Source of the DNA: Acidimicrobiia bacterium
GTDB lineage: Bacteria > Actinomycetota > Acidimicrobiia > Acidimicrobiales > AC-14
Length of the DNA stretch: 64,000 nucleotides
Direction of reading: 5' to 3'
NCBI GenBank assembly: GCA_023264995.1
Contig: JAHFUR010000020.1
Location: 1-64,000, forward strand
Positions 1 to 64,000 of this stretch are shown here, one piece after another. Each line of letters begins with the position of its first letter. Position 1 is the first letter of the stretch. The notes under the pieces were generated by a model. That model saw nothing but the letters and a program-made list of their open reading frames with translations. It was not told the origin of the DNA and did not search any database. The position numbers were made by a program, and so were the translations under genes.

Positions 1-2
1 CG

Positions 3-485
3 GCCCCTTCCCGCCGGCCCCGCCCGCCCCGCCGCGTCCCGGTGGCCCTCCCGCCCGGTGTCCTCGACGATTCCGTGGCCGCGGCCGACCACCTGTTCCG
101 GGTGCCGGGGGCCGCGGTGCTGGTCGACGGGTACAACGCGTCGCAGCTCGGGTGGTTCGAGCTCCCGATCGCCGAGCAGCGCCGGCGCCTGGTCGACGCC
201 CTCACCGAGCTCGTTGCCCGCACCGCCGCCGACGTGTCGGTGGTCTTCGACGGCGCCGACCCGGTGTGGCCGGCCATGGTGCCCGCCACCGGCCGGCTGG
301 TGAAGGTGACCTTCTCGCCGGCGGGGGTGGAGGCCGACGACGTGGTGCTGGCCCGGGTTGCCGACCTCGACCCGGCCCGCCCGGTCGTCGTGGCGTCCAG
401 CGACCGCCGGGTCCAGAAGGGCGCCAGTGCCCTCGGCGCCAACGTGATCTCGTCGGCCCAGCTCCTCGCCGCCCTGCGCCGGTGA
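3..485 (+). CDS. NYN-domain (YacP-like) putative RNase, 5' end missing
   Basis: This is the C-terminal part of a NYN/PIN-like nuclease domain protein. The visible residues include AAVLVDGYN, where the Asp is typical of the first acidic metal ligand, then VSVVFDGAD and a late VVASSDRRVQ with the acidic Asp of this fold. The frame is open to the window edge through a Pro/Arg-rich stretch, so the gene probably starts upstream. Actinobacterial relatives carry a longer N-terminal region, often helical. A GTG at 42 is possible as a start but would expose a bare domain. The family is thought to act on structured or ribosomal RNA; no substrate can be inferred here. It lies 59 bp upstream of amt. Confidence 0.72.
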   Translation, partial: APSRRPRPPRRVPVALPPGVLDDSVAAADHLFRVPGAAVLVDGYNASQLGWFELPIAEQRRRLVDALTELVARTAADVSVVFDGADPVWPAMVPATGRLVKVTFSPAGVEADDVVLARVADLDPARPVVVASSDRRVQKGASALGANVISSAQLLAALRR

Positions 486-544
486 AAGCTGACGTGAGTC
501 TGACCAGCCAGTAGGTTCCCGGGCCAGGCACGAGAGGAGACACG

Positions 545-4510
<3,966 letters not shown>

Positions 4511-4516
4511 CCGCCA

Positions 4517-4562
4517 ACCGGTGACGGGCACGCCGGTCGGGGCCCCCACATCGGTCACCGGT
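4517..4562. repeat. Inverted repeat ACCGGTGAC-N28-GTCACCGGT
   Basis: Perfect 9-bp arms at 4517-4525 and 4554-4562 are separated by exactly 28 bp in the 73-bp gap after glnD. It could be a terminator for the amt-glnB-glnD operon or a copy of a dispersed element. The terminator at 39107-39181 contains the same arm pattern with the same 28-bp spacing. There is no T-run. Confidence 0.6.
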
Positions 4563-4571
4563 CCGCCCCGG

Positions 4572-4577
4572 TAGGCT
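4572..4577 (+). promoter_or_regulatory. -10 box TAGGCT of a leaderless promoter
   Basis: TAGGCT ends 6 bp before the ATG at 4584. With the usual 6-7 bp from -10 to the start site, transcription would begin at the A of the ATG. No Shine-Dalgarno sequence is present, which fits a leaderless mRNA. Confidence 0.5.
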
Positions 4578-4583
4578 CCGGCC

Positions 4584-4991
4584 ATGGAACCCGACGAGGC
4601 CCGCGCCTTCCTGCGGGCCCACCACCGCGGAGTCCTGGCCACGGTCCGTAGCGACGGTCGCCCGCAGATGTCGGCCGTCTCGGCCGTCGTCGATGGCGAA
4701 GGCCGGCCGGTGATCAGCACGCGTGAGTCGGCCTACAAGGTGCGCCACATCCGCCGGGACCCACGCGTCTCACTGTGCGTGATGTCCGACGACTTCTGGA
4801 GCTGGATCCAGGTCGACGGCACGGCCACGGTGCTCTCCCTGCCCGACGCCATGGAGCCCCTCGTCGCGCACTACCGGGCGCTGGCGGGCGAGCACCCCGA
4901 CTGGGACGACTACCGCCGGGCCATGGTCGACCAGCGTCGGGTGATCGTGCGCATCGACATCGAGCGGGCCGGGCCCGGCGCCCACGGCTGA
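4584..4991 (+). CDS. PPOX-class (pyridoxamine 5'-phosphate oxidase-fold) F420/FMN protein
   Basis: This 135-residue split-barrel protein begins MEPDEARAFLRAHHRGVLAT, followed by RSDGRPQMSAVSAVVDGEGRPVISTRESAYKVRHIRRDPRVSLCVM. That is the typical layout of TIGR03618-type F420-dependent or FMN-binding oxidoreductases, where the basic stretch contacts the cofactor phosphate. Such proteins reduce or bind small redox cofactors in actinobacteria; the substrate cannot be told. It is a stand-alone gene with an apparent leaderless promoter, 17 bp ahead of the MgtE-like transporter. Length is normal for the family. Confidence 0.82.
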   Translation: MEPDEARAFLRAHHRGVLATVRSDGRPQMSAVSAVVDGEGRPVISTRESAYKVRHIRRDPRVSLCVMSDDFWSWIQVDGTATVLSLPDAMEPLVAHYRALAGEHPDWDDYRRAMVDQRRVIVRIDIERAGPGAHG

Positions 4992-5008
4992 CGTGGGACC
5001 ACCGAGTC

Positions 5009-6343
5009 ATGGCCCGCCCGGTCCGTCCTACCCGCCGCCGCGTGGTCGCGCCCGCGCCCGCACCTCGCGAAGGGCCGCCTCGCCGGCGTAACCGGCCCCA
5101 GGCCGTCCGCCGACCGCCGCCCCTGAGGCTGGGGGCCCGGCTCCGGTCGCTGCTCGGCTCGAGCTCGGACGTCGTCCGCCAGAGCCTCGTCAGCCTCACT
5201 CTCAACAGCAGCACCAGCCTGGTCGCCGGCGCCGTGCTGGGCGCCATCACCCACACCTTCGAGCGTTTCCCCGGCCTGCTGGTGCTCGTCCCGGCCGCCA
5301 TCGGCCTCCGGGGCAACGTGTTCTCGGCCTTGGGGAACCGGCTGAGCACGGCGATCCACCTGGGCAACTTCCGCTTGTCAATGCGCCGGCACACCCTCAT
5401 GGGCCAGAACGTGGCCGCGTCGCTTGTGCTCACGCTCATGCTCTCCCTGTTGCTGGCGATCGTGGCCAAGACGGTGGCCGTCGCCCTGGGGGTCATGCAC
5501 ACCATCTCGATCCTCGACCTCGCCCTCATCTCGATCCTCGGGGGCGCGCTCGCGTCGGTCATCGTCCTGGTGGCCACGATCCTGCTGGCGGCTGGCTCGG
5601 TCCGCTTCGGGTGGGACCTCGACAACCTGATCGCCCCCCTCGTGTCGACCTTGGGCGACGTCCTGACCCTGCCGGCCCTCTGGGTGGCCAGCCTGTTGCT
5701 CGATGTGGACAGGTTGGCCGACATGTTGGGCGCCGTCGTGACGGTGGGCGTGGTCGTCCTGTTCGCGCTGGCGTGGCGGTCGAAGGAGGAAGTGCTGCGA
5801 AGGGTCGTCCGGGAGTCGCTGCCGATCCTCTTCGCCGCCGCCTGCCTCAGCACCATGGCGGGCATCGCCATCGAGAAGCGGCTGTCGACGTTCTCGACGT
5901 ACCCCGCCCTCCTGATCCTGTTCCCCGCGTTCATCAGCAGCGCCGGCGCGCTGGGCGGGATCCTGTCCAGCCGGCTGTCGACCAAGCTCCACCTCGGCCT
6001 CATGGCGCCGGCCGCCTTCCCCAACCGCGACGCCCGGGCCGACGGCCTCCTCGTCCTCCTATTGGGCGTGCCCGTGTACCTGTTCAACGGCGTGGGCGCC
6101 CACTTCACGGGGCGACTGCTCGGCCAGGCCAGCCCCGGGCTCGTCCAAATGGTGGTGGTGTCCCTGCTGGGCGGGGCCTTCGCCGTGCTGTTCGTGATCG
6201 CCGTGGCCTACTACGGCACGATCGCCGCCCTCCGTCTCGGGGCCGACCCCGACACCTACGGGATCCCGCTGGTGACCTCGTCGGTGGACTTCGTCGGCGC
6301 CCTCGCGCTGATCGTCGTGATCGTGTCGGTGGGGATCGCGTGA
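5009..6343 (+). CDS. Two-half MgtE/SLC41-type divalent cation transporter
   Basis: This 444-residue membrane protein is built from two related halves. Each contains the MgtE integral-membrane motif: PAAIGLRGNVFSALGNRLST-IHLG in the first half (residues about 90-120) and PAFISSAGALGGILSSRLSTKLHLG in the second (about 310-335). A basic, Arg/Pro-rich N-terminus of about 45 residues precedes the first helix. Unlike classical MgtE it lacks the cytosolic N and CBS domains and has both transmembrane halves in one chain, as in SLC41 proteins. Mg2+ or a similar cation is the likely substrate. The ATG at 5009 was chosen because the upstream extension reads as a shadow of the preceding gene. It is followed by a PhoU/TrkA-C gene. 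Confidence 0.85.
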   Translation: MARPVRPTRRRVVAPAPAPREGPPRRRNRPQAVRRPPPLRLGARLRSLLGSSSDVVRQSLVSLTLNSSTSLVAGAVLGAITHTFERFPGLLVLVPAAIGLRGNVFSALGNRLSTAIHLGNFRLSMRRHTLMGQNVAASLVLTLMLSLLLAIVAKTVAVALGVMHTISILDLALISILGGALASVIVLVATILLAAGSVRFGWDLDNLIAPLVSTLGDVLTLPALWVASLLLDVDRLADMLGAVVTVGVVVLFALAWRSKEEVLRRVVRESLPILFAAACLSTMAGIAIEKRLSTFSTYPALLILFPAFISSAGALGGILSSRLSTKLHLGLMAPAAFPNRDARADGLLVLLLGVPVYLFNGVGAHFTGRLLGQASPGLVQMVVVSLLGGAFAVLFVIAVAYYGTIAALRLGADPDTYGIPLVTSSVDFVGALALIVVIVSVGIA

Positions 6344-6379
6344 GGAACGAAGCCGGCGATGGGTAGGCTGGAGGCTTAG

Positions 6380-7612
6380 GTGGACGACAAACCCCGAAAT
6401 CTGAAGACCATGCTGTCGGAGGCGAAGGACACCTCCGAGCTCATGATCGACCTGGGCTACGCCGCCGTGTACTTCAGCGACGTGGCCATGGCCGAGGAGG
6501 TCTACCAGCTGGAGAGCCGCCTGTCGGACCTCGTCCACGAGATGCGCGCCGTCTGCGTGTTGGCCGCCCGGTCACCACGCGACGCCGATGCCATGGCCTC
6601 GGTCCTCCAGGTCGTCGGCGCCATCGAGCGGCTCGGCAACGCGGCCGTCGACATCGGCCGGATCGTGACCCACCGGCTGGGGATCCCGCGGGCGCTGGTC
6701 GCCGACCTGTCGGCAGCCGAGGAGATCTCCCACCGGGTCCGCATCCGCGACGACTCCCAGATGGCCCACCGGTCGTTGTCCGACATGGAGCTGCCGGTGG
6801 AGGTGGGCATGCGGGTCGTCGCCATCCGCCGCGACCGCGACTGGCTCACCGAGGTCGACGGCGACGTCGTCCTCCTCCCGGGCGACGTGCTGTTCCTCCA
6901 GGGGGCGGCCGCCGGCATCGCCGAGCTGCGCTCGCTGGCCGGCGCCCCGGTGTGGGAGCCGCCCCAGCTGTCGGAGGAAGCGCCCGTCTCCGACCTCGAC
7001 CGGGCCATCGACGTTCTGGTCGAGATGAAGAACATCTCCGAGGTCGCCGTCGGCCTGGCCTACTCCGCGCTCGTGCTGCGCGACCAGGGCCTGGCCGCCG
7101 AGGTGAACCACCTCGAGGACCGCCTCGACGAGATGAAGGAGCGCCTCGAGCTCTGGGTGCTACGCGGTGCCCAGGAGCACCTCGACCCGTCCGCCCTGCG
7201 GGGCCTCCTGCACCTGGCCCAGGCGGCCGAGGAGATCGGCGACGCGGCCCAGCAGCTCGTGTGGCTGGTCGAGGAGGGCGAGGAGCTCCACCCCATCCTG
7301 GCCATCGCCCTCGGCCATGCCGAGGAGGTCGTGGTCCGCGTGCCGGTGGCCGCCGGCGCCCGCGCCGACGGGTCGTCCCTGCAATCCCTCTGCATGGAGA
7401 CCGAGACCGGGTTCTACCTGCTCGCCATCCGCCGCGGGGGCCGCTACCTGTACCGGCCCCGGGCCGGCGTCGTCCTCCAGGCCGGCGACGACCTCATCGC
7501 CACCGGCCCCGACGAGGGCCACGCCCTGCTGGCCGAGCTGTGCGGGTACGTCCTCATCGAGGACGATGACTCAGGCCAGGACCAGCTGGTGCCCACCGGC
7601 TCCTACCAGTAG
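6380..7612 (+). CDS. Duplicated PhoU-like / TrkA-C (RCK_C) regulatory protein
   Basis: This 410-residue soluble protein has a repeated plan. A PhoU-like helical block with DTSELMIDLGYAAVYFSD near residues 15-33 is followed by a TrkA-C ligand domain. A second PhoU-like block (NISEVAVGLAYSALVL, about residue 220) is followed by a second TrkA-C domain ending the protein. TrkA-C domains bind small ligands and gate or regulate cation transporters. Pairing with the MgtE-like gene 36 bp upstream suggests it regulates that transporter. GTG start with GGAGG five bases upstream and a TAGGCT box at 6364-6369. Direct interaction is inferred from context. Confidence 0.8.
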   Translation: MDDKPRNLKTMLSEAKDTSELMIDLGYAAVYFSDVAMAEEVYQLESRLSDLVHEMRAVCVLAARSPRDADAMASVLQVVGAIERLGNAAVDIGRIVTHRLGIPRALVADLSAAEEISHRVRIRDDSQMAHRSLSDMELPVEVGMRVVAIRRDRDWLTEVDGDVVLLPGDVLFLQGAAAGIAELRSLAGAPVWEPPQLSEEAPVSDLDRAIDVLVEMKNISEVAVGLAYSALVLRDQGLAAEVNHLEDRLDEMKERLELWVLRGAQEHLDPSALRGLLHLAQAAEEIGDAAQQLVWLVEEGEELHPILAIALGHAEEVVVRVPVAAGARADGSSLQSLCMETETGFYLLAIRRGGRYLYRPRAGVVLQAGDDLIATGPDEGHALLAELCGYVLIEDDDSGQDQLVPTGSYQ

Positions 7613-7633
7613 CCCACCGGCCAGGAGCGGCCG

Positions 7634-8593
7634 CTACAGCCAGTCCCGGGCCTTGAACCAGGTGTAGCCCGACACGGTGATGAAGGCCATGATGCCCAGG
7701 GCCCACCAGAAGCCCCATCGCCACTCCAGCTCGGGCATGTGGACGAAGTTCATGCCGTAGACGCCGGTGATGAGCGTCGACCCGAGCAGGATGGCGCCCC
7801 ACGACGTCATCCGCTTCATCACCCGGTTCTGATGGTTGGAGATGATGGCCAGGTGGGCGTCGATGGCGTTGCCCATCAGCTCCCGGTGGTTGTCGACGAT
7901 GTCGATGGCCCGCAGGACGTGGTCGAACACGTCCTGTAGATGGGTGATGGCGTTTTCGTCAACCCATGTCACCTCGCGCCGGAGGAGGGCGGCCAGCACG
8001 TCACGCAGGGGCACCGCCATGCGCCGGAACCGCAGGAGCCGGCGCCGCACGTCGAACAGCTCCTGCTGCACGATGCGCTCGTCGACGGCCACATCGTCGT
8101 CGCCGAAGATGCGGTTCTCGATGACCTCGAGCTCGTCCTCGACCTCGTCGTTGCGGGTGAAGTAGCCGTCGACGATCTCGTCGAGCACCACGTAGAGCAG
8201 GTAGCCGACCGTGGCGTGGTCGGGGCGGGTCCGCTCGAAGCGCCGGCGGGCCGCGTCCATGAAGGTGGGTTCGCCGTCCTTCTCGTCCTCCCGCACGGTG
8301 ATCATCCAGGTGGGCCCGATGAAGACGTCGACCTCCTTGCCCTCGGCCGTGTAGGCCACGAGGAAGGCGTGGGTCGGGTAGTGCTCGAGCTTGGGCCGCT
8401 GGTGGCGCTCGCGCACGTCCTCCATGGCCAGGGGGTGCAGGGAGAACTCCTCCTGGAGGACGGTCAGGTCGTCCTCGCTGGGGGCCGCGGTGTCGGCCCA
8501 GACCAGCTGGTCTTTGACCTTGAGGGCCTCGGATACCTCGGCGGGGTCGACGTGGTAGGTGGAGCCTTCGGGGTACAGCCGGGCCGAGATCAC
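7634..8593 (-). CDS. corA: CorA-family magnesium/cobalt transporter
   Basis: This 319-residue protein carries the hallmark GVYGMNF motif at the end of the first of two C-terminal membrane helices, followed by MPELEWRW and a second helix (WALGIMAFITVSGYTWF). The long N-terminal cytosolic region is mixed alpha/beta and then a long charged helix, as expected for the pentameric funnel. It mediates Mg2+ (or Co2+/Zn2+) flux. It converges on the MgtE/PhoU-TrkA pair, and its start overlaps the stop of the upstream P-loop gene by four bases, so the two are co-transcribed. Confidence 0.93.
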   Translation of the reverse strand: MISARLYPEGSTYHVDPAEVSEALKVKDQLVWADTAAPSEDDLTVLQEEFSLHPLAMEDVRERHQRPKLEHYPTHAFLVAYTAEGKEVDVFIGPTWMITVREDEKDGEPTFMDAARRRFERTRPDHATVGYLLYVVLDEIVDGYFTRNDEVEDELEVIENRIFGDDDVAVDERIVQQELFDVRRRLLRFRRMAVPLRDVLAALLRREVTWVDENAITHLQDVFDHVLRAIDIVDNHRELMGNAIDAHLAIISNHQNRVMKRMTSWGAILLGSTLITGVYGMNFVHMPELEWRWGFWWALGIMAFITVSGYTWFKARDWL

Positions 8594-9132
8594 CCCGGGG
8601 CCGGCCCGACCAGCTGTCGGACCTGGTCCTGGCGGGCCTCGACGGTGCCGGTCAGGGTGTGGAAGGTGACGTCGGAGCCCTTGAGGAGGTCGGTGATGCG
8701 CCGGTCGATGTCGGCCTGGAACCCGGTGTCGTCGGGCCGCAGTCCGTCGAGCACGATCGGGAACTCCACCGGGAGGTAAAACACGTGGTCGTAGCGGGCC
8801 CGCAGGTCCATGGTGGCCAGCTCACGCGACTCGTACCAGAGGTGGTTCTCCTTGCGGTCGGCCTCCTGGTGCTCCATGACCCAGTCGGCGTAGGCCAGCA
8901 CGTCGTAGATCGACCGGTCGGCCACGAAGCGCTCGTGCGACACCTCGGCCCGCCACTGCTTGAGGAAGATCAATGTCTCGGTCTCAGCCGTGGCGCTCTG
9001 GTCGAGCGGGAAACCGAGCGCGACGACCTCACGGGCGACCTCGGGGAGCAGGGGGTAGTCCCATTCACGGGCGAACAGGTTGGCCAGGGTGGTCTTCCCG
9101 GTGGAGAACGAACCGACGAACGCGATCTTCAT
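8590..9132 (-). CDS. P-loop ATPase/kinase (AAA_28, NadR-kinase-like)
   Basis: This 180-residue P-loop NTPase begins MKIAFVGSFSTGKTTLANLF, a Walker A motif (GSFSTGKTT) at residues 7-15. Later ERFVADRSIYDVLAYADW (about 77-95) resembles the kinase-type AAA_28/NadR C-terminal domain, in which the Asp of the ADRS-like motif acts near the phosphate. This family phosphorylates small molecules such as nicotinamide riboside, or is uncharacterised. The substrate is unknown. It leads an overlapping pair with corA. An AT-rich palindrome lies 10 bp upstream. Confidence 0.72.
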   Translation of the reverse strand: MKIAFVGSFSTGKTTLANLFAREWDYPLLPEVAREVVALGFPLDQSATAETETLIFLKQWRAEVSHERFVADRSIYDVLAYADWVMEHQEADRKENHLWYESRELATMDLRARYDHVFYLPVEFPIVLDGLRPDDTGFQADIDRRITDLLKGSDVTFHTLTGTVEARQDQVRQLVGPAPG

Positions 9133-9142
9133 GCCGCACAGA

Positions 9143-9154
9143 TTTTCATGAAAA
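9143..9154. promoter_or_regulatory. AT-rich palindrome TTTTCATGAAAA, candidate operator
   Basis: A perfect 12-bp palindrome of low GC sits 10 bp upstream of the P-loop gene start on the minus strand. In this GC-rich sequence such a site suggests an operator for the P-loop/corA pair. No neighbouring regulator is evident. Confidence 0.4.
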
Positions 9155-9166
9155 CAGTGTGCCCGG

Positions 9167-9183
9167 TCCGCCGGCCGGGCGGA
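9167..9183 (-). terminator. Hairpin after the flavoprotein gene
   Basis: TCCGCC and GGCGGA arms flank a 5-base loop about 20 bp past the stop of the minus-strand flavoprotein. There is no T-run, so it is a modest terminator candidate. Confidence 0.4.
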
Positions 9184-9204
9184 GGGGTTCCTCGCCCAGC
9201 AGGG

Positions 9205-10125
9205 TCAGTCGGCCTTCAGCTCCGGCGGGTAGAGGTAGTAGTTGGCGGCCGAGGCCGCGGTGGCCCCTTCGTGCACCGCGGTGGTGACCTGGTGGGAATG
9301 GATGCGGGTCACGTCGCCGGCGGCGTAGACGCCGGGCACGTTGGTCTTCTGCTCGATGTCGGTGTCGATGTAGCCGTTCTCGTACAGCTTCACACCGAGG
9401 TCGACGGCCAACTGGACCTCGGGGGTGGCGCCCTGGGTGCAGAAGAGGGCGTCGAGCTCGATGTGGAGGCCGCCGGCGGTGAGGACGGCTTCGAACTGCC
9501 CGTCGGTGCCGACGGCCCGCTCGATCTTGTCGTGGATCACGGCGATGTCGAACTTGGCCAGCCGCTCCAGGTACTTCGGCGTGATCTCGTTGACGTGGCT
9601 GTTGGTGAGCAAGGTGAGCCGGTTCGAGAACCGGCTGAGCTGTATGGCCTCCCCGGCGGCGGCGTCGGTGTGGCCGATGACGAGGATGTTCTTGCCCTTG
9701 CTCGAGTACCCGTCGCAGGTGATGCACCAGAACATGCTCTTGCCCACGTACTGCTCCCAGCCGTGGAAGTGGGGGTAGTGGTCGAGGACGCCGGTGCAGA
9801 TGATGACCACCTTCGCCGTGTACGAGCCGAACTGGCCCTCGGCCACGAACTGGTCGCCCTCCCGCCGGCAGTCGACGACCTTGTGGTGCTCGAAGTCCAC
9901 CTGGGGGTACTCGGCGAGCTGGGCCTTCCCCAGCTCACGCAGCTGGGTGGCCGGCACCCCGCCGGGGAAGCCGAGGTAGTTGTGGTTGATCTGGTGGTGG
10001 GTCGAGCGGCCGTGGCCGGCGTCGAACACCACGCAGGTGCGGTCGTAGCGGGCCAGGTAGATGGCGGCGGAGAGCCCGGCCGGGCCTGCCCCCACGATGA
10101 TGGCGTCGGTGGTCTTGGATGCCAT
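9205..10125 (-). CDS. Thioredoxin-reductase-like FAD/NAD(P) oxidoreductase
   Basis: This flavoprotein of about 306 residues starts MASKTTDAIIVGAGPAGLSA, a GxGxxG FAD-binding motif. The redox-active pair is in WCITCDGYS, matching the CATCDG disulfide site of thioredoxin reductase. A second nucleotide site is near ILVIGHTDAAAGEA, where the third position of the usual Rossmann glycines is altered. A C-terminal GVYAAGDV binds FAD. No thioredoxin gene is adjacent, so the electron acceptor is unknown. An upstream TTG at 10161 would overlap the preceding gene; the ATG at 10125 leaves 7 bp and is preferred. It ends the glgX-epimerase/STAS operon. Confidence 0.85.
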   Translation of the reverse strand: MASKTTDAIIVGAGPAGLSAAIYLARYDRTCVVFDAGHGRSTHHQINHNYLGFPGGVPATQLRELGKAQLAEYPQVDFEHHKVVDCRREGDQFVAEGQFGSYTAKVVIICTGVLDHYPHFHGWEQYVGKSMFWCITCDGYSSKGKNILVIGHTDAAAGEAIQLSRFSNRLTLLTNSHVNEITPKYLERLAKFDIAVIHDKIERAVGTDGQFEAVLTAGGLHIELDALFCTQGATPEVQLAVDLGVKLYENGYIDTDIEQKTNVPGVYAAGDVTRIHSHQVTTAVHEGATAASAANYYLYPPELKAD

Positions 10126-10132
10126 GGCCCGC

Positions 10133-12300
10133 TCAGTCCGGGATTTCGGACTCGTCGTCAACCCGGAAGAAGTCGCCGCCGACGGCCTCTGCGTCCCCGG
10201 CGGCCACGAACATCTCGGCCACCTCGGGCCGGGCGCCCACGATGTAGACCTCCTGGCCGATCTGCACCTTGGACCGGAAGTACAGGAGCTCGTTCAGCCC
10301 CTGGCGGGAGATGCTCTCGAGGTCCTTGACGTCGACGATGATGCGCCTCGGGTTGGAGGGGCCGATCCGCTCCAGGTCGCGGCGGGCCTTGATGACCTCG
10401 TCGGGGTCGAGCCGGCCTCGCATCATGATCCGGGCCGTCCCGTCCACGATCGAGAACTGCGAGTCGAACTTGTCCGTGGCCGACACGATCCGCACCTTCA
10501 CCCGGCACTCCTCGCCGGCGGGGAGGTTGACGGTGAGGGCGTCGGCGTCGAAGTCGGTGTAGGGCTGGTCGTTGACCCAGACCTCGCTCAGGCGCACGCT
10601 GCCGGGCGGGAGGAGGTCGGGCGAGACCCGGAGGATGCCGTCGGGGAAGTTGACGGCCTTGGGCTTGAAGTACAGCTCCAGGTCCTCCTCGTTGACCAAG
10701 AGGTTGCTGTACACCGCCGAGAGGTAGCAGAGCTCCATCGAGTGGTAGCCCGACATGGAGTGGCTGCCCTTGAGCCGCTCGTTGCCCACCAGGTAGGGGA
10801 TGCCGCTGGCCAGCACGTTGAAGTACACGCCACCCTCGTCGTGGTCGAGGAAGTGGGCGTTGTAGAAGGCGGCCGACTCCCGGCCCAGGCGGGCGTGCTC
10901 GGCGTGGCCGAGGGACCCGGCCAGGATGTAATAGGCCAGGATGGCCTGCTCCTGCTGCCACCACGCCTTGCGGTCGTGCCACACGAACCGGTGCCACTCC
11001 TGGGTGCCTTCGAGCCGGCGCTCGACCACGTCGTACCAGCCGCCCCGCTGCTGGTCGCTGCCGACGGCCGGCATGGTGGCGGCGATCTTGTTGGCCAGGG
11101 CGACGTACTCGTCGTTGGGCCGCATGTGGTGGATGCGCATGAGGTTCCAGGCGATCTTCAGGTTGTGGCCCACCACCGCGCTGTCCTGCTGCCAGCCCCA
11201 CTTGCGGTCGTGGCTCCAGTCCTCGTGGAACCGTTCCTGCACGAAGGGGCTGTGCTCGTCGTCGGGGAAGTGGGTGACGATCGTGTCGCCGGTCTGGACG
11301 AGGAAGTCGGCCAGGTCCTGGCGACCGGTGGCGATGACCGCGTTGATGAGGTAGGCGGGGGCGTGGTCGCCGACGGAGTTCCAGTTCTTGCGGGCCCGGT
11401 TGGAGCGCAGGGCGTCGGACCGGCCGTCGAGGGTGACGGGGTCGATGTGGGAGAAGTAGCCGCCCTTCTCCGGGTCGCGGAAGAAGCGGTCGAAGAGGGT
11501 GATCGTCTTGTCGATGTCGTCGAGGATCCGGGGGTCGCCGGTGACCCGGTAGGTCTGGGTCGGGCCGGCAAGGGCGTAGATCTGCTCGTACATGGGGATG
11601 GCGTCGTAGTCGTCGCCGAACTCAGAGGTGAAGATCTTGCGCTGGCTGTTCCCCGACACGTCGATGCCGTGGTACCAGTACACGATCCCCTCGGCCTCGT
11701 TGGTGGCCCGCATGTGCTCCCGCAGGTACTCGGTGCCGCTCTCGGCGGCCTGCAGGAAGCGGTCCTCCCCGGTGAGGAGGTAGGCGGTGGCCAGGCCGTA
11801 CACCAGCCGGGAGATGGTGTCGGTCTCCTGGCGGAAGTCGGGGGCGATGTAGTCCGGGGTGTGCGTGCCTGAGAGCGACAGCTTGGTCCGGTAGTTGCGC
11901 CAGTCGTAGTTGCCGTCGGGGAACTGGCCCCGCAGGTAGAAGTCGGCGATGAACCGGGCCTGGTTCACCCACCAGCGAGGCGCCTCGAAGACGAGCTCCT
12001 TGCCCCGCATGGAGGGGAAGATGATCGACTTGACCTCGTAGCGCAGGCCGTCGGCCTCGGGGTAGAAGATGCCGTAGGCAAAGAGGTGCCGCTCGGGCAC
12101 GAGCATCTCCCGCATCTGCCCGGTGGTGTCGAGGTAGGCCTCGCCGAAGTTGCGCATGGCCTGGGAGTACGTGTTCTTGGTGAGGTACGCCCGGAAGACG
12201 CGGCCGTCGCTGGTGCGGAGGCCGAACGAGTCGGTGTCGTCGTCGTAGTCGGTGACGTAGCCGGCGATCGTGTCGGAGAAGGTGAACTCGACGTTGGTGG

Positions 12301-12304
<4 letters not shown>
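10133..12304 (-). CDS. AGE/(alpha/alpha)6-barrel sugar-epimerase-like protein fused to a STAS domain
   Basis: This 723-residue cytosolic protein has an unusual fusion. The first 600 or so residues look like an (alpha/alpha)-barrel of the N-acylglucosamine 2-epimerase/cellobiose-epimerase type, with repeated Trp/His-rich helices such as VYWYHGIDVSG, HRFVWHDRKAWWQQEQAI and SHSMSGYHSMELCYLS. The last 100 or so residues form a STAS domain (IVDGTARIMMRGRLD, then IIVDVKDLESISRQGLNEL) with serines near the site phosphorylated in SpoIIAA-type anti-anti-sigma factors. The start overlaps the glgX stop by four bases, so it probably works in glycogen or maltodextrin metabolism. The STAS tail suggests partner-switch regulation. 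No catalytic assignment is certain. Confidence 0.7.
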
Positions 12305-14412
<2,108 letters not shown>

Positions 14413-14646
14413 CGCTCTACCTCTCGTCAGCCCTCCAGCGGAGGGCGTGCCGAATAGTACGGGAGGGCGACGCTACCCGTCGGCGCCACCCCCGGGCCGT
14501 CCTGCGCCCATGCCCCTGGCAATCCTAGGGCGCGGGGTGATAGCAAGTGGCATGGTGCCCTGTGAGGGGTACTGGCAGCTCGCGATGCAGGGGTTGGCGA
14601 ACGACCATTCGACTGGCCGTTTTGGACCGGGACAGGGAGGTTGACG
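14413..14646. other. Divergent intergenic region with leader hairpin
   Basis: The 234 bp between glgX and the first NTF2 gene must hold both promoters. A 7-bp hairpin (GCCCTCC-AGC-GGAGGGC, 14430-14446) lies just upstream of glgX. A strong ribosome site (GGGAGG, ending at 14641) serves the plus-strand gene. I see no clear coding frame or named operator. Confidence 0.5.
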
Positions 14647-15054
14647 ATGTCGCAGAACGTGACGCCGGAGCTGGTGGGCAAGGCGTACGAAGCACTCGGC
14701 TCAGGCGACAAGGCCAAGGTGGCCGAGTATTGGGCCGAGGACATGGTGTGGCAGGTGCCCGGGCACAACCAGCTGTCGGGTTGGAAGCACGGTCTCGACG
14801 AGTTCCTGCATTTCATGCAGCGGGTCGGCGAGCTGAGTGGCGGCAGCTTCCACATGACGCCGATCACGGTGATGACCAACGACGACTATTCGTGCGATGT
14901 CACCAACAACCAGGGGACGAGGGCGGAGGACCCGAACAAGAAGCTGAACATCGACGTGGCCCACGTCCTCCGTTGGCGGGATGGCAAGGTCATCGCCGGC
15001 AAGGGCGGGATCATGGGCGACGGCACCGCGCAGTACGACGAGTTCTGGTCTTAG
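14647..15054 (+). CDS. NTF2/SnoaL-like protein
   Basis: This 135-residue protein has the NTF2-like cone fold pattern. An N-terminal helix pair (VGKAYEALGSGDKAKVAEYWAEDMVWQVPG) is followed by strands with LSGWKHGLDEFLHFMQRVGEL and a C-terminal RWRDGKVIAGKGGIMGDG. The family includes polyketide cyclases, ketosteroid isomerases and many proteins of unknown function. It is first of three closely spaced plus-strand genes with a tautomerase and a tandem SnoaL protein. ATG 14647 is chosen over TTG 14641 because GGGAGG lies at the right distance. Function unknown. Confidence 0.75.
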   Translation: MSQNVTPELVGKAYEALGSGDKAKVAEYWAEDMVWQVPGHNQLSGWKHGLDEFLHFMQRVGELSGGSFHMTPITVMTNDDYSCDVTNNQGTRAEDPNKKLNIDVAHVLRWRDGKVIAGKGGIMGDGTAQYDEFWS

Positions 15055-15069
15055 GAAAGGAATCGGGCC

Positions 15070-15447
15070 GTGCCCATCATCACCGTCAAGGTCATCAAGG
15101 GCGTCGTTCTCACGAGTGACGAGCAGAAGCGTGACTTGCTCAAGAAGATGACCGACGCCTTCATCAGCGTGGTGGGCGATGTCGCCCGTCCGTATACCTA
15201 CTGCATCATCGAGGAGACGCCGCTTTTCGAGTGGTCGATCGGCGGCCAGCCGCTTCCCGATCTGCCGTTCCTCTACGGGCCGGACTACGCCAAGATGCAC
15301 GCCGATGCCAACGCCATCATGAAGGCGTACGTCGAGTCACAGTCCGCCGCTCCGGCGCCCGAGGCCAAGGCGGACGACAATGTCCCCGCCGGCGGCCACG
15401 ACGAGTGGAGCTCCAAGGCCCAGGACATCTGGGCCGGGTCGACTTAG
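15070..15447 (+). CDS. Tautomerase-superfamily (4-oxalocrotonate tautomerase-like) protein
   Basis: This 125-residue protein begins M-PIITVKVIKGVVLTSDEQKRDLLKKMTDAF. Removal of the initiator Met exposes Pro-1, the catalytic base of the 4-OT tautomerase family. The core is about 65 residues. The C-terminal 55 residues, rich in Ala/Pro and ending HDEWSSKAQDIWAGST, are longer than in classical 4-OT. It lies 15 bp after an NTF2 gene and 12 bp before a tandem SnoaL gene, so one operon is likely. A role in isomerising enols or keto acids is a family-level inference. Confidence 0.78.
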   Translation: MPIITVKVIKGVVLTSDEQKRDLLKKMTDAFISVVGDVARPYTYCIIEETPLFEWSIGGQPLPDLPFLYGPDYAKMHADANAIMKAYVESQSAAPAPEAKADDNVPAGGHDEWSSKAQDIWAGST

Positions 15448-15459
15448 GGCGACCGAAAG

Positions 15460-16380
15460 GTGACATCGCCGGAGGAGGCGAAGGCGGTCATCCGCCGCTG
15501 GAACGACGAGGGCTGGTCGGGTGGCAACTACGACTTGGCCCACGAGATCATCGCGCCCGTCATGACGGTCCACGGCGCCGGCGGCCAGGCCGTGGGCATG
15601 GGCCCCGATGGGCTCATCGACCTGATCAAGACGTGGCGGACGGCCTTCCCTGACGGGAAGATGACCGTCGATGACCTGATCGTCGACGGTGACCTCGTCG
15701 GCATCCGCAACACCTGGCACGGCACCCAGACGGCCGAGTTCTACGGCATCCCTGCCAGCGGGAAGACCGTGCACGTCACCTCGATCGGTATCGACCGGGT
15801 CAAGGACGGGCAGGTCGTCGAGGGCTGGGGCGAGCTCGACATGGTCGGCATGATGCAGCAGCTCGGCGCCATGCCCATGGTGGGCCCGGGTGCGGTCGCG
15901 GCCGGCCGGTCGTCGGAATGGGGCGCGTCGAGCGGCGCCGGCGCCGGCACCCCCAGTGCCGGCGACACGAAGGCGCTGGCCATCCGCTTCGTCGAGCAGA
16001 TGGGCGCCGGCAACTCGGCGTCGTTGAGCGAGATCGTCGACACTGACGCCTTCGTCGACCACAACCCGGTGTGGGGCACGACCGGGTGGCACGACGTGGT
16101 GGCCACCATGGCCATGCTCCGGGCGGCCATGCCCGACCTGGCGGTGCGAGCCGAGCGCGACATCGCCATCGCCGAGGGCGACCAGGTGTCGGTGCACTCC
16201 ATCTTCACCGGCACCCACACCGGCGCCGACCTGTTCGGCGTGGCGGCCAGCGGCAAGCAGGCCACGTGGACCGGGAACGACTTCCTGCGCTTCGCCGGCG
16301 GCAAGGTGGTCGAGCGCTGGGTCTCCGCCGACTCGCTCACGTTGTTCCAACAGATCGGGGTGCTCCCCTCGATGGGCTGA
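15460..16380 (+). CDS. Tandem SnoaL-like (ester cyclase-type) protein
   Basis: This 306-residue protein has two NTF2/SnoaL domains joined by an Ala/Gly/Ser linker near residues 145-165. The first has the GTQTAEFYGIPASGKTVHV motif and DMVGMMQQLGAMP. The second has GTHTGADLFGVAASGKQA and LTLFQQIGVLP. These match the G-T-x-T-G-x-x-x-G-x-x-[AT]-[ST]-G-K core of SnoaL-like polyketide cyclases, enzymes that catalyse aldol ring closure or related acid-base chemistry. Start GTG 15460 follows a GAAAG ribosome site. No polyketide synthase is in the window, so substrates are unknown. Confidence 0.78.
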   Translation: MTSPEEAKAVIRRWNDEGWSGGNYDLAHEIIAPVMTVHGAGGQAVGMGPDGLIDLIKTWRTAFPDGKMTVDDLIVDGDLVGIRNTWHGTQTAEFYGIPASGKTVHVTSIGIDRVKDGQVVEGWGELDMVGMMQQLGAMPMVGPGAVAAGRSSEWGASSGAGAGTPSAGDTKALAIRFVEQMGAGNSASLSEIVDTDAFVDHNPVWGTTGWHDVVATMAMLRAAMPDLAVRAERDIAIAEGDQVSVHSIFTGTHTGADLFGVAASGKQATWTGNDFLRFAGGKVVERWVSADSLTLFQQIGVLPSMG

Positions 16381-16473
16381 CCCTCTGACCGCCAGCGGGC
16401 GGCGAGGGGAACCCATTGTCAAACCGCGGGTCTCGCCCTACCCTCTTCGGGGGAAAGCGACAGCGCGGATTTC

Positions 16474-16490
16474 GCCCGCTGGCAGCGGGC
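16474..16490. terminator. GC hairpin after the tandem SnoaL gene
   Basis: Arms GCCCGCT and AGCGGGC with a 3-base loop lie 94 bp past the stop, in a 180-bp gap. A second short inverted repeat (GTACGG/CCGTAC, 16507-16527) sits just before the next gene and may be an operator. No T-run is present. Confidence 0.35.
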
Positions 16491-16560
16491 ACGCGGCGCG
16501 TACGCTGTACGGGGTGCCCGGCCGTACCGGGCTATGAACAGGGCGACCAGGAGGGTGTTC

Positions 16561-16968
16561 ATGCTTGGAGAGCAGTTGGGCGAGGTCAGAGGTGTGGTAT
16601 CGGGCTTCAGGGTGCTGACCACGCCCGCCGGCCCCCGGGTGGAGACGAACTTCGAGGGCAAGGGCACCTTTGCCGGCCAGGACGTGACGGAGATCGTCAC
16701 GTACTGGGCCACCCCTCGCATGGACGGCACGTTCTACGGCGGGGCCGACGGCCTGGTCGTGACCTCGGAGACGCAAAGCGCGGTCTACACGGGCAATGGA
16801 GTCGGCAAGATGAAGGGCGACAACCTGGCCGCCCAGTGGCGGGGTGCCTTGTACTACTCGAGCTTCTCGCCGGCCTTTGCGCCGTTCAACCTGACCGCCG
16901 TCCTCTTCGAGTTCGAGATCGAGCCCGACGGGAAGTCCATGGTGATCAAGACCTGGGGCTGGAGCTAG
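16561..16968 (+). CDS. Uncharacterised beta-rich protein (DUF3224/AOC-barrel-like)
   Basis: This 135-residue soluble protein is not clearly recognised. It starts MLGEQLGEVRGVVSGFRVL and is rich in beta-strand patterns with alternating hydrophobics, including GADGLVVTSETQSAVYTGNGVGKM. It resembles small actinobacterial beta-barrel proteins annotated as hypothetical. ATG 16561 has AGGAGGG five bases upstream; an in-frame ATG at 16534 has no ribosome site. It converges on a secreted protein gene across a strong bidirectional terminator. No function is proposed. Confidence 0.6.
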   Translation: MLGEQLGEVRGVVSGFRVLTTPAGPRVETNFEGKGTFAGQDVTEIVTYWATPRMDGTFYGGADGLVVTSETQSAVYTGNGVGKMKGDNLAAQWRGALYYSSFSPAFAPFNLTAVLFEFEIEPDGKSMVIKTWGWS

Positions 16969-16985
16969 CCCCACCAGGAACGAGC

Positions 16986-17016
16986 GTCCCCGGGGCCGGA
17001 TACCGGCCCCGGGGAC
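16986..17016. terminator. Strong bidirectional terminator hairpin
   Basis: Perfect 14-bp arms (GTCCCCGGGGCCGG and its complement) flank an ATA loop between two convergent genes. It is symmetric and can serve both strands. Confidence 0.8.
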
Positions 17017-17027
17017 ACCATGACGGT

Positions 17028-17519
17028 CTAGGGCAGTGTCAGGTGGCCGGGCGCCCGGGCGACGCCGAACGTCTGCGCCGGCGGCCCTTGCACGCAGCTG
17101 CCGTCGTCATTGCGGTTGAAGACGAACGTGAGGGTGATGAACGCCGTCCCGCTCCCCGTGGCGCCGGCGTAGGCCCCTGTGCCTCCAGTGATGACGAACG
17201 GCCCGATCACATCGCCCCGACCGAGGCAGGTCCGCGGGTCGAAGCTGATCTTGAAGGTGCCCATGCCGTGGTAGTTGAGCGTGCCGTTCGGGAACGTCTG
17301 TACGGCAAGGTTGTCGAACGTGCCGTTGGGGTTCAGGGTCAGGAAGTCGCGGACCGTACCGACCGCGTTGAGGACCCCGCTGGCGACGACCTTGGTAGGT
17401 GCACCCGGCGTGGTGATGACCACCCAGTTCTGCTCGCCTGAGGTCTGTGCGGCCGCCGGGCCCGCCCCGGCGAGCACCAGCCCCAGGGCTCCGATAGCGA
17501 TAGCCACGGCCTTTCTCAT
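17028..17519 (-). CDS. Secreted beta-barrel protein (allene-oxide-cyclase/dirigent-like)
   Basis: This 163-residue exported protein has a clear signal peptide, MRKAVAIAIGALGLVLAGAG with PAAAQ after it; cleavage is likely after AAA or AAQ. The mature part has GTFDNLAVQTFPNGTLNYHG, then FVITGGTGAYAGATGSGTAF, the repeated Gly-rich turns of small AOC/dirigent-like beta-barrels found in actinobacteria. Two cysteines (RTCLG and DGSCVQG) may form a disulfide. ATG 17519 follows an AGAGGAG ribosome site; upstream extension is unsupported. Function unknown. Confidence 0.68.
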   Translation of the reverse strand: MRKAVAIAIGALGLVLAGAGPAAAQTSGEQNWVVITTPGAPTKVVASGVLNAVGTVRDFLTLNPNGTFDNLAVQTFPNGTLNYHGMGTFKISFDPRTCLGRGDVIGPFVITGGTGAYAGATGSGTAFITLTFVFNRNDDGSCVQGPPAQTFGVARAPGHLTLP

Positions 17520-17689
17520 GCCGTCACTCCTCTCTGCCCGCCCGCTCGTGCGGTGCCGGGCGGAGCGAGCATAGGTGTGCAGCGCAGCTCGCCCCAGGGC
17601 CCTATTCTCTGCCAGGCGTTGCCGCGAGGCGCGTGACGGGCGCGGCCGCCGTACTGACAGCGAGACTCGAGGAACGGGGACGAGACCGA

Positions 17690-19264
17690 ATGGGACAGCT
17701 CGATGGGAAGGTCGCACTTGTAACCGGCGCGGCGAGCGGGATCGGAGAGGCCACGGCCAGAGCAATGGCAGCCGCCGGCGCCAAGGTGGCGGTCGGCGGC
17801 CTTCATCTTGACAAGGCCCAGGAGGTGGCCGACTCGATCACGGCCGCCGGCGGGACGGCCATGGCCGTGGCCTTCGACACGTCGGCCGAGGACCAGGTGG
17901 CGGCCGGCGTGGCCAGGGTCGTGGAGGCGCTCGGCGGGATCGACATCCTGCACAACAACGCCGCCATCACCAGCGTCGACTTCATGATGCGCGACGGCAT
18001 GGTCCACCAGCTCGATGTCGAGCTCTGGGACCAGACGATGGCCGTCAACGTGCGGGGCTACATGCTGTGCGCCAAGTACGCCATCCCGCAGATGCTGAAG
18101 CGGGGCGGCGGCGTGATCATCAACACCTCGTCGGGGGCGGGCATGCAGGGCGAGGTCGTGCGGCCCGCGTACGGGACGTCGAAGGCCGCCGTCATCGGGT
18201 TCACACGGGCGGTGGCCACCGAATACGGGAAGATGGGCATCCGCTGCAACACGGTGATGCCCGGCCTGACCATGACCAAGACCGTGGCTGTGAACATGCC
18301 TGCGCCCATGCTCGAGATGATGAAGCGCCACACGCTGTTGCCCGAGCTAGCCCGACCCGAGGACGTGGCCAACACTGTGGTCTTCCTCGCCTCCGACCTG
18401 GCGGCGGCCATCACCGGCGCCCTCATCCCGGTCGACGGCGGCTTCGGCTCGCACGGCCCCTCTTTCGCCGATGAGGTGGCCATGTGGGCGGCAGCGTCGG
18501 GTGCCCAGAGCGCAGCCATCGCCGACACGTTCCGGGCCGCGCTCGGCGCCCGGACCCGGGCCACGCCCGGCCCCGACGACGCCGCCGCCCTCGACGCCGC
18601 GCTGGCCCCCGACCTGGCCGGGCGTGACGCGATCGTCGCCTCCTGGGGGGCGTTGGCCGGCAGCGGTACCGCGGTGGTGGGCGACGTCATCTACGCCGAT
18701 GCCCTCCATGTGATCGCCGTCCTGCAGCTCACGAGCGGTGACCTCGTGGTGCGCCAGGCCAACGTGTTCCACCTGAACGCTGATGGCAAGGCCGCCGAGC
18801 TCTGGCGGCTCCCCACCGACGAGACCGTGGCCGACGCCCTGGCGAACGGCAAGGCGGTCGAGGAGCACCCCAACGTGGCCGCCTTCCGGGCCGCTGAGGA
18901 GGCCCGGGCCCGCAACACTCTCGACGCCGACGACCTGGCCATCATGGCCCGGTTCCTGCGGGAGGATGTCAAGTGGATCAGCCCATGGGGCCCGGGCCCG
19001 GAGAACCGCGAGCAGGTCATGGACCAGATGCGGTCGTTCAACCAAGCCACGGGCGACACCATGGAACTCGATCTGAACGAGGTCTACGCCGACGGGACCC
19101 ACGCCGTGTCGCTGGTCCGCCTGCAGGCCGACCGGCCCGATAAGCCGGGTGCGCACATGGACGCAAACGAAGCCAACGTCTTCCACCTCGACGACAGTGG
19201 CCAGGCCTTCGAGTTCTGGGGGGTCGCCGAGGACCAGGCGGCGATCAACGCATTCTGGATGTAG
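17690..19264 (+). CDS. SDR oxidoreductase fused to tandem NTF2-like domains
   Basis: This 524-residue fusion carries a short-chain dehydrogenase in residues 1-255, with TGAASGIG for NAD(P), NNAA, catalytic Ser in NTSSG, YGTSK as the Tyr-Lys pair, and the C-terminal PVDGGF of classical SDRs. The rest is two NTF2-like domains (about 270-395 and 400-524), ending with NVFHLDDSGQAFEFWGV. The first NTF2 domain is shortened compared with its homologue in the cupin fusion at 19825-21129, losing the strand that follows the second helix, so it may be inactive. ATG 17690 begins the SDR exactly. It probably reduces or oxidises a hydroxyl/keto group on a small lipid or polyketide-like substrate. Confidence 0.82.
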   Translation: MGQLDGKVALVTGAASGIGEATARAMAAAGAKVAVGGLHLDKAQEVADSITAAGGTAMAVAFDTSAEDQVAAGVARVVEALGGIDILHNNAAITSVDFMMRDGMVHQLDVELWDQTMAVNVRGYMLCAKYAIPQMLKRGGGVIINTSSGAGMQGEVVRPAYGTSKAAVIGFTRAVATEYGKMGIRCNTVMPGLTMTKTVAVNMPAPMLEMMKRHTLLPELARPEDVANTVVFLASDLAAAITGALIPVDGGFGSHGPSFADEVAMWAAASGAQSAAIADTFRAALGARTRATPGPDDAAALDAALAPDLAGRDAIVASWGALAGSGTAVVGDVIYADALHVIAVLQLTSGDLVVRQANVFHLNADGKAAELWRLPTDETVADALANGKAVEEHPNVAAFRAAEEARARNTLDADDLAIMARFLREDVKWISPWGPGPENREQVMDQMRSFNQATGDTMELDLNEVYADGTHAVSLVRLQADRPDKPGAHMDANEANVFHLDDSGQAFEFWGVAEDQAAINAFWM

Positions 19265-19280
19265 GGGACGGTTGTTGAGG

Positions 19281-19306
19281 GGTGCCGCCGGCCGGGCGGC
19301 GGCACC
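19281..19306. terminator. Hairpin between convergent genes
   Basis: GGTGCCGCCG and CGGCGGCACC form a perfect 10-bp stem with a 6-base loop, centrally placed between the SDR fusion and the SRPBCC gene; probably bidirectional. Confidence 0.7.
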
Positions 19307-19326
19307 TCACCTTCCCTGTCCGATCT

Positions 19327-19758
19327 CTAGCGGCCGCCGCGAGCGTCGCTCTCGACCAGCCGGGCGAAGTTCTCGTACTGCTTGTCGGCGTCCTTCTGGA
19401 TGCTCGAGCGCAACATTGGGAACATGAACCTGAGGAAACCCTTGGGGCGCATCTCCAGTTCACCGTCGAGCACGCAGCCCGCCCCCTGAGGGGTGAGGGT
19501 GAAGGTGGCCACCATGTCAATCGGGCCTTTCACGTCGAACGCAAGTCGCTGTGGAGCGTCGAACGTGACGATCGTGGCCGAGTAGGGTTTGCCTCGGTTG
19601 ACCGTCCGGAACCGCGTACCGACGCTCACCGGTTCCTCCGAGACCAGCTCCGCCTTCGAGACCTGGGTGTTCCACCTGGTCTCGTTCCGGCAATCGGACA
19701 GCGTGGCGAACGCCTCCGCAGTCGCTGCGGCGATTTCGGCTTTGACCACGAACTTCAT
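19327..19758 (-). CDS. SRPBCC (START-like) family protein
   Basis: This 143-residue protein has a START/Bet v1-like layout. It begins MKFVVKAEIAAATAEAFATLSDCRNETRWNTQV, the usual strand plus V-shaped helices of SRPBCC proteins. Then come VGTRFRTVNRG, TLTPQGAGCVLDGELEM, and a long C-terminal helix with FPMLRSSIQKDADKQYENFARLVE. These proteins form a hydrophobic pocket for lipids, polyketides or cofactors. It lies between the SDR-NTF2 and NTF2-cupin fusion genes. Substrate unknown. Confidence 0.8.
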   Translation of the reverse strand: MKFVVKAEIAAATAEAFATLSDCRNETRWNTQVSKAELVSEEPVSVGTRFRTVNRGKPYSATIVTFDAPQRLAFDVKGPIDMVATFTLTPQGAGCVLDGELEMRPKGFLRFMFPMLRSSIQKDADKQYENFARLVESDARGGR

Positions 19759-19824
19759 AACGCGTCACCCTCCAAATGTAAGTCCGCAGACATCCTCGAC
19801 GACCACTTGGCCGGCGGGACCTCT

Positions 19825-21129
19825 CTAGAGGCCGACCTGGCGGACGCCGTACTGCTCACCGAGGACCTGAATACTGTGCATGTCCTGGGCGATCTTGTGC
19901 TTCTCGGCAATGGCCGCGATGAGCTTGAAGTCCGGGGGGCCGCCCGAGGACATGGCCGCAGCCATATCCTCCAGGTACTCGTCGAGGCCGCCCGGCCAGC
20001 AGAACTCGAGGAACTTCCCGGTGACCGTGCCGTCGTTGAAGATGGTGTGGGGGATGCCCTTGGGCTTGAACAGGAACGTGCCCGGCCCGGCCCGGGTGAT
20101 GTTGCCGTCCAGGTAGAACGCCAGCTCGCCCTCGAGCATGTAGGACGCCTCGTCCTGCACCTCGTGGGTGTGCACCGGCGCCAGCATGGTGCCGGGCGGC
20201 AGGTGGACCTCCAGGCAGGTGAGGGCTCCGTTCGTGCTCTTGTTGGTGAGCAGGGCGGGCAGCCCCAGCGACCGCTTGGCTTCGTCCAGCCGCTCCTCTG
20301 GAGTCCGGTTGTCGGCCCAGAACGCGTCCCGCTCGGCCTCGTCGGTGGGGATGCCCCAGAACTCGAACACCCGTCCGTCGGGGCCCAGGTGGAAGATGTT
20401 CACCTCGCGGACGTTCATATGCCGGTCGGCGTAGCGCGGGTGGTCGGCGGTGAGGGTGACGAACGACGCCGCGTGGGTGTCGTCGGCGAAAACCTCGTGG
20501 ATGTCGAAGAAAAGTGTGTTCTTCGTCGCCGTCTTGAACATCCGGAACTTGGTGATGACCTCCTCGAAGGCGGACGGCTGGACCGTGGCCCACGTGCTCT
20601 GCCCGCCCATGTACCAGCGGACGTCGTCGCCCAGGAACTTGCGGATGGTCTCCAGATCCTCGGGCCCGAAGTCGCTGCGCTGGCGGGCCTCCTCGGCGGC
20701 CAGGAAGATGGCGGTGTTGGGGTGCTGGGGGATGGGAGCGCCCGCGGCGAGGCCGTCGACGATGGCCGCGTCCGTGGGGATGCCCCACAGCTCGGCGACC
20801 TTGCCGTCCCTCATGTGCAGGAGGTTGGCCTGGCGGATATCGCCCGTGCCGGCCCCGCCGCTGTACTGCACGATCCCGGCGCCGTGGTTCCCATCCGAGT
20901 AGACCTCGTCGACGGTGGCAGTGAGCGACCCGCTGCCTGACACGGCGACCGCGTTCCACTTGGCCAGCACCTCGGCCTTGCCGGTGGCGTCGCCGCCGGC
21001 GGCGCCGTGCCAGACGACGTCGTCGGCCAGGAAGCCGTCGAGAAATGCCGTATCGTCGGCGCCGAGGGAGGCCTGGGCACGTGCGCCCAAAGCCTGGTGG
21101 ATCCTGGCAACGTCGGGGTGCTCAGCCAA
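19825..21129 (-). CDS. Tandem NTF2-like domains fused to a cupin
   Basis: This protein of about 434 residues has two NTF2-like domains (residues about 1-125 and 126-265) and a C-terminal cupin with PPGTMLAPVHTHEVQDEASYMLEGELAFYLDG, where the H-x-H and Glu match the metal-binding cupin motif 1, followed by PKGIPHTIFN for motif 2. The NTF2 pair is homologous to that in the SDR fusion. The TTG at 21129 is preferred as start because AAAGGAGG precedes it by five bases; an ATG at 21174 has no ribosome site. A metal-dependent isomerase or oxygenase role for the cupin is only a family-level guess. Confidence 0.75.
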   Translation of the reverse strand: MAEHPDVARIHQALGARAQASLGADDTAFLDGFLADDVVWHGAAGGDATGKAEVLAKWNAVAVSGSGSLTATVDEVYSDGNHGAGIVQYSGGAGTGDIRQANLLHMRDGKVAELWGIPTDAAIVDGLAAGAPIPQHPNTAIFLAAEEARQRSDFGPEDLETIRKFLGDDVRWYMGGQSTWATVQPSAFEEVITKFRMFKTATKNTLFFDIHEVFADDTHAASFVTLTADHPRYADRHMNVREVNIFHLGPDGRVFEFWGIPTDEAERDAFWADNRTPEERLDEAKRSLGLPALLTNKSTNGALTCLEVHLPPGTMLAPVHTHEVQDEASYMLEGELAFYLDGNITRAGPGTFLFKPKGIPHTIFNDGTVTGKFLEFCWPGGLDEYLEDMAAAMSSGGPPDFKLIAAIAEKHKIAQDMHSIQVLGEQYGVRQVGL

Positions 21130-21213
21130 AATGGCCTCCTTTGAACCGATTTCGGGCGCCCAGGCCGAGCACATGCCGGCGAGGATGGAAGGTGGTTCCG
21201 GGACTGCTTTGGG

Positions 21214-21645
21214 CTATCCGCCGGGCGATGGCATGGCGCCGACCTGCTGCAGCATCCCAACCATGTCCGACTCGCTCCACTCCTCGACGATCCGTCCGGC
21301 GTCGTTGAACCGGAAGACGGTGATACCGGACGTCATGATCGTCTTCCCTGTGGGTGGGATGCCCATGAATAGGCCGGCGTGTGTGCCGGTGGAGGTCCAC
21401 CGGGCCACGACCTTGTCGCCCTCGGCGACCATGTCCTCAACCGTGCGCACCAGGTCCGGGAAGGCGTCAAAGGTGGCCAGCCCGAACTGGCGGTGCATCT
21501 CGATGCCGACGAGTGGCATCCCTGCGAAGTGCCCGGCGAGGCTCGGGTCGTAGATGGCGTCGTGCTCGGCCTCGAACGCCTTCGGGCCCTCGGTCATTGA
21601 GTCGAACGCCCGCTGCACGACCGCCTTGTTGTCCTCCGTCGACAT
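21214..21645 (-). CDS. SnoaL-like ester cyclase-type protein
   Basis: This 143-residue single SnoaL domain protein has a helical start (MSTEDNKAVVQRAFDSMTEG). It carries the core motif GTHAGLFMGIPPTGKTIMTSGI and the family C-terminus RIVEEWSESDMVGMLQQVGAMP. The Asp in FPDLVRTVEDMVAEGDKV is the position used as catalytic acid/base in SnoaL. ATG 21645 has AGAGGGGA upstream; the longer frame to 21837 is not supported. It belongs to the NTF2 array of this region; substrate unknown. Confidence 0.8.
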   Translation of the reverse strand: MSTEDNKAVVQRAFDSMTEGPKAFEAEHDAIYDPSLAGHFAGMPLVGIEMHRQFGLATFDAFPDLVRTVEDMVAEGDKVVARWTSTGTHAGLFMGIPPTGKTIMTSGITVFRFNDAGRIVEEWSESDMVGMLQQVGAMPSPGG

Positions 21646-21794
21646 GCGTTCCCCTCTGGTCCGATAGGACGATGTGCCCGGCATCTTGCCGGCCGGGTTG
21701 TAGGCACCGCCGCGCCCGCTGAACCAGCGGCGAACCGGATCCCCCTGCCGAGCCCGACAGTACCCAACTCCCGCGGCGACTGCACGAGGCCCGG

Positions 21795-22646
21795 TTAGCC
21801 GCCTATGCCGAAGGCCCCGGCGTTGGCGTGCGCCCACTCATCGAACGTCCGCCCTGTTCGGCCGAGCAGGTTCTCCACGTCCGGCGAGACCATGTCCAGG
21901 CGCCCGTCGCGGACGAGGGCGTAGAGCGTCATGAGGGAATCGACGAACGATGGCGGGGCCCCGTAGCTGGCGAAGCGCTGGCGGTAGACCTCCTCGCCGA
22001 TGTTGACGTGACGCACCTCGCGGCCGAGGGCCGCCGACAACTTCGCCGCGTACTCTGCCGAGGTAAGGGCTTCGGGCCCGGTGAGCTCGTAGGTCCTGGC
22101 CTCGTGGCCGGGCGTCGTCAGCACGTGGGCTGCCACCGAGCCGATGTCAGCCGGGTGGATCATGGCCTGGCGGCCGTCGCCGGAGGGTTCCTCGAATGTG
22201 CCCGTCGCCGCGATGCTGTGGCGCCAACGCAGGGTGTTGGTCATGTACGTGATCGGCCGCAGGATCGTCCATGGCAGCGACGAGGCCTGCAGCATCCGCT
22301 CACTGGGCGCGTGCACCGGGCCTGAGCCGGCCCCGAGCTCGACGCCGAGCGACGACAGCAGCACGAGGTGGCGCACGGACGCCTCTTCGGCCAGCCGCAC
22401 GACCTCAGCCTCCCTCGCGGTCAGGTCCTCGCTGTTCGCGCACAGCAGCACCCGCTCGACGCCGGTGAGGGCGGACGCGATCGTCTCCGGGCGCTCCACA
22501 TCGCCGTACACGGGCTCGACGTGGGGGCCGAGGTCGGGGGTCCGATCGGGGTGCCGGCTGAGGGCTCGGACGGGCACTCCCGCCTCCGCCAGATCCCGCA
22601 CTGCGCTTCCGCCGACGTTCCCCGTCGCGCCAATGACCAGGATCAC
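21795..22646 (-). CDS. NmrA/atypical SDR NAD(P)-binding protein
   Basis: This 283-residue protein starts MILVIGATGNVGGSAVRDLAEAGVPVRALSRHPDR, the GATGxxG Rossmann motif of atypical SDRs, with an Arg after the second strand that favours NADP. It lacks the YxxxK pair in its usual place and ends with EYAAKLSAALGREVRHVNIGEEVYRQRF, typical of NmrA-like quinone-oxidoreductase homologues. It may be a reductase or redox sensor. GTG start at 22646. It is divergent from the MMPL transporter across a 183-bp gap. Confidence 0.83.
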   Translation of the reverse strand: MILVIGATGNVGGSAVRDLAEAGVPVRALSRHPDRTPDLGPHVEPVYGDVERPETIASALTGVERVLLCANSEDLTAREAEVVRLAEEASVRHLVLLSSLGVELGAGSGPVHAPSERMLQASSLPWTILRPITYMTNTLRWRHSIAATGTFEEPSGDGRQAMIHPADIGSVAAHVLTTPGHEARTYELTGPEALTSAEYAAKLSAALGREVRHVNIGEEVYRQRFASYGAPPSFVDSLMTLYALVRDGRLDMVSPDVENLLGRTGRTFDEWAHANAGAFGIGG

Positions 22647-22829
22647 GACTCAGTTTCGCACAGCCGGTGGCAGCCTCCGCCGCGGCCCGGACGGGACGAA
22701 AAATTCGCCCTCGCGAAGGTGAAGAACCAGTGGACAGCCCTGTCTCGTGCGGTGCAAGCTGGACCGGCTGGTCTGACGGCGACAACGCTCACGGAGCGAT
22801 CACACTCACAGGGCGAGGAGAGGACGACC
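22647..22829. other. Divergent regulatory region, NmrA gene / MMPL gene
   Basis: This 183-bp gap contains two small inverted repeats that could be operators: TTCGC-CCTC-GCGAA (22704-22717) and GACAG-CC-CTGTC (22733-22744). A good ribosome site (GAGGAGAGG) precedes the MMPL start. No coding frame is convincing. Confidence 0.4.
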
Positions 22830-24995
22830 ATGCTGGAAAAGCTGGCACGGGGGTGCTACCGGCGGCGCCGGCGTGTCTTGGCCATCTGGATCGTGGCGTT
22901 CATCGGCATGATCATCATCGGGCGGGTGGGCGCCGGCGAGTACAGCGCCAACTTCAACGTCCCGGGCTCGGAGTCGAAGGCGGCCCAGGACCTGCTGAAG
23001 GAGCGGTTCCCGGAGCGCTCGGGCGACCAGATCTTCGTCGTCTTCAAGGCCGACCGGAACGTGGCAGACGCGGGCACCCGCCAGAAGGTGGAAGCGGTGC
23101 TGGCCGACCTCGGCAAGTACGAGCACGTGGTTGGCACCGTCAGCCCCTACGGCCCGCAGGGCGCCAGCCAGATCTCCCGTGACGGCACCATCGCCTTCGG
23201 CACGCTCCAGCTCGACGTGCAGGGCCCCGACTTCAAGATCGACGAAGGCAAGAAGATGATCGCGGCCGTCAAGGCGGCCAGCGGCAGCGGCGTGCAGTTC
23301 GAGCTGAGTGGTCAGGCCATCGCAGGTGCCGAGCAGGTCCAGGGCGGCGGGGCCGAGGGCCTCGGGATCCTGGTGGCCATGGTGATCCTGCTGATCAGCT
23401 TCGGCTCCGTGGTGGCGATGGGCCTGCCGATCCTCACCGCGGTCATGGGCATCGGCATCGGGCTTGCCATCCTGGAGCTGCTCGCCAACGTGTTCAACGT
23501 GGCCAGTTTCTCGCCCATCGTCGCGGCCATGATCGGCATCGGCGTGGGCATCGACTACGCCCTCTTCATCGTGACCCGCTACCGGGCGGCCCTGGCCGAG
23601 GGCCACGACCCCGAGTCGGCCACGATCAACGCCATCAGCACCGCGGGCCGGGCCGTGATCTTCGCCGGCACGACAGTGGTCATCTCGGTGATGGGCATCC
23701 TGCTCATGGGACTGCCCTTCCTGCAGGGCGTGGCCTACGGCCCGGCCGCGGCCGTCCTGGTGGCCATGCTGGCGTCCGTCACGCTGCTGCCGGCCATGCT
23801 TGGCTTCGCGGGCAACGCCATCGACAAGCTTCGCATCCCCTTCGTCGGCCGCAACCAGAAGCACCACCGGGCCGGCTTCTGGTTCCGCTGGAGCCGGCAG
23901 ATACAACGACGCCCGTGGCCGGCCGCCATCATCGGCGCAGTGGCCATCATCCTCCTGTCGATCCCGGTCTTCTCGCTCCGCCTGGGCTTCCCGGGCGACG
24001 CGTCCCAGCCTGAGTCCAAGACGAGCCGGCGGTCCTACGACCTCCTGACCCAGGGGTTCGGCCCTGGCTTCGCCGCCCCGCTCATCCTGGCCGTCAACGT
24101 CCCTTCTGGCTCCGCCGACGCGGTCGGCAAGCTCGAGACCCGGCTCCGCACCGAGTCGGGCGTGGCTGCGGTCATCCCCGCCCAGTTCAACACCGCCCGG
24201 AACGCGGCCGTCATCACCCTGTTCCCGACCACGGACGGCCAGAGCGTGGAGACGGAGCGGCTGGTCCACCGCCTACGCGACAGCGTCGTCCCGTCCACCA
24301 TCACGGGCACCGGGCTGAAGGTTGACGTCGGCGGGCCGAACGCGGGCTTCATCGACGGCAGCGCCGCCATCAGCTCCCGCCTGCCCCTGTTCATCGCCGT
24401 TGTGTGCTTCCTGTCCTTCATCCTGCTCATGTCGGTGTTCAGGTCGGTGCTGGTGGCCCTCAAGGCGGCCATCATGAACCTGCTGTCCATCGCCGCGGCC
24501 TACGGCGTGCTGGTGGCGGTGGCCCAGTGGGGCTGGGCCAAGAGCCTGTTCGGCATCCATTCCACCGGCCCCATCGCCAACTTCATCCCCATGATGATGT
24601 TCGCCATCCTGTTCGGGCTGTCGATGGACTACGAGGTCTTCTTGCTCTCCCGTATCCGGGAGGAGTACGTCAGCACCGGGGACAACGGGCTGGCCGTGGC
24701 CGACGGCCTGGCGGCCACCGCCCGGGTGATCACCGCCGCGGCAGCGATCATGATCATGGTGTTCCTGTCGTTCGTGGCCACGCCGGAGCTGATCATCAAG
24801 CAGATCGGCCTCGGGCTGGCGGCGGCCATCCTGATCGACGCCACCCTTATCCGCATGGTCCTGGTGCCCGCCACCATGGAGCTGCTGGGGGCCCGCAACT
24901 GGTGGCTGCCCAAGTGGCTGGACAAGGCCCTGCCCGAGGTCAGGTTCGAGGCGCCCCACCAGGTGCCGGCCGAGAAGCAGCCGGCCGCCGGCTAG
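22830..24995 (+). CDS. MMPL-family RND transporter
   Basis: This 721-residue inner-membrane exporter has the MMPL/RND layout. One N-terminal helix (VLAIWIVAFIGMIIIGRV) is followed by a periplasmic loop, a five-helix bundle containing IGIGVGIDYALFIVTRYR (the Asp-Tyr proton relay of MMPL proteins), a second periplasmic loop, and a second bundle with LFGLSMDYEVFLLSRIREEY. Mycobacterial homologues export lipids and siderophores by proton motive force. The gene stands alone, divergent from an NmrA-like gene, inside the NTF2 array, so its cargo may be a product of that region. The ATG at 22830 is supported by the ribosome site. Confidence 0.9.
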   Translation: MLEKLARGCYRRRRRVLAIWIVAFIGMIIIGRVGAGEYSANFNVPGSESKAAQDLLKERFPERSGDQIFVVFKADRNVADAGTRQKVEAVLADLGKYEHVVGTVSPYGPQGASQISRDGTIAFGTLQLDVQGPDFKIDEGKKMIAAVKAASGSGVQFELSGQAIAGAEQVQGGGAEGLGILVAMVILLISFGSVVAMGLPILTAVMGIGIGLAILELLANVFNVASFSPIVAAMIGIGVGIDYALFIVTRYRAALAEGHDPESATINAISTAGRAVIFAGTTVVISVMGILLMGLPFLQGVAYGPAAAVLVAMLASVTLLPAMLGFAGNAIDKLRIPFVGRNQKHHRAGFWFRWSRQIQRRPWPAAIIGAVAIILLSIPVFSLRLGFPGDASQPESKTSRRSYDLLTQGFGPGFAAPLILAVNVPSGSADAVGKLETRLRTESGVAAVIPAQFNTARNAAVITLFPTTDGQSVETERLVHRLRDSVVPSTITGTGLKVDVGGPNAGFIDGSAAISSRLPLFIAVVCFLSFILLMSVFRSVLVALKAAIMNLLSIAAAYGVLVAVAQWGWAKSLFGIHSTGPIANFIPMMMFAILFGLSMDYEVFLLSRIREEYVSTGDNGLAVADGLAATARVITAAAAIMIMVFLSFVATPELIIKQIGLGLAAAILIDATLIRMVLVPATMELLGARNWWLPKWLDKALPEVRFEAPHQVPAEKQPAAG

Positions 24996-25117
24996 TCCCC
25001 GCTCCTCGACCGCCATTGGCCTGGGTGATCTGGTTGCCCATGCCACCCGGGTGGAGCGTCGTGCCCTCATAGGCCCCCCAGGGCCAGGGGCTGATCGACC
25101 GTCGCTCTCTGGTCCCG

Positions 25118-25546
25118 CTACTCAGGGGTGGGGATTACGCCGAGCTGGCGCATCAGCCCGAAGTCGTCCCGGTTGATCCAGCCCTCGGCCAGGCGGCCGC
25201 CCTCGCAGCGGTAGACCACGGTGGCGGTGATCTTCACCGACTTACCGGTGGCCGGGATGCCGAAGAGGTCACCCTGGTGAGTGCCGGTGGAGGTCCAGCG
25301 GGCGGCAATGATGTCGCGGTCGCTGTCGGTGACGATGTCGTCGACGGTGACCCACACATCGGGGAAGGCGCTCCGGAACATGGCGTTGAGGGCCTTGAAA
25401 CCCTCGCGACCGGGCGGGAGGCCGGGGACCGCCTGATGGTCGACGAAGTCGTCGGTGACGAGCTCGTCGTAGACGTCGAGGTTGTTGGCGTTCCACCCCT
25501 CGTCGTAGAACCGGTTGATGAGGGCGGCGCCCTCCTCGCTGTTCAT
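25118..25546 (-). CDS. SnoaL-like ester cyclase-type protein
   Basis: This 142-residue single-domain protein has helices NRFYDEGWNANNLDVYDELVTDDFVDH, the catalytic-region PDVWVTVDDIV, GTHQGDLFGIPATGKSVKIT and the C-terminal GLMRQLGVIPTP. It closely matches its neighbours in the array and is last in a minus-strand run of four SnoaL genes (27466 to 25118) with short gaps. The ATG is preceded by GAAGGGAG. Likely acid-base isomerase/cyclase or ligand-binding role; substrate unknown. Confidence 0.82.
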   Translation of the reverse strand: MNSEEGAALINRFYDEGWNANNLDVYDELVTDDFVDHQAVPGLPPGREGFKALNAMFRSAFPDVWVTVDDIVTDSDRDIIAARWTSTGTHQGDLFGIPATGKSVKITATVVYRCEGGRLAEGWINRDDFGLMRQLGVIPTPE

Positions 25547-25571
25547 GGCGATCTCCCTTCGGTGGCCAAGC

Positions 25572-26513
25572 TCAGCCGCCGACGCCGAGCTGCTGCATCA
25601 GGCTCATCATGTCGACGTCGTACCAGCTCTCCACAACCATGCCGTCGGCCACCCGGAGGATGCCGGTCTCGGTCCATTGCACCTTCTTGCCCGTGGCCGG
25701 GATGCCCATCAGGTCGCCGGTGTGGGTGCCCCCCTGGGTGAAGCGGGCGGCCACCCGGTCGGGCTCGGAGACCATGTGGTCGATAGTCATCCAGTAGTCG
25801 GGGAAGGCGCTGCGGAACGCGGTGGCGATGAACTTCACGCCGGCCGGGCCGGGCGGCAACTGCGGCGCGCTGGGGCTCCACGCCTCGGGGTGGAAGATCT
25901 CGTCGGCCACGTCGAGGTTGCCCTTGTTCCACACCTCGTCGATGAAGCGTTCCATGAGGGCGCGGTTGGCCTCGCGGGTCGACGGAGCGCCGGTGATGTG
26001 GGGGCCGGGCGGGATGGTGCTGGGGTCGGGCCCCGGCGGCGCGGGCACGACGCCCATCTGCACCATGAGGCCCATCATGTCGATGTTGACCCAGCCCTTG
26101 GTGACCTTGAGGTCACGGAGGCGGAACAACCGGGTGCCGGTCCAGTGGACCTTCTTGTGCGTCGGCGGGATGCCGAAGAACTCGCCCTCGTGGGTGCCGC
26201 TGATGACCCCCCGCCCGACGACCAGGTCACCCTCGGCGATCACATCGTCGAAGATGAAGGTGAGGTCGGGGAACGGCCCGTTGAACATCGTGTACGCCTT
26301 CTTCAGACCTTCCAGCCCGGGCTCCTGGCCGGGGATGGGCTCGGCCTCGACGTAGTCCGGCCAGACCAGCTCGTCGAGCAGGTCGAGCTGGTTCTGGTTC
26401 GTGGCTTCTACGTACCGGGAGATGATGGCCTTGTTGGCGATCTCGACCGCGCTTGTCGACGCGTAGATACGGTCGAGCAGGTTGGCCTTCCACTTCAGAT
26501 CTTCGTCGGACAA
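25572..26513 (-). CDS. Tandem SnoaL-like protein
   Basis: This 313-residue protein has two SnoaL domains. The first (residues about 20-155) contains ISGTHEGEFFGIPPTHKKVHW, where the usual TGK is THK, and MMGLMVQMGVVP. The second (about 175-313) contains GGTHTGDLMGIPATGKKVQW and MMSLMQQLGVGG. A Pro-rich linker (PPGPDPSTIPPGP) separates them. It starts 3 bp after the upstream SnoaL gene, so it is co-translated. The variant THK in domain 1 suggests divergence of the active site. Confidence 0.8.
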   Translation of the reverse strand: MSDEDLKWKANLLDRIYASTSAVEIANKAIISRYVEATNQNQLDLLDELVWPDYVEAEPIPGQEPGLEGLKKAYTMFNGPFPDLTFIFDDVIAEGDLVVGRGVISGTHEGEFFGIPPTHKKVHWTGTRLFRLRDLKVTKGWVNIDMMGLMVQMGVVPAPPGPDPSTIPPGPHITGAPSTREANRALMERFIDEVWNKGNLDVADEIFHPEAWSPSAPQLPPGPAGVKFIATAFRSAFPDYWMTIDHMVSEPDRVAARFTQGGTHTGDLMGIPATGKKVQWTETGILRVADGMVVESWYDVDMMSLMQQLGVGG

Positions 26514-26516
26514 CGG

Positions 26517-26978
26517 TTACTCCTGGTCGTGGGGGCGCGCGCTCTTCACGTCGGGCGGGGGCGGGATGACGCCGATCTGGATGAGGATGCCGAGCATGTC
26601 GGGGATGCCCCAGTGCTCGACGATCTTGCCGTCGACGACTCGGAAGAAGCCGACCGACCGCCACTTGGCCGGGAGGTGGCTGGCGGGGATGCCCATGAAG
26701 TCGCCGTCGTTGGTGCCCTCCCCGTGGACCAGGGTGGCCACGACATCGCCCTCGCCGACCATGTCGGAGATGGTGAACTTCACGTCGGGGAAGGCGCTGC
26801 GGAACATGCCGAAGATGGCCTTGACCCCTTCGAGCCCGCCGGGCGCACCTGGGGGCGCGCTGTGGTCGACGTAGTCGGGGTGGAAGAGCTCGTCGACCAC
26901 GTCGAAGTTGCCCTGGTTGACAACTTCCTCGACCATTCGCGTGTACACGGCCTTCATGGCCTCGATGTCGGTGCTCAT
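26517..26978 (-). CDS. SnoaL-like ester cyclase-type protein
   Basis: This 153-residue single SnoaL domain protein contains VDELFHPDYVDHSAPPGAPGGLEG, PDVKFTISDMVGEGDVV and MLGILIQIGVIPPPP. In place of the common GTHxGxxxG there is GTNDGDFMGIPASHLPAKW, so the TGK segment is replaced by SHLPA. This is a clear divergence from the neighbours. Its start overlaps the stop of the upstream SnoaL gene by four bases, and its own stop is followed 3 bp later by the next start. Confidence 0.8.
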   Translation of the reverse strand: MSTDIEAMKAVYTRMVEEVVNQGNFDVVDELFHPDYVDHSAPPGAPGGLEGVKAIFGMFRSAFPDVKFTISDMVGEGDVVATLVHGEGTNDGDFMGIPASHLPAKWRSVGFFRVVDGKIVEHWGIPDMLGILIQIGVIPPPPDVKSARPHDQE

Positions 26979-27466
26979 TCGCTCCCGCCTTCCGCGTTGC
27001 TGCCTTCGGGGCCGCCCGCCGGCGGCGGGCCCCCGGGCCCCGGGGCGAGCCCGAGCTGGACCATCATGGTGAGGACGTCGAACTGGCCCCAGCGCTCGAC
27101 GATCTTGCCGTCGGCCAGGCGGAAGAAGTTCACGCCTCGGACCGCCATCGGCTTGCCGGTGGCCGGGAAGCCGAACAGCTCGCCGTCGTGGGTGCCGCTG
27201 ATCGTGCCCAGGTAGGCCACGCGGTCGCCCTCGGCGATCACGTTCTCCATGGTGTCGTGAAAGTCGGAGAACGCCTCCCGGAAGTGGCTGGCGGCTTCCT
27301 TGAGGCTGGCCGGTCCGACCAGGCCCACGTCGAAGAACCGGGTCGGTGGGTGGTCGTGGAACTCGGGGTCGACGATCTCGTCGGCCACTTCGAAGCGGCC
27401 CTGGTTCCAGATCTCCTCGTAGTTCCGCAAGATGACCGCTTTGTTGCGCTCTTGCTCTTGACCCAT
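26975..27466 (-). CDS. SnoaL-like ester cyclase-type protein with Pro/Gly tail
   Basis: This 163-residue protein has a SnoaL domain with EEIWNQGRFEVADEIVDPEFHDHPP, ISGTHDGELFGFPATGKPMAVRGV and LTMMVQLGLAP, followed by a low-complexity Gly/Pro tail of about 25 residues. ATG 27466 has AGGAGG upstream. A longer in-frame extension overlaps the next gene and is not supported. It is first of the overlapping run 27466 to 25118. Substrate unknown. Confidence 0.8.
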   Translation of the reverse strand: MGQEQERNKAVILRNYEEIWNQGRFEVADEIVDPEFHDHPPTRFFDVGLVGPASLKEAASHFREAFSDFHDTMENVIAEGDRVAYLGTISGTHDGELFGFPATGKPMAVRGVNFFRLADGKIVERWGQFDVLTMMVQLGLAPGPGGPPPAGGPEGSNAEGGSE

Positions 27467-27515
27467 GTGGCCTGCCTCCTGTGGTAGTTGACCCGTGCCT
27501 GCCGCGGCCTGACCG

Positions 27516-27950
27516 CTAACCCGGCGTGGGGATGATGCCCAATTGCTGCAGCAGGCCGATGTCGTCGCGGTTGACCCAGCCCTTGACCGCCTGGCCACCC
27601 GACAGGTGCCAGGTGTTCATGCCCGTGATGGTGGCCGCCTTGCCCGTGGGCGGGATGCCGAAGTAGTCACCGGTGTGGGTGAGCGTGGCGTGCCAGCGGA
27701 CGACGATCTTGTCGTCGCCCTCGGTGATCATGTCGTCGGTGTGGAAGGCGATGTCGGGGAAGGCGCTGCGCAACGTGGTGACGTGGTCGCGCACGCCCTG
27801 CCGGCCGACGACGCCACGCGGGTCGGGGTTGGCCGGGTCGAAATGCAGGTAGTCCTCGGCGAACACGTCGTCGATCACGCTGAGGTCACCGCCGTTGGTG
27901 CCTTCGTCGAAGTACCGCTGGAACAGAGCCCGAGCTGACTCAACTGACAT
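27516..27950 (-). CDS. SnoaL-like ester cyclase-type protein
   Basis: This 144-residue single SnoaL domain protein shows VIDDVFAEDYLHFDPANPDPRGVVG, PDIAFHTDDMITEGDDKIVVRW, LTHTGDYFGIPPTGKAATITGM and the C-terminal IGLLQQLGIIPTPG. It lies 49 bp upstream of the four-gene SnoaL run and may head that operon. Its own upstream region (27951-28123) contains a hairpin and the terminator of the next gene. Confidence 0.82.
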   Translation of the reverse strand: MSVESARALFQRYFDEGTNGGDLSVIDDVFAEDYLHFDPANPDPRGVVGRQGVRDHVTTLRSAFPDIAFHTDDMITEGDDKIVVRWHATLTHTGDYFGIPPTGKAATITGMNTWHLSGGQAVKGWVNRDDIGLLQQLGIIPTPG

Positions 27951-27997
27951 CGAAGACCTCCATGCTCGCGTTCCCGCTCATGTGCACCCCACCCGCA

Positions 27998-28018
27998 GGC
28001 CCGCGATGTACGCGGGCC
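27998..28018. other. Hairpin in the SnoaL-gene leader
   Basis: GGCCCGCG and CGCGGGCC flank ATGTA, 47 bp upstream of the SnoaL gene starting at 27950. It could be an operator, or part of the boundary with the gene upstream. Confidence 0.4.
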
Positions 28019-28080
28019 GGACGGGTGATCGTAAGTCCGGCCCCAACCGGTGTCAACGCCCCTGAGACCGTGGCCGGTGA

Positions 28081-28110
28081 GACGGAGGCGGCGGCGTGGC
28101 CGCCTCCGTC
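28081..28110 (-). terminator. Terminator hairpin of the NTF2 gene at 28124
   Basis: Perfect 11-bp arms GACGGAGGCGG / CCGCCTCCGTC with an 8-base loop begin 13 bp past the minus-strand stop. This separates the NTF2 gene from the SnoaL run. Confidence 0.7.
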
Positions 28111-28123
28111 CCGCGTTCCCTAC

Positions 28124-28546
28124 CTAGGCCAGGCGGTCGGGCAGGCCCTTCAGCGGGTTGGCCTGCCAGAAGTAGTCGTCGACACCGTGCTGGTCGGCCG
28201 TGTACACCTGCACCTCGGCGATCTTGCCGTCGCGGATCGTGTACACGCTGCACGTCGGGAAGATGTAGTCCTTGCCGTTGACCGTGCCGTGGCCGGTGTG
28301 CTTCTCGACAACCATGGTGTCGCCGATGGTGCCGAAGGACACGTTGTCGACGTTGACGCCGGTGGCGATGAGGGCGCCGAAGAAGGCGATGACCTCATCG
28401 GCCCCGGTCTTGGCGCCCGACAGGGGGTGGTGGCCCGGGAGCCGCCAGACGATGTCAGATGCGAAGACATCGGTCTTCAGCGTTTCCATGTCGCCCCTAC
28501 CGAAGCACTCGTACATCTTGTCGACAACTGCCATCGAATCTGCCAT
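28124..28546 (-). CDS. NTF2/SnoaL_2-like protein
   Basis: This 140-residue protein (MADSMAVVDKMYECFGRGDMETLKTDVFASDIVWRLPGHHPLSG) belongs to the SnoaL_2/ketosteroid-isomerase-like branch. It has HTGHGTVNGKDYIFPTCSVYTIRDGKIAEVQVYTADQ rather than the GxPxTGK motif of the other array members. It resembles the first plus-strand NTF2 gene (14647), which shares the PGH-LSG-K pattern. Mono-cistronic, followed by a terminator. Function unknown. Confidence 0.78.
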   Translation of the reverse strand: MADSMAVVDKMYECFGRGDMETLKTDVFASDIVWRLPGHHPLSGAKTGADEVIAFFGALIATGVNVDNVSFGTIGDTMVVEKHTGHGTVNGKDYIFPTCSVYTIRDGKIAEVQVYTADQHGVDDYFWQANPLKGLPDRLA

Positions 28547-28641
28547 GTAGTCCCTCCAGAACGTGACGGATGATGGACCGCGCGTCGCGTGTGCGCCGCC
28601 TTGCCCACTTCTCGGAGTGTAGACCGCGTGCCAGGTCTCGC

Positions 28642-29526
28642 CTAGGGGTTCGCGAGCACTTTGGCGGCGTAGTCGCGCACGCTCGTCATCTCCATCGGGA
28701 AGGTGGCGAGGGTGGCGCCCATCTCGATCGCGTCGCCTCGGGCGAAGTCCACCATGAGGGCATTGATCGACTTCGAGACGGCGTCCGCCGAGCCCTCCCA
28801 GGCGGCGACGAGCGCCTCCTCTGGTACGTGTTGCATCTCGAAGGGCCGCCCGCTCACCTCCTCGAACGCGGCGACCACCTCGTGAAGGGTCACCGCCGCC
28901 GGCCCGCCGAACTCGACGACTGCGTTCGACGCGTCGGGGCTGTCCAGGCAGGCGGCGACCATCTTGGCCACGTCGTCCATCGACAGCAGGCTCAGGGCGT
29001 TCTCGCCTGACCCGTACACGACGGCCTTGGCGTTGGCGTAGTCGAAGCCGACGATGGGGGCCACCATGATCTCCATGAGGAAGCCACAGCGAAGGACCGT
29101 GTAGTCGAGCCCGCTCTCGATCAGGTGCTGCTCGACGACGCGCTTGGCCGCGGTCACGGGGCCGTCGGTCGTCATGTTCGAAGAGAACGAGATGTACACG
29201 AACTTGGCTACGCCGGCCGCCTTGGCTGCGTCGATCAGGCTGCGCTGGCCGTCGAGGTCGACGGAGGTGATGTCGTCGCCGGCCTGACGGGAGAGGGACG
29301 CGGACGCGGTGGAGATGACTGCTGACATCCCCTGGCAGGCTCGCTCAAGCGACGCGGGATCCTTCAGGTCGCCCTCGATGAGCTCCACGCCGGCGGCCCT
29401 CAGCCGGCCGACCTTGGCCTCGTCGTCGCCCCCGCGGACCATCGCCGTAACCGGCTTGCCCCGGGCGGCGAGGTCGAGGCAGATCGTGCTGCCGAGGAAG
29501 CCGGTGGCACCGACCACGAGGTTCAT
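28642..29526 (-). CDS. NmrA-like NAD(P)-dependent oxidoreductase
   Basis: This 294-residue protein starts MNLVVGATGFLGSTICLDLAARGKPVTAMVRGGDD with GATGFLG for NADP binding. Later it has FVYISFSSNM and DYTVLRCGFLMEIMVAP, then NALSLLSMDDVAKMVAAC, in the pattern of NmrA/isoflavone-reductase-like atypical SDRs. It is the last gene of a three-gene unit in which each start overlaps the previous stop by four bases (30295, 29945, 29526). Co-translation with two NTF2 proteins suggests they act on one substrate or form a complex. Confidence 0.83.
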   Translation of the reverse strand: MNLVVGATGFLGSTICLDLAARGKPVTAMVRGGDDEAKVGRLRAAGVELIEGDLKDPASLERACQGMSAVISTASASLSRQAGDDITSVDLDGQRSLIDAAKAAGVAKFVYISFSSNMTTDGPVTAAKRVVEQHLIESGLDYTVLRCGFLMEIMVAPIVGFDYANAKAVVYGSGENALSLLSMDDVAKMVAACLDSPDASNAVVEFGGPAAVTLHEVVAAFEEVSGRPFEMQHVPEEALVAAWEGSADAVSKSINALMVDFARGDAIEMGATLATFPMEMTSVRDYAAKVLANP

Positions 29527-29945
29527 GACTGGCCGCCGACGCCGAGCTGGCGCATGAGGCCAAAGGTGTCCCAGTTGACCCAGCCCTCGGCGATCTTGCC
29601 GTCGGCGACCCGGAAGATGCGGATGCCCGTGAAGGCGACCGACTTGCCCGTGGGCGGGATGCCCATGAGGTTGCCGTCGTGGGTACCCGTGCCCGTCCAG
29701 CGGGTGACGACCTTGTCACCGGCGACGATGATGTCGTCGAGGGTGATGTGGGCGTCGGAGAAGGCGCCGCGGTACATGCGAAGGAAGTCCTTCATGCCCT
29801 CGGGGCCGTGCACCGGCTCCGGACGCGGCGCGTCGTGGCCGACGTAGTCGGCGGTGAAGAGCTCGTCGATGAGGTCGAGGTTCCCGCCGTTCCAGGCCTC
29901 GTCGGTGAAGCGTACGGCGAGGTCGCGGTTCAGGTCGCCGCTCAT
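29523..29945 (-). CDS. SnoaL-like ester cyclase-type protein
   Basis: This 140-residue single SnoaL domain protein has FTDEAWNGGNLDLIDELFTADYVGHDAPRPEPVHG, SDAHITLDDIIVAGDKV, GTHDGNLMGIPPTGKSVAFTGI and FGLMRQLGVGG. ATG 29945 overlaps the upstream NTF2 stop (ATGA), and its stop overlaps the NmrA-like start. It is strongly similar in motif order to the genes at 25118 and 27516. Confidence 0.82.
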   Translation of the reverse strand: MSGDLNRDLAVRFTDEAWNGGNLDLIDELFTADYVGHDAPRPEPVHGPEGMKDFLRMYRGAFSDAHITLDDIIVAGDKVVTRWTGTGTHDGNLMGIPPTGKSVAFTGIRIFRVADGKIAEGWVNWDTFGLMRQLGVGGQS

Positions 29946-30295
29946 GCGGGCGGGGGGTAGACGCCGGTGAAGTGGTGGGAGATCTTGCCGTCGCGCAGCA
30001 CCCAGGCATCGAACACATGGGCCTGGCCAAGGTTGGTGTTGACGGTGGCCTCGAAGAACAGGCTGTCGTCGGTCTCGACGAACTTGTCGGTGGACACGAC
30101 CTCGAGCCGGCCCAGCATCTCCAGGTAGCCCTTGAAGTACACCTTCAGCGCAGCGTTGCCGTGGATCTGGTTGGTGAAGGACACCAGGGTGGCGTCGTCG
30201 GTGTACTGATTGTCGATCAGGCCCTCGACGTCGCCGGCGACGAGGTACTGGATCTGCGCCTCGTAGAACGCGCGCTTCGGACTGTCGTCCAACAT
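29942..30295 (-). CDS. Short NTF2-like protein
   Basis: This 117-residue protein (MLDDSPKRAFYEAQIQYLVAGDVEGLIDNQYTDDATLVSF) has the helix-strand order of a compact NTF2 fold. It ends VFDAWVLRDGKISHHFTGVYPPPA, with the D-G-K-I turn typical of SnoaL_2 proteins. It leads the overlapping three-gene operon with a SnoaL and an NmrA-like protein. The start is preceded by CAGGAGG. Confidence 0.75.
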   Translation of the reverse strand: MLDDSPKRAFYEAQIQYLVAGDVEGLIDNQYTDDATLVSFTNQIHGNAALKVYFKGYLEMLGRLEVVSTDKFVETDDSLFFEATVNTNLGQAHVFDAWVLRDGKISHHFTGVYPPPA

Positions 30296-30347
30296 GTGAG
30301 GCCTCCTGTTCGGGGACGCGGATCGTACCGCGCGACGTCGCCAGATC

Positions 30348-30353
30348 TAGGCT
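30348..30353 (+). promoter_or_regulatory. -10 box TAGGCT
   Basis: TAGGCT ends 7 bp before the ATG at 30361, with no ribosome site between. This is the same leaderless arrangement seen at several genes here. Confidence 0.5.
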
Positions 30354-30360
30354 CGCCCGC

Positions 30361-30762
30361 ATGCACAAGAACGAGGAGAACTTCCGCGCTGCGCTCGAGC
30401 TGTTCAACAACCGGGAGTACGCGGCTGCGGCGCAGTACTTCTCCGAGGACCTGGTCTGGCACTACCCGTGCCGGAACCCCTTGCAGGGCGTCTACCACGG
30501 ACGGGAAGGGTTGATCGACTTCTTCACCCGCCTGTACGACATGAGCAACGGCGCGGTGAAAGCGGACACGCTGTGGATCCTCGCCGACGACACCCACGTC
30601 GTGCGGGCGGCGCGCATCTACTTCGAGCCGGGCGGCAAGCTGGTGGAGTGGTTCGGCGCCAGCGTGTGCGACGTCGGCGCCGACGGCCTCGTCACCGAGG
30701 CGTGGATCTACGAGGACGATGTCGAGGTGGCCAAGATCTTCGCCGCTATGGGCCACGGCTGA
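30361..30762 (+). CDS. NTF2/SnoaL-like protein
   Basis: This 133-residue protein (MHKNEENFRAALELFNNREYAAAAQYFSEDLVWHYPCRNPLQG) contains GREGLIDFFTRLYDMSNGAVKADT and a C-terminal YEDDVEVAKIFAAMG. It belongs to the SnoaL_2/KSI-like group, with Asp and His residues where acid-base catalysts occur. It is divergent from the NTF2-SnoaL-NmrA operon and convergent with the VOC gene. A leaderless promoter is likely. Function unknown. Confidence 0.76.
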   Translation: MHKNEENFRAALELFNNREYAAAAQYFSEDLVWHYPCRNPLQGVYHGREGLIDFFTRLYDMSNGAVKADTLWILADDTHVVRAARIYFEPGGKLVEWFGASVCDVGADGLVTEAWIYEDDVEVAKIFAAMGHG

Positions 30763-30776
30763 TACCGCGGGCCTGA

Positions 30777-31205
30777 TTACGCGGGCAACGGCGGAGGCGT
30801 GGCTTCGTCGACGTAGCCCTGGTTGAGCTCGACGATGTTGCCCTCGGGGTCGGCGATCCACGCCACCCGCATGCCCTCGATGAACTGGCTCATGTCGAGC
30901 GGGCCCAGGGTCAGGACGGCGTCCTCGCCCATCTCGGCCAGCTTGGCGTCGAGGTCATCGACCAGGAAGGCCAGGTGGCGGAAGCCCGAGTAGTCGGGCC
31001 CCGCGGCCATCACCTTGGGGGCCGGACGCTCCTCGGTGGAGGAGAAGAGCTCGAGGTAGACGCCGCCGGCCTGGATCATGACGACCTGGCCCTCACCGGG
31101 CGCGTACACCCGCCCGCGGACAAACCCGAAGTGCTTGGTGTACCAACGTTCAAGGGCGATGGGGTCGGTGCAGGAAAGACCGACGTGGTGCAGCACGAAG
31201 GTCAT
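30777..31205 (-). CDS. VOC-family (glyoxalase/dioxygenase-fold) protein
   Basis: This 142-residue protein (MTFVLHHVGLSCTDPIALERWYTKHFGF) starts with the first VOC module, in which HHVGLSC supplies a metal-binding His. The second module has FRHLAFLVDDLDAKLAEM and DPEGNIVELNQGY, giving a second His and a Glu. Such proteins are glyoxalase I-like lyases, epimerases or dioxygenases. It is last of the ThDP-GMC-DJ-1 operon and starts 56 bp inside the DJ-1 gene with AGAGGAGGAG upstream. A role in aldehyde or dicarbonyl handling is inferred from the operon. Confidence 0.82.
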   Translation of the reverse strand: MTFVLHHVGLSCTDPIALERWYTKHFGFVRGRVYAPGEGQVVMIQAGGVYLELFSSTEERPAPKVMAAGPDYSGFRHLAFLVDDLDAKLAEMGEDAVLTLGPLDMSQFIEGMRVAWIADPEGNIVELNQGYVDEATPPPLPA

Positions 31206-31812
31206 CGTGCTCCTCCTCTCTGGGTGGCGGTGCGGGCGCATCGGGGTCGTCGCCCGCAAGGATGTCGATGATGCGCCGGGCGAACAGGTGGCAGTGGCCC
31301 CCCGAGCGCCCGGTAACGAGGTCGCCATCAACCACGACGTCTTCGTCGACGTAGACCCCGCCCATGTTGACCGCGTCGCCGTGCAGGTTGTTGTGCACGA
31401 CCACGCGGCGGCCCCTGATGAGCTCGGGCACGGGGGCCATGAGCCACATGCCGTGGCAGATGATCCCCTTGAGGACCGTCGGCTCGGCAAAGGCCCGCTT
31501 CATGAAGTCGGTGGCCGGGGGCAGGGTGTCGAAGTTGTCGGTGTACCGCAATCGGTCGGAGACCATGCCCGACGGCACGATGATGGCGTCGTAGTCGGTG
31601 GGGTCCACGCCAACGAAGGTTTCGTTGGCCTCGAAGGGCATCTTGTGCTCATGGCCGGTGAAGGTGAGCGACGGCTGGCCCCAGAGGTTGGTGAGGAAGT
31701 GGATCTCCGCACCCTCCTCCGGGAACCGGCGCTGGTAGTAGTGGATCTCGGGCTCGTAGAAGTCGCTCTCGATGAGGACGGCGACCTTCCTGCCCGTGAG
31801 CCGGGGGTTCAC
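31150..31812 (-). CDS. DJ-1/PfpI-family protein
   Basis: This 220-residue protein has the DJ-1/PfpI fold. It starts KVAVLIESDFYEPEIHYYQRRFPEEGAEIHFLT, with the Glu of the nucleophile elbow region, and contains GIICHGMWLMAP, where the Cys-His is the usual catalytic pair. Members are glyoxalase III-like, isonitrile hydratases, amidases or stress proteins. The last 25 residues (after AGDDPDAPAPPPREE) are encoded where the VOC gene begins and read like out-of-frame sequence. The GTG at 31812 is 10 bp from the GMC stop. Confidence 0.82.
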   Translation of the reverse strand: MNPRLTGRKVAVLIESDFYEPEIHYYQRRFPEEGAEIHFLTNLWGQPSLTFTGHEHKMPFEANETFVGVDPTDYDAIIVPSGMVSDRLRYTDNFDTLPPATDFMKRAFAEPTVLKGIICHGMWLMAPVPELIRGRRVVVHNNLHGDAVNMGGVYVDEDVVVDGDLVTGRSGGHCHLFARRIIDILAGDDPDAPAPPPREEEHDDLRAAPRRSFLHRPHRP

Positions 31813-31822
31813 AGGTCCACCC

Positions 31823-33331
31823 TCACAGGCCGTGGTCCGCCTTGAGCATGTCGGAGAGGCGCTCGGCGATCATCACGATGGCGGCGTGGCAGTTGCCCGA
31901 CGGGACGACCGGCATGACGCTGGCGTCGGCGACCCGTAGCCCGTCGACACCGCGGACCTTGAGCTGGGGATCGACGACCGCCATGTCGTCGGAGCCCATC
32001 TTGCAGGAGCCGGCCTGGTGGTGGTAGCTGTCCGCCGCAGCGGTGACGAAGCCCCGCAGTGCCTCGGGGCCGCTGACGTCGGGGCCGGGGACGATCTCCT
32101 GCTTCACGAAGTCCGACATCGGCTTGGTGGCGAAGATGGAGCGGGCCAGCTCGATGCCGTCGGCCAGCCGGTCACGGTCGGCCGGGTCGCCCAGGTAGTT
32201 GGGGTTGACCAGGGGCAGGTCCATCGGGTCGGCGCTGGCCAGGCGGATCCAACCCCGTGACCTCGGCTGGACGACGCCGGGAAGGATGACGACGGCGCCG
32301 GGCAGCCCGGGCACGATGTGCACGAACGCCACCTGGATGTCGGGGCCCACGTTGTCGGGGCTCGACTTGGTGAAGAGGGCGACCTCGGAGGCGTTCTGCG
32401 CCGGCGCCGGCAGCTCCTCGGCCGTGAGCTGGATCACCGGCGCCAGCACGTGGTTGTGGAAGTTCTCGCCGACGCCGGGCAGGTCGACCTGGACCGGCAC
32501 GCCGACCTCGTTTAGGTGGGCCGCCGGCCCGATGCCCGACAGGAGGAGCAGCTTGGGCGACTCGAGGGCGCCGCCGCACACGATCACTTCCTTGCGGGCC
32601 GTGTCGGTGACGGTCTGGCCGTCCTTGATGTACTCGACGCCCGTGCAGCGCCCGTCGGTCAGGACCAGGCGGGCGGCCATGGAGTTGGTGCTCAGCGTGA
32701 GGTTGGGGCGGCTCAGCGCCGGCTCGAGGTAGCCGGCGTAGGTACCGACCCGCCGGCCGTTGCGCACGTTGATGTGGTGCCAGCCGGCGCCTTCCATCTG
32801 GGGGCCGTTGAAGTCCTCGGTGCGGGGGTGGCCGAGGGCCACGCACGCCTCGATGAAGGCGGCCGACGCCGGGTTGGGGTCATGCAGGCCGGCGTTGGTG
32901 ACGGCGAGGGGACCGCCCTTGCCGCCGGTGGGGTTGGTGTCGTCCTCCTGGTCCTCCTGCTTCTGGAACCAGGGCAGGCACTCGTCGTAGGTCCACCCCG
33001 GGCAGCCGTTGGCCGCCCAGCCGTCGAAGTCGGACCGGTGGCCGCGGATGTGCATCATGATGTAGAGGTCGCTGCTGCCGCCGGCCAGCTTGCCGCGGTG
33101 CTCGTCGGTCTGGCGGCCGTTGAGGGCGTCCTGCGGGGTGCTCTTGTAGTTCCAGTCCCACTCGGTGCCCCAGATCTTGGCCCAGTCGGGGGCGTTGTGG
33201 ACGATCTCGGGGACGTCGGCCCCGCCGGCTTCCAGAGCCAGCACCGTCACATCGGGGTTCTCGGTCAGCCGGTTGGCCATGACCGAACCGCCGGCGCCCG
33301 TGCCCACCACGATGAAGTCGTATTCGGCCAT
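31823..33331 (-). CDS. GMC-family FAD-dependent alcohol oxidoreductase
   Basis: This 502-residue flavoprotein of the glucose-methanol-choline family starts MAEYDFIVVGTGAGGSVMANRLTE (FAD GxGxxG) and has EAGG for the ribose, HRGKLAGGSSDLY as a variant GMC signature 1, and GALESPKLLLLSGIGP as signature 2. The C-terminus holds YHHQAGSCKMG and NCHAAIVMIAERLSDML; its two His regions provide the catalytic base. It oxidises a primary or secondary alcohol. The substrate is unknown; operon partners suggest an aldehyde or keto product. Confidence 0.9.
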   Translation of the reverse strand: MAEYDFIVVGTGAGGSVMANRLTENPDVTVLALEAGGADVPEIVHNAPDWAKIWGTEWDWNYKSTPQDALNGRQTDEHRGKLAGGSSDLYIMMHIRGHRSDFDGWAANGCPGWTYDECLPWFQKQEDQEDDTNPTGGKGGPLAVTNAGLHDPNPASAAFIEACVALGHPRTEDFNGPQMEGAGWHHINVRNGRRVGTYAGYLEPALSRPNLTLSTNSMAARLVLTDGRCTGVEYIKDGQTVTDTARKEVIVCGGALESPKLLLLSGIGPAAHLNEVGVPVQVDLPGVGENFHNHVLAPVIQLTAEELPAPAQNASEVALFTKSSPDNVGPDIQVAFVHIVPGLPGAVVILPGVVQPRSRGWIRLASADPMDLPLVNPNYLGDPADRDRLADGIELARSIFATKPMSDFVKQEIVPGPDVSGPEALRGFVTAAADSYHHQAGSCKMGSDDMAVVDPQLKVRGVDGLRVADASVMPVVPSGNCHAAIVMIAERLSDMLKADHGL

Positions 33332-33335
33332 GGCG

Positions 33336-34169
33336 TCAGTCCTCGAACTTCTGGTCGGTCATGGGCTTGAACGGGACCGTGTCGTGGATGGTGCGCATGT
33401 AGGTGATCTTCCCGTTCTTCACCTGGAAGTAGTTGGCACCGATGGCGGTGATGGGCACGCCGGCGGCGTTGGCCGACTCGTTGTGCCAGATGACCGCGGC
33501 GTGCTCGCCCTGCACGATGATGTGCTGGGGGTGCATGAGGAACTTGGAATAGACCTTGCGGAAGTGGTCGCCGATGCCGAGGAGGTTGGACTTGCCCTCG
33601 ACGTGACCGTCGATCTGCTCGTCGACGACCAGGCCGTCGTCCATGATCGTCAGCCAGCCGTCCCAGTCGCCGGCGTTCACGAAGCCGTAGTACTGGCCGA
33701 TGATCTCGCGGGTCAGCACGGGGAGGTTCGACGAGCCGGGCATGGCCACGAAGGTGTCGACGCCGTAGACCTGGATGACGGGCTGGCCCGTGGTGGCCGA
33801 CCGCACCACCTGGTGGGTCTGGCCGGCGTCGAAGCCGATCCACTGGCTCTTGGCCGCCGGCGGGATCCACACCTTGGCCTGCCAGTTGAGGTCGATCTTC
33901 ACCTCGGCCGACTGGCCGTCGGCGGCGACGGTGACGTCGTTGCGGGTGATGACGTGGACCTCGTCGAAGAACGTGTTCACGATGCGGTCGTACCAGTCGC
34001 GGAATGCCTCGACCCCGACGACCGTGGCCTCCGGGAAGCGCATCTCGGCGTCGTCGGCGACGCAGACGACGACGTCCTCCGCGGGGGCGTGGGTGTCGAG
34101 CAGTTCGAGGTACCACTTCTCCATGAACCGCTTGACCTCGTCCTCGGTCAGCGGTGCCAGATCCGGCAT
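33336..34169 (-). CDS. Tandem NTF2-like protein of the ThDP-GMC operon
   Basis: This 277-residue protein has two NTF2-like halves. Residues 1-135 begin MPDLAPLTEDEVKRFMEKWYLELLDTHAPAED and have RFPEATVVGVEAFRDWYDRIVNTFFDEVHV. Residues 140-277 begin LTREIIGQYYGFVNAGDWDGWLTIMDD and have NYFQVKNGKITYMRTIHD. It lacks the GxPxTGK motif, so it is a distant branch. It lies between the ThDP enzyme and the GMC oxidoreductase with short gaps. A binding or isomerase role in that pathway is inferred. Confidence 0.75.
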   Translation of the reverse strand: MPDLAPLTEDEVKRFMEKWYLELLDTHAPAEDVVVCVADDAEMRFPEATVVGVEAFRDWYDRIVNTFFDEVHVITRNDVTVAADGQSAEVKIDLNWQAKVWIPPAAKSQWIGFDAGQTHQVVRSATTGQPVIQVYGVDTFVAMPGSSNLPVLTREIIGQYYGFVNAGDWDGWLTIMDDGLVVDEQIDGHVEGKSNLLGIGDHFRKVYSKFLMHPQHIIVQGEHAAVIWHNESANAAGVPITAIGANYFQVKNGKITYMRTIHDTVPFKPMTDQKFED

Positions 34170-34205
34170 TGAGGATCCTCCTGTTCGGGCGGGTGTGAAG
34201 GGCGC

Positions 34206-35915
34206 TTAGGCTTTGTCGGCGCCGGCGATACTGCGGACGCCTTGGACCTGGTTGGCGATGACCAGGTCGATGAGGAAAGGCCCGTCGTGGGCCAGAGCTT
34301 GGGCGATGGCCGGGGCGATCTGCTCCGGCGTCTCCACCCGGACCGCCTCCACCCCGAGCGACCGGGCCAGGTCGGCGAAGTGGATGTCGGGTTCGGTGAG
34401 GCTGAAGCCCACCGGGAACCCGTGCTCGGGGAGCTTGCGCTCCTCCCAGTACTCCTCGATGTTGATCTTCAGGAGCTCGTAGCTGTGGTTGTTGCAGACG
34501 ACGAACTTGGCGGCCACGCCGTGGCGGGCCGCGGTCCAGAGGGCCTGGATGGTGTACATGCTGCCGCCGTCGCCCGTGAAGCCGATCACCACCTTGTCCG
34601 GGTTGGCGATCTTGAGCCCGATCGCGCCCGGGATGCCGACGCCGAGCGAGCCGCCCCTGGTCAGGTAGTACGTGCCGGGCCCGGCCGGCGTCAGGTACCG
34701 CATCAGCTCGGGCGACGTGGTGAGGGCCTCGTCGAAGATGATGGCGCCGGCAGGCAGCTGGCGGGCCAGCTCCTCGGCGAACATCGACGCGTGGAGGGGC
34801 AGGGCGTCGTGGAACGTGCGGTCTCGCTCCTTGGCCGCCTCCAGCTCGGCGAGCTTGGCCGCACCCATGACCTGGCCACGGGCCGTGGCCGCCGACTTCT
34901 GACCGTCGTCCATCATGGCGTCGAGGGCGTCGGCCAGGGCGGCCAGCGTGGGCTTGGGGTTGGCGACGAAGCCCATGGTGACCGGGAAGTTCTTGGCGAT
35001 CTCGTGGGCGTCGAGGTCGATGTGGACCACGGGCACGCCGGGGCCGAACATGCCCGACAGCGCGGGGAAGACCTCGGGGAAGACGTAGGTGCCGCAGATC
35101 ACCACCGCGTCGGCGGGCGACGTGATGGCCTGGCTGTGGTCGCCGAACATGTGGCCGAGCATCCCCTTGAACTGGGGGTGGGAGTGGTCCATGTTCACCT
35201 CGGACCAGTCGGCGCCCCAGACCTCGGCGCCCCAGAGCTCGGCCAGCCGCGTCAGCTCCGGCTGAGCATCGGCGAAAGCCACACCGTCGCCGGCGATGAT
35301 CATCGGGCGCGTGGCCCCGACCAGGTGCTTGGCGGCCCGGTCGACCTCGGCCGGCGCCGGGGCGGTTCGGACGTCGAGGAACGAGGTGGGGACGATCTCC
35401 TCCTCGTTGATGGCGTCGAGGACGTCCATGGGCAGGGAGACGAACACCGGGCCCATCGGCGGGGTGGCGGCCTCCTTCATGGCCCGGCGCAGCACCCGGA
35501 GCAGGGAGCCCGGGTCGACGACGCGGGTGGCCCACTTGGTCACGGGCGCGGCCATGTCGACCAGGTCGGCCCACATCTGGGCCTCCATGGCGTCGTAGCG
35601 CACGCCGGACTCGCCAGCGATGACCACCAACGGGGCGTGGCCCCGCTTGGCCTGGTACATCATGCCGATGCCGTTGCCCAGGCCGACGCCGCTGTGGAGC
35701 TGGACGATGGTGGGCTTCCGGGTGGCCCGGGCATAGCCGTCGGCGATGCCGACGACCACCGCCTCTTGAAGGGCCAGGACGTACTGGAGGTCGGGGTAGT
35801 CACTGAGGGCGTCGAGGAAGCCCTGCTCGACCGTGCCGGGGTTGCCGAACATGTAGCTGACCCCGTCGGCCAGGAACTGCTCGATCATGGCGAAGCGACC
35901 GGTCTTGGCTGTCAT
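34206..35915 (-). CDS. Thiamine diphosphate-dependent decarboxylase/carboligase
   Basis: This 569-residue enzyme of the acetolactate synthase/benzoylformate decarboxylase superfamily has an N-terminal PYR domain with FGNPGTVEQGFLDAL and LALQEAVVVGIADGYARAT, whose Glu activates the cofactor. A middle domain and a C-terminal PP domain follow, the latter with GFTGDGGSMYTIQALWTAARHGVAAKFVVCNN (the GDG...NN ThDP/Mg motif). It probably decarboxylates or ligates a 2-keto acid; the exact substrate is unclear. The ATG at 35915 has no ribosome site of its own, but overlaps the stop of an 11-codon frame that does. Confidence 0.88.
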   Translation of the reverse strand: MTAKTGRFAMIEQFLADGVSYMFGNPGTVEQGFLDALSDYPDLQYVLALQEAVVVGIADGYARATRKPTIVQLHSGVGLGNGIGMMYQAKRGHAPLVVIAGESGVRYDAMEAQMWADLVDMAAPVTKWATRVVDPGSLLRVLRRAMKEAATPPMGPVFVSLPMDVLDAINEEEIVPTSFLDVRTAPAPAEVDRAAKHLVGATRPMIIAGDGVAFADAQPELTRLAELWGAEVWGADWSEVNMDHSHPQFKGMLGHMFGDHSQAITSPADAVVICGTYVFPEVFPALSGMFGPGVPVVHIDLDAHEIAKNFPVTMGFVANPKPTLAALADALDAMMDDGQKSAATARGQVMGAAKLAELEAAKERDRTFHDALPLHASMFAEELARQLPAGAIIFDEALTTSPELMRYLTPAGPGTYYLTRGGSLGVGIPGAIGLKIANPDKVVIGFTGDGGSMYTIQALWTAARHGVAAKFVVCNNHSYELLKINIEEYWEERKLPEHGFPVGFSLTEPDIHFADLARSLGVEAVRVETPEQIAPAIAQALAHDGPFLIDLVIANQVQGVRSIAGADKA

Positions 35916-35947
35916 GCGGACAGGACGATCAGGATGCGCCTGCTCAT
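35912..35947 (-). CDS. Possible 11-residue leader peptide coupled to the ThDP gene
   Basis: ATG 35947 is preceded by GAGAGGGG at five bases and encodes MSRRILIVLSA, then TGA in an ATGA overlap with the ThDP start. The ThDP start lacks a ribosome site, so translational coupling or an attenuation-type leader is plausible. There is no independent evidence that the peptide is made. Confidence 0.35.
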   Translation of the reverse strand: MSRRILIVLSA

Positions 35948-36065
35948 ACAAACCCCTCTCGTGTGTTCCGCCTGAAGCGCAACGACGCCCACTCCGCGTC
36001 CTCGCCAGGCTTTGGGATACTAACGCCTCGCCGGCTGTTCGGATCCGGGGAGGTGAGGAGCCACG

Positions 36066-36629
36066 ATGGTGCAGGAGAAGGCGATCGCGACGACAGAAGG
36101 CAGCCACGGCCGGCGCCATCCCCCCCGTGCCGGGGCGGCGCTGCGCCACGAGGGCCGGCGGGTCATCGGCGTGGTCCAGGTGGCCGAGGACGTCGTCCAC
36201 TACGCGGTGGCCCTGTTGCTGGTGGCGGTCGCCGCGGTCGTGCTGGTGCGGTCGGTGACGGACTTCCTCGAAGGCCACGACCACGCCTTCCCCGAGCGCA
36301 TCACCTCGGTGATCAACAGCATTCTCTTCGTGATCATCGTCATGGAGATCCTCCGCACCGTGGTGGCCCACTTCGACGACGCCGGCCTCCAGCTCAAGCC
36401 GTTCCTCATCATCGGGATCATCTCGGCCGTCCGGCACATCCTCACGGTCGGCGCGCAGGCGTCGCTCGGCGGCGAGGGGGACGCCGAGCACTTCCGCCGG
36501 TCCCAGATGGAGCTGGGCGTGAACGCGGCCGTGGTCATCGCCCTGGTGCTCGGCCTGGTGCTGGTGTGGCGGAGCGAGCGGGTCGCGCCCGACACGCCCG
36601 AGACCGACACCACGCGGGGGCTGACGTAA
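36066..36629 (+). CDS. PsiE-like membrane protein
   Basis: This 187-residue protein has four membrane helices in the PsiE (phosphate-starvation-inducible E) pattern. VVHYAVALLLVAVAAVVLV is followed by an acidic/His loop (EGHDHAFPE), then ITSVINSILFVIIVMEILRTV, FLIIGIISAVRHILTVG, and a last helix AAVVIALVLGLVLVWRS. About 50 hydrophilic residues precede the first helix. Function is poorly known in all organisms. It is divergent from the ThDP operon and lies 28 bp upstream of an ion-channel-like gene. Confidence 0.75.
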   Translation: MVQEKAIATTEGSHGRRHPPRAGAALRHEGRRVIGVVQVAEDVVHYAVALLLVAVAAVVLVRSVTDFLEGHDHAFPERITSVINSILFVIIVMEILRTVVAHFDDAGLQLKPFLIIGIISAVRHILTVGAQASLGGEGDAEHFRRSQMELGVNAAVVIALVLGLVLVWRSERVAPDTPETDTTRGLT

Positions 36630-36657
36630 CCGGGCTGGGCCCGGCGGCGCCGGCGCG

Positions 36658-37722
36658 GTGGCGCCCGTGATCCGCCTCGCACAGTTGGTCGCCGGCCTCG
36701 CCCTGGTGCTGGCCACCCTGTCCGACGCCATCGGCACCCTGGTGGCCGCCCGCGGCCTGACGGGCCGGTGGCGGCCGACCCGGCACTTCTACTGGATCAG
36801 CTGGCGGTTGTGGCGCGCCGTCGGCCGGCGCCTCGGCACCCACCGGGAGGGGTTCCTGTCGGCCTACGCGCCCCTGACCCTGCTGACCCTCCTGGGCATG
36901 TGGCTGACCGGGCTCCTGGTCGGCTGGGCGCTGGTCTACTCGGCCACTGAAGCTTCGCTGAAGGGCGACACCGGGTTCGCCAGCCTCCTGTACTACTCGG
37001 GCACGTGCTTGTTCACCCTGGGTTTCGGCGACATCCTGGCCGTGACCGCCCCCCTCCGGTTCGCAGCCCTGGCCGAAGCGGCGACGGGCGTGGCCACCAT
37101 GGCCCTGGCCATCTCCTACCTGCCCGTCCTCTACGCGTCCTACGGCCGGCGGGAGTCGCAGTTGCTGACCCTCGACGACCCGTCGGGCGAACGCATCCAA
37201 CCCACCGCGCTGATCCGGATCTGGGCGCCGGGAGGCGACACCGACCGCCTTTACCAGTTCTTCGGTGAATGGGAGGGGTGGACGGCCGACATCCTCGAGA
37301 GCCATGTCTCCTACCCGATGCTGGCGCTGTTCCGTTCGCAGCACCGCGGCCAGTCGTGGGTCACCGCCTTGGGCGTGGTGCTGGATGCCGCCGTCCTGAC
37401 CTGCGCAGCCGTGCCGGGCGCCGAGCTGCGCGAGCCGTACTTCATGTACCGCCGGGGCCGCCGGGCCCTCAACGAGATCCTCCGCCGCCTGCCCGAGATC
37501 ACCCCCGAGGCCCAGGCGCCGCTGGAGCGCTTCCAGTTCGACATCGCCTACGCGCGGCTGGCCGACACCGGGCTGCCGTTGCGCGACCCCGACGAGGCAT
37601 GGGCCCGCCTCCTGGAGTACCGGTCGACGTACGGCCGCGCCCTGCAGTCCCTCATCGACTACCTCCTGGCACCGGCCGGCTTCTGGGGCCATTCGGCCGA
37701 GGACGGCGACTACGGCAGGTAA
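36658..37722 (+). CDS. Two-helix potassium-channel-like protein
   Basis: This 354-residue protein has several N-terminal helices and a channel module in which TLGFGD (about residue 120) occupies the place of the K+ selectivity filter TVGYGD. A pore helix (FASLLYYSGTCLF) precedes it, and a long helix (AALAEAATGVATMALAISYLPVLYASYG) follows. The C-terminal 200 residues are a cytosolic helical region without an RCK motif that I recognise. TLGFGD is an accepted filter variant, so K+ selectivity is plausible but not proven. GTG start. Confidence 0.72.
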   Translation: MAPVIRLAQLVAGLALVLATLSDAIGTLVAARGLTGRWRPTRHFYWISWRLWRAVGRRLGTHREGFLSAYAPLTLLTLLGMWLTGLLVGWALVYSATEASLKGDTGFASLLYYSGTCLFTLGFGDILAVTAPLRFAALAEAATGVATMALAISYLPVLYASYGRRESQLLTLDDPSGERIQPTALIRIWAPGGDTDRLYQFFGEWEGWTADILESHVSYPMLALFRSQHRGQSWVTALGVVLDAAVLTCAAVPGAELREPYFMYRRGRRALNEILRRLPEITPEAQAPLERFQFDIAYARLADTGLPLRDPDEAWARLLEYRSTYGRALQSLIDYLLAPAGFWGHSAEDGDYGR

Positions 37723-37731
37723 CTTGGGCGC

Positions 37732-37791
37732 ATGAGCGAGCCGGCACGGCGAGCGGGGCCTGAGCGGCCCTCTGAGCGGGGAAGCCAATGA
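37732..37791 (+). CDS. 19-residue upstream frame produced by the duplication
   Basis: The frame MSEPARRAGPERPSERGSQ begins at the duplicated start and ends with TGA overlapping the mca ATG (ATGA). Its first ten residues are identical to those of mca. It may couple translation of mca or be a harmless by-product. Confidence 0.3.
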   Translation: MSEPARRAGPERPSERGSQ

Positions 37792-37816
37792 GCGAGCCGG
37801 CACGGCGAGCGGGGCC
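37732..37816 (+). repeat. Direct repeat duplicating the mca start region
   Basis: A 29-bp sequence starting with ATG at 37732 recurs exactly at 37788, a period of 56 bp. The second copy is the real start of mca. The first copy creates a short upstream reading frame. Confidence 0.85.
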
Positions 37817-38699
37817 CGAGAGCAGGCTGTGCCTGCTGTCGGTCCACGCGCATCCCGACGACGAGTCGTCGAAAGGGGCGGCCACCGTCCACCACTACGC
37901 CAACGAAGGCGTGCGGTGCGTGCTCGTGTGCTGCACGGGTGGCGAGGAGGGCGACATCCTCAACCCGGCCATGGACCGTCCGGAGATCCGAGAGAACCTG
38001 CACCAGGTCCGCATGGAGGAGCTGGCCCGAGCCACGGAGATCATCGGCTACCACGAGGTTGCGCTCCTCGGCTACCGCGACTCGGGCATGGCCGACAGCC
38101 CTTCCAACGCCAACCCGGACTGTTTCGCCGCCGCCGACGAGGCCGAGGCCGTCGGCCGCCTGGTGGCCATCATCCGCCGGGAGCGGCCGCAGGTGATGAT
38201 CATCTACCCCGACGACCAGCAGGGCTACCGCCACCCCGACCACCTGCGGGTCCACGACGTCGGCGTCGTGGCCTTCGACGCCGCCGGCGACCCCGATGCC
38301 TATCCCGACGCCGGCCCGCCATGGCAGCCGTTGAAGCTGTATTACAGCGCGTGGGCCAAGGCCCGGATGGTGGCCATCCACGAGACGTTCCTCAAGCTCG
38401 GTATGGAATCGCCCTTCGACGAGAAGTGGTTCGACCGGCCCGGCCTCGACGACCGCATCACCACCAAGGTCGACGTGAGCCCGTTCGACGACGTCCGCAA
38501 GCAAGCGCTCCTCGCCCACGCCACCCAGATCGACCCGAACTCACCGTTCTGGTTCGGCTTGCCGCCGGAGGTCACGACCGCGTACCCGTGGGAGGACTAC
38601 ATCCTGGCCCGGTCCCTCGTCGAGACCCCTCCGTACTTCCCCGAGGACGACCTTTTCGCCGGTATCCGGGAGCGGGCCCAGCCCGAGCTCGGCCGCTAG
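37788..38699 (+). CDS. mca: Mycothiol S-conjugate amidase (PIG-L/LmbE family)
   Basis: This 303-residue zinc amidase is in the PIG-L fold: SVHAHPDDESSKGAATVHHYANEG carries the HPDDE zinc motif, and YRHPDHLRVHDVGV the third ligand His. GGEEGDILNPAM, PDAGPPWQPLKLYY and AHATQIDPNSPFWF match mycobacterial Mca more than MshB. It cleaves mycothiol S-conjugates to a mercapturic acid and GlcN-Ins for detoxification of electrophiles, so the organism should make mycothiol. Start ATG 37788 is a duplicated copy of an upstream start region. The SCP2-domain gene follows. Confidence 0.9.
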   Translation: MSEPARRAGPESRLCLLSVHAHPDDESSKGAATVHHYANEGVRCVLVCCTGGEEGDILNPAMDRPEIRENLHQVRMEELARATEIIGYHEVALLGYRDSGMADSPSNANPDCFAAADEAEAVGRLVAIIRRERPQVMIIYPDDQQGYRHPDHLRVHDVGVVAFDAAGDPDAYPDAGPPWQPLKLYYSAWAKARMVAIHETFLKLGMESPFDEKWFDRPGLDDRITTKVDVSPFDDVRKQALLAHATQIDPNSPFWFGLPPEVTTAYPWEDYILARSLVETPPYFPEDDLFAGIRERAQPELGR

Positions 38700-38702
38700 G
38701 CT
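38697..38702 (+). promoter_or_regulatory. -10 box TAGGCT overlapping the mca stop
   Basis: TAGGCT begins at the mca TAG stop and ends 8 bp before the ATG at 38711. No ribosome site is visible, so a leaderless or very short leader transcript is likely. Confidence 0.4.
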
Positions 38703-38710
38703 CCGCCCCC

Positions 38711-39103
38711 ATGGAGAAGTACCTGTCGCAGGAGTGGTTGGACGCAGGCCGCGTGCTGGCCCAGGAGTTCCCGGAGCGGGCCGGCGCGACAGCCCGCCTC
38801 CAATACCAGGTGGTAGGCGCCCCCGAGGGCGAGGTCCACTACTACTGGGTCATCGACAGTGGGAAGCTGCAGGAGTCGACGCTGGGCGACGACGCCGACG
38901 CCGAGATCACCCTGTCGATGAGCTACGAGGACGCGGTGAAGATGCAGAAGGGCGAGCTGGACCCCAACGCCGCCTTCATGCAGGGCCGGATCAAGGTGGT
39001 CCCGGGGAGCAACATGGGCAAGCTCATGAGCCTGCTCCCGCTCACCCAGAGCCCCGAGTACAAGGCCATCCAGGCCAAGATCAACGACATCACCGAGTAC
39101 TGA
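38711..39103 (+). CDS. SCP2 sterol-transfer-domain protein
   Basis: This 130-residue protein (MEKYLSQEWLDAGRVLAQEFPERAGATARLQYQVVGAP) has a beta-rich SCP-2-like fold with YYWVIDSGKLQESTLGDDADAEITLSMSYEDAVKMQKGELDPNAAFMQGRIKVVPGS. The D-P-N-A-A-F-M-Q-G-R-I-K segment is a strong SCP2 signature. The family binds lipids or acyl-CoAs in a hydrophobic tunnel. It lies 11 bp after mca and ends at a long bidirectional terminator. Ligand unknown. Confidence 0.85.
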   Translation: MEKYLSQEWLDAGRVLAQEFPERAGATARLQYQVVGAPEGEVHYYWVIDSGKLQESTLGDDADAEITLSMSYEDAVKMQKGELDPNAAFMQGRIKVVPGSNMGKLMSLLPLTQSPEYKAIQAKINDITEY

Positions 39104-39106
39104 CCG

Positions 39107-39181
39107 CCCCGCCGGTCGAACTGGTGACAGATCTGGGGCGGGGAGCGGCCGTCGACGTCACCAGTTCGGTGTGAGGCGGGG
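39107..39181. terminator. Composite bidirectional terminator/inverted repeat
   Basis: Outer arms CCCCGCC (39107-39113) and GGCGGGG (39175-39181) enclose perfect 12-bp arms CGAACTGGTGAC (39117-39128) and its complement (39157-39168) with a 28-bp loop. It lies between convergent genes. The inner arms and 28-bp spacing match the element at 4517-4562. Confidence 0.7.
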
Positions 39182-39182
39182 C

Positions 39183-39797
39183 TCAGCCGCTGATGAGGGC
39201 GAGCCGTGGTTCGGCCGGGGCGAGGTCGGCGGCGTCGCGGGCCACGCCGCTGCCCACCGGTGGTAACCCGACCAGGTAGCGGAGCACGGCCTGGTGCTGG
39301 GCGTCGACGATCAGCATCTGCCCGGCGAGGGTGATCGCGGCGGGCGCCCGTAGCGACGGGACGAGCGCCAGGTACGTCTGGGCCAGGTAGTCCTCGAGGC
39401 GCAGGGCCATGGTGGCCGCGGCCGGCACGTCGGTCACCCGCCCCGCAGCCAGCTCCATCGCCGGCCCCATGCCCACCGGCGCGGCGCCGGGCGAGCGCCC
39501 GGCGCCGGCGAGGAGGGTGGTCCAGGCGTCGAGGTGGTCCTGGTGGTGCACGGTGGCGGTGGTGACGACCCGGATGAAGGCCTCGGGGATGGCCGCCCCC
39601 AGCCGGCCCTGGGCAGCCAGGGTGGAGGTCGACCGGTAGTGCTCGACGACGAGCCGCTCGGCGCCGGCGGCCCGAGCGGCGCCGGCCAGGTCGTCGCCGG
39701 TGCCATCCGCCTGGCGACAGGCGCCGGCGGCCAGCATCCCGGCCAGGCCCGCCGACCGACCGAGGAGCCCGCGCCGGGTGAGGCCCGGGCCGGTCAC
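39183..39797 (-). CDS. Ferritin-like Tat/lipoprotein
   Basis: This 204-residue exported protein has an N-terminus (MTGPGLTRRGLLGRSAGLAG) with twin arginines, a hydrophobic stretch and a lipobox-like AAGAC. It is likely sent through Tat and lipid-anchored. The mature part is all-helical: LVVEHYRSTSTLAAQGRL, EAFIRVVTTATVHHQDHLDAWTTLLAG, LRLEDYLAQTYLALVPSLR and GQMLIVDAQHQAVLRYLVG. The E-x6-Y/H and H-x2-H positions resemble ferritin-like (DUF4439-type) four-helix proteins. It overlaps the next ferritin-like gene by GTGA. Metal binding is likely but unproven. Confidence 0.7.
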   Translation of the reverse strand: MTGPGLTRRGLLGRSAGLAGMLAAGACRQADGTGDDLAGAARAAGAERLVVEHYRSTSTLAAQGRLGAAIPEAFIRVVTTATVHHQDHLDAWTTLLAGAGRSPGAAPVGMGPAMELAAGRVTDVPAAATMALRLEDYLAQTYLALVPSLRAPAAITLAGQMLIVDAQHQAVLRYLVGLPPVGSGVARDAADLAPAEPRLALISG

Positions 39798-40438
39798 CGG
39801 ACTGCACCTGACGCCGGCTCGGCGATGCGCTCCGGCGGGCCGACGGCGTGGAGGGAGGCGGGGAAGGCGGCCGGCACGACGGCCTGGGGTACCCCGCTCA
39901 GCAAGGCCAGCGACAGAGGGACCTGCACGAACTGTGTGGCGCCGGCGGCGAGCAGCGCCTTGACCGTGCGGAGCACCGCCAGGCGTTGACCGGCGACGGC
40001 CATCACCGCGGCCACCAGCGCCTTCGAGGGGGCGTCGGTGAGCTGAGTGAGGTCGCGCAGGTACGTGTCGACCGTGGCCTGCTCGACCAGGCCGGCGAAG
40101 TCCACCAGCGCGGCGGGCGTCGCCAGGTCGGCGCCGGCCAACAGGGCCTGGAAGGTGGGGTGCGGTGCGTCCTGCACCTTGGCGCTCGGGTCGACGGCGG
40201 TCGTGCGGGCTTGGAACGCCTGCAAGTGCGCGGTGTGCTGGCGCCGGCTGTCGGCGACGAACGTGCGCATGGTCGACAGGGCCGGTCCGGCGAGGCCGGC
40301 GAGGCCGCGAGCGGTGGTCGACTCGCCGTAGGTGGCGACGGCGACGGCCTCGAGGGCGGACGCCGTTTGCAGGATCTGGACGTCGAGGGTGCCGTCGGCG
40401 TGGGCCGCCGGCGCTCGCGCCCACGTGGCGCCGGCCAC
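39794..40438 (-). CDS. Ferritin-like protein whose Tat signal extends upstream of any usable start
   Basis: The annotated 214-residue frame starts at GTG 40438 (MAGATWARAPAAHADG) and is helical, with LQTASALEAVAVATYGES, RQHTAHLQAFQARTT and LVEQATVDTYLRDLTQL like ferritin-like domain proteins. Reading upstream in frame gives PRRTVLVRLGGLAVAGATWA, a convincing twin-arginine signal peptide ending APAAHA. Yet no ATG, GTG or TTG lies between it and the in-frame TGA that ends the preceding membrane-protein gene at 40547. The true start is therefore unclear: non-canonical start, sequence error, or stop read-through. It is translationally coupled to the downstream ferritin-like gene. Confidence 0.68.
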   Translation of the reverse strand: MAGATWARAPAAHADGTLDVQILQTASALEAVAVATYGESTTARGLAGLAGPALSTMRTFVADSRRQHTAHLQAFQARTTAVDPSAKVQDAPHPTFQALLAGADLATPAALVDFAGLVEQATVDTYLRDLTQLTDAPSKALVAAVMAVAGQRLAVLRTVKALLAAGATQFVQVPLSLALLSGVPQAVVPAAFPASLHAVGPPERIAEPASGAVR

Positions 40439-40546
40439 GGCAAGCCCGCCCAGGCGGACCAGGACGGTCCGGCGGGGGACCGCGCTCCGGTCAGCGTCGA
40501 CGGTGGCGGGGCGTGTTCGGCGTACTCCCGAGTATCGCCGATGCGC

Positions 40547-41251
40547 TCAGCGGGCGGCGAGTCGACGCCCGCCGGCGCCCATCCGACCCCGCACCAGGGC
40601 GGCGACGGCCAGGAGCGCAGCCAAGCCCTCGGCCACCTTCACCGGGTACTCCTCGAACGAGTACGGGTCGAGGTGGTCGACGAGGGGGATCGTGACCTCC
40701 CGGGCCAGGAAGTAGAGCACGATGAGGACCGTCGTCGACACGATCACCGACCCGTAGGCGGCCCGGGACGGCTGCAACCACACCAGGACGGCCTGCCCGA
40801 TCAGGAGCACGCCCGAGACGGCGAAGAAGGCACCGAGCACCCACCCTTCCGCCCAGTGCTCGGGTACCAGGGCGCAATGGACCACGCCGGTGAAGATCAG
40901 CGCGGCGGCGGCGAGGTCGTCGACCGGTCGGGGCTCGGCCCCCTGCCGGAAGAAGGGCAGCAGCACCCGCAGGGCCAGGGCGCCGACGGCCAGCCCACCC
41001 ATGACGGCGAGGACGTACCAGCCCCGTTCCTCCACGTCCGACGTGCTGGCCTCCATGGCCACGGGCCCGGCTGTTCCTGGCCCGGCCCCGACCGCAGGGC
41101 CGCCGGGCGCGGGCTGGACGACCGGCGTCGCCGCCGGCGCCTCGTGGGCGAGGGCGGGGCCGACCCCCAGCAACGTCGCGGCCGCGGCCACGACCGCCGT
41201 CCGGATGACGGCCCGCCGTACCCATGTTCTGCCCTTGTCGTCTCGCGTCAC
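40547..41251 (-). CDS. Exported multi-helix membrane protein, unknown function
   Basis: This 234-residue protein has an N-terminal signal (RAVIRTAVVAAAATLLGVGPALAHEAPAA) and a Pro/Gly linker, then about five helices: WYVLAVMGGLAVGALALRVLLPFF, LAAAALIFTGVVHCALVPEHW, VLGAFFAVSGVLLIGQAVLVWL, VIVSTTVLIVLYFLA, and VAEGLAALLAVAALVRG. The conserved-looking VVHCALVPEHW suggests metal binding. GTG 41251 follows AAGGAG at eight bases. It heads the operon with two ferritin-like genes and has a weak SigK-type promoter, divergent from the cupredoxin. Confidence 0.68.
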   Translation of the reverse strand: MTRDDKGRTWVRRAVIRTAVVAAAATLLGVGPALAHEAPAATPVVQPAPGGPAVGAGPGTAGPVAMEASTSDVEERGWYVLAVMGGLAVGALALRVLLPFFRQGAEPRPVDDLAAAALIFTGVVHCALVPEHWAEGWVLGAFFAVSGVLLIGQAVLVWLQPSRAAYGSVIVSTTVLIVLYFLAREVTIPLVDHLDPYSFEEYPVKVAEGLAALLAVAALVRGRMGAGGRRLAAR

Positions 41252-41284
41252 GGGGACCGCTCCTTGCGCTCGTTGTCGGCCCTT

Positions 41285-41312
41285 CTTCGGAGCCGCCCGG
41301 CCCCCCGGACGA
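41285..41312 (-). promoter_or_regulatory. Weak SigK-like promoter for the membrane protein operon
   Basis: On the minus strand TCGTCC-N16-CCGAAG resembles the CATCC-N16-CCGAAC promoters of the sigma factor and cupredoxin, with one mismatch in each box. It lies 33 bp upstream of the GTG. Confidence 0.4.
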
Positions 41313-41344
41313 TGGCCCGTCGCCTGTTTCATCCGAACGTCGTG

Positions 41345-41372
41345 TCATCCGCTGCCGCCGGCGGGACCGAAC
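41345..41372 (+). promoter_or_regulatory. SigK-type promoter TCATCC-N16-CCGAAC
   Basis: The boxes are identical in core (CATCC, CCGAAC) and spacing (16 bp) to those before the sigma factor gene. The -10 ends 8 bp before the cupredoxin GTG. Mycobacterial SigK recognises CCATCC-N16/17-CCGAAT. Confidence 0.65.
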
Positions 41373-41380
41373 AGTGCATC

Positions 41381-41809
41381 GTGAACACAAACCGAAGGAC
41401 ACCACGCCAGGTACTTGCTGCGGCGGGACTTGGGCTCGCCCTCGTGTTCGCAGGGTGCGGAGGTGGCAGCGACAAGCCGGCGTCCACCGCGGCGTCGTCG
41501 ACGCCGACCCCCGCAGTGCAGTCGAACACCGTGACCCTGAAGCTCATCGCCTTCAAGCCCGAAGCCTTGACCGTCAAGGCCGGGACCGCGGTGACGTGGA
41601 AGAACGAGGACGGCACCGATCACAGCGTGACGTCGGGTGTGGTGAAGCAGGAGGGCGGCGGCGTCAAGGACACACCGGACGGCAAGTTCGACTCCGGGAC
41701 CCTCGGAGCCGGCAAGTCCTTCAGCTTCACCTTCGCGTCCGCCGGTACCTACACCTTCTACTGCAAGTTCCACCCCGCAACCATGCGGGGGACCATCACG
41801 GTCACCTAG
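41381..41809 (+). CDS. Cupredoxin-domain lipoprotein
   Basis: This 142-residue lipoprotein has the signal MNTNRRTPRQVLAAAGLGLA with lipobox FAGC. The mature part has a plastocyanin-like beta-sandwich: VTLKLIAFKPEALTVKAGTAVTWKNEDGTDHSVTSG, then FTFASAGTYTFYCKFHPATMRGTITV. The ligands are His (DHS), Cys (YCKF), His (FHP) and Met (ATM), a type 1 copper site. It probably carries electrons or copper outside the membrane. GTG 41381 lies 9 bp from a SigK-type -10, so it should be controlled by the nearby ECF sigma factor. Confidence 0.85.
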   Translation: MNTNRRTPRQVLAAAGLGLALVFAGCGGGSDKPASTAASSTPTPAVQSNTVTLKLIAFKPEALTVKAGTAVTWKNEDGTDHSVTSGVVKQEGGGVKDTPDGKFDSGTLGAGKSFSFTFASAGTYTFYCKFHPATMRGTITVT

Positions 41810-41828
41810 GTCCGGCTCCCGCCGGACC
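41809..41828 (+). terminator. Hairpin after the cupredoxin gene
   Basis: GGTCCGGC-TCCC-GCCGGACC forms a perfect 8-bp stem starting at the stop codon. It suggests that the following repeat lipoprotein has its own promoter. Confidence 0.6.
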
Positions 41829-41874
41829 GCCACGCAGTACCTGAAATCCCTATCACCCCTACACGGAGGATCTG

Positions 41875-43140
41875 TTGAACAAACTGACACTGCGACTCGC
41901 CGGTGCGGCAGTGGCACTGGCTCTGACCGGTGCCGCATGTGGCAGCAGCGACGACAAGAGCACGTCGACGCAACCCACCACCGGTGCCACCACCGCGCCG
42001 TCGGCGGCGCCCTCGTCGAACACCGGCGCGGCCACCCTGCGGGCCGGCCTGACTGGGCTGCTGAGCGAGCACGTCTACCTGGCCGCGCTGGCCACCGGCT
42101 CGGCGCTGCGAGGGGACACCAAGGGCTTCGAGGCCTACGCCACCGCCCTGAACGGCCCGACCAACAGCAACACGTCCGACCTCGTCGCCGCCATCACCTC
42201 GGTGTACGGCGCTGACGTCGGCAAGGCGTTCGACGGCCTGTGGCGCAGCAACGGCCACATCCCCGGCTTCGTCGCCTACACCCAGGCCGTGGCCGCCAAC
42301 GACAAGCCCGCTGCCGACAAGGCCGTCGCCGACCTGCTGGCCTACGCCAAGACCTTCGGCACCACGATGAACTCGGTCAACAGCAACCTCCCGGCCGCGG
42401 CCGTCGAGGAGGGCGTGAAGATGCACATCACCACGCTGAAGGCCGTCGTCGACGCCCAGAAGGCCGGCGACCAGACCGCCGTCTACACGTCGCTGCGGGT
42501 GGCCTACGCCCACATGGCTGACTTCGCCGCCACCCTCGCTGGCGCCACCGTGGCCAAGTACCCGAACATCGACGGCTCAGCCACCTCCAAGGCGGCCACG
42601 CTCCGTGCCGGGCTCACCTCGTTGCTGCGGGAGCACGTCCTGCTCGCCGCCAGCGCCACCGGTGGTGCCCTCGGCGGTCGTGCCCCCCAGTTCGACGCCG
42701 CTGCCGCTGCGCTGAACGGCCCGACCAACAGCAACACCGCTGACATCGTCGCCGCCATCACCTCGGTGTACGGCGCTGACGTCGGCAAGGCGTTCGACGG
42801 CCTGTGGCGCAGCAACGGCCACATCCCCGGCTTCGTCGCCTACACCAAGGCCGTCGCCGCCAACGACAAGCCGGCTGCCGACAAGGCCGTGGCCGACCTG
42901 CTGGCCTACGCCACCACCTTCGGGACCACGATGAACTCGGTCAACAGCAACCTCCCGGCTGCCGCGGTGACCGACGCCATCAAGATGCACATCACCACGC
43001 TGAAGGCCGTCGTCGACGCCCAGAAGGCCGGCGACGCCACCCTGACCGCCACCACCCTGCGGGCCGCTGTGGCCCACATGTCCGACACCGCTGCGGTCCT
43101 CGCCGACGCCACGGTGAAGAAGTTCCCCGAGAAGTTCTAA
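41875..43140 (+). CDS. Lipoprotein made of two near-identical 188-residue helical repeats
   Basis: This 421-residue lipoprotein (MNKLTLRLAGAAVALALTGA with lipobox GAAC) has a Thr/Ser/Ala linker and two copies of a helical domain. Each runs from ATLRAGLT-LL-EHV-LAA to the last helix, with NGPTNSNT-D-VAAITSVYG and FDGLWRSNGHIPGFVAYT in both. The domain is known from uncharacterised Gram-positive proteins; conserved His (EHV, NGHIP, KMHITTL, AHM) suggest metal binding. A TTG start has GGAGG at the right distance. It lies between the cupredoxin and the SigK-type sigma factor. Function unknown. Confidence 0.75.
   Translation: MNKLTLRLAGAAVALALTGAACGSSDDKSTSTQPTTGATTAPSAAPSSNTGAATLRAGLTGLLSEHVYLAALATGSALRGDTKGFEAYATALNGPTNSNTSDLVAAITSVYGADVGKAFDGLWRSNGHIPGFVAYTQAVAANDKPAADKAVADLLAYAKTFGTTMNSVNSNLPAAAVEEGVKMHITTLKAVVDAQKAGDQTAVYTSLRVAYAHMADFAATLAGATVAKYPNIDGSATSKAATLRAGLTSLLREHVLLAASATGGALGGRAPQFDAAAAALNGPTNSNTADIVAAITSVYGADVGKAFDGLWRSNGHIPGFVAYTKAVAANDKPAADKAVADLLAYATTFGTTMNSVNSNLPAAAVTDAIKMHITTLKAVVDAQKAGDATLTATTLRAAVAHMSDTAAVLADATVKKFPEKF
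42031..43137 (+). repeat. In-gene tandem duplication, 564-bp unit
   Basis: Unit 1 (42031-42594) and unit 2 (42595-43137) align at a 564-bp offset with about 110 bp identical from 42184 to 42293 and long near-identical stretches after that. This indicates recent duplication or ongoing gene conversion. Confidence 0.85.
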
Positions 43141-43156
43141 GCGGGAACGGGCCCTG

Positions 43157-43196
43157 AGAACGGGCGCAGCGCCGAGGCCGGCGCTGCGCCCGTTCT
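43157..43196 (+). terminator. Strong intrinsic terminator
   Basis: An 18-bp perfect stem (arms 43157-43174 and 43179-43196) with loop AGGC, followed by TTC, lies 16 bp past the stop of the repeat lipoprotein. Confidence 0.85.
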
Positions 43197-43209
43197 TTCG
43201 CGCCTGGGG

Positions 43210-43237
43210 GCATCCAGCGCGGCCCCCGGTGCCGAAC
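43210..43237 (+). promoter_or_regulatory. SigK-type autoregulatory promoter GCATCC-N16-CCGAAC
   Basis: The -35 box (43210-43215) and -10 box (43232-43237) match mycobacterial SigK promoters with one mismatch each. The sigma factor start is 10 bp downstream, consistent with autoregulation. Confidence 0.65.
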
Positions 43238-43247
43238 AAGGGATGCT

Positions 43248-43835
43248 GTGTACGTGGAAACCCTTGGAGAAGCCAGTGACGCCGCACTCGTAGTGGCCAT
43301 CGGGCGTTGGCGCGAGGAGGCGTTGGCTGAGGCCTACCGCCGTCATGCCGGCGCCTCCTACGCACTGGCGCGTCGGCTCCTCAACGACAACGCCCTGGCC
43401 GAGGAGGTGCTCCAAGAGGTGTTCCTCCGCCTCTGGAACGCCCCGGAGCGCTTCGATGCCGAGCGGGGGAGCCTGCGGGCCTTCCTGCTGGCCCAGATCC
43501 ACGGGCGTTCCGTGGACCTGCTCCGGTCTGAAACCTCACGCCGCCGGCGTGAGGAACGTGAAGCACGGGAGTCGCCCCGTTTCGGCGACGATATCGAACG
43601 GGAGGTGATCGACCTGACTGTGTCCGAGAAAGTGAAAGAGGTCGTCGCCGCCCTTCCCACCGACGAGCGCAAAGCCATTGAGCTCGCCTATTTCGGCGGA
43701 CACACCTACCGGCAGGTCGCGGTGATGCTGGAAGCCCCTGAGGGTACGATCAAGAGCCGTATCCGCTCGGGCCTCCGGCGACTGCAGAAGGATCTCGCCG
43801 AGGCTGGAATTGGAGCGACATGGGCCGAGATCTGA
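43248..43835 (+). CDS. sigK: ECF RNA polymerase sigma factor (SigK-type)
   Basis: This 195-residue ECF sigma factor has region 2 with YRRHAGASYALARRLLNDNALAEEVLQEVFLRLWN and region 4 with LPTDERKAIELAYFGGHTYRQVAVMLEAPEGTIKSRIRSGLRRLQKDL. It belongs with the SigK/SigL group that is paired with RskA-type anti-sigma factors. A linker with many Arg/Glu residues joins the domains. GTG 43248 (or 43254) is the start. It overlaps the anti-sigma gene by 16 bp and has a SigK-like promoter of its own. The nearby cupredoxin promoter has the same boxes. Confidence 0.85.
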   Translation: MYVETLGEASDAALVVAIGRWREEALAEAYRRHAGASYALARRLLNDNALAEEVLQEVFLRLWNAPERFDAERGSLRAFLLAQIHGRSVDLLRSETSRRRREEREARESPRFGDDIEREVIDLTVSEKVKEVVAALPTDERKAIELAYFGGHTYRQVAVMLEAPEGTIKSRIRSGLRRLQKDLAEAGIGATWAEI

Positions 43836-44599
43836 CGCATCCAGAGGCAAGCGAGCTGCTCGGCGCCTACGCGCTCGACGCGCTCGACACCGGGGAGTGC
43901 GAGGCCGTCGAGGCCCACCTGGCGTCGTGCCTGGCGTGCACCACCGAGGTGGCCCGCCACCGCGAGGTCGCCGGCCTTCTCACCCCGGGCTATGCCGTGC
44001 CCCCGCCCGGCGTGTGGGAGCGGATCTCTGCCGCCCTGGAGGAAGTGCCGCCACCGTTGACGCTGGCCCCGGTCCGCGCCGAGCCGCCGGCGCCCCCTAG
44101 CAATGTCGTCCCGCTCCGGCCCCGCTCCCGGCGCATCGGGACGGGTATCGCGGCCATGGTGGCCGTTGCGGCCGTGGCCATGATCGGGTTCCTCGGCGTG
44201 CGGGTCAGCAACGACGGGCGCCGTATCGATGAGCTCGCTGGTGCTCAGGCTCCGGCCGACCAGCTCCAGCGGTCGGCCCGGGCGGCTGTGGCCGCGCCCG
44301 ACGCCCGGCTCGTCGAGCTGAGCTCCACCGACGGTGCCAGGACAGCCGAGGCGGTCCTGCTGCGTGACGGCACGGGGTACCTGGTCAAGCACAACCTCCC
44401 TACTCTCGCGAGCGACCAGACCTACCAGCTGTGGGCGCTTGTCGGCACCTCGAAGATCTCCGTGGGCGTGCTCGGCTCGCAGCCCGACGTGGTCGCGTTC
44501 AAGTACTCGGGCGACGCCTGGGCCTTGGCCATCACCCAGGAGAAGGCCGGCGGCGTGGAGACCACCCGTCGCGACCCGGTGGTGGTCGGCCGGGTCTGA
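43820..44599 (+). CDS. rskA: RskA-type anti-sigma factor
   Basis: This 259-residue single-pass membrane protein has an N-terminal zinc-finger-like anti-sigma domain (HPEASELLGAYALDALD, then VEAHLASCLACTTEV with the H-x3-C-x2-C motif). A helix follows at about residue 110-130 (IAAMVAVAAVAMIGFLGV). The extracytoplasmic RskA domain contains TYQLWALVGTSKISVGVLG and WALAITQEKAGGVETTR, the usual C-terminal pattern. It holds the sigma factor until proteolysis releases it. Translational coupling to the sigma gene is normal. The signal is unknown. Confidence 0.88.
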   Translation: MGRDLTHPEASELLGAYALDALDTGECEAVEAHLASCLACTTEVARHREVAGLLTPGYAVPPPGVWERISAALEEVPPPLTLAPVRAEPPAPPSNVVPLRPRSRRIGTGIAAMVAVAAVAMIGFLGVRVSNDGRRIDELAGAQAPADQLQRSARAAVAAPDARLVELSSTDGARTAEAVLLRDGTGYLVKHNLPTLASDQTYQLWALVGTSKISVGVLGSQPDVVAFKYSGDAWALAITQEKAGGVETTRRDPVVVGRV

Positions 44600-44602
44600 G
44601 GT

Positions 44603-45466
44603 TCAGCCGGCCCGCTGCAGGTCGCGCAGGGCCCGGTACCCGATGAACGTGGCCCCCGCCCGTCGGCTCAGCGAGCGGAGCGAGGAGTGGCCGGTGACCA
44701 GGTCGTAGTCATCGGCCCGGCCGGCCCAGTCGGGGGCCAACGCCCGCAGCTCAGCGGCATCGACCGCCGGCCGGACGTGGATCTCGGTGACGCCTTCGGG
44801 AAGCTCGGTCAACGCTCGCTCGATGGCCCGCCGGCTCCCGGCGCGGGGCACATGTAGGAAGTTGTCGGGGAAGACGACGCCCTCCTCGGCGGCAAGGCGA
44901 CGGAACGGGAACCCCACAGACCGTTCGGTGGCCGCCCCGCCGAGCCGGAGCGGCAGGCGGAAGTCGACGGCCAGCTCCAGGTAGATGTCGAAGAACTCCG
45001 GGCGCAGTTCGAGCGCGGCCATGTGCGAGGCCAGGTGGGTGACGTCGAACCCCCAGTAGATGGCCCGCTCGACCTGGGCCCGGCACTCGCGGCGGACCTC
45101 GTCGAGGTCGGCGTGGTCCCACAGGTCGGCGCAGGTCCGGGGGAAGCCCCCGTCGCCGTCGAGGAGGGACGGGGCGTGGGTGATCGGCCCCCAGCGGTAC
45201 AGGTCGTGCTCGGCGTTGAGGGTGAGCTGGACCCCCACGTCCTCGCCCCGGTGACGGGCGGCGGCATCGCGGGCCCACGGGCAGGGCACCATGAGGCCGG
45301 CGCTGGTCCCGGTGCCGTCGCGGAGGGCCTCGTACACGCCGAGGTTGGCCGAGTGGCAGGAGCCCAGGTCGTCGCAGGTGACGATGAGGAGCCGGGAGCC
45401 GGCTGGGTACCCCAGCCGTTCTACGAGCGGGCGGCCATCGATCGGACGTCCATCGAGCATCGTCAC
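44603..45466 (-). CDS. ChbG/HpnK (YdjC-like) family carbohydrate deacetylase
   Basis: This 287-residue protein matches the YdjC/ChbG/HpnK fold. It has LLIVTCDDLGSCHSANLGVYEALRDGTGTSAGLMVPCPWA, where the DD and H of the metal site appear, then VGVQLTLNAEHDLYRWGP, and THLASHMAALELRPEFFDIYLELA with the H-x3-H-like metal ligands. Enzymes of this group remove acetyl groups from sugars or hopanoid precursors. GTG 45466 is preferred because a TACCGT -10 box ends 7 bp upstream. It converges on rskA. Substrate unknown. Confidence 0.82.
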   Translation of the reverse strand: MTMLDGRPIDGRPLVERLGYPAGSRLLIVTCDDLGSCHSANLGVYEALRDGTGTSAGLMVPCPWARDAAARHRGEDVGVQLTLNAEHDLYRWGPITHAPSLLDGDGGFPRTCADLWDHADLDEVRRECRAQVERAIYWGFDVTHLASHMAALELRPEFFDIYLELAVDFRLPLRLGGAATERSVGFPFRRLAAEEGVVFPDNFLHVPRAGSRRAIERALTELPEGVTEIHVRPAVDAAELRALAPDWAGRADDYDLVTGHSSLRSLSRRAGATFIGYRALRDLQRAG

Positions 45467-45473
45467 GCCTGAG

Positions 45474-45479
45474 ACGGTA
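45474..45479 (-). promoter_or_regulatory. -10 box TACCGT
   Basis: On the minus strand TACCGT ends 7 bp before the GTG at 45466, again a leaderless arrangement. Confidence 0.4.
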
Positions 45480-45530
45480 CTGGGGCCGGGGCGGTCGGCG
45501 GGTGCCTCGGGCCCCGGCCCCATGCTGCGG

Positions 45531-45707
45531 TCAGCCTTGGCGGACCTTGCCTCTCACGTAGGCGGCGATCGTGCCCGTCGTGACCTGCACGTTGTGCTTC
45601 TTCTTCACGTGCTCGGCCACCTTGGCCATCAGCTCGTCCTCAGTGGACCCAGACCCCTGCCAACGGCAGGCGTGGTTCTCATCCCTTCAAGCGAAGCGGT
45701 ATGCCAC
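45531..45707 (-). CDS. DUF1059 protein with in-frame UGA at a conserved Cys (candidate selenoprotein or nonsense allele)
   Basis: A GTG at 45707 with a strong AAGGAGG site opens a 58-codon frame interrupted only by TGA at codon 7. With X for that codon it reads MAYRFAXRDENHACRWQGSG, then STEDELMAKVAEHVKKKHNV and a tail ending VRQG. This matches actinobacterial DUF1059 proteins, which have Cys at the X position (F-x-C-x-D) and a second Cys seven residues on, present here. The stop frame resumes perfectly, so no frameshift is needed. A hairpin with a G-U loop lies 22 nt after the UGA, the position of bacterial SECIS elements. It is either selenocysteine or a one-base nonsense change of UGC. Confidence 0.6.
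45656..45670 (-). promoter_or_regulatory. SECIS-like hairpin after the DUF1059 UGA
   Basis: In the minus-strand mRNA CCUGCC-GUU-GGCAGG makes a perfect 6-bp stem with G as first loop base and U as second. The loop is 22 nt past the UGA (45687-45689). Bacterial SECIS elements need a small loop with an early G at roughly this distance. Confidence 0.45.
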
Positions 45708-45789
45708 GGCTCCTCCTTGTGATGCGCGTCTCCGCGCGGTGATGTACTCGAGGGTATCCGGAGCCCCCCGCTACCTCGGATGGCGGTCT

Positions 45790-46404
45790 TCAGCTTGCGG
45801 CCGGCGCAACCCGGCCGTTGGGGAGCAGCGTGCAGGCGGCCCACAGGCCCTGGGCGCCCTCCCGGGCCTGGCGGGCGATGGCGGCGAACTCGTCGGTATG
45901 GGCGACGTTGGGCGGGATGGTGAGGAGCTGGGCGAACCCCCGCCTCAACAGCTCGGCATTGACGAAAAGACCGTCGTCCTTGCGGTAGACGTAGGCCAGC
46001 AGGCGCCCGTAGCGGTCGCGCTGCTCGGCATCGCCCACCAGGCGGACGGCGGTGCCGGGGGGCAGCACACTGGAGGTGAACCGGCTGGCCTCCTTCCCGA
46101 AGCACCCGACCGGCTGGTTCGGCGCCTTGGTCTCCGGCGTGTCGATACCGATGAGCCGGACCCGCTCGCCGCCGGCGACCTCGATGGTGTCGCCGTCGAC
46201 CACCCGGCGCACGAGCACATCGACCCCACCGGGGAGGACGCCGGTGGCCGGCGCCGGCGACGGCAGGGCGGCCGCCCGCTGGTGGGCGCACCCGCCGAGC
46301 ACGGCGGCCAGCACGGCGACCAGCATCGCGACGAGCGCGACGACCACCGCCGGCGCCCGGCGCAGGGGGCCGGCGCCGGGCCTCAGGCGGCGATCTTGGC
46401 GCAC
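45790..46404 (-). CDS. Thermonuclease-family (SNase) lipoprotein
   Basis: This 204-residue exported nuclease has the N-terminus MRQDRRLRPGAGPLRRAPAV, a hydrophobic stretch and lipobox LGGC. The SNase domain follows: LVRRVVDGDTIEVAGGERVRLIGIDTPETKAPN, then RDRYGRLLAYVYRKDDGLFVNAELLRRGFAQ. The catalytic Arg and acidic residues of staphylococcal nuclease are in place. GTG 46404 overlaps the upstream small gene by 22 bp. It likely degrades extracellular nucleic acid in a Ca2+-dependent manner. Confidence 0.85.
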   Translation of the reverse strand: MRQDRRLRPGAGPLRRAPAVVVALVAMLVAVLAAVLGGCAHQRAAALPSPAPATGVLPGGVDVLVRRVVDGDTIEVAGGERVRLIGIDTPETKAPNQPVGCFGKEASRFTSSVLPPGTAVRLVGDAEQRDRYGRLLAYVYRKDDGLFVNAELLRRGFAQLLTIPPNVAHTDEFAAIARQAREGAQGLWAACTLLPNGRVAPAAS

Positions 46405-46565
46405 GCCTGCTGCAGGGCCTGTCGGGCCGCGGCAAGGCCCTGCTTGCCGACGTGGCGGGTGTGCTCGTCGAGCTCCCACGGGGCCGGCTGGCGGCCGGGC
46501 GCGGCGGGGTCGGCGACGGGGACAGCCGGGGTTGCAGTGGGCAGGAGTGCCAGCTGGTCGTGCAT
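46383..46565 (-). CDS. Small conserved-looking protein of 60 residues
   Basis: This small protein (MHDQLALLPTATPAVPVADP onwards) has a Pro/Ala linker and then WELDEHTRHVGKQGLAAARQALQQA, a compact helical motif that I recall in small actinobacterial proteins of unknown function. It overlaps the nuclease start. It may be a small DNA- or partner-binding protein; no function is assigned. Confidence 0.55.
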   Translation of the reverse strand: MHDQLALLPTATPAVPVADPAAPGRQPAPWELDEHTRHVGKQGLAAARQALQQACAKIAA

Positions 46566-46776
46566 GGTCCCAGGATGACAGGGGGGTGCGACATTTTGGT
46601 CGGGGGCGTGGCCTGGCGAGCCTGCTCGGGCCCGTCGTGAAACGTGTTGTTCACCATGCTGCTATCGCGACGACTTCGGCGTTGAGTAGGGTGATGGTGG
46701 GTAGCCGCTCAAGGAGCAACCCGAAAAGGTCGACGTAACGGGAACAGGCACGGCTGCCCAGCGTTGGGAGTGAGTG

Positions 46777-46971
46777 ATGAGCGAAACGCTTGAGATCGAG
46801 GCCATCAACCAGGCCCTGGAAATGATTGACAAGAGCCTCGGTGTGATGCACACGCGCGAGCTTGTCTCCACGAGCGAGGTGTCCAACCTCCTGCTCGACA
46901 TGCGGTCCATCCTTGCCTCGGCGGGGATCGACCTCGTGGAGATGCGAGAAGTCGTCCCGAGCCCGAACTAG
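46777..46971 (+). CDS. Small acidic helical protein of 64 residues
   Basis: This small protein (MSETLEIEAINQALEMIDKS onwards) is predicted to be two amphipathic helices, with ELVSTSEVSNLLLDMRSILASAGID in the middle. It is acidic, lacks cysteine, and uses more A/T in its codons than neighbours. GGGAG precedes the ATG at a good distance. It is divergent from the 60-residue gene and its stop overlaps the PAP2 stop by four bases. Function unknown. Confidence 0.6.
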   Translation: MSETLEIEAINQALEMIDKSLGVMHTRELVSTSEVSNLLLDMRSILASAGIDLVEMREVVPSPN

Positions 46972-47534
46972 GGGCGTCCCGCCGCCTGGGTGGCGGTCGT
47001 CGGCATGAGCCGGCGGCCGATCAGGCCCAGGGCCACGCCGACGGCAATCCCGCCGGCCACGTCCGAGGCGTGGTGGATCTTCACGTAGATCCGGCTGGTG
47101 GCCACGAGCGCGGCCACAACCGCGTACAGGGGCCAGAGGTCGTCGTCCTCGGAGAGGATGATGGCCGCGCTGACCGCCGAGGTGGCGTGGCCGCTCGGGA
47201 AGCTGCTGGTGAGGGGCCGACGCACTCGTAGCGGGCGCTCGACCTCCCACGGTGGTCTCGTCCGCCGGAAGCACGACTTGATGATGCCGTTGACCAGGAC
47301 CGACTCGACGCCCATGGCCGCTGTCATGTGCAGGGCGCCCGCCAGGTTGTCGCCCTGTCGGAGGGCCTTGAGGGTGCCGAACATGACCCAGATGAGGCCG
47401 AAGTCGCCCAGCTCGGACGCGGCGTAGAACACCCGGTCGGCGACCACGTTGCCCCGCAGCCGGTCGAAGGCCCGGTCGACGGCGGTGTCGAAGCTGGCCA
47501 CACCCCTGCGAGCGGTGCGGACATGGTGCTTCAC
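46968..47534 (-). CDS. PAP2-family phosphatase, membrane
   Basis: This 188-residue protein has the three PAP2 motifs in order: KSCFRRTRP (K-x6-R-P), SFPSGHATS (PSGH), and SRIYVKIHHASDVAGG (SR-x5-H-x3-D). Several membrane helices surround them. Such enzymes dephosphorylate lipid phosphates or isoprenyl pyrophosphates at the membrane. GTG 47534 begins MKHHVRTARRG; a TAGCGT box lies 10 bp upstream. Lipid substrate unknown. Confidence 0.87.
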   Translation of the reverse strand: MKHHVRTARRGVASFDTAVDRAFDRLRGNVVADRVFYAASELGDFGLIWVMFGTLKALRQGDNLAGALHMTAAMGVESVLVNGIIKSCFRRTRPPWEVERPLRVRRPLTSSFPSGHATSAVSAAIILSEDDDLWPLYAVVAALVATSRIYVKIHHASDVAGGIAVGVALGLIGRRLMPTTATQAAGRP

Positions 47535-47565
47535 GATGGGGAAGACGCTACCTGTTCGGCTGCCC

Positions 47566-48369
47566 TCAGCCGGCGCCGACCAGCTCGCGGGCCCGCGCCG
47601 GGTCGCCGCCGAAGGCGGGGCAGTAGTCCCGGAACGAGCACCAGTTGCACAGCTCCGAGGGCCGGGGCCGGAAGTCCTCCTCGGCGCAGGCCCGCTCCAC
47701 GGCCTCCCAGATGGCGGTGGTGCGCTGTTCGAGGCCCCGGACGGACTGGGCCGACGGTTCGGCCACGATGGCGACCGGCTGGGAGAGGTAGAGGAGCTGG
47801 ACCCGCGACGGGCGCCGGCCGAGGACCCGCTCGCACAGGAACGCGTAGAAGTGCACGCCACCGAGGCGGCTCTGCTCGTGGGCCACCCCGGGCACCCGCC
47901 CCGTCTTGTAGTCGGTGACGACCAGCCCACCGTCGGCATCGAGGTCGAGGCGGTCGATGATGCCCCGCAGGGTGAGCGAGCCGACGCGGGCCTCCATGAG
48001 GAGCTCCATGCCGATGGGGTGGACGGTGCGGGGGTCCTCGAGGGCGAAGTACTTCCGCACCAGGACCTCGGCGTCGGCGGCGAACGCCGCCTCGGCGGCG
48101 GCGTCGAGCCCGAGGCCCACGAGCTCGGGATCAGTGGCCATCTCGGTCCTGGCCCGCTCCAGGCAGGCCAGGGCGGCATCGAGGGTGCGGCCCGGCGCCG
48201 GCTCGCAGAAGAGGAGCTCCAGGGCGCGGTGGACCAGCGTGCCCTTGGTGGCCGCGGCCGACGGGGCCTCGGGGAGCCGGTCGATGTTCGAGAACCGGAA
48301 GGCCAGCGCACAGTCCTTGAACGACGCCACCTTCGAGGGCGACAGCGAGGTGGGGAGGGGCAGCGCCAT
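47566..48369 (-). CDS. PD-(D/E)XK nuclease, RecB/Cas4-like with Fe-S cysteines
   Basis: This 267-residue nuclease begins LSPSKVASFKDCALAFRFS, with the first Cys and the Q-like motif, and has KGTLVHRALELL. GIIDRLDLDADGGLVVTDYKTGR gives the D...D-x-K catalytic motif. CNWCSFRDYCPAF at the C-terminus supplies three more Cys of the 4Fe-4S clasp known from Cas4 and AddB. No cas genes are near, so a DNA-repair exonuclease role is likelier than CRISPR adaptation. ATG 48369 is preferred; the longer start is TTG. Confidence 0.85.
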   Translation of the reverse strand: MALPLPTSLSPSKVASFKDCALAFRFSNIDRLPEAPSAAATKGTLVHRALELLFCEPAPGRTLDAALACLERARTEMATDPELVGLGLDAAAEAAFAADAEVLVRKYFALEDPRTVHPIGMELLMEARVGSLTLRGIIDRLDLDADGGLVVTDYKTGRVPGVAHEQSRLGGVHFYAFLCERVLGRRPSRVQLLYLSQPVAIVAEPSAQSVRGLEQRTTAIWEAVERACAEEDFRPRPSELCNWCSFRDYCPAFGGDPARARELVGAG

Positions 48370-48376
48370 CACTGCC

Positions 48377-48382
48377 AACCTA
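48377..48382 (-). promoter_or_regulatory. -10 box TAGGTT
   Basis: On the minus strand TAGGTT ends 7 bp before the ATG at 48369; leaderless arrangement. Confidence 0.4.
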
Positions 48383-48411
48383 CCGACGGGGTAGGACGGC
48401 GGCGAGGATGG

Positions 48412-49245
48412 TCAGGCGCCGGCGAACGCCGCCCTGATGGCCCCGGCGACCGTCGCCAGCCCCTCGAGCGGGCCGAAGTGGCCCAGGTCGGGGAAGGTGG
48501 ACAGGGTGGCGGCCGGGAGCGCGTCGACCTGGGCCTGCGAGACGGCGGCCTCCATGGCCAGGCTCCGGTCGCCACGGGCGATCGTCACCGGGCACCGCAC
48601 CTGGCCCAGGCGGGTGAAGCCGTCGTGGACCAGGCCCTGTCGGTAGATCGCCGCTTCCACGAACGGCGGGCACTTCAACCGCACACCCTCCTTGTCCGGG
48701 GCGAACCCGCAGTCGACGTAGGCCCGGAGGGCCTTGGCGTCGAGGGACTCCAGGGGAGGCTTGGAGGCGAAGTTCTCGTAGGCGTCCTGGCGGGTCGGGA
48801 ACAGGTCGCGCCGCTTCAGCGCCCCGCTGATCAGTGGGCGCCGCGACGCGGCCAGCTCGTCGGTGATCGCCGGCCACACGATCGGTTCGTAGCACCACAG
48901 CGCGGCGAAGGTGCCGGGCCGGCGGGCCTCGGCGTCGAGCACCGCGGCACCGCCGGAGGAGTGGCCGAACCCGTAGGGGTGCTCGAGGCCCATCCCGTCG
49001 ACGACTGCCAGCACGTCGTCTGCGAACCCCGACCAGTTCCAGTCGTTCCCCGCCGGCGCGCCGGTGTCGCCGTGGCCGCGGGCGTCGTAGGACCAGCAGT
49101 GGAAGCGGTCGGCGAGGAGGGCGGCCAAAGGGGTGAGCACAGGCCCGCAGAACCCGGTGGCGTGGGCCATGAGCAGGGGCGGGCCGTCGCCCCCCAGGTC
49201 GTGAACAGCCAGCGTCACGCCGTCGGACGAAGGGAGGCGGAGCAC
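48412..49245 (-). CDS. Alpha/beta hydrolase
   Basis: This 277-residue protein has the alpha/beta-hydrolase core: PPLLMAHATGFCG as the oxyanion strand, DARGHGDTGAP, and GFGHSSGGAAVLDAEARRPG with the nucleophile Ser in G-x-S-x-G form (GHSSG). VTIARGDRSLAME and a C-terminal PDLGHFGPLEG give the acid and the catalytic His. Substrate unknown. GTG 49245 has a -10 six bases upstream. It is divergent from an NTF2 gene just 24 bp away. Confidence 0.85.
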   Translation of the reverse strand: MLRLPSSDGVTLAVHDLGGDGPPLLMAHATGFCGPVLTPLAALLADRFHCWSYDARGHGDTGAPAGNDWNWSGFADDVLAVVDGMGLEHPYGFGHSSGGAAVLDAEARRPGTFAALWCYEPIVWPAITDELAASRRPLISGALKRRDLFPTRQDAYENFASKPPLESLDAKALRAYVDCGFAPDKEGVRLKCPPFVEAAIYRQGLVHDGFTRLGQVRCPVTIARGDRSLAMEAAVSQAQVDALPAATLSTFPDLGHFGPLEGLATVAGAIRAAFAGA

Positions 49246-49251
49246 GCGCGG

Positions 49252-49261
49252 AGGCTACCGT
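49252..49261. promoter_or_regulatory. Overlapping divergent -10 boxes
   Basis: Minus-strand TAGCCT (49252-49257, 6 bp before the hydrolase GTG) and plus-strand TACCGT (49256-49261, 8 bp before the NTF2 GTG) share the TA step. The two genes appear to use one symmetric bidirectional promoter. Confidence 0.45.
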
Positions 49262-49269
49262 CGCACTCG

Positions 49270-49674
49270 GTGACAACTCGACCACCAGCGGGCGACCTGG
49301 AAGCGGTGGCTGCGGCCAACTCGGCGTTCTACGCCGCCTTCGAGGCCCGCGACCTCGACGCCATGTCCATCGTCTGGGAGCACTCCGACCGGGTGGTCTG
49401 CACCCACCCGGGGTGGGCCAGCCTGCGAGGCTGGGGCCAGGTGGCGGCGTCGTTCTTCGCCCTCTTCCAGAACTCCCAGCACCTCCAGTTCATCCTCACC
49501 AAGGAGACCGCCGAGGTGGCGGGCGATACGGCGTGGGTGGCCGTCGACGAGAACATCCTGCAGAGCACCACCGCCAACGCCGTGGCCGCTCTCAACCTCT
49601 TCGTCCGGGGCACCGGCGGGTGGAAGATGGTGGCCCACCACGCCTCGCCGATCAGCGACAACAACGACACCTGA
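49270..49674 (+). CDS. NTF2/SnoaL_3-like protein
   Basis: This 134-residue protein shows LEAVAAANSAFYAAFEARDLDAMSIVWEHSDRVVCTHPGWASLRGWGQV, then FILTKETAEVAGDTAWVAVDENIL and FVRGTGGWKMVAHHASPI. That is the SnoaL_3/SgcJ-like NTF2 pattern, with a C-terminal His-His. It is separate from the large array and closer to the common stand-alone NTF2 proteins. GTG start with no ribosome site, likely leaderless. Function unknown. Confidence 0.78.
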   Translation: MTTRPPAGDLEAVAAANSAFYAAFEARDLDAMSIVWEHSDRVVCTHPGWASLRGWGQVAASFFALFQNSQHLQFILTKETAEVAGDTAWVAVDENILQSTTANAVAALNLFVRGTGGWKMVAHHASPISDNNDT

Positions 49675-49680
49675 CCGATT

Positions 49681-49717
49681 GGTCGATCGGTGGCGGCATA
49701 CCACCCCCGATTGACCA
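49681..49717. terminator. Imperfect bidirectional hairpin
   Basis: GGTCGATCGGTGG pairs with CCACCCCCGATTGACC (one mismatch and a 3-base bulge) between the NTF2 gene and the convergent reductase. Confidence 0.5.
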
Positions 49718-49731
49718 CACGCTCGGGGTGG

Positions 49732-51528
49732 TCAGCCGGCGGCGCACTCCCCGGCGCCGACCTCGGCGATGTAGGGGCCGGTCTCGCCGTAGTCGACGTA
49801 GAAGTCGGGGTTGACCGCGGGGTCGGGGAAGGCGTCGAGGTCGGCCAGGCCCTCGGCGACGGCGGACGCGCCGCCGACCCGGGCCAGCCAGGCTGTGAAG
49901 CTCTCGCCGGCGGAACGCTCGTTGGCGAAGCGGCCGACGACCCGGACGGTGGCCTCGCCGGCGGCCTTGGCCGGGAGGCGGAGGGCCTTGTGGCCGAACT
50001 CGATCTGGGTGTGGCCCACGTAGCCGCCCAGGAGCATCTGGTAGCCGGGGGCGGCCTGGCCGTGGGCCCGGCGCTCGACGCCCATGAAGCCGATGTCGGA
50101 GATGTGGTGCTGGCCGCAGGAGTTGGTGCAGCCGGAGATGTTGACCCGGATGCCGCCGACGTCGCCCAGGCCGGCCTCTTCGAGCGCCCGGCCGATCTCG
50201 TCGGCCAGCCCCCGCGACTGGGTGACGGCCAGGTTGCAGGTGTCGGCGCCCGGGCAGGCGACGACGTCGCGCACGAGCTCGGCGCCCGGCTCGGCCATGC
50301 CGACGAACTCGAGGCGGGCGTGGAGCAGGGGCAACTGCTCCTCGGTGAGGCCCCGGAACACGAAGTTCTGCCGGTTGGTGACCCGCACCTCCAGGCCCAG
50401 GTCGCGCTGGATGGCGGCGACGGCCCGGAACTGCTCGGCGGTCACGTCGCCCAGGCGGCAGTAGGCGTAGGCAGAGACAGTGTGCTTGGCATTGCCCCGG
50501 ACCACGTTGGCGTCGTCCCAGCGCCCGTAGGGGTCGGACTTCCTGAGCACGACGTTGGTGCCCCAGCCCATCGGGGTGGGGCTGATGGTGGACGACACGC
50601 CGGCCGGCTCGTCGCCGGCGGCCTCGACGATGGCGGGCACGCCGCCGGGCCAGGTGGCCGACGCCGGCAGGAACCGGCGCTCCTTGAGGATGCGCCGGCG
50701 GACCTCGTCGGCGCCCAGGTTGTCGACCAGCCACTTCATGCGGGCCCGGAGCTTGTTCTCACGGTTGCCGTAGTGGTCGAAGGTGCGGAGGATGGCCTCG
50801 ATGGTGGGCAGCAGGTCCTCGCGGGAGGTGAACTCCTCGAGGGCCTGGGCCGGGTGGGGGTTGGCACCCAGGCCGCCGGCGAAGAAGACCCGGAACCCGG
50901 GCTCCACGGTGCCGTCGTCCTTGGCCCGGTTGACGGCCACCACGCCGACGTCGTTGAACATGGCCTGGCCGCAGTCGGTGACGCAGCCGCTGAAGTTGAT
51001 CTTGAACTTGCGGGGCAGCCGCTGGGCGTAAGGGTTGCGCAGGAGGTGCTCGAAGGTGGCCTGGGCCCACGGGCTGATGTCGAGCACCTCGAACGGGCAG
51101 GCGCCGGCCAGGTGGCAACCCATGACGTTGCGCACCGTGTCCCCGCACGCCTCACGGGTGGTGAGGCCGACGCTGGCCAGCTCCCGCAGCACGGCCGGGA
51201 TGCGGTCGAGCTGGACGAAGTGGATCTGGACGTTCTGCCGGGTGGTGATGTGGCCCCACCCCCGGGAGTACGTCTCGCTCAGGTGGGCCAGCATCTCGAG
51301 CTGTTCCGGCCGCAACGACCCGTAGGGGATCTTGACCCGCACCATCTGGTTGGTGCCGCCCTGGCGTTGGCCGTAGACGCCGTTGTTGAGGCGGAAGACA
51401 CGGAAAGCGTCCTCGTCCATGTCGCCGGCCTGGTACTTGGCCAGCATGCGCTCGAACTTCTGGATGTCGGCCAAGGCCGCGGGGCTGATGGCGCCGGGGC
51501 CGACCTCGACGTCGATCGTCTGACTCAT
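49732..51528 (-). CDS. Siroheme/4Fe-4S sulfite (or nitrite) reductase
   Basis: This 598-residue ferredoxin-type reductase carries the siroheme/4Fe-4S ligands as C425-x5-C431 (ACPGADTC) and C467-x3-C471 (SGCTNSCGQ). The N-terminal half has the pseudo-symmetric counterpart with SGCVTDCGQ at 182-186. WGHITTRQNVQIH and VTNRQNFVF are the basic substrate-side motifs. Assimilatory sulfite and nitrite reductases share this fold. The nearby hemD, cysC, cysH and sulfonate-type importer favour sulfite reduction to sulfide. It follows hemD by 34 bp, with a palindrome and a -10 box just before the ATG. Confidence 0.88.
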   Translation of the reverse strand: MSQTIDVEVGPGAISPAALADIQKFERMLAKYQAGDMDEDAFRVFRLNNGVYGQRQGGTNQMVRVKIPYGSLRPEQLEMLAHLSETYSRGWGHITTRQNVQIHFVQLDRIPAVLRELASVGLTTREACGDTVRNVMGCHLAGACPFEVLDISPWAQATFEHLLRNPYAQRLPRKFKINFSGCVTDCGQAMFNDVGVVAVNRAKDDGTVEPGFRVFFAGGLGANPHPAQALEEFTSREDLLPTIEAILRTFDHYGNRENKLRARMKWLVDNLGADEVRRRILKERRFLPASATWPGGVPAIVEAAGDEPAGVSSTISPTPMGWGTNVVLRKSDPYGRWDDANVVRGNAKHTVSAYAYCRLGDVTAEQFRAVAAIQRDLGLEVRVTNRQNFVFRGLTEEQLPLLHARLEFVGMAEPGAELVRDVVACPGADTCNLAVTQSRGLADEIGRALEEAGLGDVGGIRVNISGCTNSCGQHHISDIGFMGVERRAHGQAAPGYQMLLGGYVGHTQIEFGHKALRLPAKAAGEATVRVVGRFANERSAGESFTAWLARVGGASAVAEGLADLDAFPDPAVNPDFYVDYGETGPYIAEVGAGECAAG

Positions 51529-51536
51529 GGACTTGA

Positions 51537-51551
51537 GGGTACCAAATACCC
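51537..51551 (-). promoter_or_regulatory. Palindrome GGGTA-N5-TACCC over a -10 box, candidate Rrf2 operator
   Basis: A perfect 5-5-5 palindrome starts 8 bp upstream of the reductase ATG and covers a minus-strand -10 (TACCCT, 51536-51541) that ends 7 bp before the ATG. TTGATC further upstream is a possible -35. The Rrf2 regulator encoded at the head of the operon is the obvious candidate ligand. Confidence 0.45.
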
Positions 51552-51562
51552 GACCGTTTCGA

Positions 51563-52366
51563 TCAAGAATCGCCCAACCGAGCGACGAGCTGGCGGACCA
51601 TGGCCGGGAGCCGGGGCGGGTCGGGCCAGATGGGGCCGTCGATGCCCTCCTCGGTGGCCGCCGTGGCGCACACCGGCCCGACGCACGACGCGACCACGCC
51701 GGCGTTGAACGCGGCCCTCAGGTCGTTGCGGAGGCCGAGCCCATCGGCGATGCGGAACAGGTTGTGGACCGCGGGTTGGGCGGTGAAGGTGACGGCGTCG
51801 ACCCGGCCGACGGCGACGGCCTCGACCAGCCCCTGGGCCGGGCCGGGGTCGTCGGGGAGCGCCCAGTGGTAGACGGGCACCTCGACCAGCTCGCCGGCCA
51901 TGGCCCGGAGGACGTCGGTGGACGGGTTGCCCTCGGGGTCGAAGAGCTGGAGGGCGACCCGGGCGCCGGCCACGTCGCCGTGGGCGCCCAGGTGCTCGAC
52001 GATCTCGTGCATCGTCTCGTTCGGGGCCTTCCACCACACGTCGAGGTTGGCGCCCCGGGCCGCCGAGTTGGCCTTGGCCCCCCGGGCGACCACACGGGTG
52101 CCCTTGGTGGCGAGCCCGGCCAGCAGGGCGTCGTCGAGGCCCCAGCCGTTGGCGGCCTCCAGCCAGCGGCGCAGGCCCATGCCGGTGGTCACGACCAGGT
52201 AGTCGGGCGGGTCGCCGGCGAGCGCGGCGGTGATCGCCCGGAGGCCGTCGTCGCCGGTGAGGTCGATGGTGCGCATGGTCGGCGCGTGGACGACGTCGAC
52301 CCCTCGGTCGGTGAACAGCCGGGCCTGTTCCTCCCACCGCCGGTCGGCGGTGATGCCGACCCTCAT
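51563..52366 (-). CDS. hemD: Uroporphyrinogen-III synthase
   Basis: This 267-residue enzyme starts MRVGITADRRWEEQARLFTDRGVDVVHAPTMRTID, and has YLVVTTGMGLRRWLE and VARGAKANSAARG, then AVTFTAQPAVHNLF and CVGPVCATAATEEG. These are the two-domain pattern and conserved Gly/Thr positions of HemD. It closes the tetrapyrrole ring; uroporphyrinogen III is the precursor of siroheme, the cofactor of the reductase encoded downstream. Start overlaps the rrf2 stop by four bases. Confidence 0.88.
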   Translation of the reverse strand: MRVGITADRRWEEQARLFTDRGVDVVHAPTMRTIDLTGDDGLRAITAALAGDPPDYLVVTTGMGLRRWLEAANGWGLDDALLAGLATKGTRVVARGAKANSAARGANLDVWWKAPNETMHEIVEHLGAHGDVAGARVALQLFDPEGNPSTDVLRAMAGELVEVPVYHWALPDDPGPAQGLVEAVAVGRVDAVTFTAQPAVHNLFRIADGLGLRNDLRAAFNAGVVASCVGPVCATAATEEGIDGPIWPDPPRLPAMVRQLVARLGDS

Positions 52367-52821
52367 CGCCGGGCCCGGGCGTCGGGGCCGGCGGCCAACT
52401 GGGCCACACCGGCCGGAAGGCTCCCGCCGGCGATGTCGGCGATGGTCACCGTCTCCAGCACCGAGCGAAGTGTGGCCCGGGCCGCGATCCAGACGTCCTG
52501 TAATGCGACGGCGGCGCCGGCGTAGGCCACGTCCTCGGGCGGTTGGCCGCGCACGTCGCCCAACGCGCCGTCGACGTGGCGGACCACGTCGGCCACGGTG
52601 ATGCTCTCGGCCGGCACCCGCAGCCAGTAGCCGCCGACCGCGCCCCGCTGGCTGACGACGATGCCGGCCCGGCGCAGGTCGCCGAGGATGTTCTCGGTGA
52701 ACTTGAGCGGGATGTCCTGGGCCGCGGCGATGGCCTCGCCCTTCATCGGGCCGGTGCCGGCCGCGGCGGCCAGCTCGGCCAGCGCCCGCACCGCGTAGTC
52801 GACCTTGGCGGACACTCGCAC
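52363..52821 (-). CDS. Rrf2-family transcriptional regulator without Fe-S cysteines
   Basis: This 152-residue winged-helix regulator starts MRVSAKVDYAVRALAELAAA, then EAIAAAQDIPLKFTENILGDLRRAGIVVSQRGAVGGYWLRVPAESITVADVVRHVDG, the standard Rrf2 DNA-binding domain with the wing R-G-x-x-G-G-Y. The Cys triad that binds Fe-S in IscR/NsrR is absent, as in CymR-type sulfur regulators. It leads the operon with hemD and the siroheme reductase, so it probably represses sulfur (or nitrite) assimilation. The sensed molecule is unknown. Confidence 0.88.
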   Translation of the reverse strand: MRVSAKVDYAVRALAELAAAAGTGPMKGEAIAAAQDIPLKFTENILGDLRRAGIVVSQRGAVGGYWLRVPAESITVADVVRHVDGALGDVRGQPPEDVAYAGAAVALQDVWIAARATLRSVLETVTIADIAGGSLPAGVAQLAAGPDARARR

Positions 52822-52840
52822 CGGGCGATTCTCCCTCAGT

Positions 52841-55800
52841 TCACCCCTTGGCGTCCTGGGGGAGCAACGCCGAGGCGGCGGCGGCCAGCCCGGTCATGCC
52901 CAGCTCGGCGGCTGCCGCCCCGGCCGCCCGCAACAGCTCATGGGCCCGAGCCTGGTCCCCGGCCCGGTCGCGCACGACGAGCAGCCGCCCGAACCAGTAC
53001 CGGCTCCGGGCCAGCAGGGGCGGCGCCCGCAGGCCGGCGTCGACGGCCACCGCGACCTTGAAGTGGGCTTCCGCGTCGTCCCAGCGGCCGACCGTCGTGC
53101 AGAGCTGGCCGAGGTAGCGGTCGACCGAGCCGGGGCAGTGGGCGACGAGGCCGGACGCGACGACGAGGCCGGCGTAGGGCCGGTACCGCTCATAGATCGC
53201 GGCGGCGAGGGCAGGCTCGTCGAGGCTGGCGGCCACCTCGGCCAGGTAGGCGAAGCCTGTCGAGGTCATCGACTGCACGACCCGGGCGAAACCGTCGGCC
53301 CGCAGCCGGTCGACGATGGCTAGGGCGGCGTCGCGGTCGCCGGTCTCAGCGTGGACCAGCGCCAGCATCGACATGAGGCCGATGCTGTTGGGCCGCATGG
53401 AGGCCACCCGGGCGGCGTCGGCCTTGTGCCCGGCGACGGTGCCCAGTTCGAGGGCCAGCTTGCAGAGCTGCACGGCCAGCGGGTCGAGGAGGATCTCGGG
53501 CCGGGCGGGGATGGCGCCGGCCTCGGCGACCAGCCGTTCCACGTCGTGGAAGCGGCCGTCGAGCAGGGCGAGCGCCGTCCGCAGCAGCGCGGCCTGGAAG
53601 GCGACGCCGGGGTTGCGGATCGACAGGTTGCGCTGTTCCAGCTCGTCGACGCCGGCCTCGAACCCGTCGCGGTCACCGACGACGAGGCGGGCGATGGCCC
53701 GGCCTCGGCCCACGCCATTGCGCCATCGCGGCCCGGTGACCGGCCCGGGCATCGGGCCGAGGGCGTAGAGCTCCTCCTCGACGTCGAGCAGCTCCCGGGC
53801 GCGCGGGGTGTCGGTGAGCACCATCGACTGTGCGAACAGGGCGGCGTGGAGCGCCTCGGCGTCGCCGGACGTACGGGCCAGGGCCAGCGCTTCGTCGGCA
53901 CGGGCACCGGCCAGGCCGGCGGCGACGACCGGTCGGGCCATCGACATGCTGGCCAGGACTCGGGCCCGCAGGGCGGGTGACGCCTCGCCCAGCCCGAGGA
54001 GCGCGTGCTCGGCTAGCTCGACGCCCCGGGGGTCGAGCTGGCCGTCGGAGAACAGGTAGAGGCTGACGGCGCGAGCCAGGCGTTCGGGCGAACCCATCCG
54101 GCTGGCGACCTCGGCCGCCTCGAGCAGAGTTCTCGGAGGCTGGTCGGCGACCATCAGGCCCCGGGTCTCGAACGCCAGGAGCAACAGCTCGAAGCGGGCG
54201 TCGAGGTGCTCGGGGTCGGTCGCCGACAGGGCGGCGAGGCCGAGGCTGGTGAAGGCGACGACGTCCTCCCATGCGCACCGGGCGAACGCCTGCCGACCGG
54301 CGGCGAGCGCGTACGTGCCGGCTTCGGTGGCGCCGCCGTCGGCGCCGGCCTCGGCGAAGTGGTGGGCCAGCGCGGGCAGCCGAGGGTCCAGGTCGCCGGG
54401 CATGGCGGCCAGGGCCCGGCCGACGTGGTGGTGGAGCCGGGCCCGCCGGGTGGCCGAGAGGGCCGAGTAGATCGTGTCGCGGACGATGGCGTGGGCGAAC
54501 TGGTACCGGCCGGTGCCGATCTCGGTCACGACGGCGGCGGCGAGCGCCTCCTCAGCGGCGTCGAGCGCGCCGTCGGGGTTGCCGGCGTTGGTGACCGCTT
54601 CCAGGAGGCCGAGCTCGAACTGGAATCCGACCACCGAGGCGACGGTGAGGACGCGCTGGGCCGCGTCGGAGAGCCGGGCCACCCGCCGGGCCACGACGTC
54701 GCGGATGCCGTCGGGGAGGCCGAGGCGTTCCACGCCGTCGTCCTCGCGCCCTCCATCCGTGTGGCGGTGCGTCGGGCTCGTATCGGCCAGGAGGCGAATG
54801 AACTCGCCCACGAAGAAGGGGTTGCCGCCCGTGCGGGCGTGCAGCCCCCGGGCCAGCGCCTCGCCGGCGCTGTCGAGCGCGTGGCCCTCTCGATGCTCGA
54901 CCAGCGCGGCGACACCGGCCTCGTCCAGGCCGGCCAGGAGCATGCGTTCGACGCCCGGCTCCCGGCGCAGGTCGGCCAGCAGCGCGGCCAGCTGGTCGTC
55001 GGGCGCCACCTCGGTGTGCCGGTAGGTGCCGACGACCACCAACGCCGGCGTGCGGGCGGCGAGGACATGGCGGAGCAGGGCCAGGGTCGGCGCCGGCGCC
55101 CAGTGGAGGTCGTCGACCACCAGGACGACGGGCCGGACGGAGGCAGCCTGGGCCAGGAGCCCGGTGACCGCCTCGAAGAGCCGGTAGCGATCGCCCGCCG
55201 AGCCCGCCGGCGGGAGGGCCGGCGCGTCGGAGGTGCGCCGGGCGAGCTCGGGGACGATGCGGCCCAGCTCGCCACCGTGGTCGGCGACATGGGCGGCGAG
55301 CTCGGCTTGGCCGCAGTGGGCCACGTAGTGGCGCAGGGCCTCGGCGAACGGCTGGTAGGCGACACCGAGCTCTTCATCGCAGCGCCCGTAGAGCACGGTG
55401 GCGCCCTGGGCGTACGCGTACCGGGCGAAGTCGGTGACGAGGGTGGTCTTGCCGACCCCGGGTTCGCCCCCGACCATGACGGCCTGCCGGCCGGCTGATG
55501 TCGCCTGCTCCAATGCCCGTCGCAGCCGCTCCACCTCGTCCCTGCGGCCGACCAGGAACGTCGAGACGCCGGGCGTGAGCGTCGCGGGCAGCGGGGGTGG
55601 CCCTGGCGGTGCCGCCACGTCCACCGTCGCGTCGTCGGTGAGGAGCGAGAGGTAGGCGCTGTTGGTGGCGGCGGACGGGCTGGCGCCCAGCTCCTCGGCG
55701 AGCACTCGCCGGCACCGCTCGTAGACCCGCAGCCCCTCCGCCGGGTTGCCGGCGCCCCGGTGCGCGGCTATGAGCAGCACGTAGGCCGACTCCCGGTACG

Positions 55801-56389
55801 GTTCGTTCTCGATGGCCTCGGCGGCCGCGGCCGCGGCCTCGACCCACAGCCCGAGGGCGCCGTAGGCCTCGGAGAGGAGCTCCAGGGCCCGGAGGCGGAC
55901 CTCGCGCAGCTCGGCCTGGCGCCGTTCGACCCACACGCCCGACCACCCGGGCAGGAACCCCTGGGCGGCGACACCCAGCGCGGCCGCGGCCGCCTCCCGT
56001 GCCTCGTCCGGTCTTCCCTCACGCAGCGCCCGCAGCGCACTGTCCACGTTCGCGCCCGCTTCCTCGATATCGACCACGGTCCCGGCTGGCAGGCGTACCT
56101 GGTAGGCGCCGAAGACGTTCACAACTTCGATCCTGTGCGCCGCGCCGTCGGCGGCCAGCGCACTGCGGGCCTTGGAGGCGTTGCCCCGCAACATCTGGTC
56201 CCACGAGCGGGGAAGCTCGTCGTCGCCCCAGAGCACCTCGGCGAGCTCGTCCTTGCTCACCGGGCGGTGGCGATGGCACACCAGGTACGCCCAGAACAAC
56301 CGACCGAGCCGGCCCAGGCCGCTCATGTCGACCGAGGCGCCGTCGATGTCGACGGCCACGAGGCCGGCGAGCGCGATGCGCGCGGTCAT
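52841..56389 (-). CDS. AfsR/SARP-type transcriptional activator with ATPase and TPR-like domains
   Basis: This 1182-residue regulator has an OmpR-like DNA-binding domain (residues 1-100) and a BTAD domain (about 110-250, ending SAYVLLIAAHRGAGNPAEGLRVYERCRRVLAEELG), together the SARP module. Next comes a NACHT/AAA ATPase with Walker A GGEPGVGKTT (308-316) and Walker B RPVVLVVDDLHWA. A long helical repeat (TPR-like) follows to the end. In streptomycetes AfsR-like proteins bind phased direct repeats and recruit RNA polymerase. Matching repeats lie before the next gene upstream. A TACGCT -10 ends 6 bp before the ATG. Confidence 0.85.
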   Translation of the reverse strand: MTARIALAGLVAVDIDGASVDMSGLGRLGRLFWAYLVCHRHRPVSKDELAEVLWGDDELPRSWDQMLRGNASKARSALAADGAAHRIEVVNVFGAYQVRLPAGTVVDIEEAGANVDSALRALREGRPDEAREAAAAALGVAAQGFLPGWSGVWVERRQAELREVRLRALELLSEAYGALGLWVEAAAAAAEAIENEPYRESAYVLLIAAHRGAGNPAEGLRVYERCRRVLAEELGASPSAATNSAYLSLLTDDATVDVAAPPGPPPLPATLTPGVSTFLVGRRDEVERLRRALEQATSAGRQAVMVGGEPGVGKTTLVTDFARYAYAQGATVLYGRCDEELGVAYQPFAEALRHYVAHCGQAELAAHVADHGGELGRIVPELARRTSDAPALPPAGSAGDRYRLFEAVTGLLAQAASVRPVVLVVDDLHWAPAPTLALLRHVLAARTPALVVVGTYRHTEVAPDDQLAALLADLRREPGVERMLLAGLDEAGVAALVEHREGHALDSAGEALARGLHARTGGNPFFVGEFIRLLADTSPTHRHTDGGREDDGVERLGLPDGIRDVVARRVARLSDAAQRVLTVASVVGFQFELGLLEAVTNAGNPDGALDAAEEALAAAVVTEIGTGRYQFAHAIVRDTIYSALSATRRARLHHHVGRALAAMPGDLDPRLPALAHHFAEAGADGGATEAGTYALAAGRQAFARCAWEDVVAFTSLGLAALSATDPEHLDARFELLLLAFETRGLMVADQPPRTLLEAAEVASRMGSPERLARAVSLYLFSDGQLDPRGVELAEHALLGLGEASPALRARVLASMSMARPVVAAGLAGARADEALALARTSGDAEALHAALFAQSMVLTDTPRARELLDVEEELYALGPMPGPVTGPRWRNGVGRGRAIARLVVGDRDGFEAGVDELEQRNLSIRNPGVAFQAALLRTALALLDGRFHDVERLVAEAGAIPARPEILLDPLAVQLCKLALELGTVAGHKADAARVASMRPNSIGLMSMLALVHAETGDRDAALAIVDRLRADGFARVVQSMTSTGFAYLAEVAASLDEPALAAAIYERYRPYAGLVVASGLVAHCPGSVDRYLGQLCTTVGRWDDAEAHFKVAVAVDAGLRAPPLLARSRYWFGRLLVVRDRAGDQARAHELLRAAGAAAAELGMTGLAAAASALLPQDAKG

Positions 56390-56395
56390 CGGGCC

Positions 56396-56401
56396 AGCGT
56401 A
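56396..56401 (-). promoter_or_regulatory. -10 box TACGCT of the SARP gene
   Basis: On the minus strand TACGCT ends 6 bp before the ATG at 56389, a leaderless promoter. A large palindrome lies immediately upstream. Confidence 0.45.
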
Positions 56402-56409
56402 GGCCCGGC

Positions 56410-56439
56410 CCCGGCCCCGGCCCCGGGGCCGGGGCCGGG
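56410..56439. repeat. 30-bp perfect GC palindrome
   Basis: A perfect 15+15 bp palindrome without loop, centred at 56424/56425 and made of CCGG and CCCCGGGG blocks, lies between the stop of the membrane protein gene and the SARP promoter. It may be a terminator or attenuator. Confidence 0.6.
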
Positions 56440-56449
56440 CGCCGGCGCC

Positions 56450-57142
56450 TTACGGCGTGTGCCCGCCCCTGACGGCCGTACCGGCGAGCACCAGGACCGA
56501 CACGCCCAGCAGCGCGGCGCCGGCCCAGGTGGCCACGCCGGCGGCCTGGTCGGCCTTCGACCCGAGCATGCCGAAGCCGTACGACGTCATCAGGAGGCCG
56601 CGCATGGTCTCGCCCTCGAAGAGGGTCTGGCGCTTGCCGGTGGCCTCACCGAGCTGGCGTTGCAGGTCGGGGACCGATGGGTCGTTGCTGGCCTGGGCCA
56701 CGGCGATCTTGGCCCGGAGGTCGTCCTGCACGGCCCGCATCTGGGAGAACGTCTTCCCGCCGGCCACCGCCTTGAGGTGCACCCCGATGAAGTGGTTGGC
56801 GTAGCACTGGGCCTGGGCGCCGGTCGTCAACGGCTGGCCGGCGAACTCGACCAGGCAGCGGTGCTCACGCTCCTCCGGCGTGAGTGCGTCCGCAGGCTTG
56901 AATGTGATCTCCTGCTCGGCGAGCTGGCGGGCGACGTTGTCCTCGGCGAACGTCGCGTTGCTCCGCATCAGGGTGGCGAACCCGCCGAGGGCGACGGCGA
57001 CGGCGATCCCGCCGGCGCCGACGACGAGGCGCCGCTTCGCCCATGGCCGGGGCTCACGGTCCTTCACGGGCGCCATTGCCGCCACGGTGGGCCGCGGGCC
57101 GGCGACCCTGGTGCCGGCGTCGATCTGCTGTGAACCGTTCAT
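56450..57142 (-). CDS. Two-helix membrane protein, probable SARP target
   Basis: This 230-residue protein of unknown family has a hydrophilic N-terminus and one helix (RLVVGAGGIAVAVALGGFATL, about residues 38-58). An extracytoplasmic region follows with two cysteines (EHRCLVEFAGQ and AQAQCYANHFIGVHLKA), and a second helix lies near the C-terminus (VATWAGAALLGVSVLVLAGTAV). A GGGAGGGG ribosome site precedes the ATG. Its promoter has three phased heptamers and a -10 box, so it is probably activated by the SARP regulator encoded just downstream. Function unknown. Confidence 0.65.
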   Translation of the reverse strand: MNGSQQIDAGTRVAGPRPTVAAMAPVKDREPRPWAKRRLVVGAGGIAVAVALGGFATLMRSNATFAEDNVARQLAEQEITFKPADALTPEEREHRCLVEFAGQPLTTGAQAQCYANHFIGVHLKAVAGGKTFSQMRAVQDDLRAKIAVAQASNDPSVPDLQRQLGEATGKRQTLFEGETMRGLLMTSYGFGMLGSKADQAAGVATWAGAALLGVSVLVLAGTAVRGGHTP

Positions 57143-57208
57143 GTGCCCCTCCCGGGTGTCGTGGGCTCCTCCGGCCCGGGATGGGCAGGACCGAGACCGT
57201 CAACGGGG

Positions 57209-57251
57209 AACCTAGGAAGGGGCCGTAGATCCGACGTAGAGGTCGCGTAGA
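57209..57251 (-). promoter_or_regulatory. SARP-type promoter: three 11-bp-phased heptamers plus -10
   Basis: Minus-strand heptamers TCTACGC (57245-57251), TCTACGT (57234-57240) and TCTACGG (57223-57229) are spaced exactly 11 bp apart. Eight bases after the last comes TAGGTT (57209-57214) as -10. This equals the known SARP/AfsR architecture, in which heptamer repeats replace the -35. Confidence 0.65.
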
Positions 57252-57276
57252 TGCCGCGCCGGTCCGCCGGCGGGCG

Positions 57277-57305
57277 CTGAGACACGAGAAGGGGCATCGT
57301 ATGAT
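57277..57305 (+). promoter_or_regulatory. vapBC promoter CTGAGA-N17-TATGAT
   Basis: The -10 TATGAT (57300-57305) matches the consensus at five of six bases, with 17 bp to CTGAGA. The vapB GTG is 37 bp downstream, after AGGAGG. Confidence 0.6.
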
Positions 57306-57342
57306 GTCAACAGTGATGCCACCACGATCAGGAGGGTGCCGC

Positions 57343-57537
57343 GTGCGCACGACCCTTTCCCTTGACGACGACCTTCTTGCCGAGGCCCAGCGGCTCACGG
57401 GGACGCGGGAGAAGAGCGCGCTGGTCCGTGAGGCCCTGCGCGCCCTCATCCAGCGGGAGAGTGCTCGCCGGCTGGCCCTGCTGGGCGGGACCGAGCCGGC
57501 GCTCGGCGAGGTCCCGCGACGGCGGGGCAGTCCTTGA
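57343..57537 (+). CDS. vapB: VapB-type antitoxin (ribbon-helix-helix)
   Basis: This 64-residue protein (MRTTLSLDDDLLAEAQRLTG, then TREKSALVREALRALIQRES) is a ribbon-helix-helix DNA-binding antitoxin. The beta strand RTTLSLDDD contacts DNA, and the Arg-rich C-terminal tail (PRRRGSP) blocks the toxin. GTG 57343 has AGGAGG at seven bases. The TGA overlaps the vapC TTG (TTGA). It should repress its own promoter with VapC. Confidence 0.85.
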   Translation: MRTTLSLDDDLLAEAQRLTGTREKSALVREALRALIQRESARRLALLGGTEPALGEVPRRRGSP

Positions 57538-57896
57538 TCCTCGTCGACACACCCGTGTGGGTCGAGCACCTCAGGACCGGGCGGCCCGACCTGGCACGGC
57601 TCCTCGACGACGGCCTGGTACTGGGCCACCCCTGGGTGGACGGGGAGCTGGCCCTCGGTCACCTTGTGCGGCGGGCCGAGGTCCTCGGCCTTCTCGGCGC
57701 ACTCCCTCAGGCCGTCGTCGCCACAGCGGAGGAGATCCGGGTGCTTGTCGACCACCACCAGCTGCACGGGACCGGCATCGGCTACGTCGACGCCCAACTC
57801 CTTGCGTCCACCGCCCTGACGGGTGGGGCGGAACTGTGGACGGAGGACCGACGGCTCCACGCCGCCGCCGTCCGTGTTGGTTGTGCAAGGACCTGA
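57534..57896 (+). CDS. vapC: VapC-type PIN-domain toxin ribonuclease
   Basis: This 120-residue PIN domain has MILVDTPVWVEHLR with the first catalytic Asp, WVDGELALGHL with the Glu of the quartet, GIGYVDAQLLAS with the next Asp, and LWTEDRRLHAAA with the last acidic residue. All four acidic positions of active PIN nucleases are present. It cleaves RNA (tRNA or rRNA in known cases) when VapB is lost. The TTG start is coupled to vapB. The module separates two sulfur-assimilation blocks. Confidence 0.87.
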   Translation: MILVDTPVWVEHLRTGRPDLARLLDDGLVLGHPWVDGELALGHLVRRAEVLGLLGALPQAVVATAEEIRVLVDHHQLHGTGIGYVDAQLLASTALTGGAELWTEDRRLHAAAVRVGCART

Positions 57897-57923
57897 ACGC
57901 CAGCACGGGCGGGGCGCCGGCCG

Positions 57924-58796
57924 TCAGGACGCAGGGTCGACGAGGCCCCAGCGCCGGCGGATGGCGATGTCGGCCCGGCCGAAGACGGTGTCGACGACGA
58001 TGCCGATGATCAGGATCACGAGCATGATGGCCAGCATCCGGTCGGCCTGCGAGAAGTCACGGGCGAACTGGAGCTGGACGCCGATCGACGGCCGGTTGGC
58101 CACCACGGCCACCAGCTCGCCGGCCATGAGGCTGCGCCAGGCGAAGGCCCAGCCCTGCTTGAGGCCGGTGACGTAGGTGGGAAGGGCGGCGGGGAGGATG
58201 ACGTGGCGGTACAGGCCGATGCCCTTGGCCCCGATCATGCGCCCGGCCCGGTGCATGAGCGGCGGCACGTGGTCGACGCCGGCGATGAGCCCGTTGGCGA
58301 TCGACGGGGCCGCCCCCAGCACGACCACGAACATGATGGCCCGCTCGCTCAAGCCGAACAGCAGGATGGCCAGGGGGAACCAGGCGATCGACGGCATGGT
58401 CTGCAAGCCGGTGATGAGCGAGCCCACCGCGCTGCGCAGCAGCTTCACCCGGGCGACGGCCAGGCCGATGACCGACCCGATCACCAGGGCGAGGACATAG
58501 CCGGTGACGGCCCGGCGCATGGTGATGCCCACCGCCCGCCAGAACTTTGCCGTGCCGAGGAGGTCGACGAGGGCGGGCAGCACCTTGTCGGGCCCGGGCA
58601 GCACGTAGTCGTCCTTCCAGCCCGACCACACCACGGCCTGCCAGATGCCGAGACCCAACAGGACGGCCGCCAGCTTGGGCCACGCCGCCGACCACAGCCG
58701 GCGGCCCCGGCTGGGGTGGGTGCCGAGGTGGGCCTCGAGCGCGTCGAGGCCGGCGATCTCCTCGGCCAGCTTCTGGTCTTCGATGCCGGTGGCCAT
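57924..58796 (-). CDS. ABC transporter permease (SsuC/TauC/NrtB type)
   Basis: This 290-residue permease has about six helices. The ABC coupling (EAA) motif region is RAGRMIGAKGIGLYRHVILPAALPTYVTGLKQGWAFAWRSLMAGE, typical of nitrate/sulfonate/taurine importers. Helices such as YVLALVIGSVIGLAVARVKLL and AIMLVILIIGIVVDTVFG flank it. It forms the membrane pore with the ATPase and binding protein next to it. Neighbouring cysC/cysH suggest a sulfur substrate such as an alkanesulfonate or sulfate ester. ATG 58796 is preceded by a duplicated start region. Confidence 0.88.
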   Translation of the reverse strand: MATGIEDQKLAEEIAGLDALEAHLGTHPSRGRRLWSAAWPKLAAVLLGLGIWQAVVWSGWKDDYVLPGPDKVLPALVDLLGTAKFWRAVGITMRRAVTGYVLALVIGSVIGLAVARVKLLRSAVGSLITGLQTMPSIAWFPLAILLFGLSERAIMFVVVLGAAPSIANGLIAGVDHVPPLMHRAGRMIGAKGIGLYRHVILPAALPTYVTGLKQGWAFAWRSLMAGELVAVVANRPSIGVQLQFARDFSQADRMLAIMLVILIIGIVVDTVFGRADIAIRRRWGLVDPAS

Positions 58797-58861
58797 GTCA
58801 GTCGCCGCGCCCGTCGCCCCGTCAGTCGCCGTGGCTGGTGTCGTTGGCCATGTCAGTCGCC
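58790..58861 (-). repeat. 55-bp-spaced repeat duplicating the permease start
   Basis: A 17-bp sequence (GGCGACTGACATGGCCA on the minus strand) occurs at 58845-58861 and 58790-58806. The first copy contains the ATPase stop and an ATG that opens a 9-residue frame (MANDTSHGD, 58851 to 58822). The second contains the real permease ATG. Confidence 0.75.
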
Positions 58862-59632
58862 ATGGCGGCGGACTTCGGCCCGCAGCCGGTCGGTGACCGC
58901 CGCGGCCAGGCCCATCACCTCGGGAGAGTCGATCCGCCTCGGCCGGGCGATGGTGACCGGGAACTCGTCGGCCACCTTGCCGGGCAGGCTGGTGAGCAGG
59001 ACGATGCGGTCGGACAGCCGGGCCGCCTCGCGCACGTTGTGGGTGACGAACACGATGGTGAGCCCGGTGGTCGACCACACCTGCTCCAGCTCGTCGTGCA
59101 GCAGGTCGCGGGTCATGGCGTCGAGGGCGCCGAAGGGCTCGTCCATGAGCAGGATCTCGGCGTCCTGGGCCAGGGCCCGGGCCAGGGCGGCCCGCTGGCG
59201 CATGCCGCCGGACAGCTCGTGGGGCCGGCGGCCGCCCTGGCCGCCCAGGTGGACCTGTTCGAGCAGCTCGTCGGCCCGCCGGTGGCGCTCGGCTTTGCCC
59301 CTGCCGGCGAGCCGGAGGGGCAGGGCGACGTTGTCGCGCACCGTCAGCCAGGGGAAGAGCGCCGCCTCCTGGAACATGAGGGCTGTCCGCCCATGCACGG
59401 CCACCTCGCCGATGGTGGGGCGGTCGAGGCCGGCGATGAGGTTGAGGCTGGTGGACTTCCCACAGCCCGACGCCCCGACCAGGCACACGAACTCGCCGCG
59501 GGCCACGTCGAGGGTGATGCCCTCCAGGGCCACGACCGCGTTCCCGCCGTGGCCGAACGCCTTGGAGACCCCCCGGAGCGAGATGGCGGTGGTGGTCGAG
59601 AGCCCCGATCGGGGAGCCTCGGTGACGGTCAT
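58853..59632 (-). CDS. ABC transporter ATP-binding protein (SsuB/TauB/NrtD type)
   Basis: This 259-residue ATPase has Walker A GASGCGKS (CLVGASGCGKSTSL), a Q-loop (LMFQEAALFPWL), signature LSGGMRQRAAL, Walker B ILLMDEPFGALD and H-loop VTHNVREAA. The variant pattern, including LFPWLTVRDNVALPL, is typical of the nitrate/sulfonate/taurine importer family. It overlaps the binding-protein stop by four bases and powers uptake. Confidence 0.93.
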   Translation of the reverse strand: MTVTEAPRSGLSTTTAISLRGVSKAFGHGGNAVVALEGITLDVARGEFVCLVGASGCGKSTSLNLIAGLDRPTIGEVAVHGRTALMFQEAALFPWLTVRDNVALPLRLAGRGKAERHRRADELLEQVHLGGQGGRRPHELSGGMRQRAALARALAQDAEILLMDEPFGALDAMTRDLLHDELEQVWSTTGLTIVFVTHNVREAARLSDRIVLLTSLPGKVADEFPVTIARPRRIDSPEVMGLAAAVTDRLRAEVRRHGD

Positions 59633-60672
59633 CCCTTCACCTCCGGTTTGTTGGCGGTCGCGAGGACCTGGTTGAGGATCGAGAGGTCGTAGATGCCCTT
59701 GAGGTTCACCTTGTCGAGGAGACCGACCTCATGGGCGTGGTCGGCCGAGACGGACAGCGACGACGCCACCGGGTCGTTGGTGAACTCCAGGTTCTTCCAC
59801 GACGCCTGGAGCACGGCGTCGGCCAGGCCCTTGCCGGTGAGGGTGGTGATGGCCTGGTTGACCAGGCGCTGGGCCTCGGTGGGGTTGGTGTTGACCAGCT
59901 CGTTGGCCTGGACCTGGCCCTCGACCAGCCGGCGCACGGCATCGGGGTGGTCCTTGAGGAACTTGGTGCGCACCACCAGGTGGGTGGTGACGAACCGGCC
60001 CTCGGGCCAGAGGCTGCGCTCGTCGACGAGCACCTTGCCGCCACCCTCCTGGACCAGCCGGGTGGCCCAGGGCTCGGGGGCCCAGGCGCCGTCGATCTGG
60101 CCGGACCGGAACGTCTCCAAGGTCTGGGCGTTCTCCTGGGGGACGATGGACACGTCGCCCCCGCCCTCCAGGTCGGCCTTGAGGTTGTTGGCCTTCAGCC
60201 AGTAGCGCAGGGCGACGTCTTGGGTGCCGCCTCGCTGGGGCGACGCCAGCTTCTTGCCCTTCAGGTCGGCGGGGCCGGTGATCGAGGGCTTGACCACCAG
60301 CAGGGCGCCGCCCGAGGTGGCGCCGGAGATGATGCGGATGGCTTCGCCGTTGGACTGGACGTAGGCGTTGATGGCCGGGTTGGGGCCGATGTAGGTGGCG
60401 TCGAGGGCACCGGAGAACAGGGCCTCGACGGCGGCGGGGCCGGCGTTGAACGTCTTGGTCTCGAGCGTGTCGGGCCCCAGGGCCGACTTGAAGATGCCGC
60501 TCTCCACGCCCACCAGGGCGGTGGCGTGGGTGACGTTGGGGAAGTAGCCGAGGCGCACGGTGGTCGGGGCCTCGCCGCCCGCTTTCGGGGCCGAGCTGCC
60601 GCCGGCGCAGGCCGCGGTGAGCAGCAGCAGCGCCAGGAGAGCAGGTCCGAAAGTCGAGTTTCTCAATCGCAT
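59629..60672 (-). CDS. ABC transporter substrate-binding lipoprotein (SsuA/NitT type)
   Basis: This 347-residue periplasmic-type binding protein has the signal MRLRNSTFGPALLALLLLTA with lipobox TAAC. The mature protein has TVRLGYFPNVTHATALVGVESGIFKSALG, then ATYIGPNPAINAYVQSNGEAIRIISGAT and GKKLASPQRGGTQDVALRYWLKAN. These are signatures of aliphatic-sulfonate/nitrate/taurine binding proteins. ATG 60672 is 6 bp after a TATTCT -10, a leaderless mRNA. It captures the substrate for the permease and ATPase downstream. It is divergent from cysC. Confidence 0.9.
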   Translation of the reverse strand: MRLRNSTFGPALLALLLLTAACAGGSSAPKAGGEAPTTVRLGYFPNVTHATALVGVESGIFKSALGPDTLETKTFNAGPAAVEALFSGALDATYIGPNPAINAYVQSNGEAIRIISGATSGGALLVVKPSITGPADLKGKKLASPQRGGTQDVALRYWLKANNLKADLEGGGDVSIVPQENAQTLETFRSGQIDGAWAPEPWATRLVQEGGGKVLVDERSLWPEGRFVTTHLVVRTKFLKDHPDAVRRLVEGQVQANELVNTNPTEAQRLVNQAITTLTGKGLADAVLQASWKNLEFTNDPVASSLSVSADHAHEVGLLDKVNLKGIYDLSILNQVLATANKPEVKG

Positions 60673-60678
60673 TTGTGG

Positions 60679-60708
60679 AGAATAAGAGCGCCTGGAGGAG
60701 GTGGTCAA
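60679..60708 (-). promoter_or_regulatory. Leaderless promoter TTGACC-N18-TATTCT
   Basis: On the minus strand TTGACC (60703-60708) and TATTCT (60679-60684) are 18 bp apart, and the ATG follows 6 bp after the -10. The importer mRNA would start at its first codon. Confidence 0.6.
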
Positions 60709-60712
60709 GGGG

Positions 60713-60746
60713 ATTCCCTGAAAAGTAGATCATATTCGTCGGGAAT
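60713..60746. promoter_or_regulatory. Inverted repeat ATTCCC-N22-GGGAAT between divergent sulfur genes
   Basis: The 6-bp arms lie between the importer -35 and the cysC -10. A single regulator binding here could control both directions. No regulator is assigned. Confidence 0.4.
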
Positions 60747-60749
60747 TGC

Positions 60750-60755
60750 TACGGT
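60750..60755 (+). promoter_or_regulatory. -10 box TACGGT of cysC
   Basis: TACGGT ends 6 bp before the cysC GTG at 60762, again a leaderless arrangement; no clear -35. Confidence 0.4.
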
Positions 60756-60761
60756 GAGGTC

Positions 60762-61286
60762 GTGGCCGATCTCGCCCAGGGGCTGACCGTGTGGCTGACC
60801 GGCCTCCCGTCGGCCGGCAAGACCACCATCGGCCACGCCCTCGAGAAGCGGCTCCTGGCCGACGGGCTGCGGGTGGAGGTGCTCGACGGCGACGTCCTCC
60901 GCACCCACCTGACCCGCGGCCTCGGCTTCTCCCGGGAGGACAGGGAGGAGAACGTCCGCCGGATCGGTTTCGTCGCCCACCTGCTCTCCCGGAACGGTGT
61001 GGTCGTCGTCGTCTCGGTCATCTCGCCGTACCGGGCCATGCGGGACGAGCTGCGTGAGCTGCACGCCGGCCGGTTCTTCGAGGTCCACGTGGCTACACCG
61101 GTGGAGGTGTGCGCCGAGCGCGACGTCAAGGGCCTCTACGCCAAGCAGCGGGCCGGGGAATTGCAGGGCCTGACCGGCGTTGACGACCCGTACGAGGCCC
61201 CGCTGCACCCGGAGGCCGTGATCGAGACCCAGCACCAGACGTTGGAGCAGTCCGTGGAGGCCCTGTGGCAAGCCCTGCACTCCTAG
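60762..61286 (+). CDS. cysC: Adenylylsulfate (APS) kinase
   Basis: This 174-residue kinase has Walker A GLPSAGKTT and the APS-binding LTRGLGFSREDREENVRRIGFVAHLLSRNGVVVVVSVISPYRAMRDELRE, with the conserved R-D-R-x-E-N-x-R-R-I block. CAERDVKGLYAKQRAGELQGLTGVDDPYEAP is the lid region. It makes PAPS from APS and ATP. The next gene encodes an APS-type reductase, so PAPS may serve sulfation rather than reduction, or the two may compete. It starts leaderlessly and overlaps cysH by 22 bp. Confidence 0.94.
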   Translation: MADLAQGLTVWLTGLPSAGKTTIGHALEKRLLADGLRVEVLDGDVLRTHLTRGLGFSREDREENVRRIGFVAHLLSRNGVVVVVSVISPYRAMRDELRELHAGRFFEVHVATPVEVCAERDVKGLYAKQRAGELQGLTGVDDPYEAPLHPEAVIETQHQTLEQSVEALWQALHS

Positions 61287-61921
61287 AGACCGAGCTCGAG
61301 GAGCTGAGCCGCGCTTTCGAGGCGGCGCCGGCATCGCGGGTCATCCGCTGGGCCGTCGACCGGTTCTCGCCCCGCCTGTCCCTGCTGGCGTCCATGACCG
61401 ACGCCGTGCTGATCGACCTGGCCGTGAAGGTGGACCCGTCGATCGAGGTCGTCTTCATCGACACCGGGCACCACTTCCCCGAGACGCTGGAGACCGTCGA
61501 GCTCGTGCGCCGCCACTACGGGCTCAACCTGCGCATGGTCACCGTCGGGCCGGCGCCGGCACCCCTCGGGGCCGACGGCTGCTGCTCGGCGGCCAAGGTG
61601 CTGCAGCTCGACCGGGCCCTGGTCGGGCGCGACGCCTGGCTGAGCGGGTTGCGCCGGGCCGAGGCGTCGTCACGGGCCGGCGCACCGATCGTGGGCCTCG
61701 ACCGGCGGGGCCTGGTGAAGGTCAACCCCATCGCCACCTGGACCGACGACGACGTGGCCGGCTACATCGCCGAGCACGGTGTGCCGGTGAACCCGCTGGT
61801 GGCGAAGGGCTACCTCTCCGTGGGCTGCCAGCCCTGCACGTTCCCGGTGGCCGAGGGTGCCGACCCCCGCTCGGGCCGTTGGGCGGGCACGGCGCGCACG
61901 GAGTGCGGCATCCACACGTAG
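61265..61921 (+). CDS. cysH: Adenylylsulfate reductase, 4Fe-4S type
   Basis: This 218-residue thioredoxin-dependent reductase has the CysH core with FIDTGHHFPETLE and TWTDDDVAGYIAEHGVPVNPLVAKGYLSVGCQPCT. The cysteines C106-C107 (DGCCSAAKV) and C188-x2-C191 match the two motifs that bind the 4Fe-4S cluster in bacterial APS reductases, and C214 in ECGIH is the catalytic Cys. It reduces APS to sulfite, feeding the siroheme reductase upstream. GTG start overlaps cysC. It is slightly shorter than average but has all key residues. Confidence 0.93.
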   Translation: MASPALLETELEELSRAFEAAPASRVIRWAVDRFSPRLSLLASMTDAVLIDLAVKVDPSIEVVFIDTGHHFPETLETVELVRRHYGLNLRMVTVGPAPAPLGADGCCSAAKVLQLDRALVGRDAWLSGLRRAEASSRAGAPIVGLDRRGLVKVNPIATWTDDDVAGYIAEHGVPVNPLVAKGYLSVGCQPCTFPVAEGADPRSGRWAGTARTECGIHT

Positions 61922-61992
61922 CGGCCTCAAGCCGGGCGCCCTCCCGGTCGATAGATCTGGCGAGCACAGACGCACAGAGGGGGAGCCCGCCT

Positions 61993-62862
61993 GTGATCGA
62001 TATCGACCGGATGGAGGAGCAACTGGCCTCGGCGTTGAACGGCGCCGGCCCTGCTCGGAGATCGCCTGTGCCGGCGCCGGAGCCCACCCCGGCGCCGGCG
62101 CCCGCGTCCACCGGCCGGCGCCACCGGGCGCAGCCGGCGCCGCCGACGGCCGTGGAGCTCCTCGCGGCCGGCCGCCTCGACGAGGCCGACGCCGTCGTGG
62201 CCGCCTCGGCCCACCCTCGCGACGCCCTGACCTGGGCCACCATGCGCGCCCTCCTCGACGGCCGCCGGGCGGCGGTGATGACGGGGATCCAGGAGCTGCG
62301 CCGGCTGGCGGAGCGCACCGACGATGCTGAGGCCCTCGACCGCTACTGGGCCCAGCGCTTCTGGGCTGCGTTCGAGTGGGGTGCGACCGAGGAGCGCTAC
62401 GACCTGGTCGACCACTGCCGGACGCGGGCCTACCGCTTCGACGACCTCCAGTGGTGGGGTCACCTGGCCCTGTTGCTGGCCGCCATGGGCAAGCACGACG
62501 AGGCCACCCGGGCCTTCGACGTTGCCGCCCCCCTCGTGGCGTCGTCGGCCAGGAACGCCGGCTGGCTGGACGCCTCGACGAACCTGGCCGAAGCGGCGGC
62601 GCTGCTCGGCGACCCCGGCCGGGTCGCCGCCGTCGCCCGATCGGCCCGTTGGCCGGCGGGAGGCCTGGTGGTGGTCGGCGCCGGCGTGGTGTGCAAGGGA
62701 TCGATCGACCGCTACCGGGCAATGGGCAGCGTCGCCCTGGGCCGCCCAGCCGAGGCGGTGGAACGCTTCCGCCATGCCGAATCCGTCCACCACGACCTGG
62801 GCGCCGGCCCCCTGCTCGCCCGCACCCGCCAGCAGGCCGCCGGCGTCGGCGTGGCCGCCTGA
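61993..62862 (+). CDS. Helical (TPR/BTAD-like) protein, unknown function
   Basis: This 289-residue soluble protein (MIDIDRMEEQLASALNGAGP) has a Pro/Ala linker (residues about 25-50) and then helical repeats: LLAAGRLDEADAVVAASAHPRDALTWATMRALLDGRR, AMGKHDEATRAFDVAAPLVASSARNAGWLDASTNLAEAAALLGDP and VALGRPAEAVERFRHAESVHHDLGAGPLLARTRQQAA. These resemble the C-terminal TPR-like regions of SARP/LuxR regulators without a DNA-binding domain. It is convergent with a DUF72 gene. No function is assigned. Confidence 0.62.
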   Translation: MIDIDRMEEQLASALNGAGPARRSPVPAPEPTPAPAPASTGRRHRAQPAPPTAVELLAAGRLDEADAVVAASAHPRDALTWATMRALLDGRRAAVMTGIQELRRLAERTDDAEALDRYWAQRFWAAFEWGATEERYDLVDHCRTRAYRFDDLQWWGHLALLLAAMGKHDEATRAFDVAAPLVASSARNAGWLDASTNLAEAAALLGDPGRVAAVARSARWPAGGLVVVGAGVVCKGSIDRYRAMGSVALGRPAEAVERFRHAESVHHDLGAGPLLARTRQQAAGVGVAA

Positions 62863-62869
62863 GCCGCGA

Positions 62870-63790
62870 CTAGCCCGCCAGCAGCTCGGCCAGCTCGGCG
62901 GCGTTGACGGCCGCGTCGTCACGCCAGCAGTTGTTCATGAGCACGTGGACCTCCCCGGCCGAGGCGGCCAGCTCCCGGATCCGGGGTACCCACTCCAGTA
63001 GTTCGCCGGCCGAGTAGCGGTAGCCGAAGCGCTCGGCCGGCGTGGTGATCTCCGGGTCGTCCCACGTCGACGTGTTGCGACCGTGGAAGCGGACGACGGC
63101 CAGGTCCGAGGTCACGGCCACGACCGGCGGCATCGACGACGGGTGGCCGGCCGGTTCGTCGACGCACACGAAGCTCACGCCGAGTTGCTCGAGGAGCTCC
63201 AGCGTGGGCTCGCAGGCGCCGCCTTCCAACCAGCGGGCGTGGCGGAGCTCCACGCACAGCCGGAGGTCGGGGAGCCGGGCGACGGTGTCGCGCAGCTGCT
63301 GGCGGTTCTCGTCGGTCGGGCCGAACCAGCGGGGGTACCGGAGCAGGACGGCGCCCAGCCGCCCGGCCCGCTGCAGGGGGAGGAGCGAGTGGCGGAAGCG
63401 CTCGAAGGCCTCGTCGAGGGCCGGGGCCGGCAGGTAGTGCGGGTAGATCCGGCGCTTGTCCCGGTGCTCGGGCGGCACCGCCGGCTGCATGTCCTCCCAC
63501 AGGGAGCTGGGGAAGGTGGGGTGGCCGGTGAGCAGCGACCACGCCTTGATGTTCATGGTGAACCCAGGCGGCGTGCGGTCGGCCCACGTTTGTGACAGCT
63601 CGGGCGTCGGCGGGAAATAGAAGGTGCTGTCGACCTCGACGATCGGGAAGCGGCTGGCGTAGTACGCCAGCCGCTGGGCCGCGGTCATGGTCCGCTTCGG
63701 GTACCAGTCGGACTCCTTGACCAGGCTGGCGTCGGCCCAGGAGCAGGTGCCCAGGAGGACGCGGCTGCCGCCGATGTCGAGGGCGGTCAC
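62870..63790 (-). CDS. DUF72-family protein
   Basis: This 306-residue TIM-barrel-like protein has the DUF72 pattern: GTCSWADASLVKESDWYPKRTMTAAQRLAYYASRFPIVEVDSTFYFPPTPELSQTWADRTPPGFTMNIKAWSLLTGHP, then LCVELRHARWLEG, FVCVDEPAG and a late VHVLMNNCWRDDAAVNAAELAELL. The conserved W, H and D/E residues suggest a hydrolase or isomerase, but no member has a settled function. Length is normal. It lies 5 bp past the stop of a truncated SGNH hydrolase. Confidence 0.85.
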   Translation of the reverse strand: MTALDIGGSRVLLGTCSWADASLVKESDWYPKRTMTAAQRLAYYASRFPIVEVDSTFYFPPTPELSQTWADRTPPGFTMNIKAWSLLTGHPTFPSSLWEDMQPAVPPEHRDKRRIYPHYLPAPALDEAFERFRHSLLPLQRAGRLGAVLLRYPRWFGPTDENRQQLRDTVARLPDLRLCVELRHARWLEGGACEPTLELLEQLGVSFVCVDEPAGHPSSMPPVVAVTSDLAVVRFHGRNTSTWDDPEITTPAERFGYRYSAGELLEWVPRIRELAASAGEVHVLMNNCWRDDAAVNAAELAELLAG

Positions 63791-63795
63791 GCCGG

Positions 63796-64000
63796 CTAGC
63801 CGGTGACGGTGAGCGGACCGGAGCTGCGCAGCGCCTGGGCGAACGCCTCGGCCACGGCGGCGTGGCCGGCGGTGTTGGGGTGGAAGCCGTCGCGGCTGAT
63901 GAAGGTGGCTTCGGTGCCGGCGGCCCGGGCGGCCATGCCCACGGCGTACAGGTCGACGAGGAACGCGCCCTGGCGCTGCACCACCCGGGCGATGGCCGCG
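63796..64000 (-). CDS. SGNH/GDSL hydrolase, C-terminal part (gene continues past the window)
   Basis: Only the last 67 codons are in the window; the frame is open to the edge. The sequence GAFLVDLYAVGMAARAAGTE leads to FISRDGFHPNTAGHAAVAEAFAQAL, the block V D-x2-H of SGNH esterases, where the Asp and His complete the catalytic triad. The Ser and Gly/Asn blocks would lie outside. It probably hydrolyses an ester at the cell surface or in the cytosol. Confidence 0.8.
   Translation of the reverse strand, partial: AAIARVVQRQGAFLVDLYAVGMAARAAGTEATFISRDGFHPNTAGHAAVAEAFAQALRSSGPLTVTG

Follow-up and report, generated by a model that had tools for sequence, protein, structure and literature searches.

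Our comparative sequence analysis indicates with high confidence that DUF1059 (PF06348) is a new selenoprotein family in Actinomycetota. The gene at the centre of this analysis lies in a window of 64,000 nucleotides, the whole stretch of DNA analysed, at the start of contig JAHFUR010000020.1 from an Acidimicrobiia bacterium (GCA_023264995.1). It is almost certainly a real selenoprotein gene, the Sec form of DUF1059, with its UGA codon 7 predicted to be read as selenocysteine (Sec). In the mechanism that we propose, SelB with Sec-tRNA would read the UGA, and a hairpin starting 16 nt downstream would direct this decoding. Beyond the gene itself, we infer Sec insertion in the cell, metal binding and a role for the protein, each with the confidence stated where it is discussed. 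The coordinates of the features are collected in Table 1.

Table 1. Features of the window gene (window coordinates) and of DUF1059 genes at other loci (locus coordinates).
Feature	Position	Strand	Remarks
Candidate selenoprotein gene, DUF1059 family	45531..45707	-	58 codons, GTG start, TGA terminal stop
Shine-Dalgarno sequence AAGGAGGA	45711..45718	-	Read directly, just 5′ of GTG
In-frame TGA, codon 7, predicted to be read as selenocysteine; first presumed metal ligand	45687..45689	-	
SECIS-like hairpin CCUGCC-GUU-GGCAGG	45656..45670	-	Stem from 16 nt, loop from 22 nt past UGA
Codon 14 Cys, second presumed metal ligand	45666..45668	-	Inside hairpin; invariant 33/33
Codon 33 His, third presumed metal ligand	45609..45611	-	Invariant 33/33
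Codon 38 His, fourth presumed metal ligand	45594..45596	-	Invariant 33/33
DUF1059 beside selD, G000:C36	L087 1219-1395 and 1501-2421		
DUF1059 beside selD, G002	L083 4961-6126		
UGA-form DUF1059 beside selD, G030	L068 2627-3511		
Adjacent UGA/Cys DUF1059 pair, G395:C70	L118 998-1384		
Adjacent UGA/Cys DUF1059 pair, G414:C25	L121 2420-2826		

The window gene and the recurrence of its UGA codon

The window gene (45707..45531, minus strand) translates as VAYRFA-UGA-RDENHACRWQGSGSTEDELMAKVAEHVKKKHNVQVTTGTIAAYVRGKVRQG, followed by the terminal UGA. With Cys at codon 7, the protein matches PF06348 over its full length at 50 bits, above the gathering threshold (cut-off 21.1), and the gene scores 39.8 bits against the same model in a six-frame scan; NCBIfam has no model matching the protein. 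An earlier sequence-only reading of this DNA had described a complete 58-residue DUF1059 frame with UGA in place of a family Cys, and both the translation and the PF06348 match bear this out. The strong ribosome site that it claimed is indeed present, with AAGGAGGA just 5′ of the GTG and also ahead of the orthologues of the window gene in two other genomes (G001 and G002). The host genome (G000, 97.95% complete) contains six DUF1059 matches, five without a stop and the window gene with one TGA.

Judging by their motifs, the upstream neighbour of the window gene is probably a thermonuclease-type gene and the downstream neighbour a ChbG/YdjC-type deacetylase gene. Elsewhere in the window, 41875-43140 (+) encodes a protein of 421 aa in which a long stretch is repeated internally (VYGADVGKAFDGLWRSNGHIPGFVAYT is present twice); the genes that follow presumably encode a sigma factor and its anti-sigma factor.

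A search of 298 genomes of the order Acidimicrobiales with the window protein, reading through stops, yielded 49 matching places in 27 genomes. Twenty-five of these have no stop and 24, from 16 genomes carrying six family labels, have exactly one, which is TGA in 24/24 cases, at the same codon, and never TAA or TAG. Each of the 24 UGA genes begins with a start codon and codes for 56-58 aa, and a Shine-Dalgarno-like sequence lies ahead of many of them. The two nearest relatives of the window gene, from congeners in separate assemblies (91% identity), carry the TGA and an identical hairpin; the outcome feared in the sequence-only reading, TGC without a hairpin in close relatives, is therefore not what is found. 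A profile built from the 24 order genes was then matched in 22 of 396 genomes drawn from the phylum. Outside the class there are 24 further UGA genes with the codon at the same place, in 12 genomes, of which 23 were recognised by a sequence pattern and one (L124) by eye; the pattern gave 48 hits over all loci, comprising these 23, the 24 order genes and one spurious hit (L063) that was dropped. The UGA form of DUF1059 thus totals 48 genes in 28 genomes, and analyses preceding the recognition of L124 use 47 UGA loci.

These counts bear on the explanation that had been named as the main alternative, namely that the window gene is a decayed Cys-type DUF1059 gene, with TGC turned to TGA by a nonsense mutation or a sequencing error. 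The change is a single base and stop-free DUF1059 genes exist in the same genome, as this explanation would have it, but the codon is TGA in 24 genes from 16 order genomes and never another stop, the coding constraint persists past the UGA and selA co-occurs with the UGA form (see below). A base-call error is very unlikely, since the TGA recurs across many assemblies. We reject the nonsense allele as the main alternative and consider it exceedingly improbable.

Homologues were also checked for Sec/Cys exchange at codon 7, as the sequence-only reading had proposed, and the exchange is seen, even at one conserved gene position. Residue 7 is Cys in 9 of the 25 stop-free order matches, these being the nine that were read, anchored on codon 7, and further Cys forms were identified. 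On a tree built from 80 short sequences, six Sec/Cys changes are required, at least three of them forced by well-supported branches, in an alignment whose 55 columns leave the tree poorly resolved. One gene position can hold the Sec form in some genomes and the Cys form in others: a Cys form follows two membrane-protein genes at ten loci (L041, L047, L090, L100, L102, L103, L108, L109, L113 and L137), and in two genomes UGA and Cys forms stand side by side behind small membrane-protein genes (Table 1).

If the UGA were instead a true stop, it would either end a leader peptide or be followed by re-initiation of a shorter protein, for example at Met27; the window gene has ATG at codon 27, and 14 of 24 aligned UGA-form proteins have Met there. 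The other 10 have Lys or Ile, however, so residue 27 is no conserved start, and D9, H12, C14 and W16, all ahead of it, are invariant in the aligned UGA-form proteins. The stretch from the UGA to Met27 (codons 8-26) is constrained as protein, with pN/pS of 0.05-0.11 among the three congeners, based on small numbers (each pair differs by 3-6 synonymous and by 1-2 nonsynonymous changes). The pooled value for the 24 order genes (276 pairs) is 0.28, and the ratio lies below 1 in 274/276 pairs. The frame past the UGA is under purifying selection, and we give a true stop at codon 7 hardly any credence.

Two features of codon choice were observed next to the UGA of the order genes. In 23/24 an A directly follows the UGA, and the Arg8 codon is AGG or AGA in 20/21, compared with 6/59 Arg codons downstream, a bias to be read with the caveat that AGG is common throughout the first half of these genes.

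The hairpin and the selenocysteine machinery

The window hairpin has a folding energy of -8.8 kcal/mol, and none of 200 shuffles folds as well; the 50 nt from the UGA taken as a whole are of unremarkable stability (z -0.79 against dinucleotide shuffles, 45/200 as good). The perfect stem described in the sequence-only reading is real, while the distance of 22 nt given for it is that to the loop, the stem starting at 16 nt. The published bacterial SECIS (bSECIS) model, as set out in the legend to Fig. 2 of a recent inventory, has a loop of 3-9 nt, a stem of 4-16 bp, a spacing of 16-37 nt, a G in the first two loop positions and an energy of -7.5 or lower, and some bSECIS elements depart from it (PMC13188914). 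The window hairpin agrees with this model in all respects (6 bp, loop GUU, 22 nt, -8.8).

A stem-loop with GU in the loop, the loop starting 21 or 22 nt past the UGA, is found in 24/24 of the order UGA genes. The loops are GUU, AGGUG or AGUUG, and some stems contain a 1-nt bulge. Counting GU-loop hairpins with E ≤ -6, a criterion chosen after the sequences had been seen, we find them in 23/24 of these genes, compared with synonymous recodings that average 5.4 and reach at most 10 of 24 (codon usage taken from the second half of the genes) or average 4.4 and again reach at most 10 (first-half usage, hairpin codons excluded). None of the 9 Cys homologues has such a hairpin. The full published model, including the energy limit of -7.5, describes 17/24 order genes when one 1-nt bulge is allowed. 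With this energy limit, recodings average 11.6 and reach at most 17 of 24 under second-half codon usage, and they average 4.0 and reach at most 8 under first-half usage; 5/9 Cys homologues also fall within the limit. A plain energy test of the order UGA genes gives a mean z of -0.98, with 3/24 at 0.05 or below. The energy tests are thus weak with second-half codon usage and clear with first-half usage. The GU-loop hairpin, for which conservation among homologues had been proposed as a check, stands far above the recoded controls and is under selection in the order.

Codon choice within the hairpin shows how the GU is encoded: codon 15 of the 24 order genes is CGT (10), AGG (10) or AGT (4), each of which yields GU, and residue 17, where it is Ser, is TCA in 5/5, restoring the stem. 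We considered whether the hairpin is kept by the use of rare codons and dropped the idea. AGG, AGT and TCA are seldom used downstream, but in the first half of the genes they are frequent (AGG in 28/43 Arg codons; AGT 9 and TCA 4 of 24 Ser codons), and for this reason they prove little by themselves; CGT is rare in both halves (1/59 Arg codons downstream, 1/43 in the first half).

Outside the order, the GU hairpin is found in only 2/23 UGA genes, and the published model describes 1/23. At five of the loci there (L091, L093, L094, L095 and L097), a 7-bp hairpin of another type lies closer to the UGA and begins 8-9 nt from its T; this hairpin perhaps represents another SECIS class. The Rfam model SECIS_1 (RF00031) has no match in the window gene's own genome, and this result is uninformative because none of 14 controls is matched either.

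The sequence-only reading had pointed to selA, selB, selC and selD as the genes to look for, and all four are present in the host genome. Its tRNA-Sec scores 66.4 bits (cut-off 47) and is also called by ARAGORN as tRNA-SeC(tca). The selA gene scores 396 bits and the adjoining selB 292.5 bits on its full frame; selD (358.7 bits) contains a UGA of its own, in the motif HGAG-U-ACK, so that this genome very probably decodes Sec elsewhere too. DUF1059 genes also occur beside selD (Table 1): in the host genome and in G002 a Cys-type gene immediately precedes selD on the same strand, and a UGA-form gene of G030 is arranged head to head (divergent) with selD.

Across the 28 genomes with the UGA form, selA is above cut-off in 24. 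These are 14 of the 16 order genomes, where G030 has a fragment and no selA was found in G191, and 10 of the 12 genomes elsewhere in the phylum, where G533 has a fragment at a contig end and no selA was found in G661. Among high-quality genomes (≥90% complete, ≤5% contaminated) selA is found in all 21 with the UGA form (12/12 in the order, 9/9 elsewhere), compared with 177/301 (59%) of the high-quality genomes and 230/396 of all genomes in the phylum draw (E 1e-50). The association is significant by Fisher's test (p 0.006 for high-quality genomes, 0.010 for all). The tRNA-Sec is found in 13/16 UGA-form order genomes (all but G038, G142 and G191), compared with 176/298 in the order overall (p 0.07 for all genomes, 0.017 for high-quality genomes). 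We regard the association with the Sec machinery as supportive and not decisive, because the tests take no account of relatedness and Sec is widely used in the order.

A third explanation is that the UGA is read through without selenium, with Trp or Cys inserted instead of Sec. The hairpins outside the order differ, which speaks for this explanation in that not every member has a standard SECIS. It is opposed by the presence of selA in every high-quality UGA-form genome against little more than half of the phylum draw, by an observed exchange that is with Cys, and by the GU-loop hairpin kept in the order beyond recoded controls. We judge selenium-free readthrough to be very unlikely. The recurrence of the UGA, the intact frame and the hairpin in 24 Acidimicrobiales homologues support the reading of the window gene as a candidate new selenoprotein.

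Predicted metal site and gene context

The second family Cys (codon 14), said in the sequence-only reading to be kept, is invariant, as are His33 and His38, in 33/33 sequences (24 UGA and 9 Cys forms); the anchoring of the sequences means that all 33 have UGA or Cys at residue 7. An AlphaFold2 model made on the alignment (mean pLDDT 80) predicts strands at residues 3-6 and 17-20 and helices at 23-37 and 46-54. Together, the residue pattern and the order of the predicted elements suggest a zinc-finger-like metal site. A search of the PDB by sequence returned no relative and only a chance match to gelsolin, a Foldseek and VIA-align search with the AlphaFold2 model gave no significant fold match, and the Pfam family Sina_ZnF scores 18.9 bits, below its threshold of 32. 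In one UGA form (L124 3201-3368, G518:C77) His33 is replaced by Cys, as if the ligand set were U-C-C-H.

In the proposed site, Sec would be the first position of a Cys(Sec)-x6-Cys-x18-His-x4-His set on the predicted strand-strand-helix core. This set would form a single metal site, probably for zinc, with a selenolate ligand that could make it a fast redox-sensitive switch or a metal-handling site. In our view the likeliest chemistry is a metal site to which Sec contributes a selenolate ligand, and we hold this view about as readily as we doubt it. Alternatively, the selenoprotein may carry out thiol/selenol redox chemistry through a U7-C14 selenenylsulfide. C14 is invariant, and characterised selenoproteins mostly have a thioredoxin-like fold with a redox motif, according to section 7 of the inventory (PMC13188914). 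However, His33 and His38 are as invariant as Cys14, and His33 changes once to Cys; both points fit metal ligands better than a disulfide enzyme. We consider the redox pair quite possible, without favouring it.

To describe the gene context, we surveyed 47 UGA loci with 0.08 to 15 kb of flanking DNA on either side. At 18 of the 47, two small membrane-protein genes lie directly upstream on the same strand and in the same order. The flanking DNA of eight of these 18 contains a [NiFe]-hydrogenase large subunit; the other 10 have none in the flanks examined (0.08 to 15 kb). Pfam identifies NiFeSe_Hases in six proteins from six of these loci (two of them partial), hydrogenase small-subunit domains in one protein, and HypC and HypD in two proteins adjoining a seventh UGA gene; it assigns the CooC-like protein to the CbiA/ParA-type ATPases. 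None of the 13 query proteins is found within 15 kb of the window gene.

The group 1m [NiFe]-hydrogenase cluster described in Actinobacteriota includes a DUF1059 gene, a CooC-type ATPase and TPR and BirA homologues, and two small single-helix proteins are also listed; the main text of that paper contains no word beginning with 'selen' (PMC9561532). By analogy in gene content, the UGA-form clusters can be likened to group 1m. The part of the family found in the [NiFe]-hydrogenase cluster probably serves hydrogenase assembly or protection, a suggestion made with more doubt than conviction, and the window copy, which stands alone, may have another client. The combined proposal, in which Sec is a ligand of a C2H2-type zinc site acting as a selenolate redox switch, one part of the family is a dedicated component of the hydrogenase machinery and the use of atmospheric H2 by soil Actinomycetota is selenium-dependent, is put forward tentatively.

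Novelty and comparison with known systems

The sequence-only reading knew of no selenoprotein described in DUF1059, and this holds within the inventory and the open-licence literature. The 2026 inventory of prokaryotic selenoproteins gives 119 families and subfamilies in its Table 1, and neither that table nor its main text contains DUF1059 or PF06348 (PMC13188914). The deep-Sep study of 2025 names nine new selenoprotein families, none of them called DUF1059 (PMC12013277). DUF1059 and selenoproteins occur together in no open-licence paper, a scope outside which lie most subscription papers and all of bioRxiv. The open-licence literature likewise yielded no report of selenocysteine as a zinc-finger or zinc ligand in a bacterial selenoprotein, of a selenoprotein with a high-affinity NiFe hydrogenase, or of selenocysteine with the group 1h hydrogenase of actinobacteria.

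DUF1059 would add one family to the list of selenoproteins, with genes that are ordinarily annotated as truncated or missed. It would also tie selenium to a [NiFe]-hydrogenase gene cluster resembling one described as high-affinity, and through this link the oxidation of trace gases by some soil bacteria may require selenium. If the link is true, atmospheric-hydrogen oxidation by soil Actinomycetota depends on selenium.

The window protein matches DUF1059 (PF06348) over its full length and differs in that residue 7 is UGA-encoded. With C2H2 zinc fingers, DUF1059 shares a Cys(Sec)-Cys-His-His pattern and a predicted order of strand, strand and helix, but its U-x6-C spacing is longer than that of classical C2H2 zinc fingers. 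As in group 1m clusters, to the extent that these are described in PMC9561532, several of the UGA-form genes have small membrane proteins, CooC-like ATPases and hydrogenase subunits as neighbours, whereas the window gene is not in such a cluster. Like known bacterial selenoprotein genes, those of DUF1059 have an in-frame UGA, Cys homologues, accompanying sel genes and a SECIS-like hairpin. Unlike known bacterial selenoproteins, DUF1059 has neither UxxC nor CxxU and carries U-x6-C together with two His, which would place Sec at a metal-ligand-like position and not in a thioredoxin-type redox motif.
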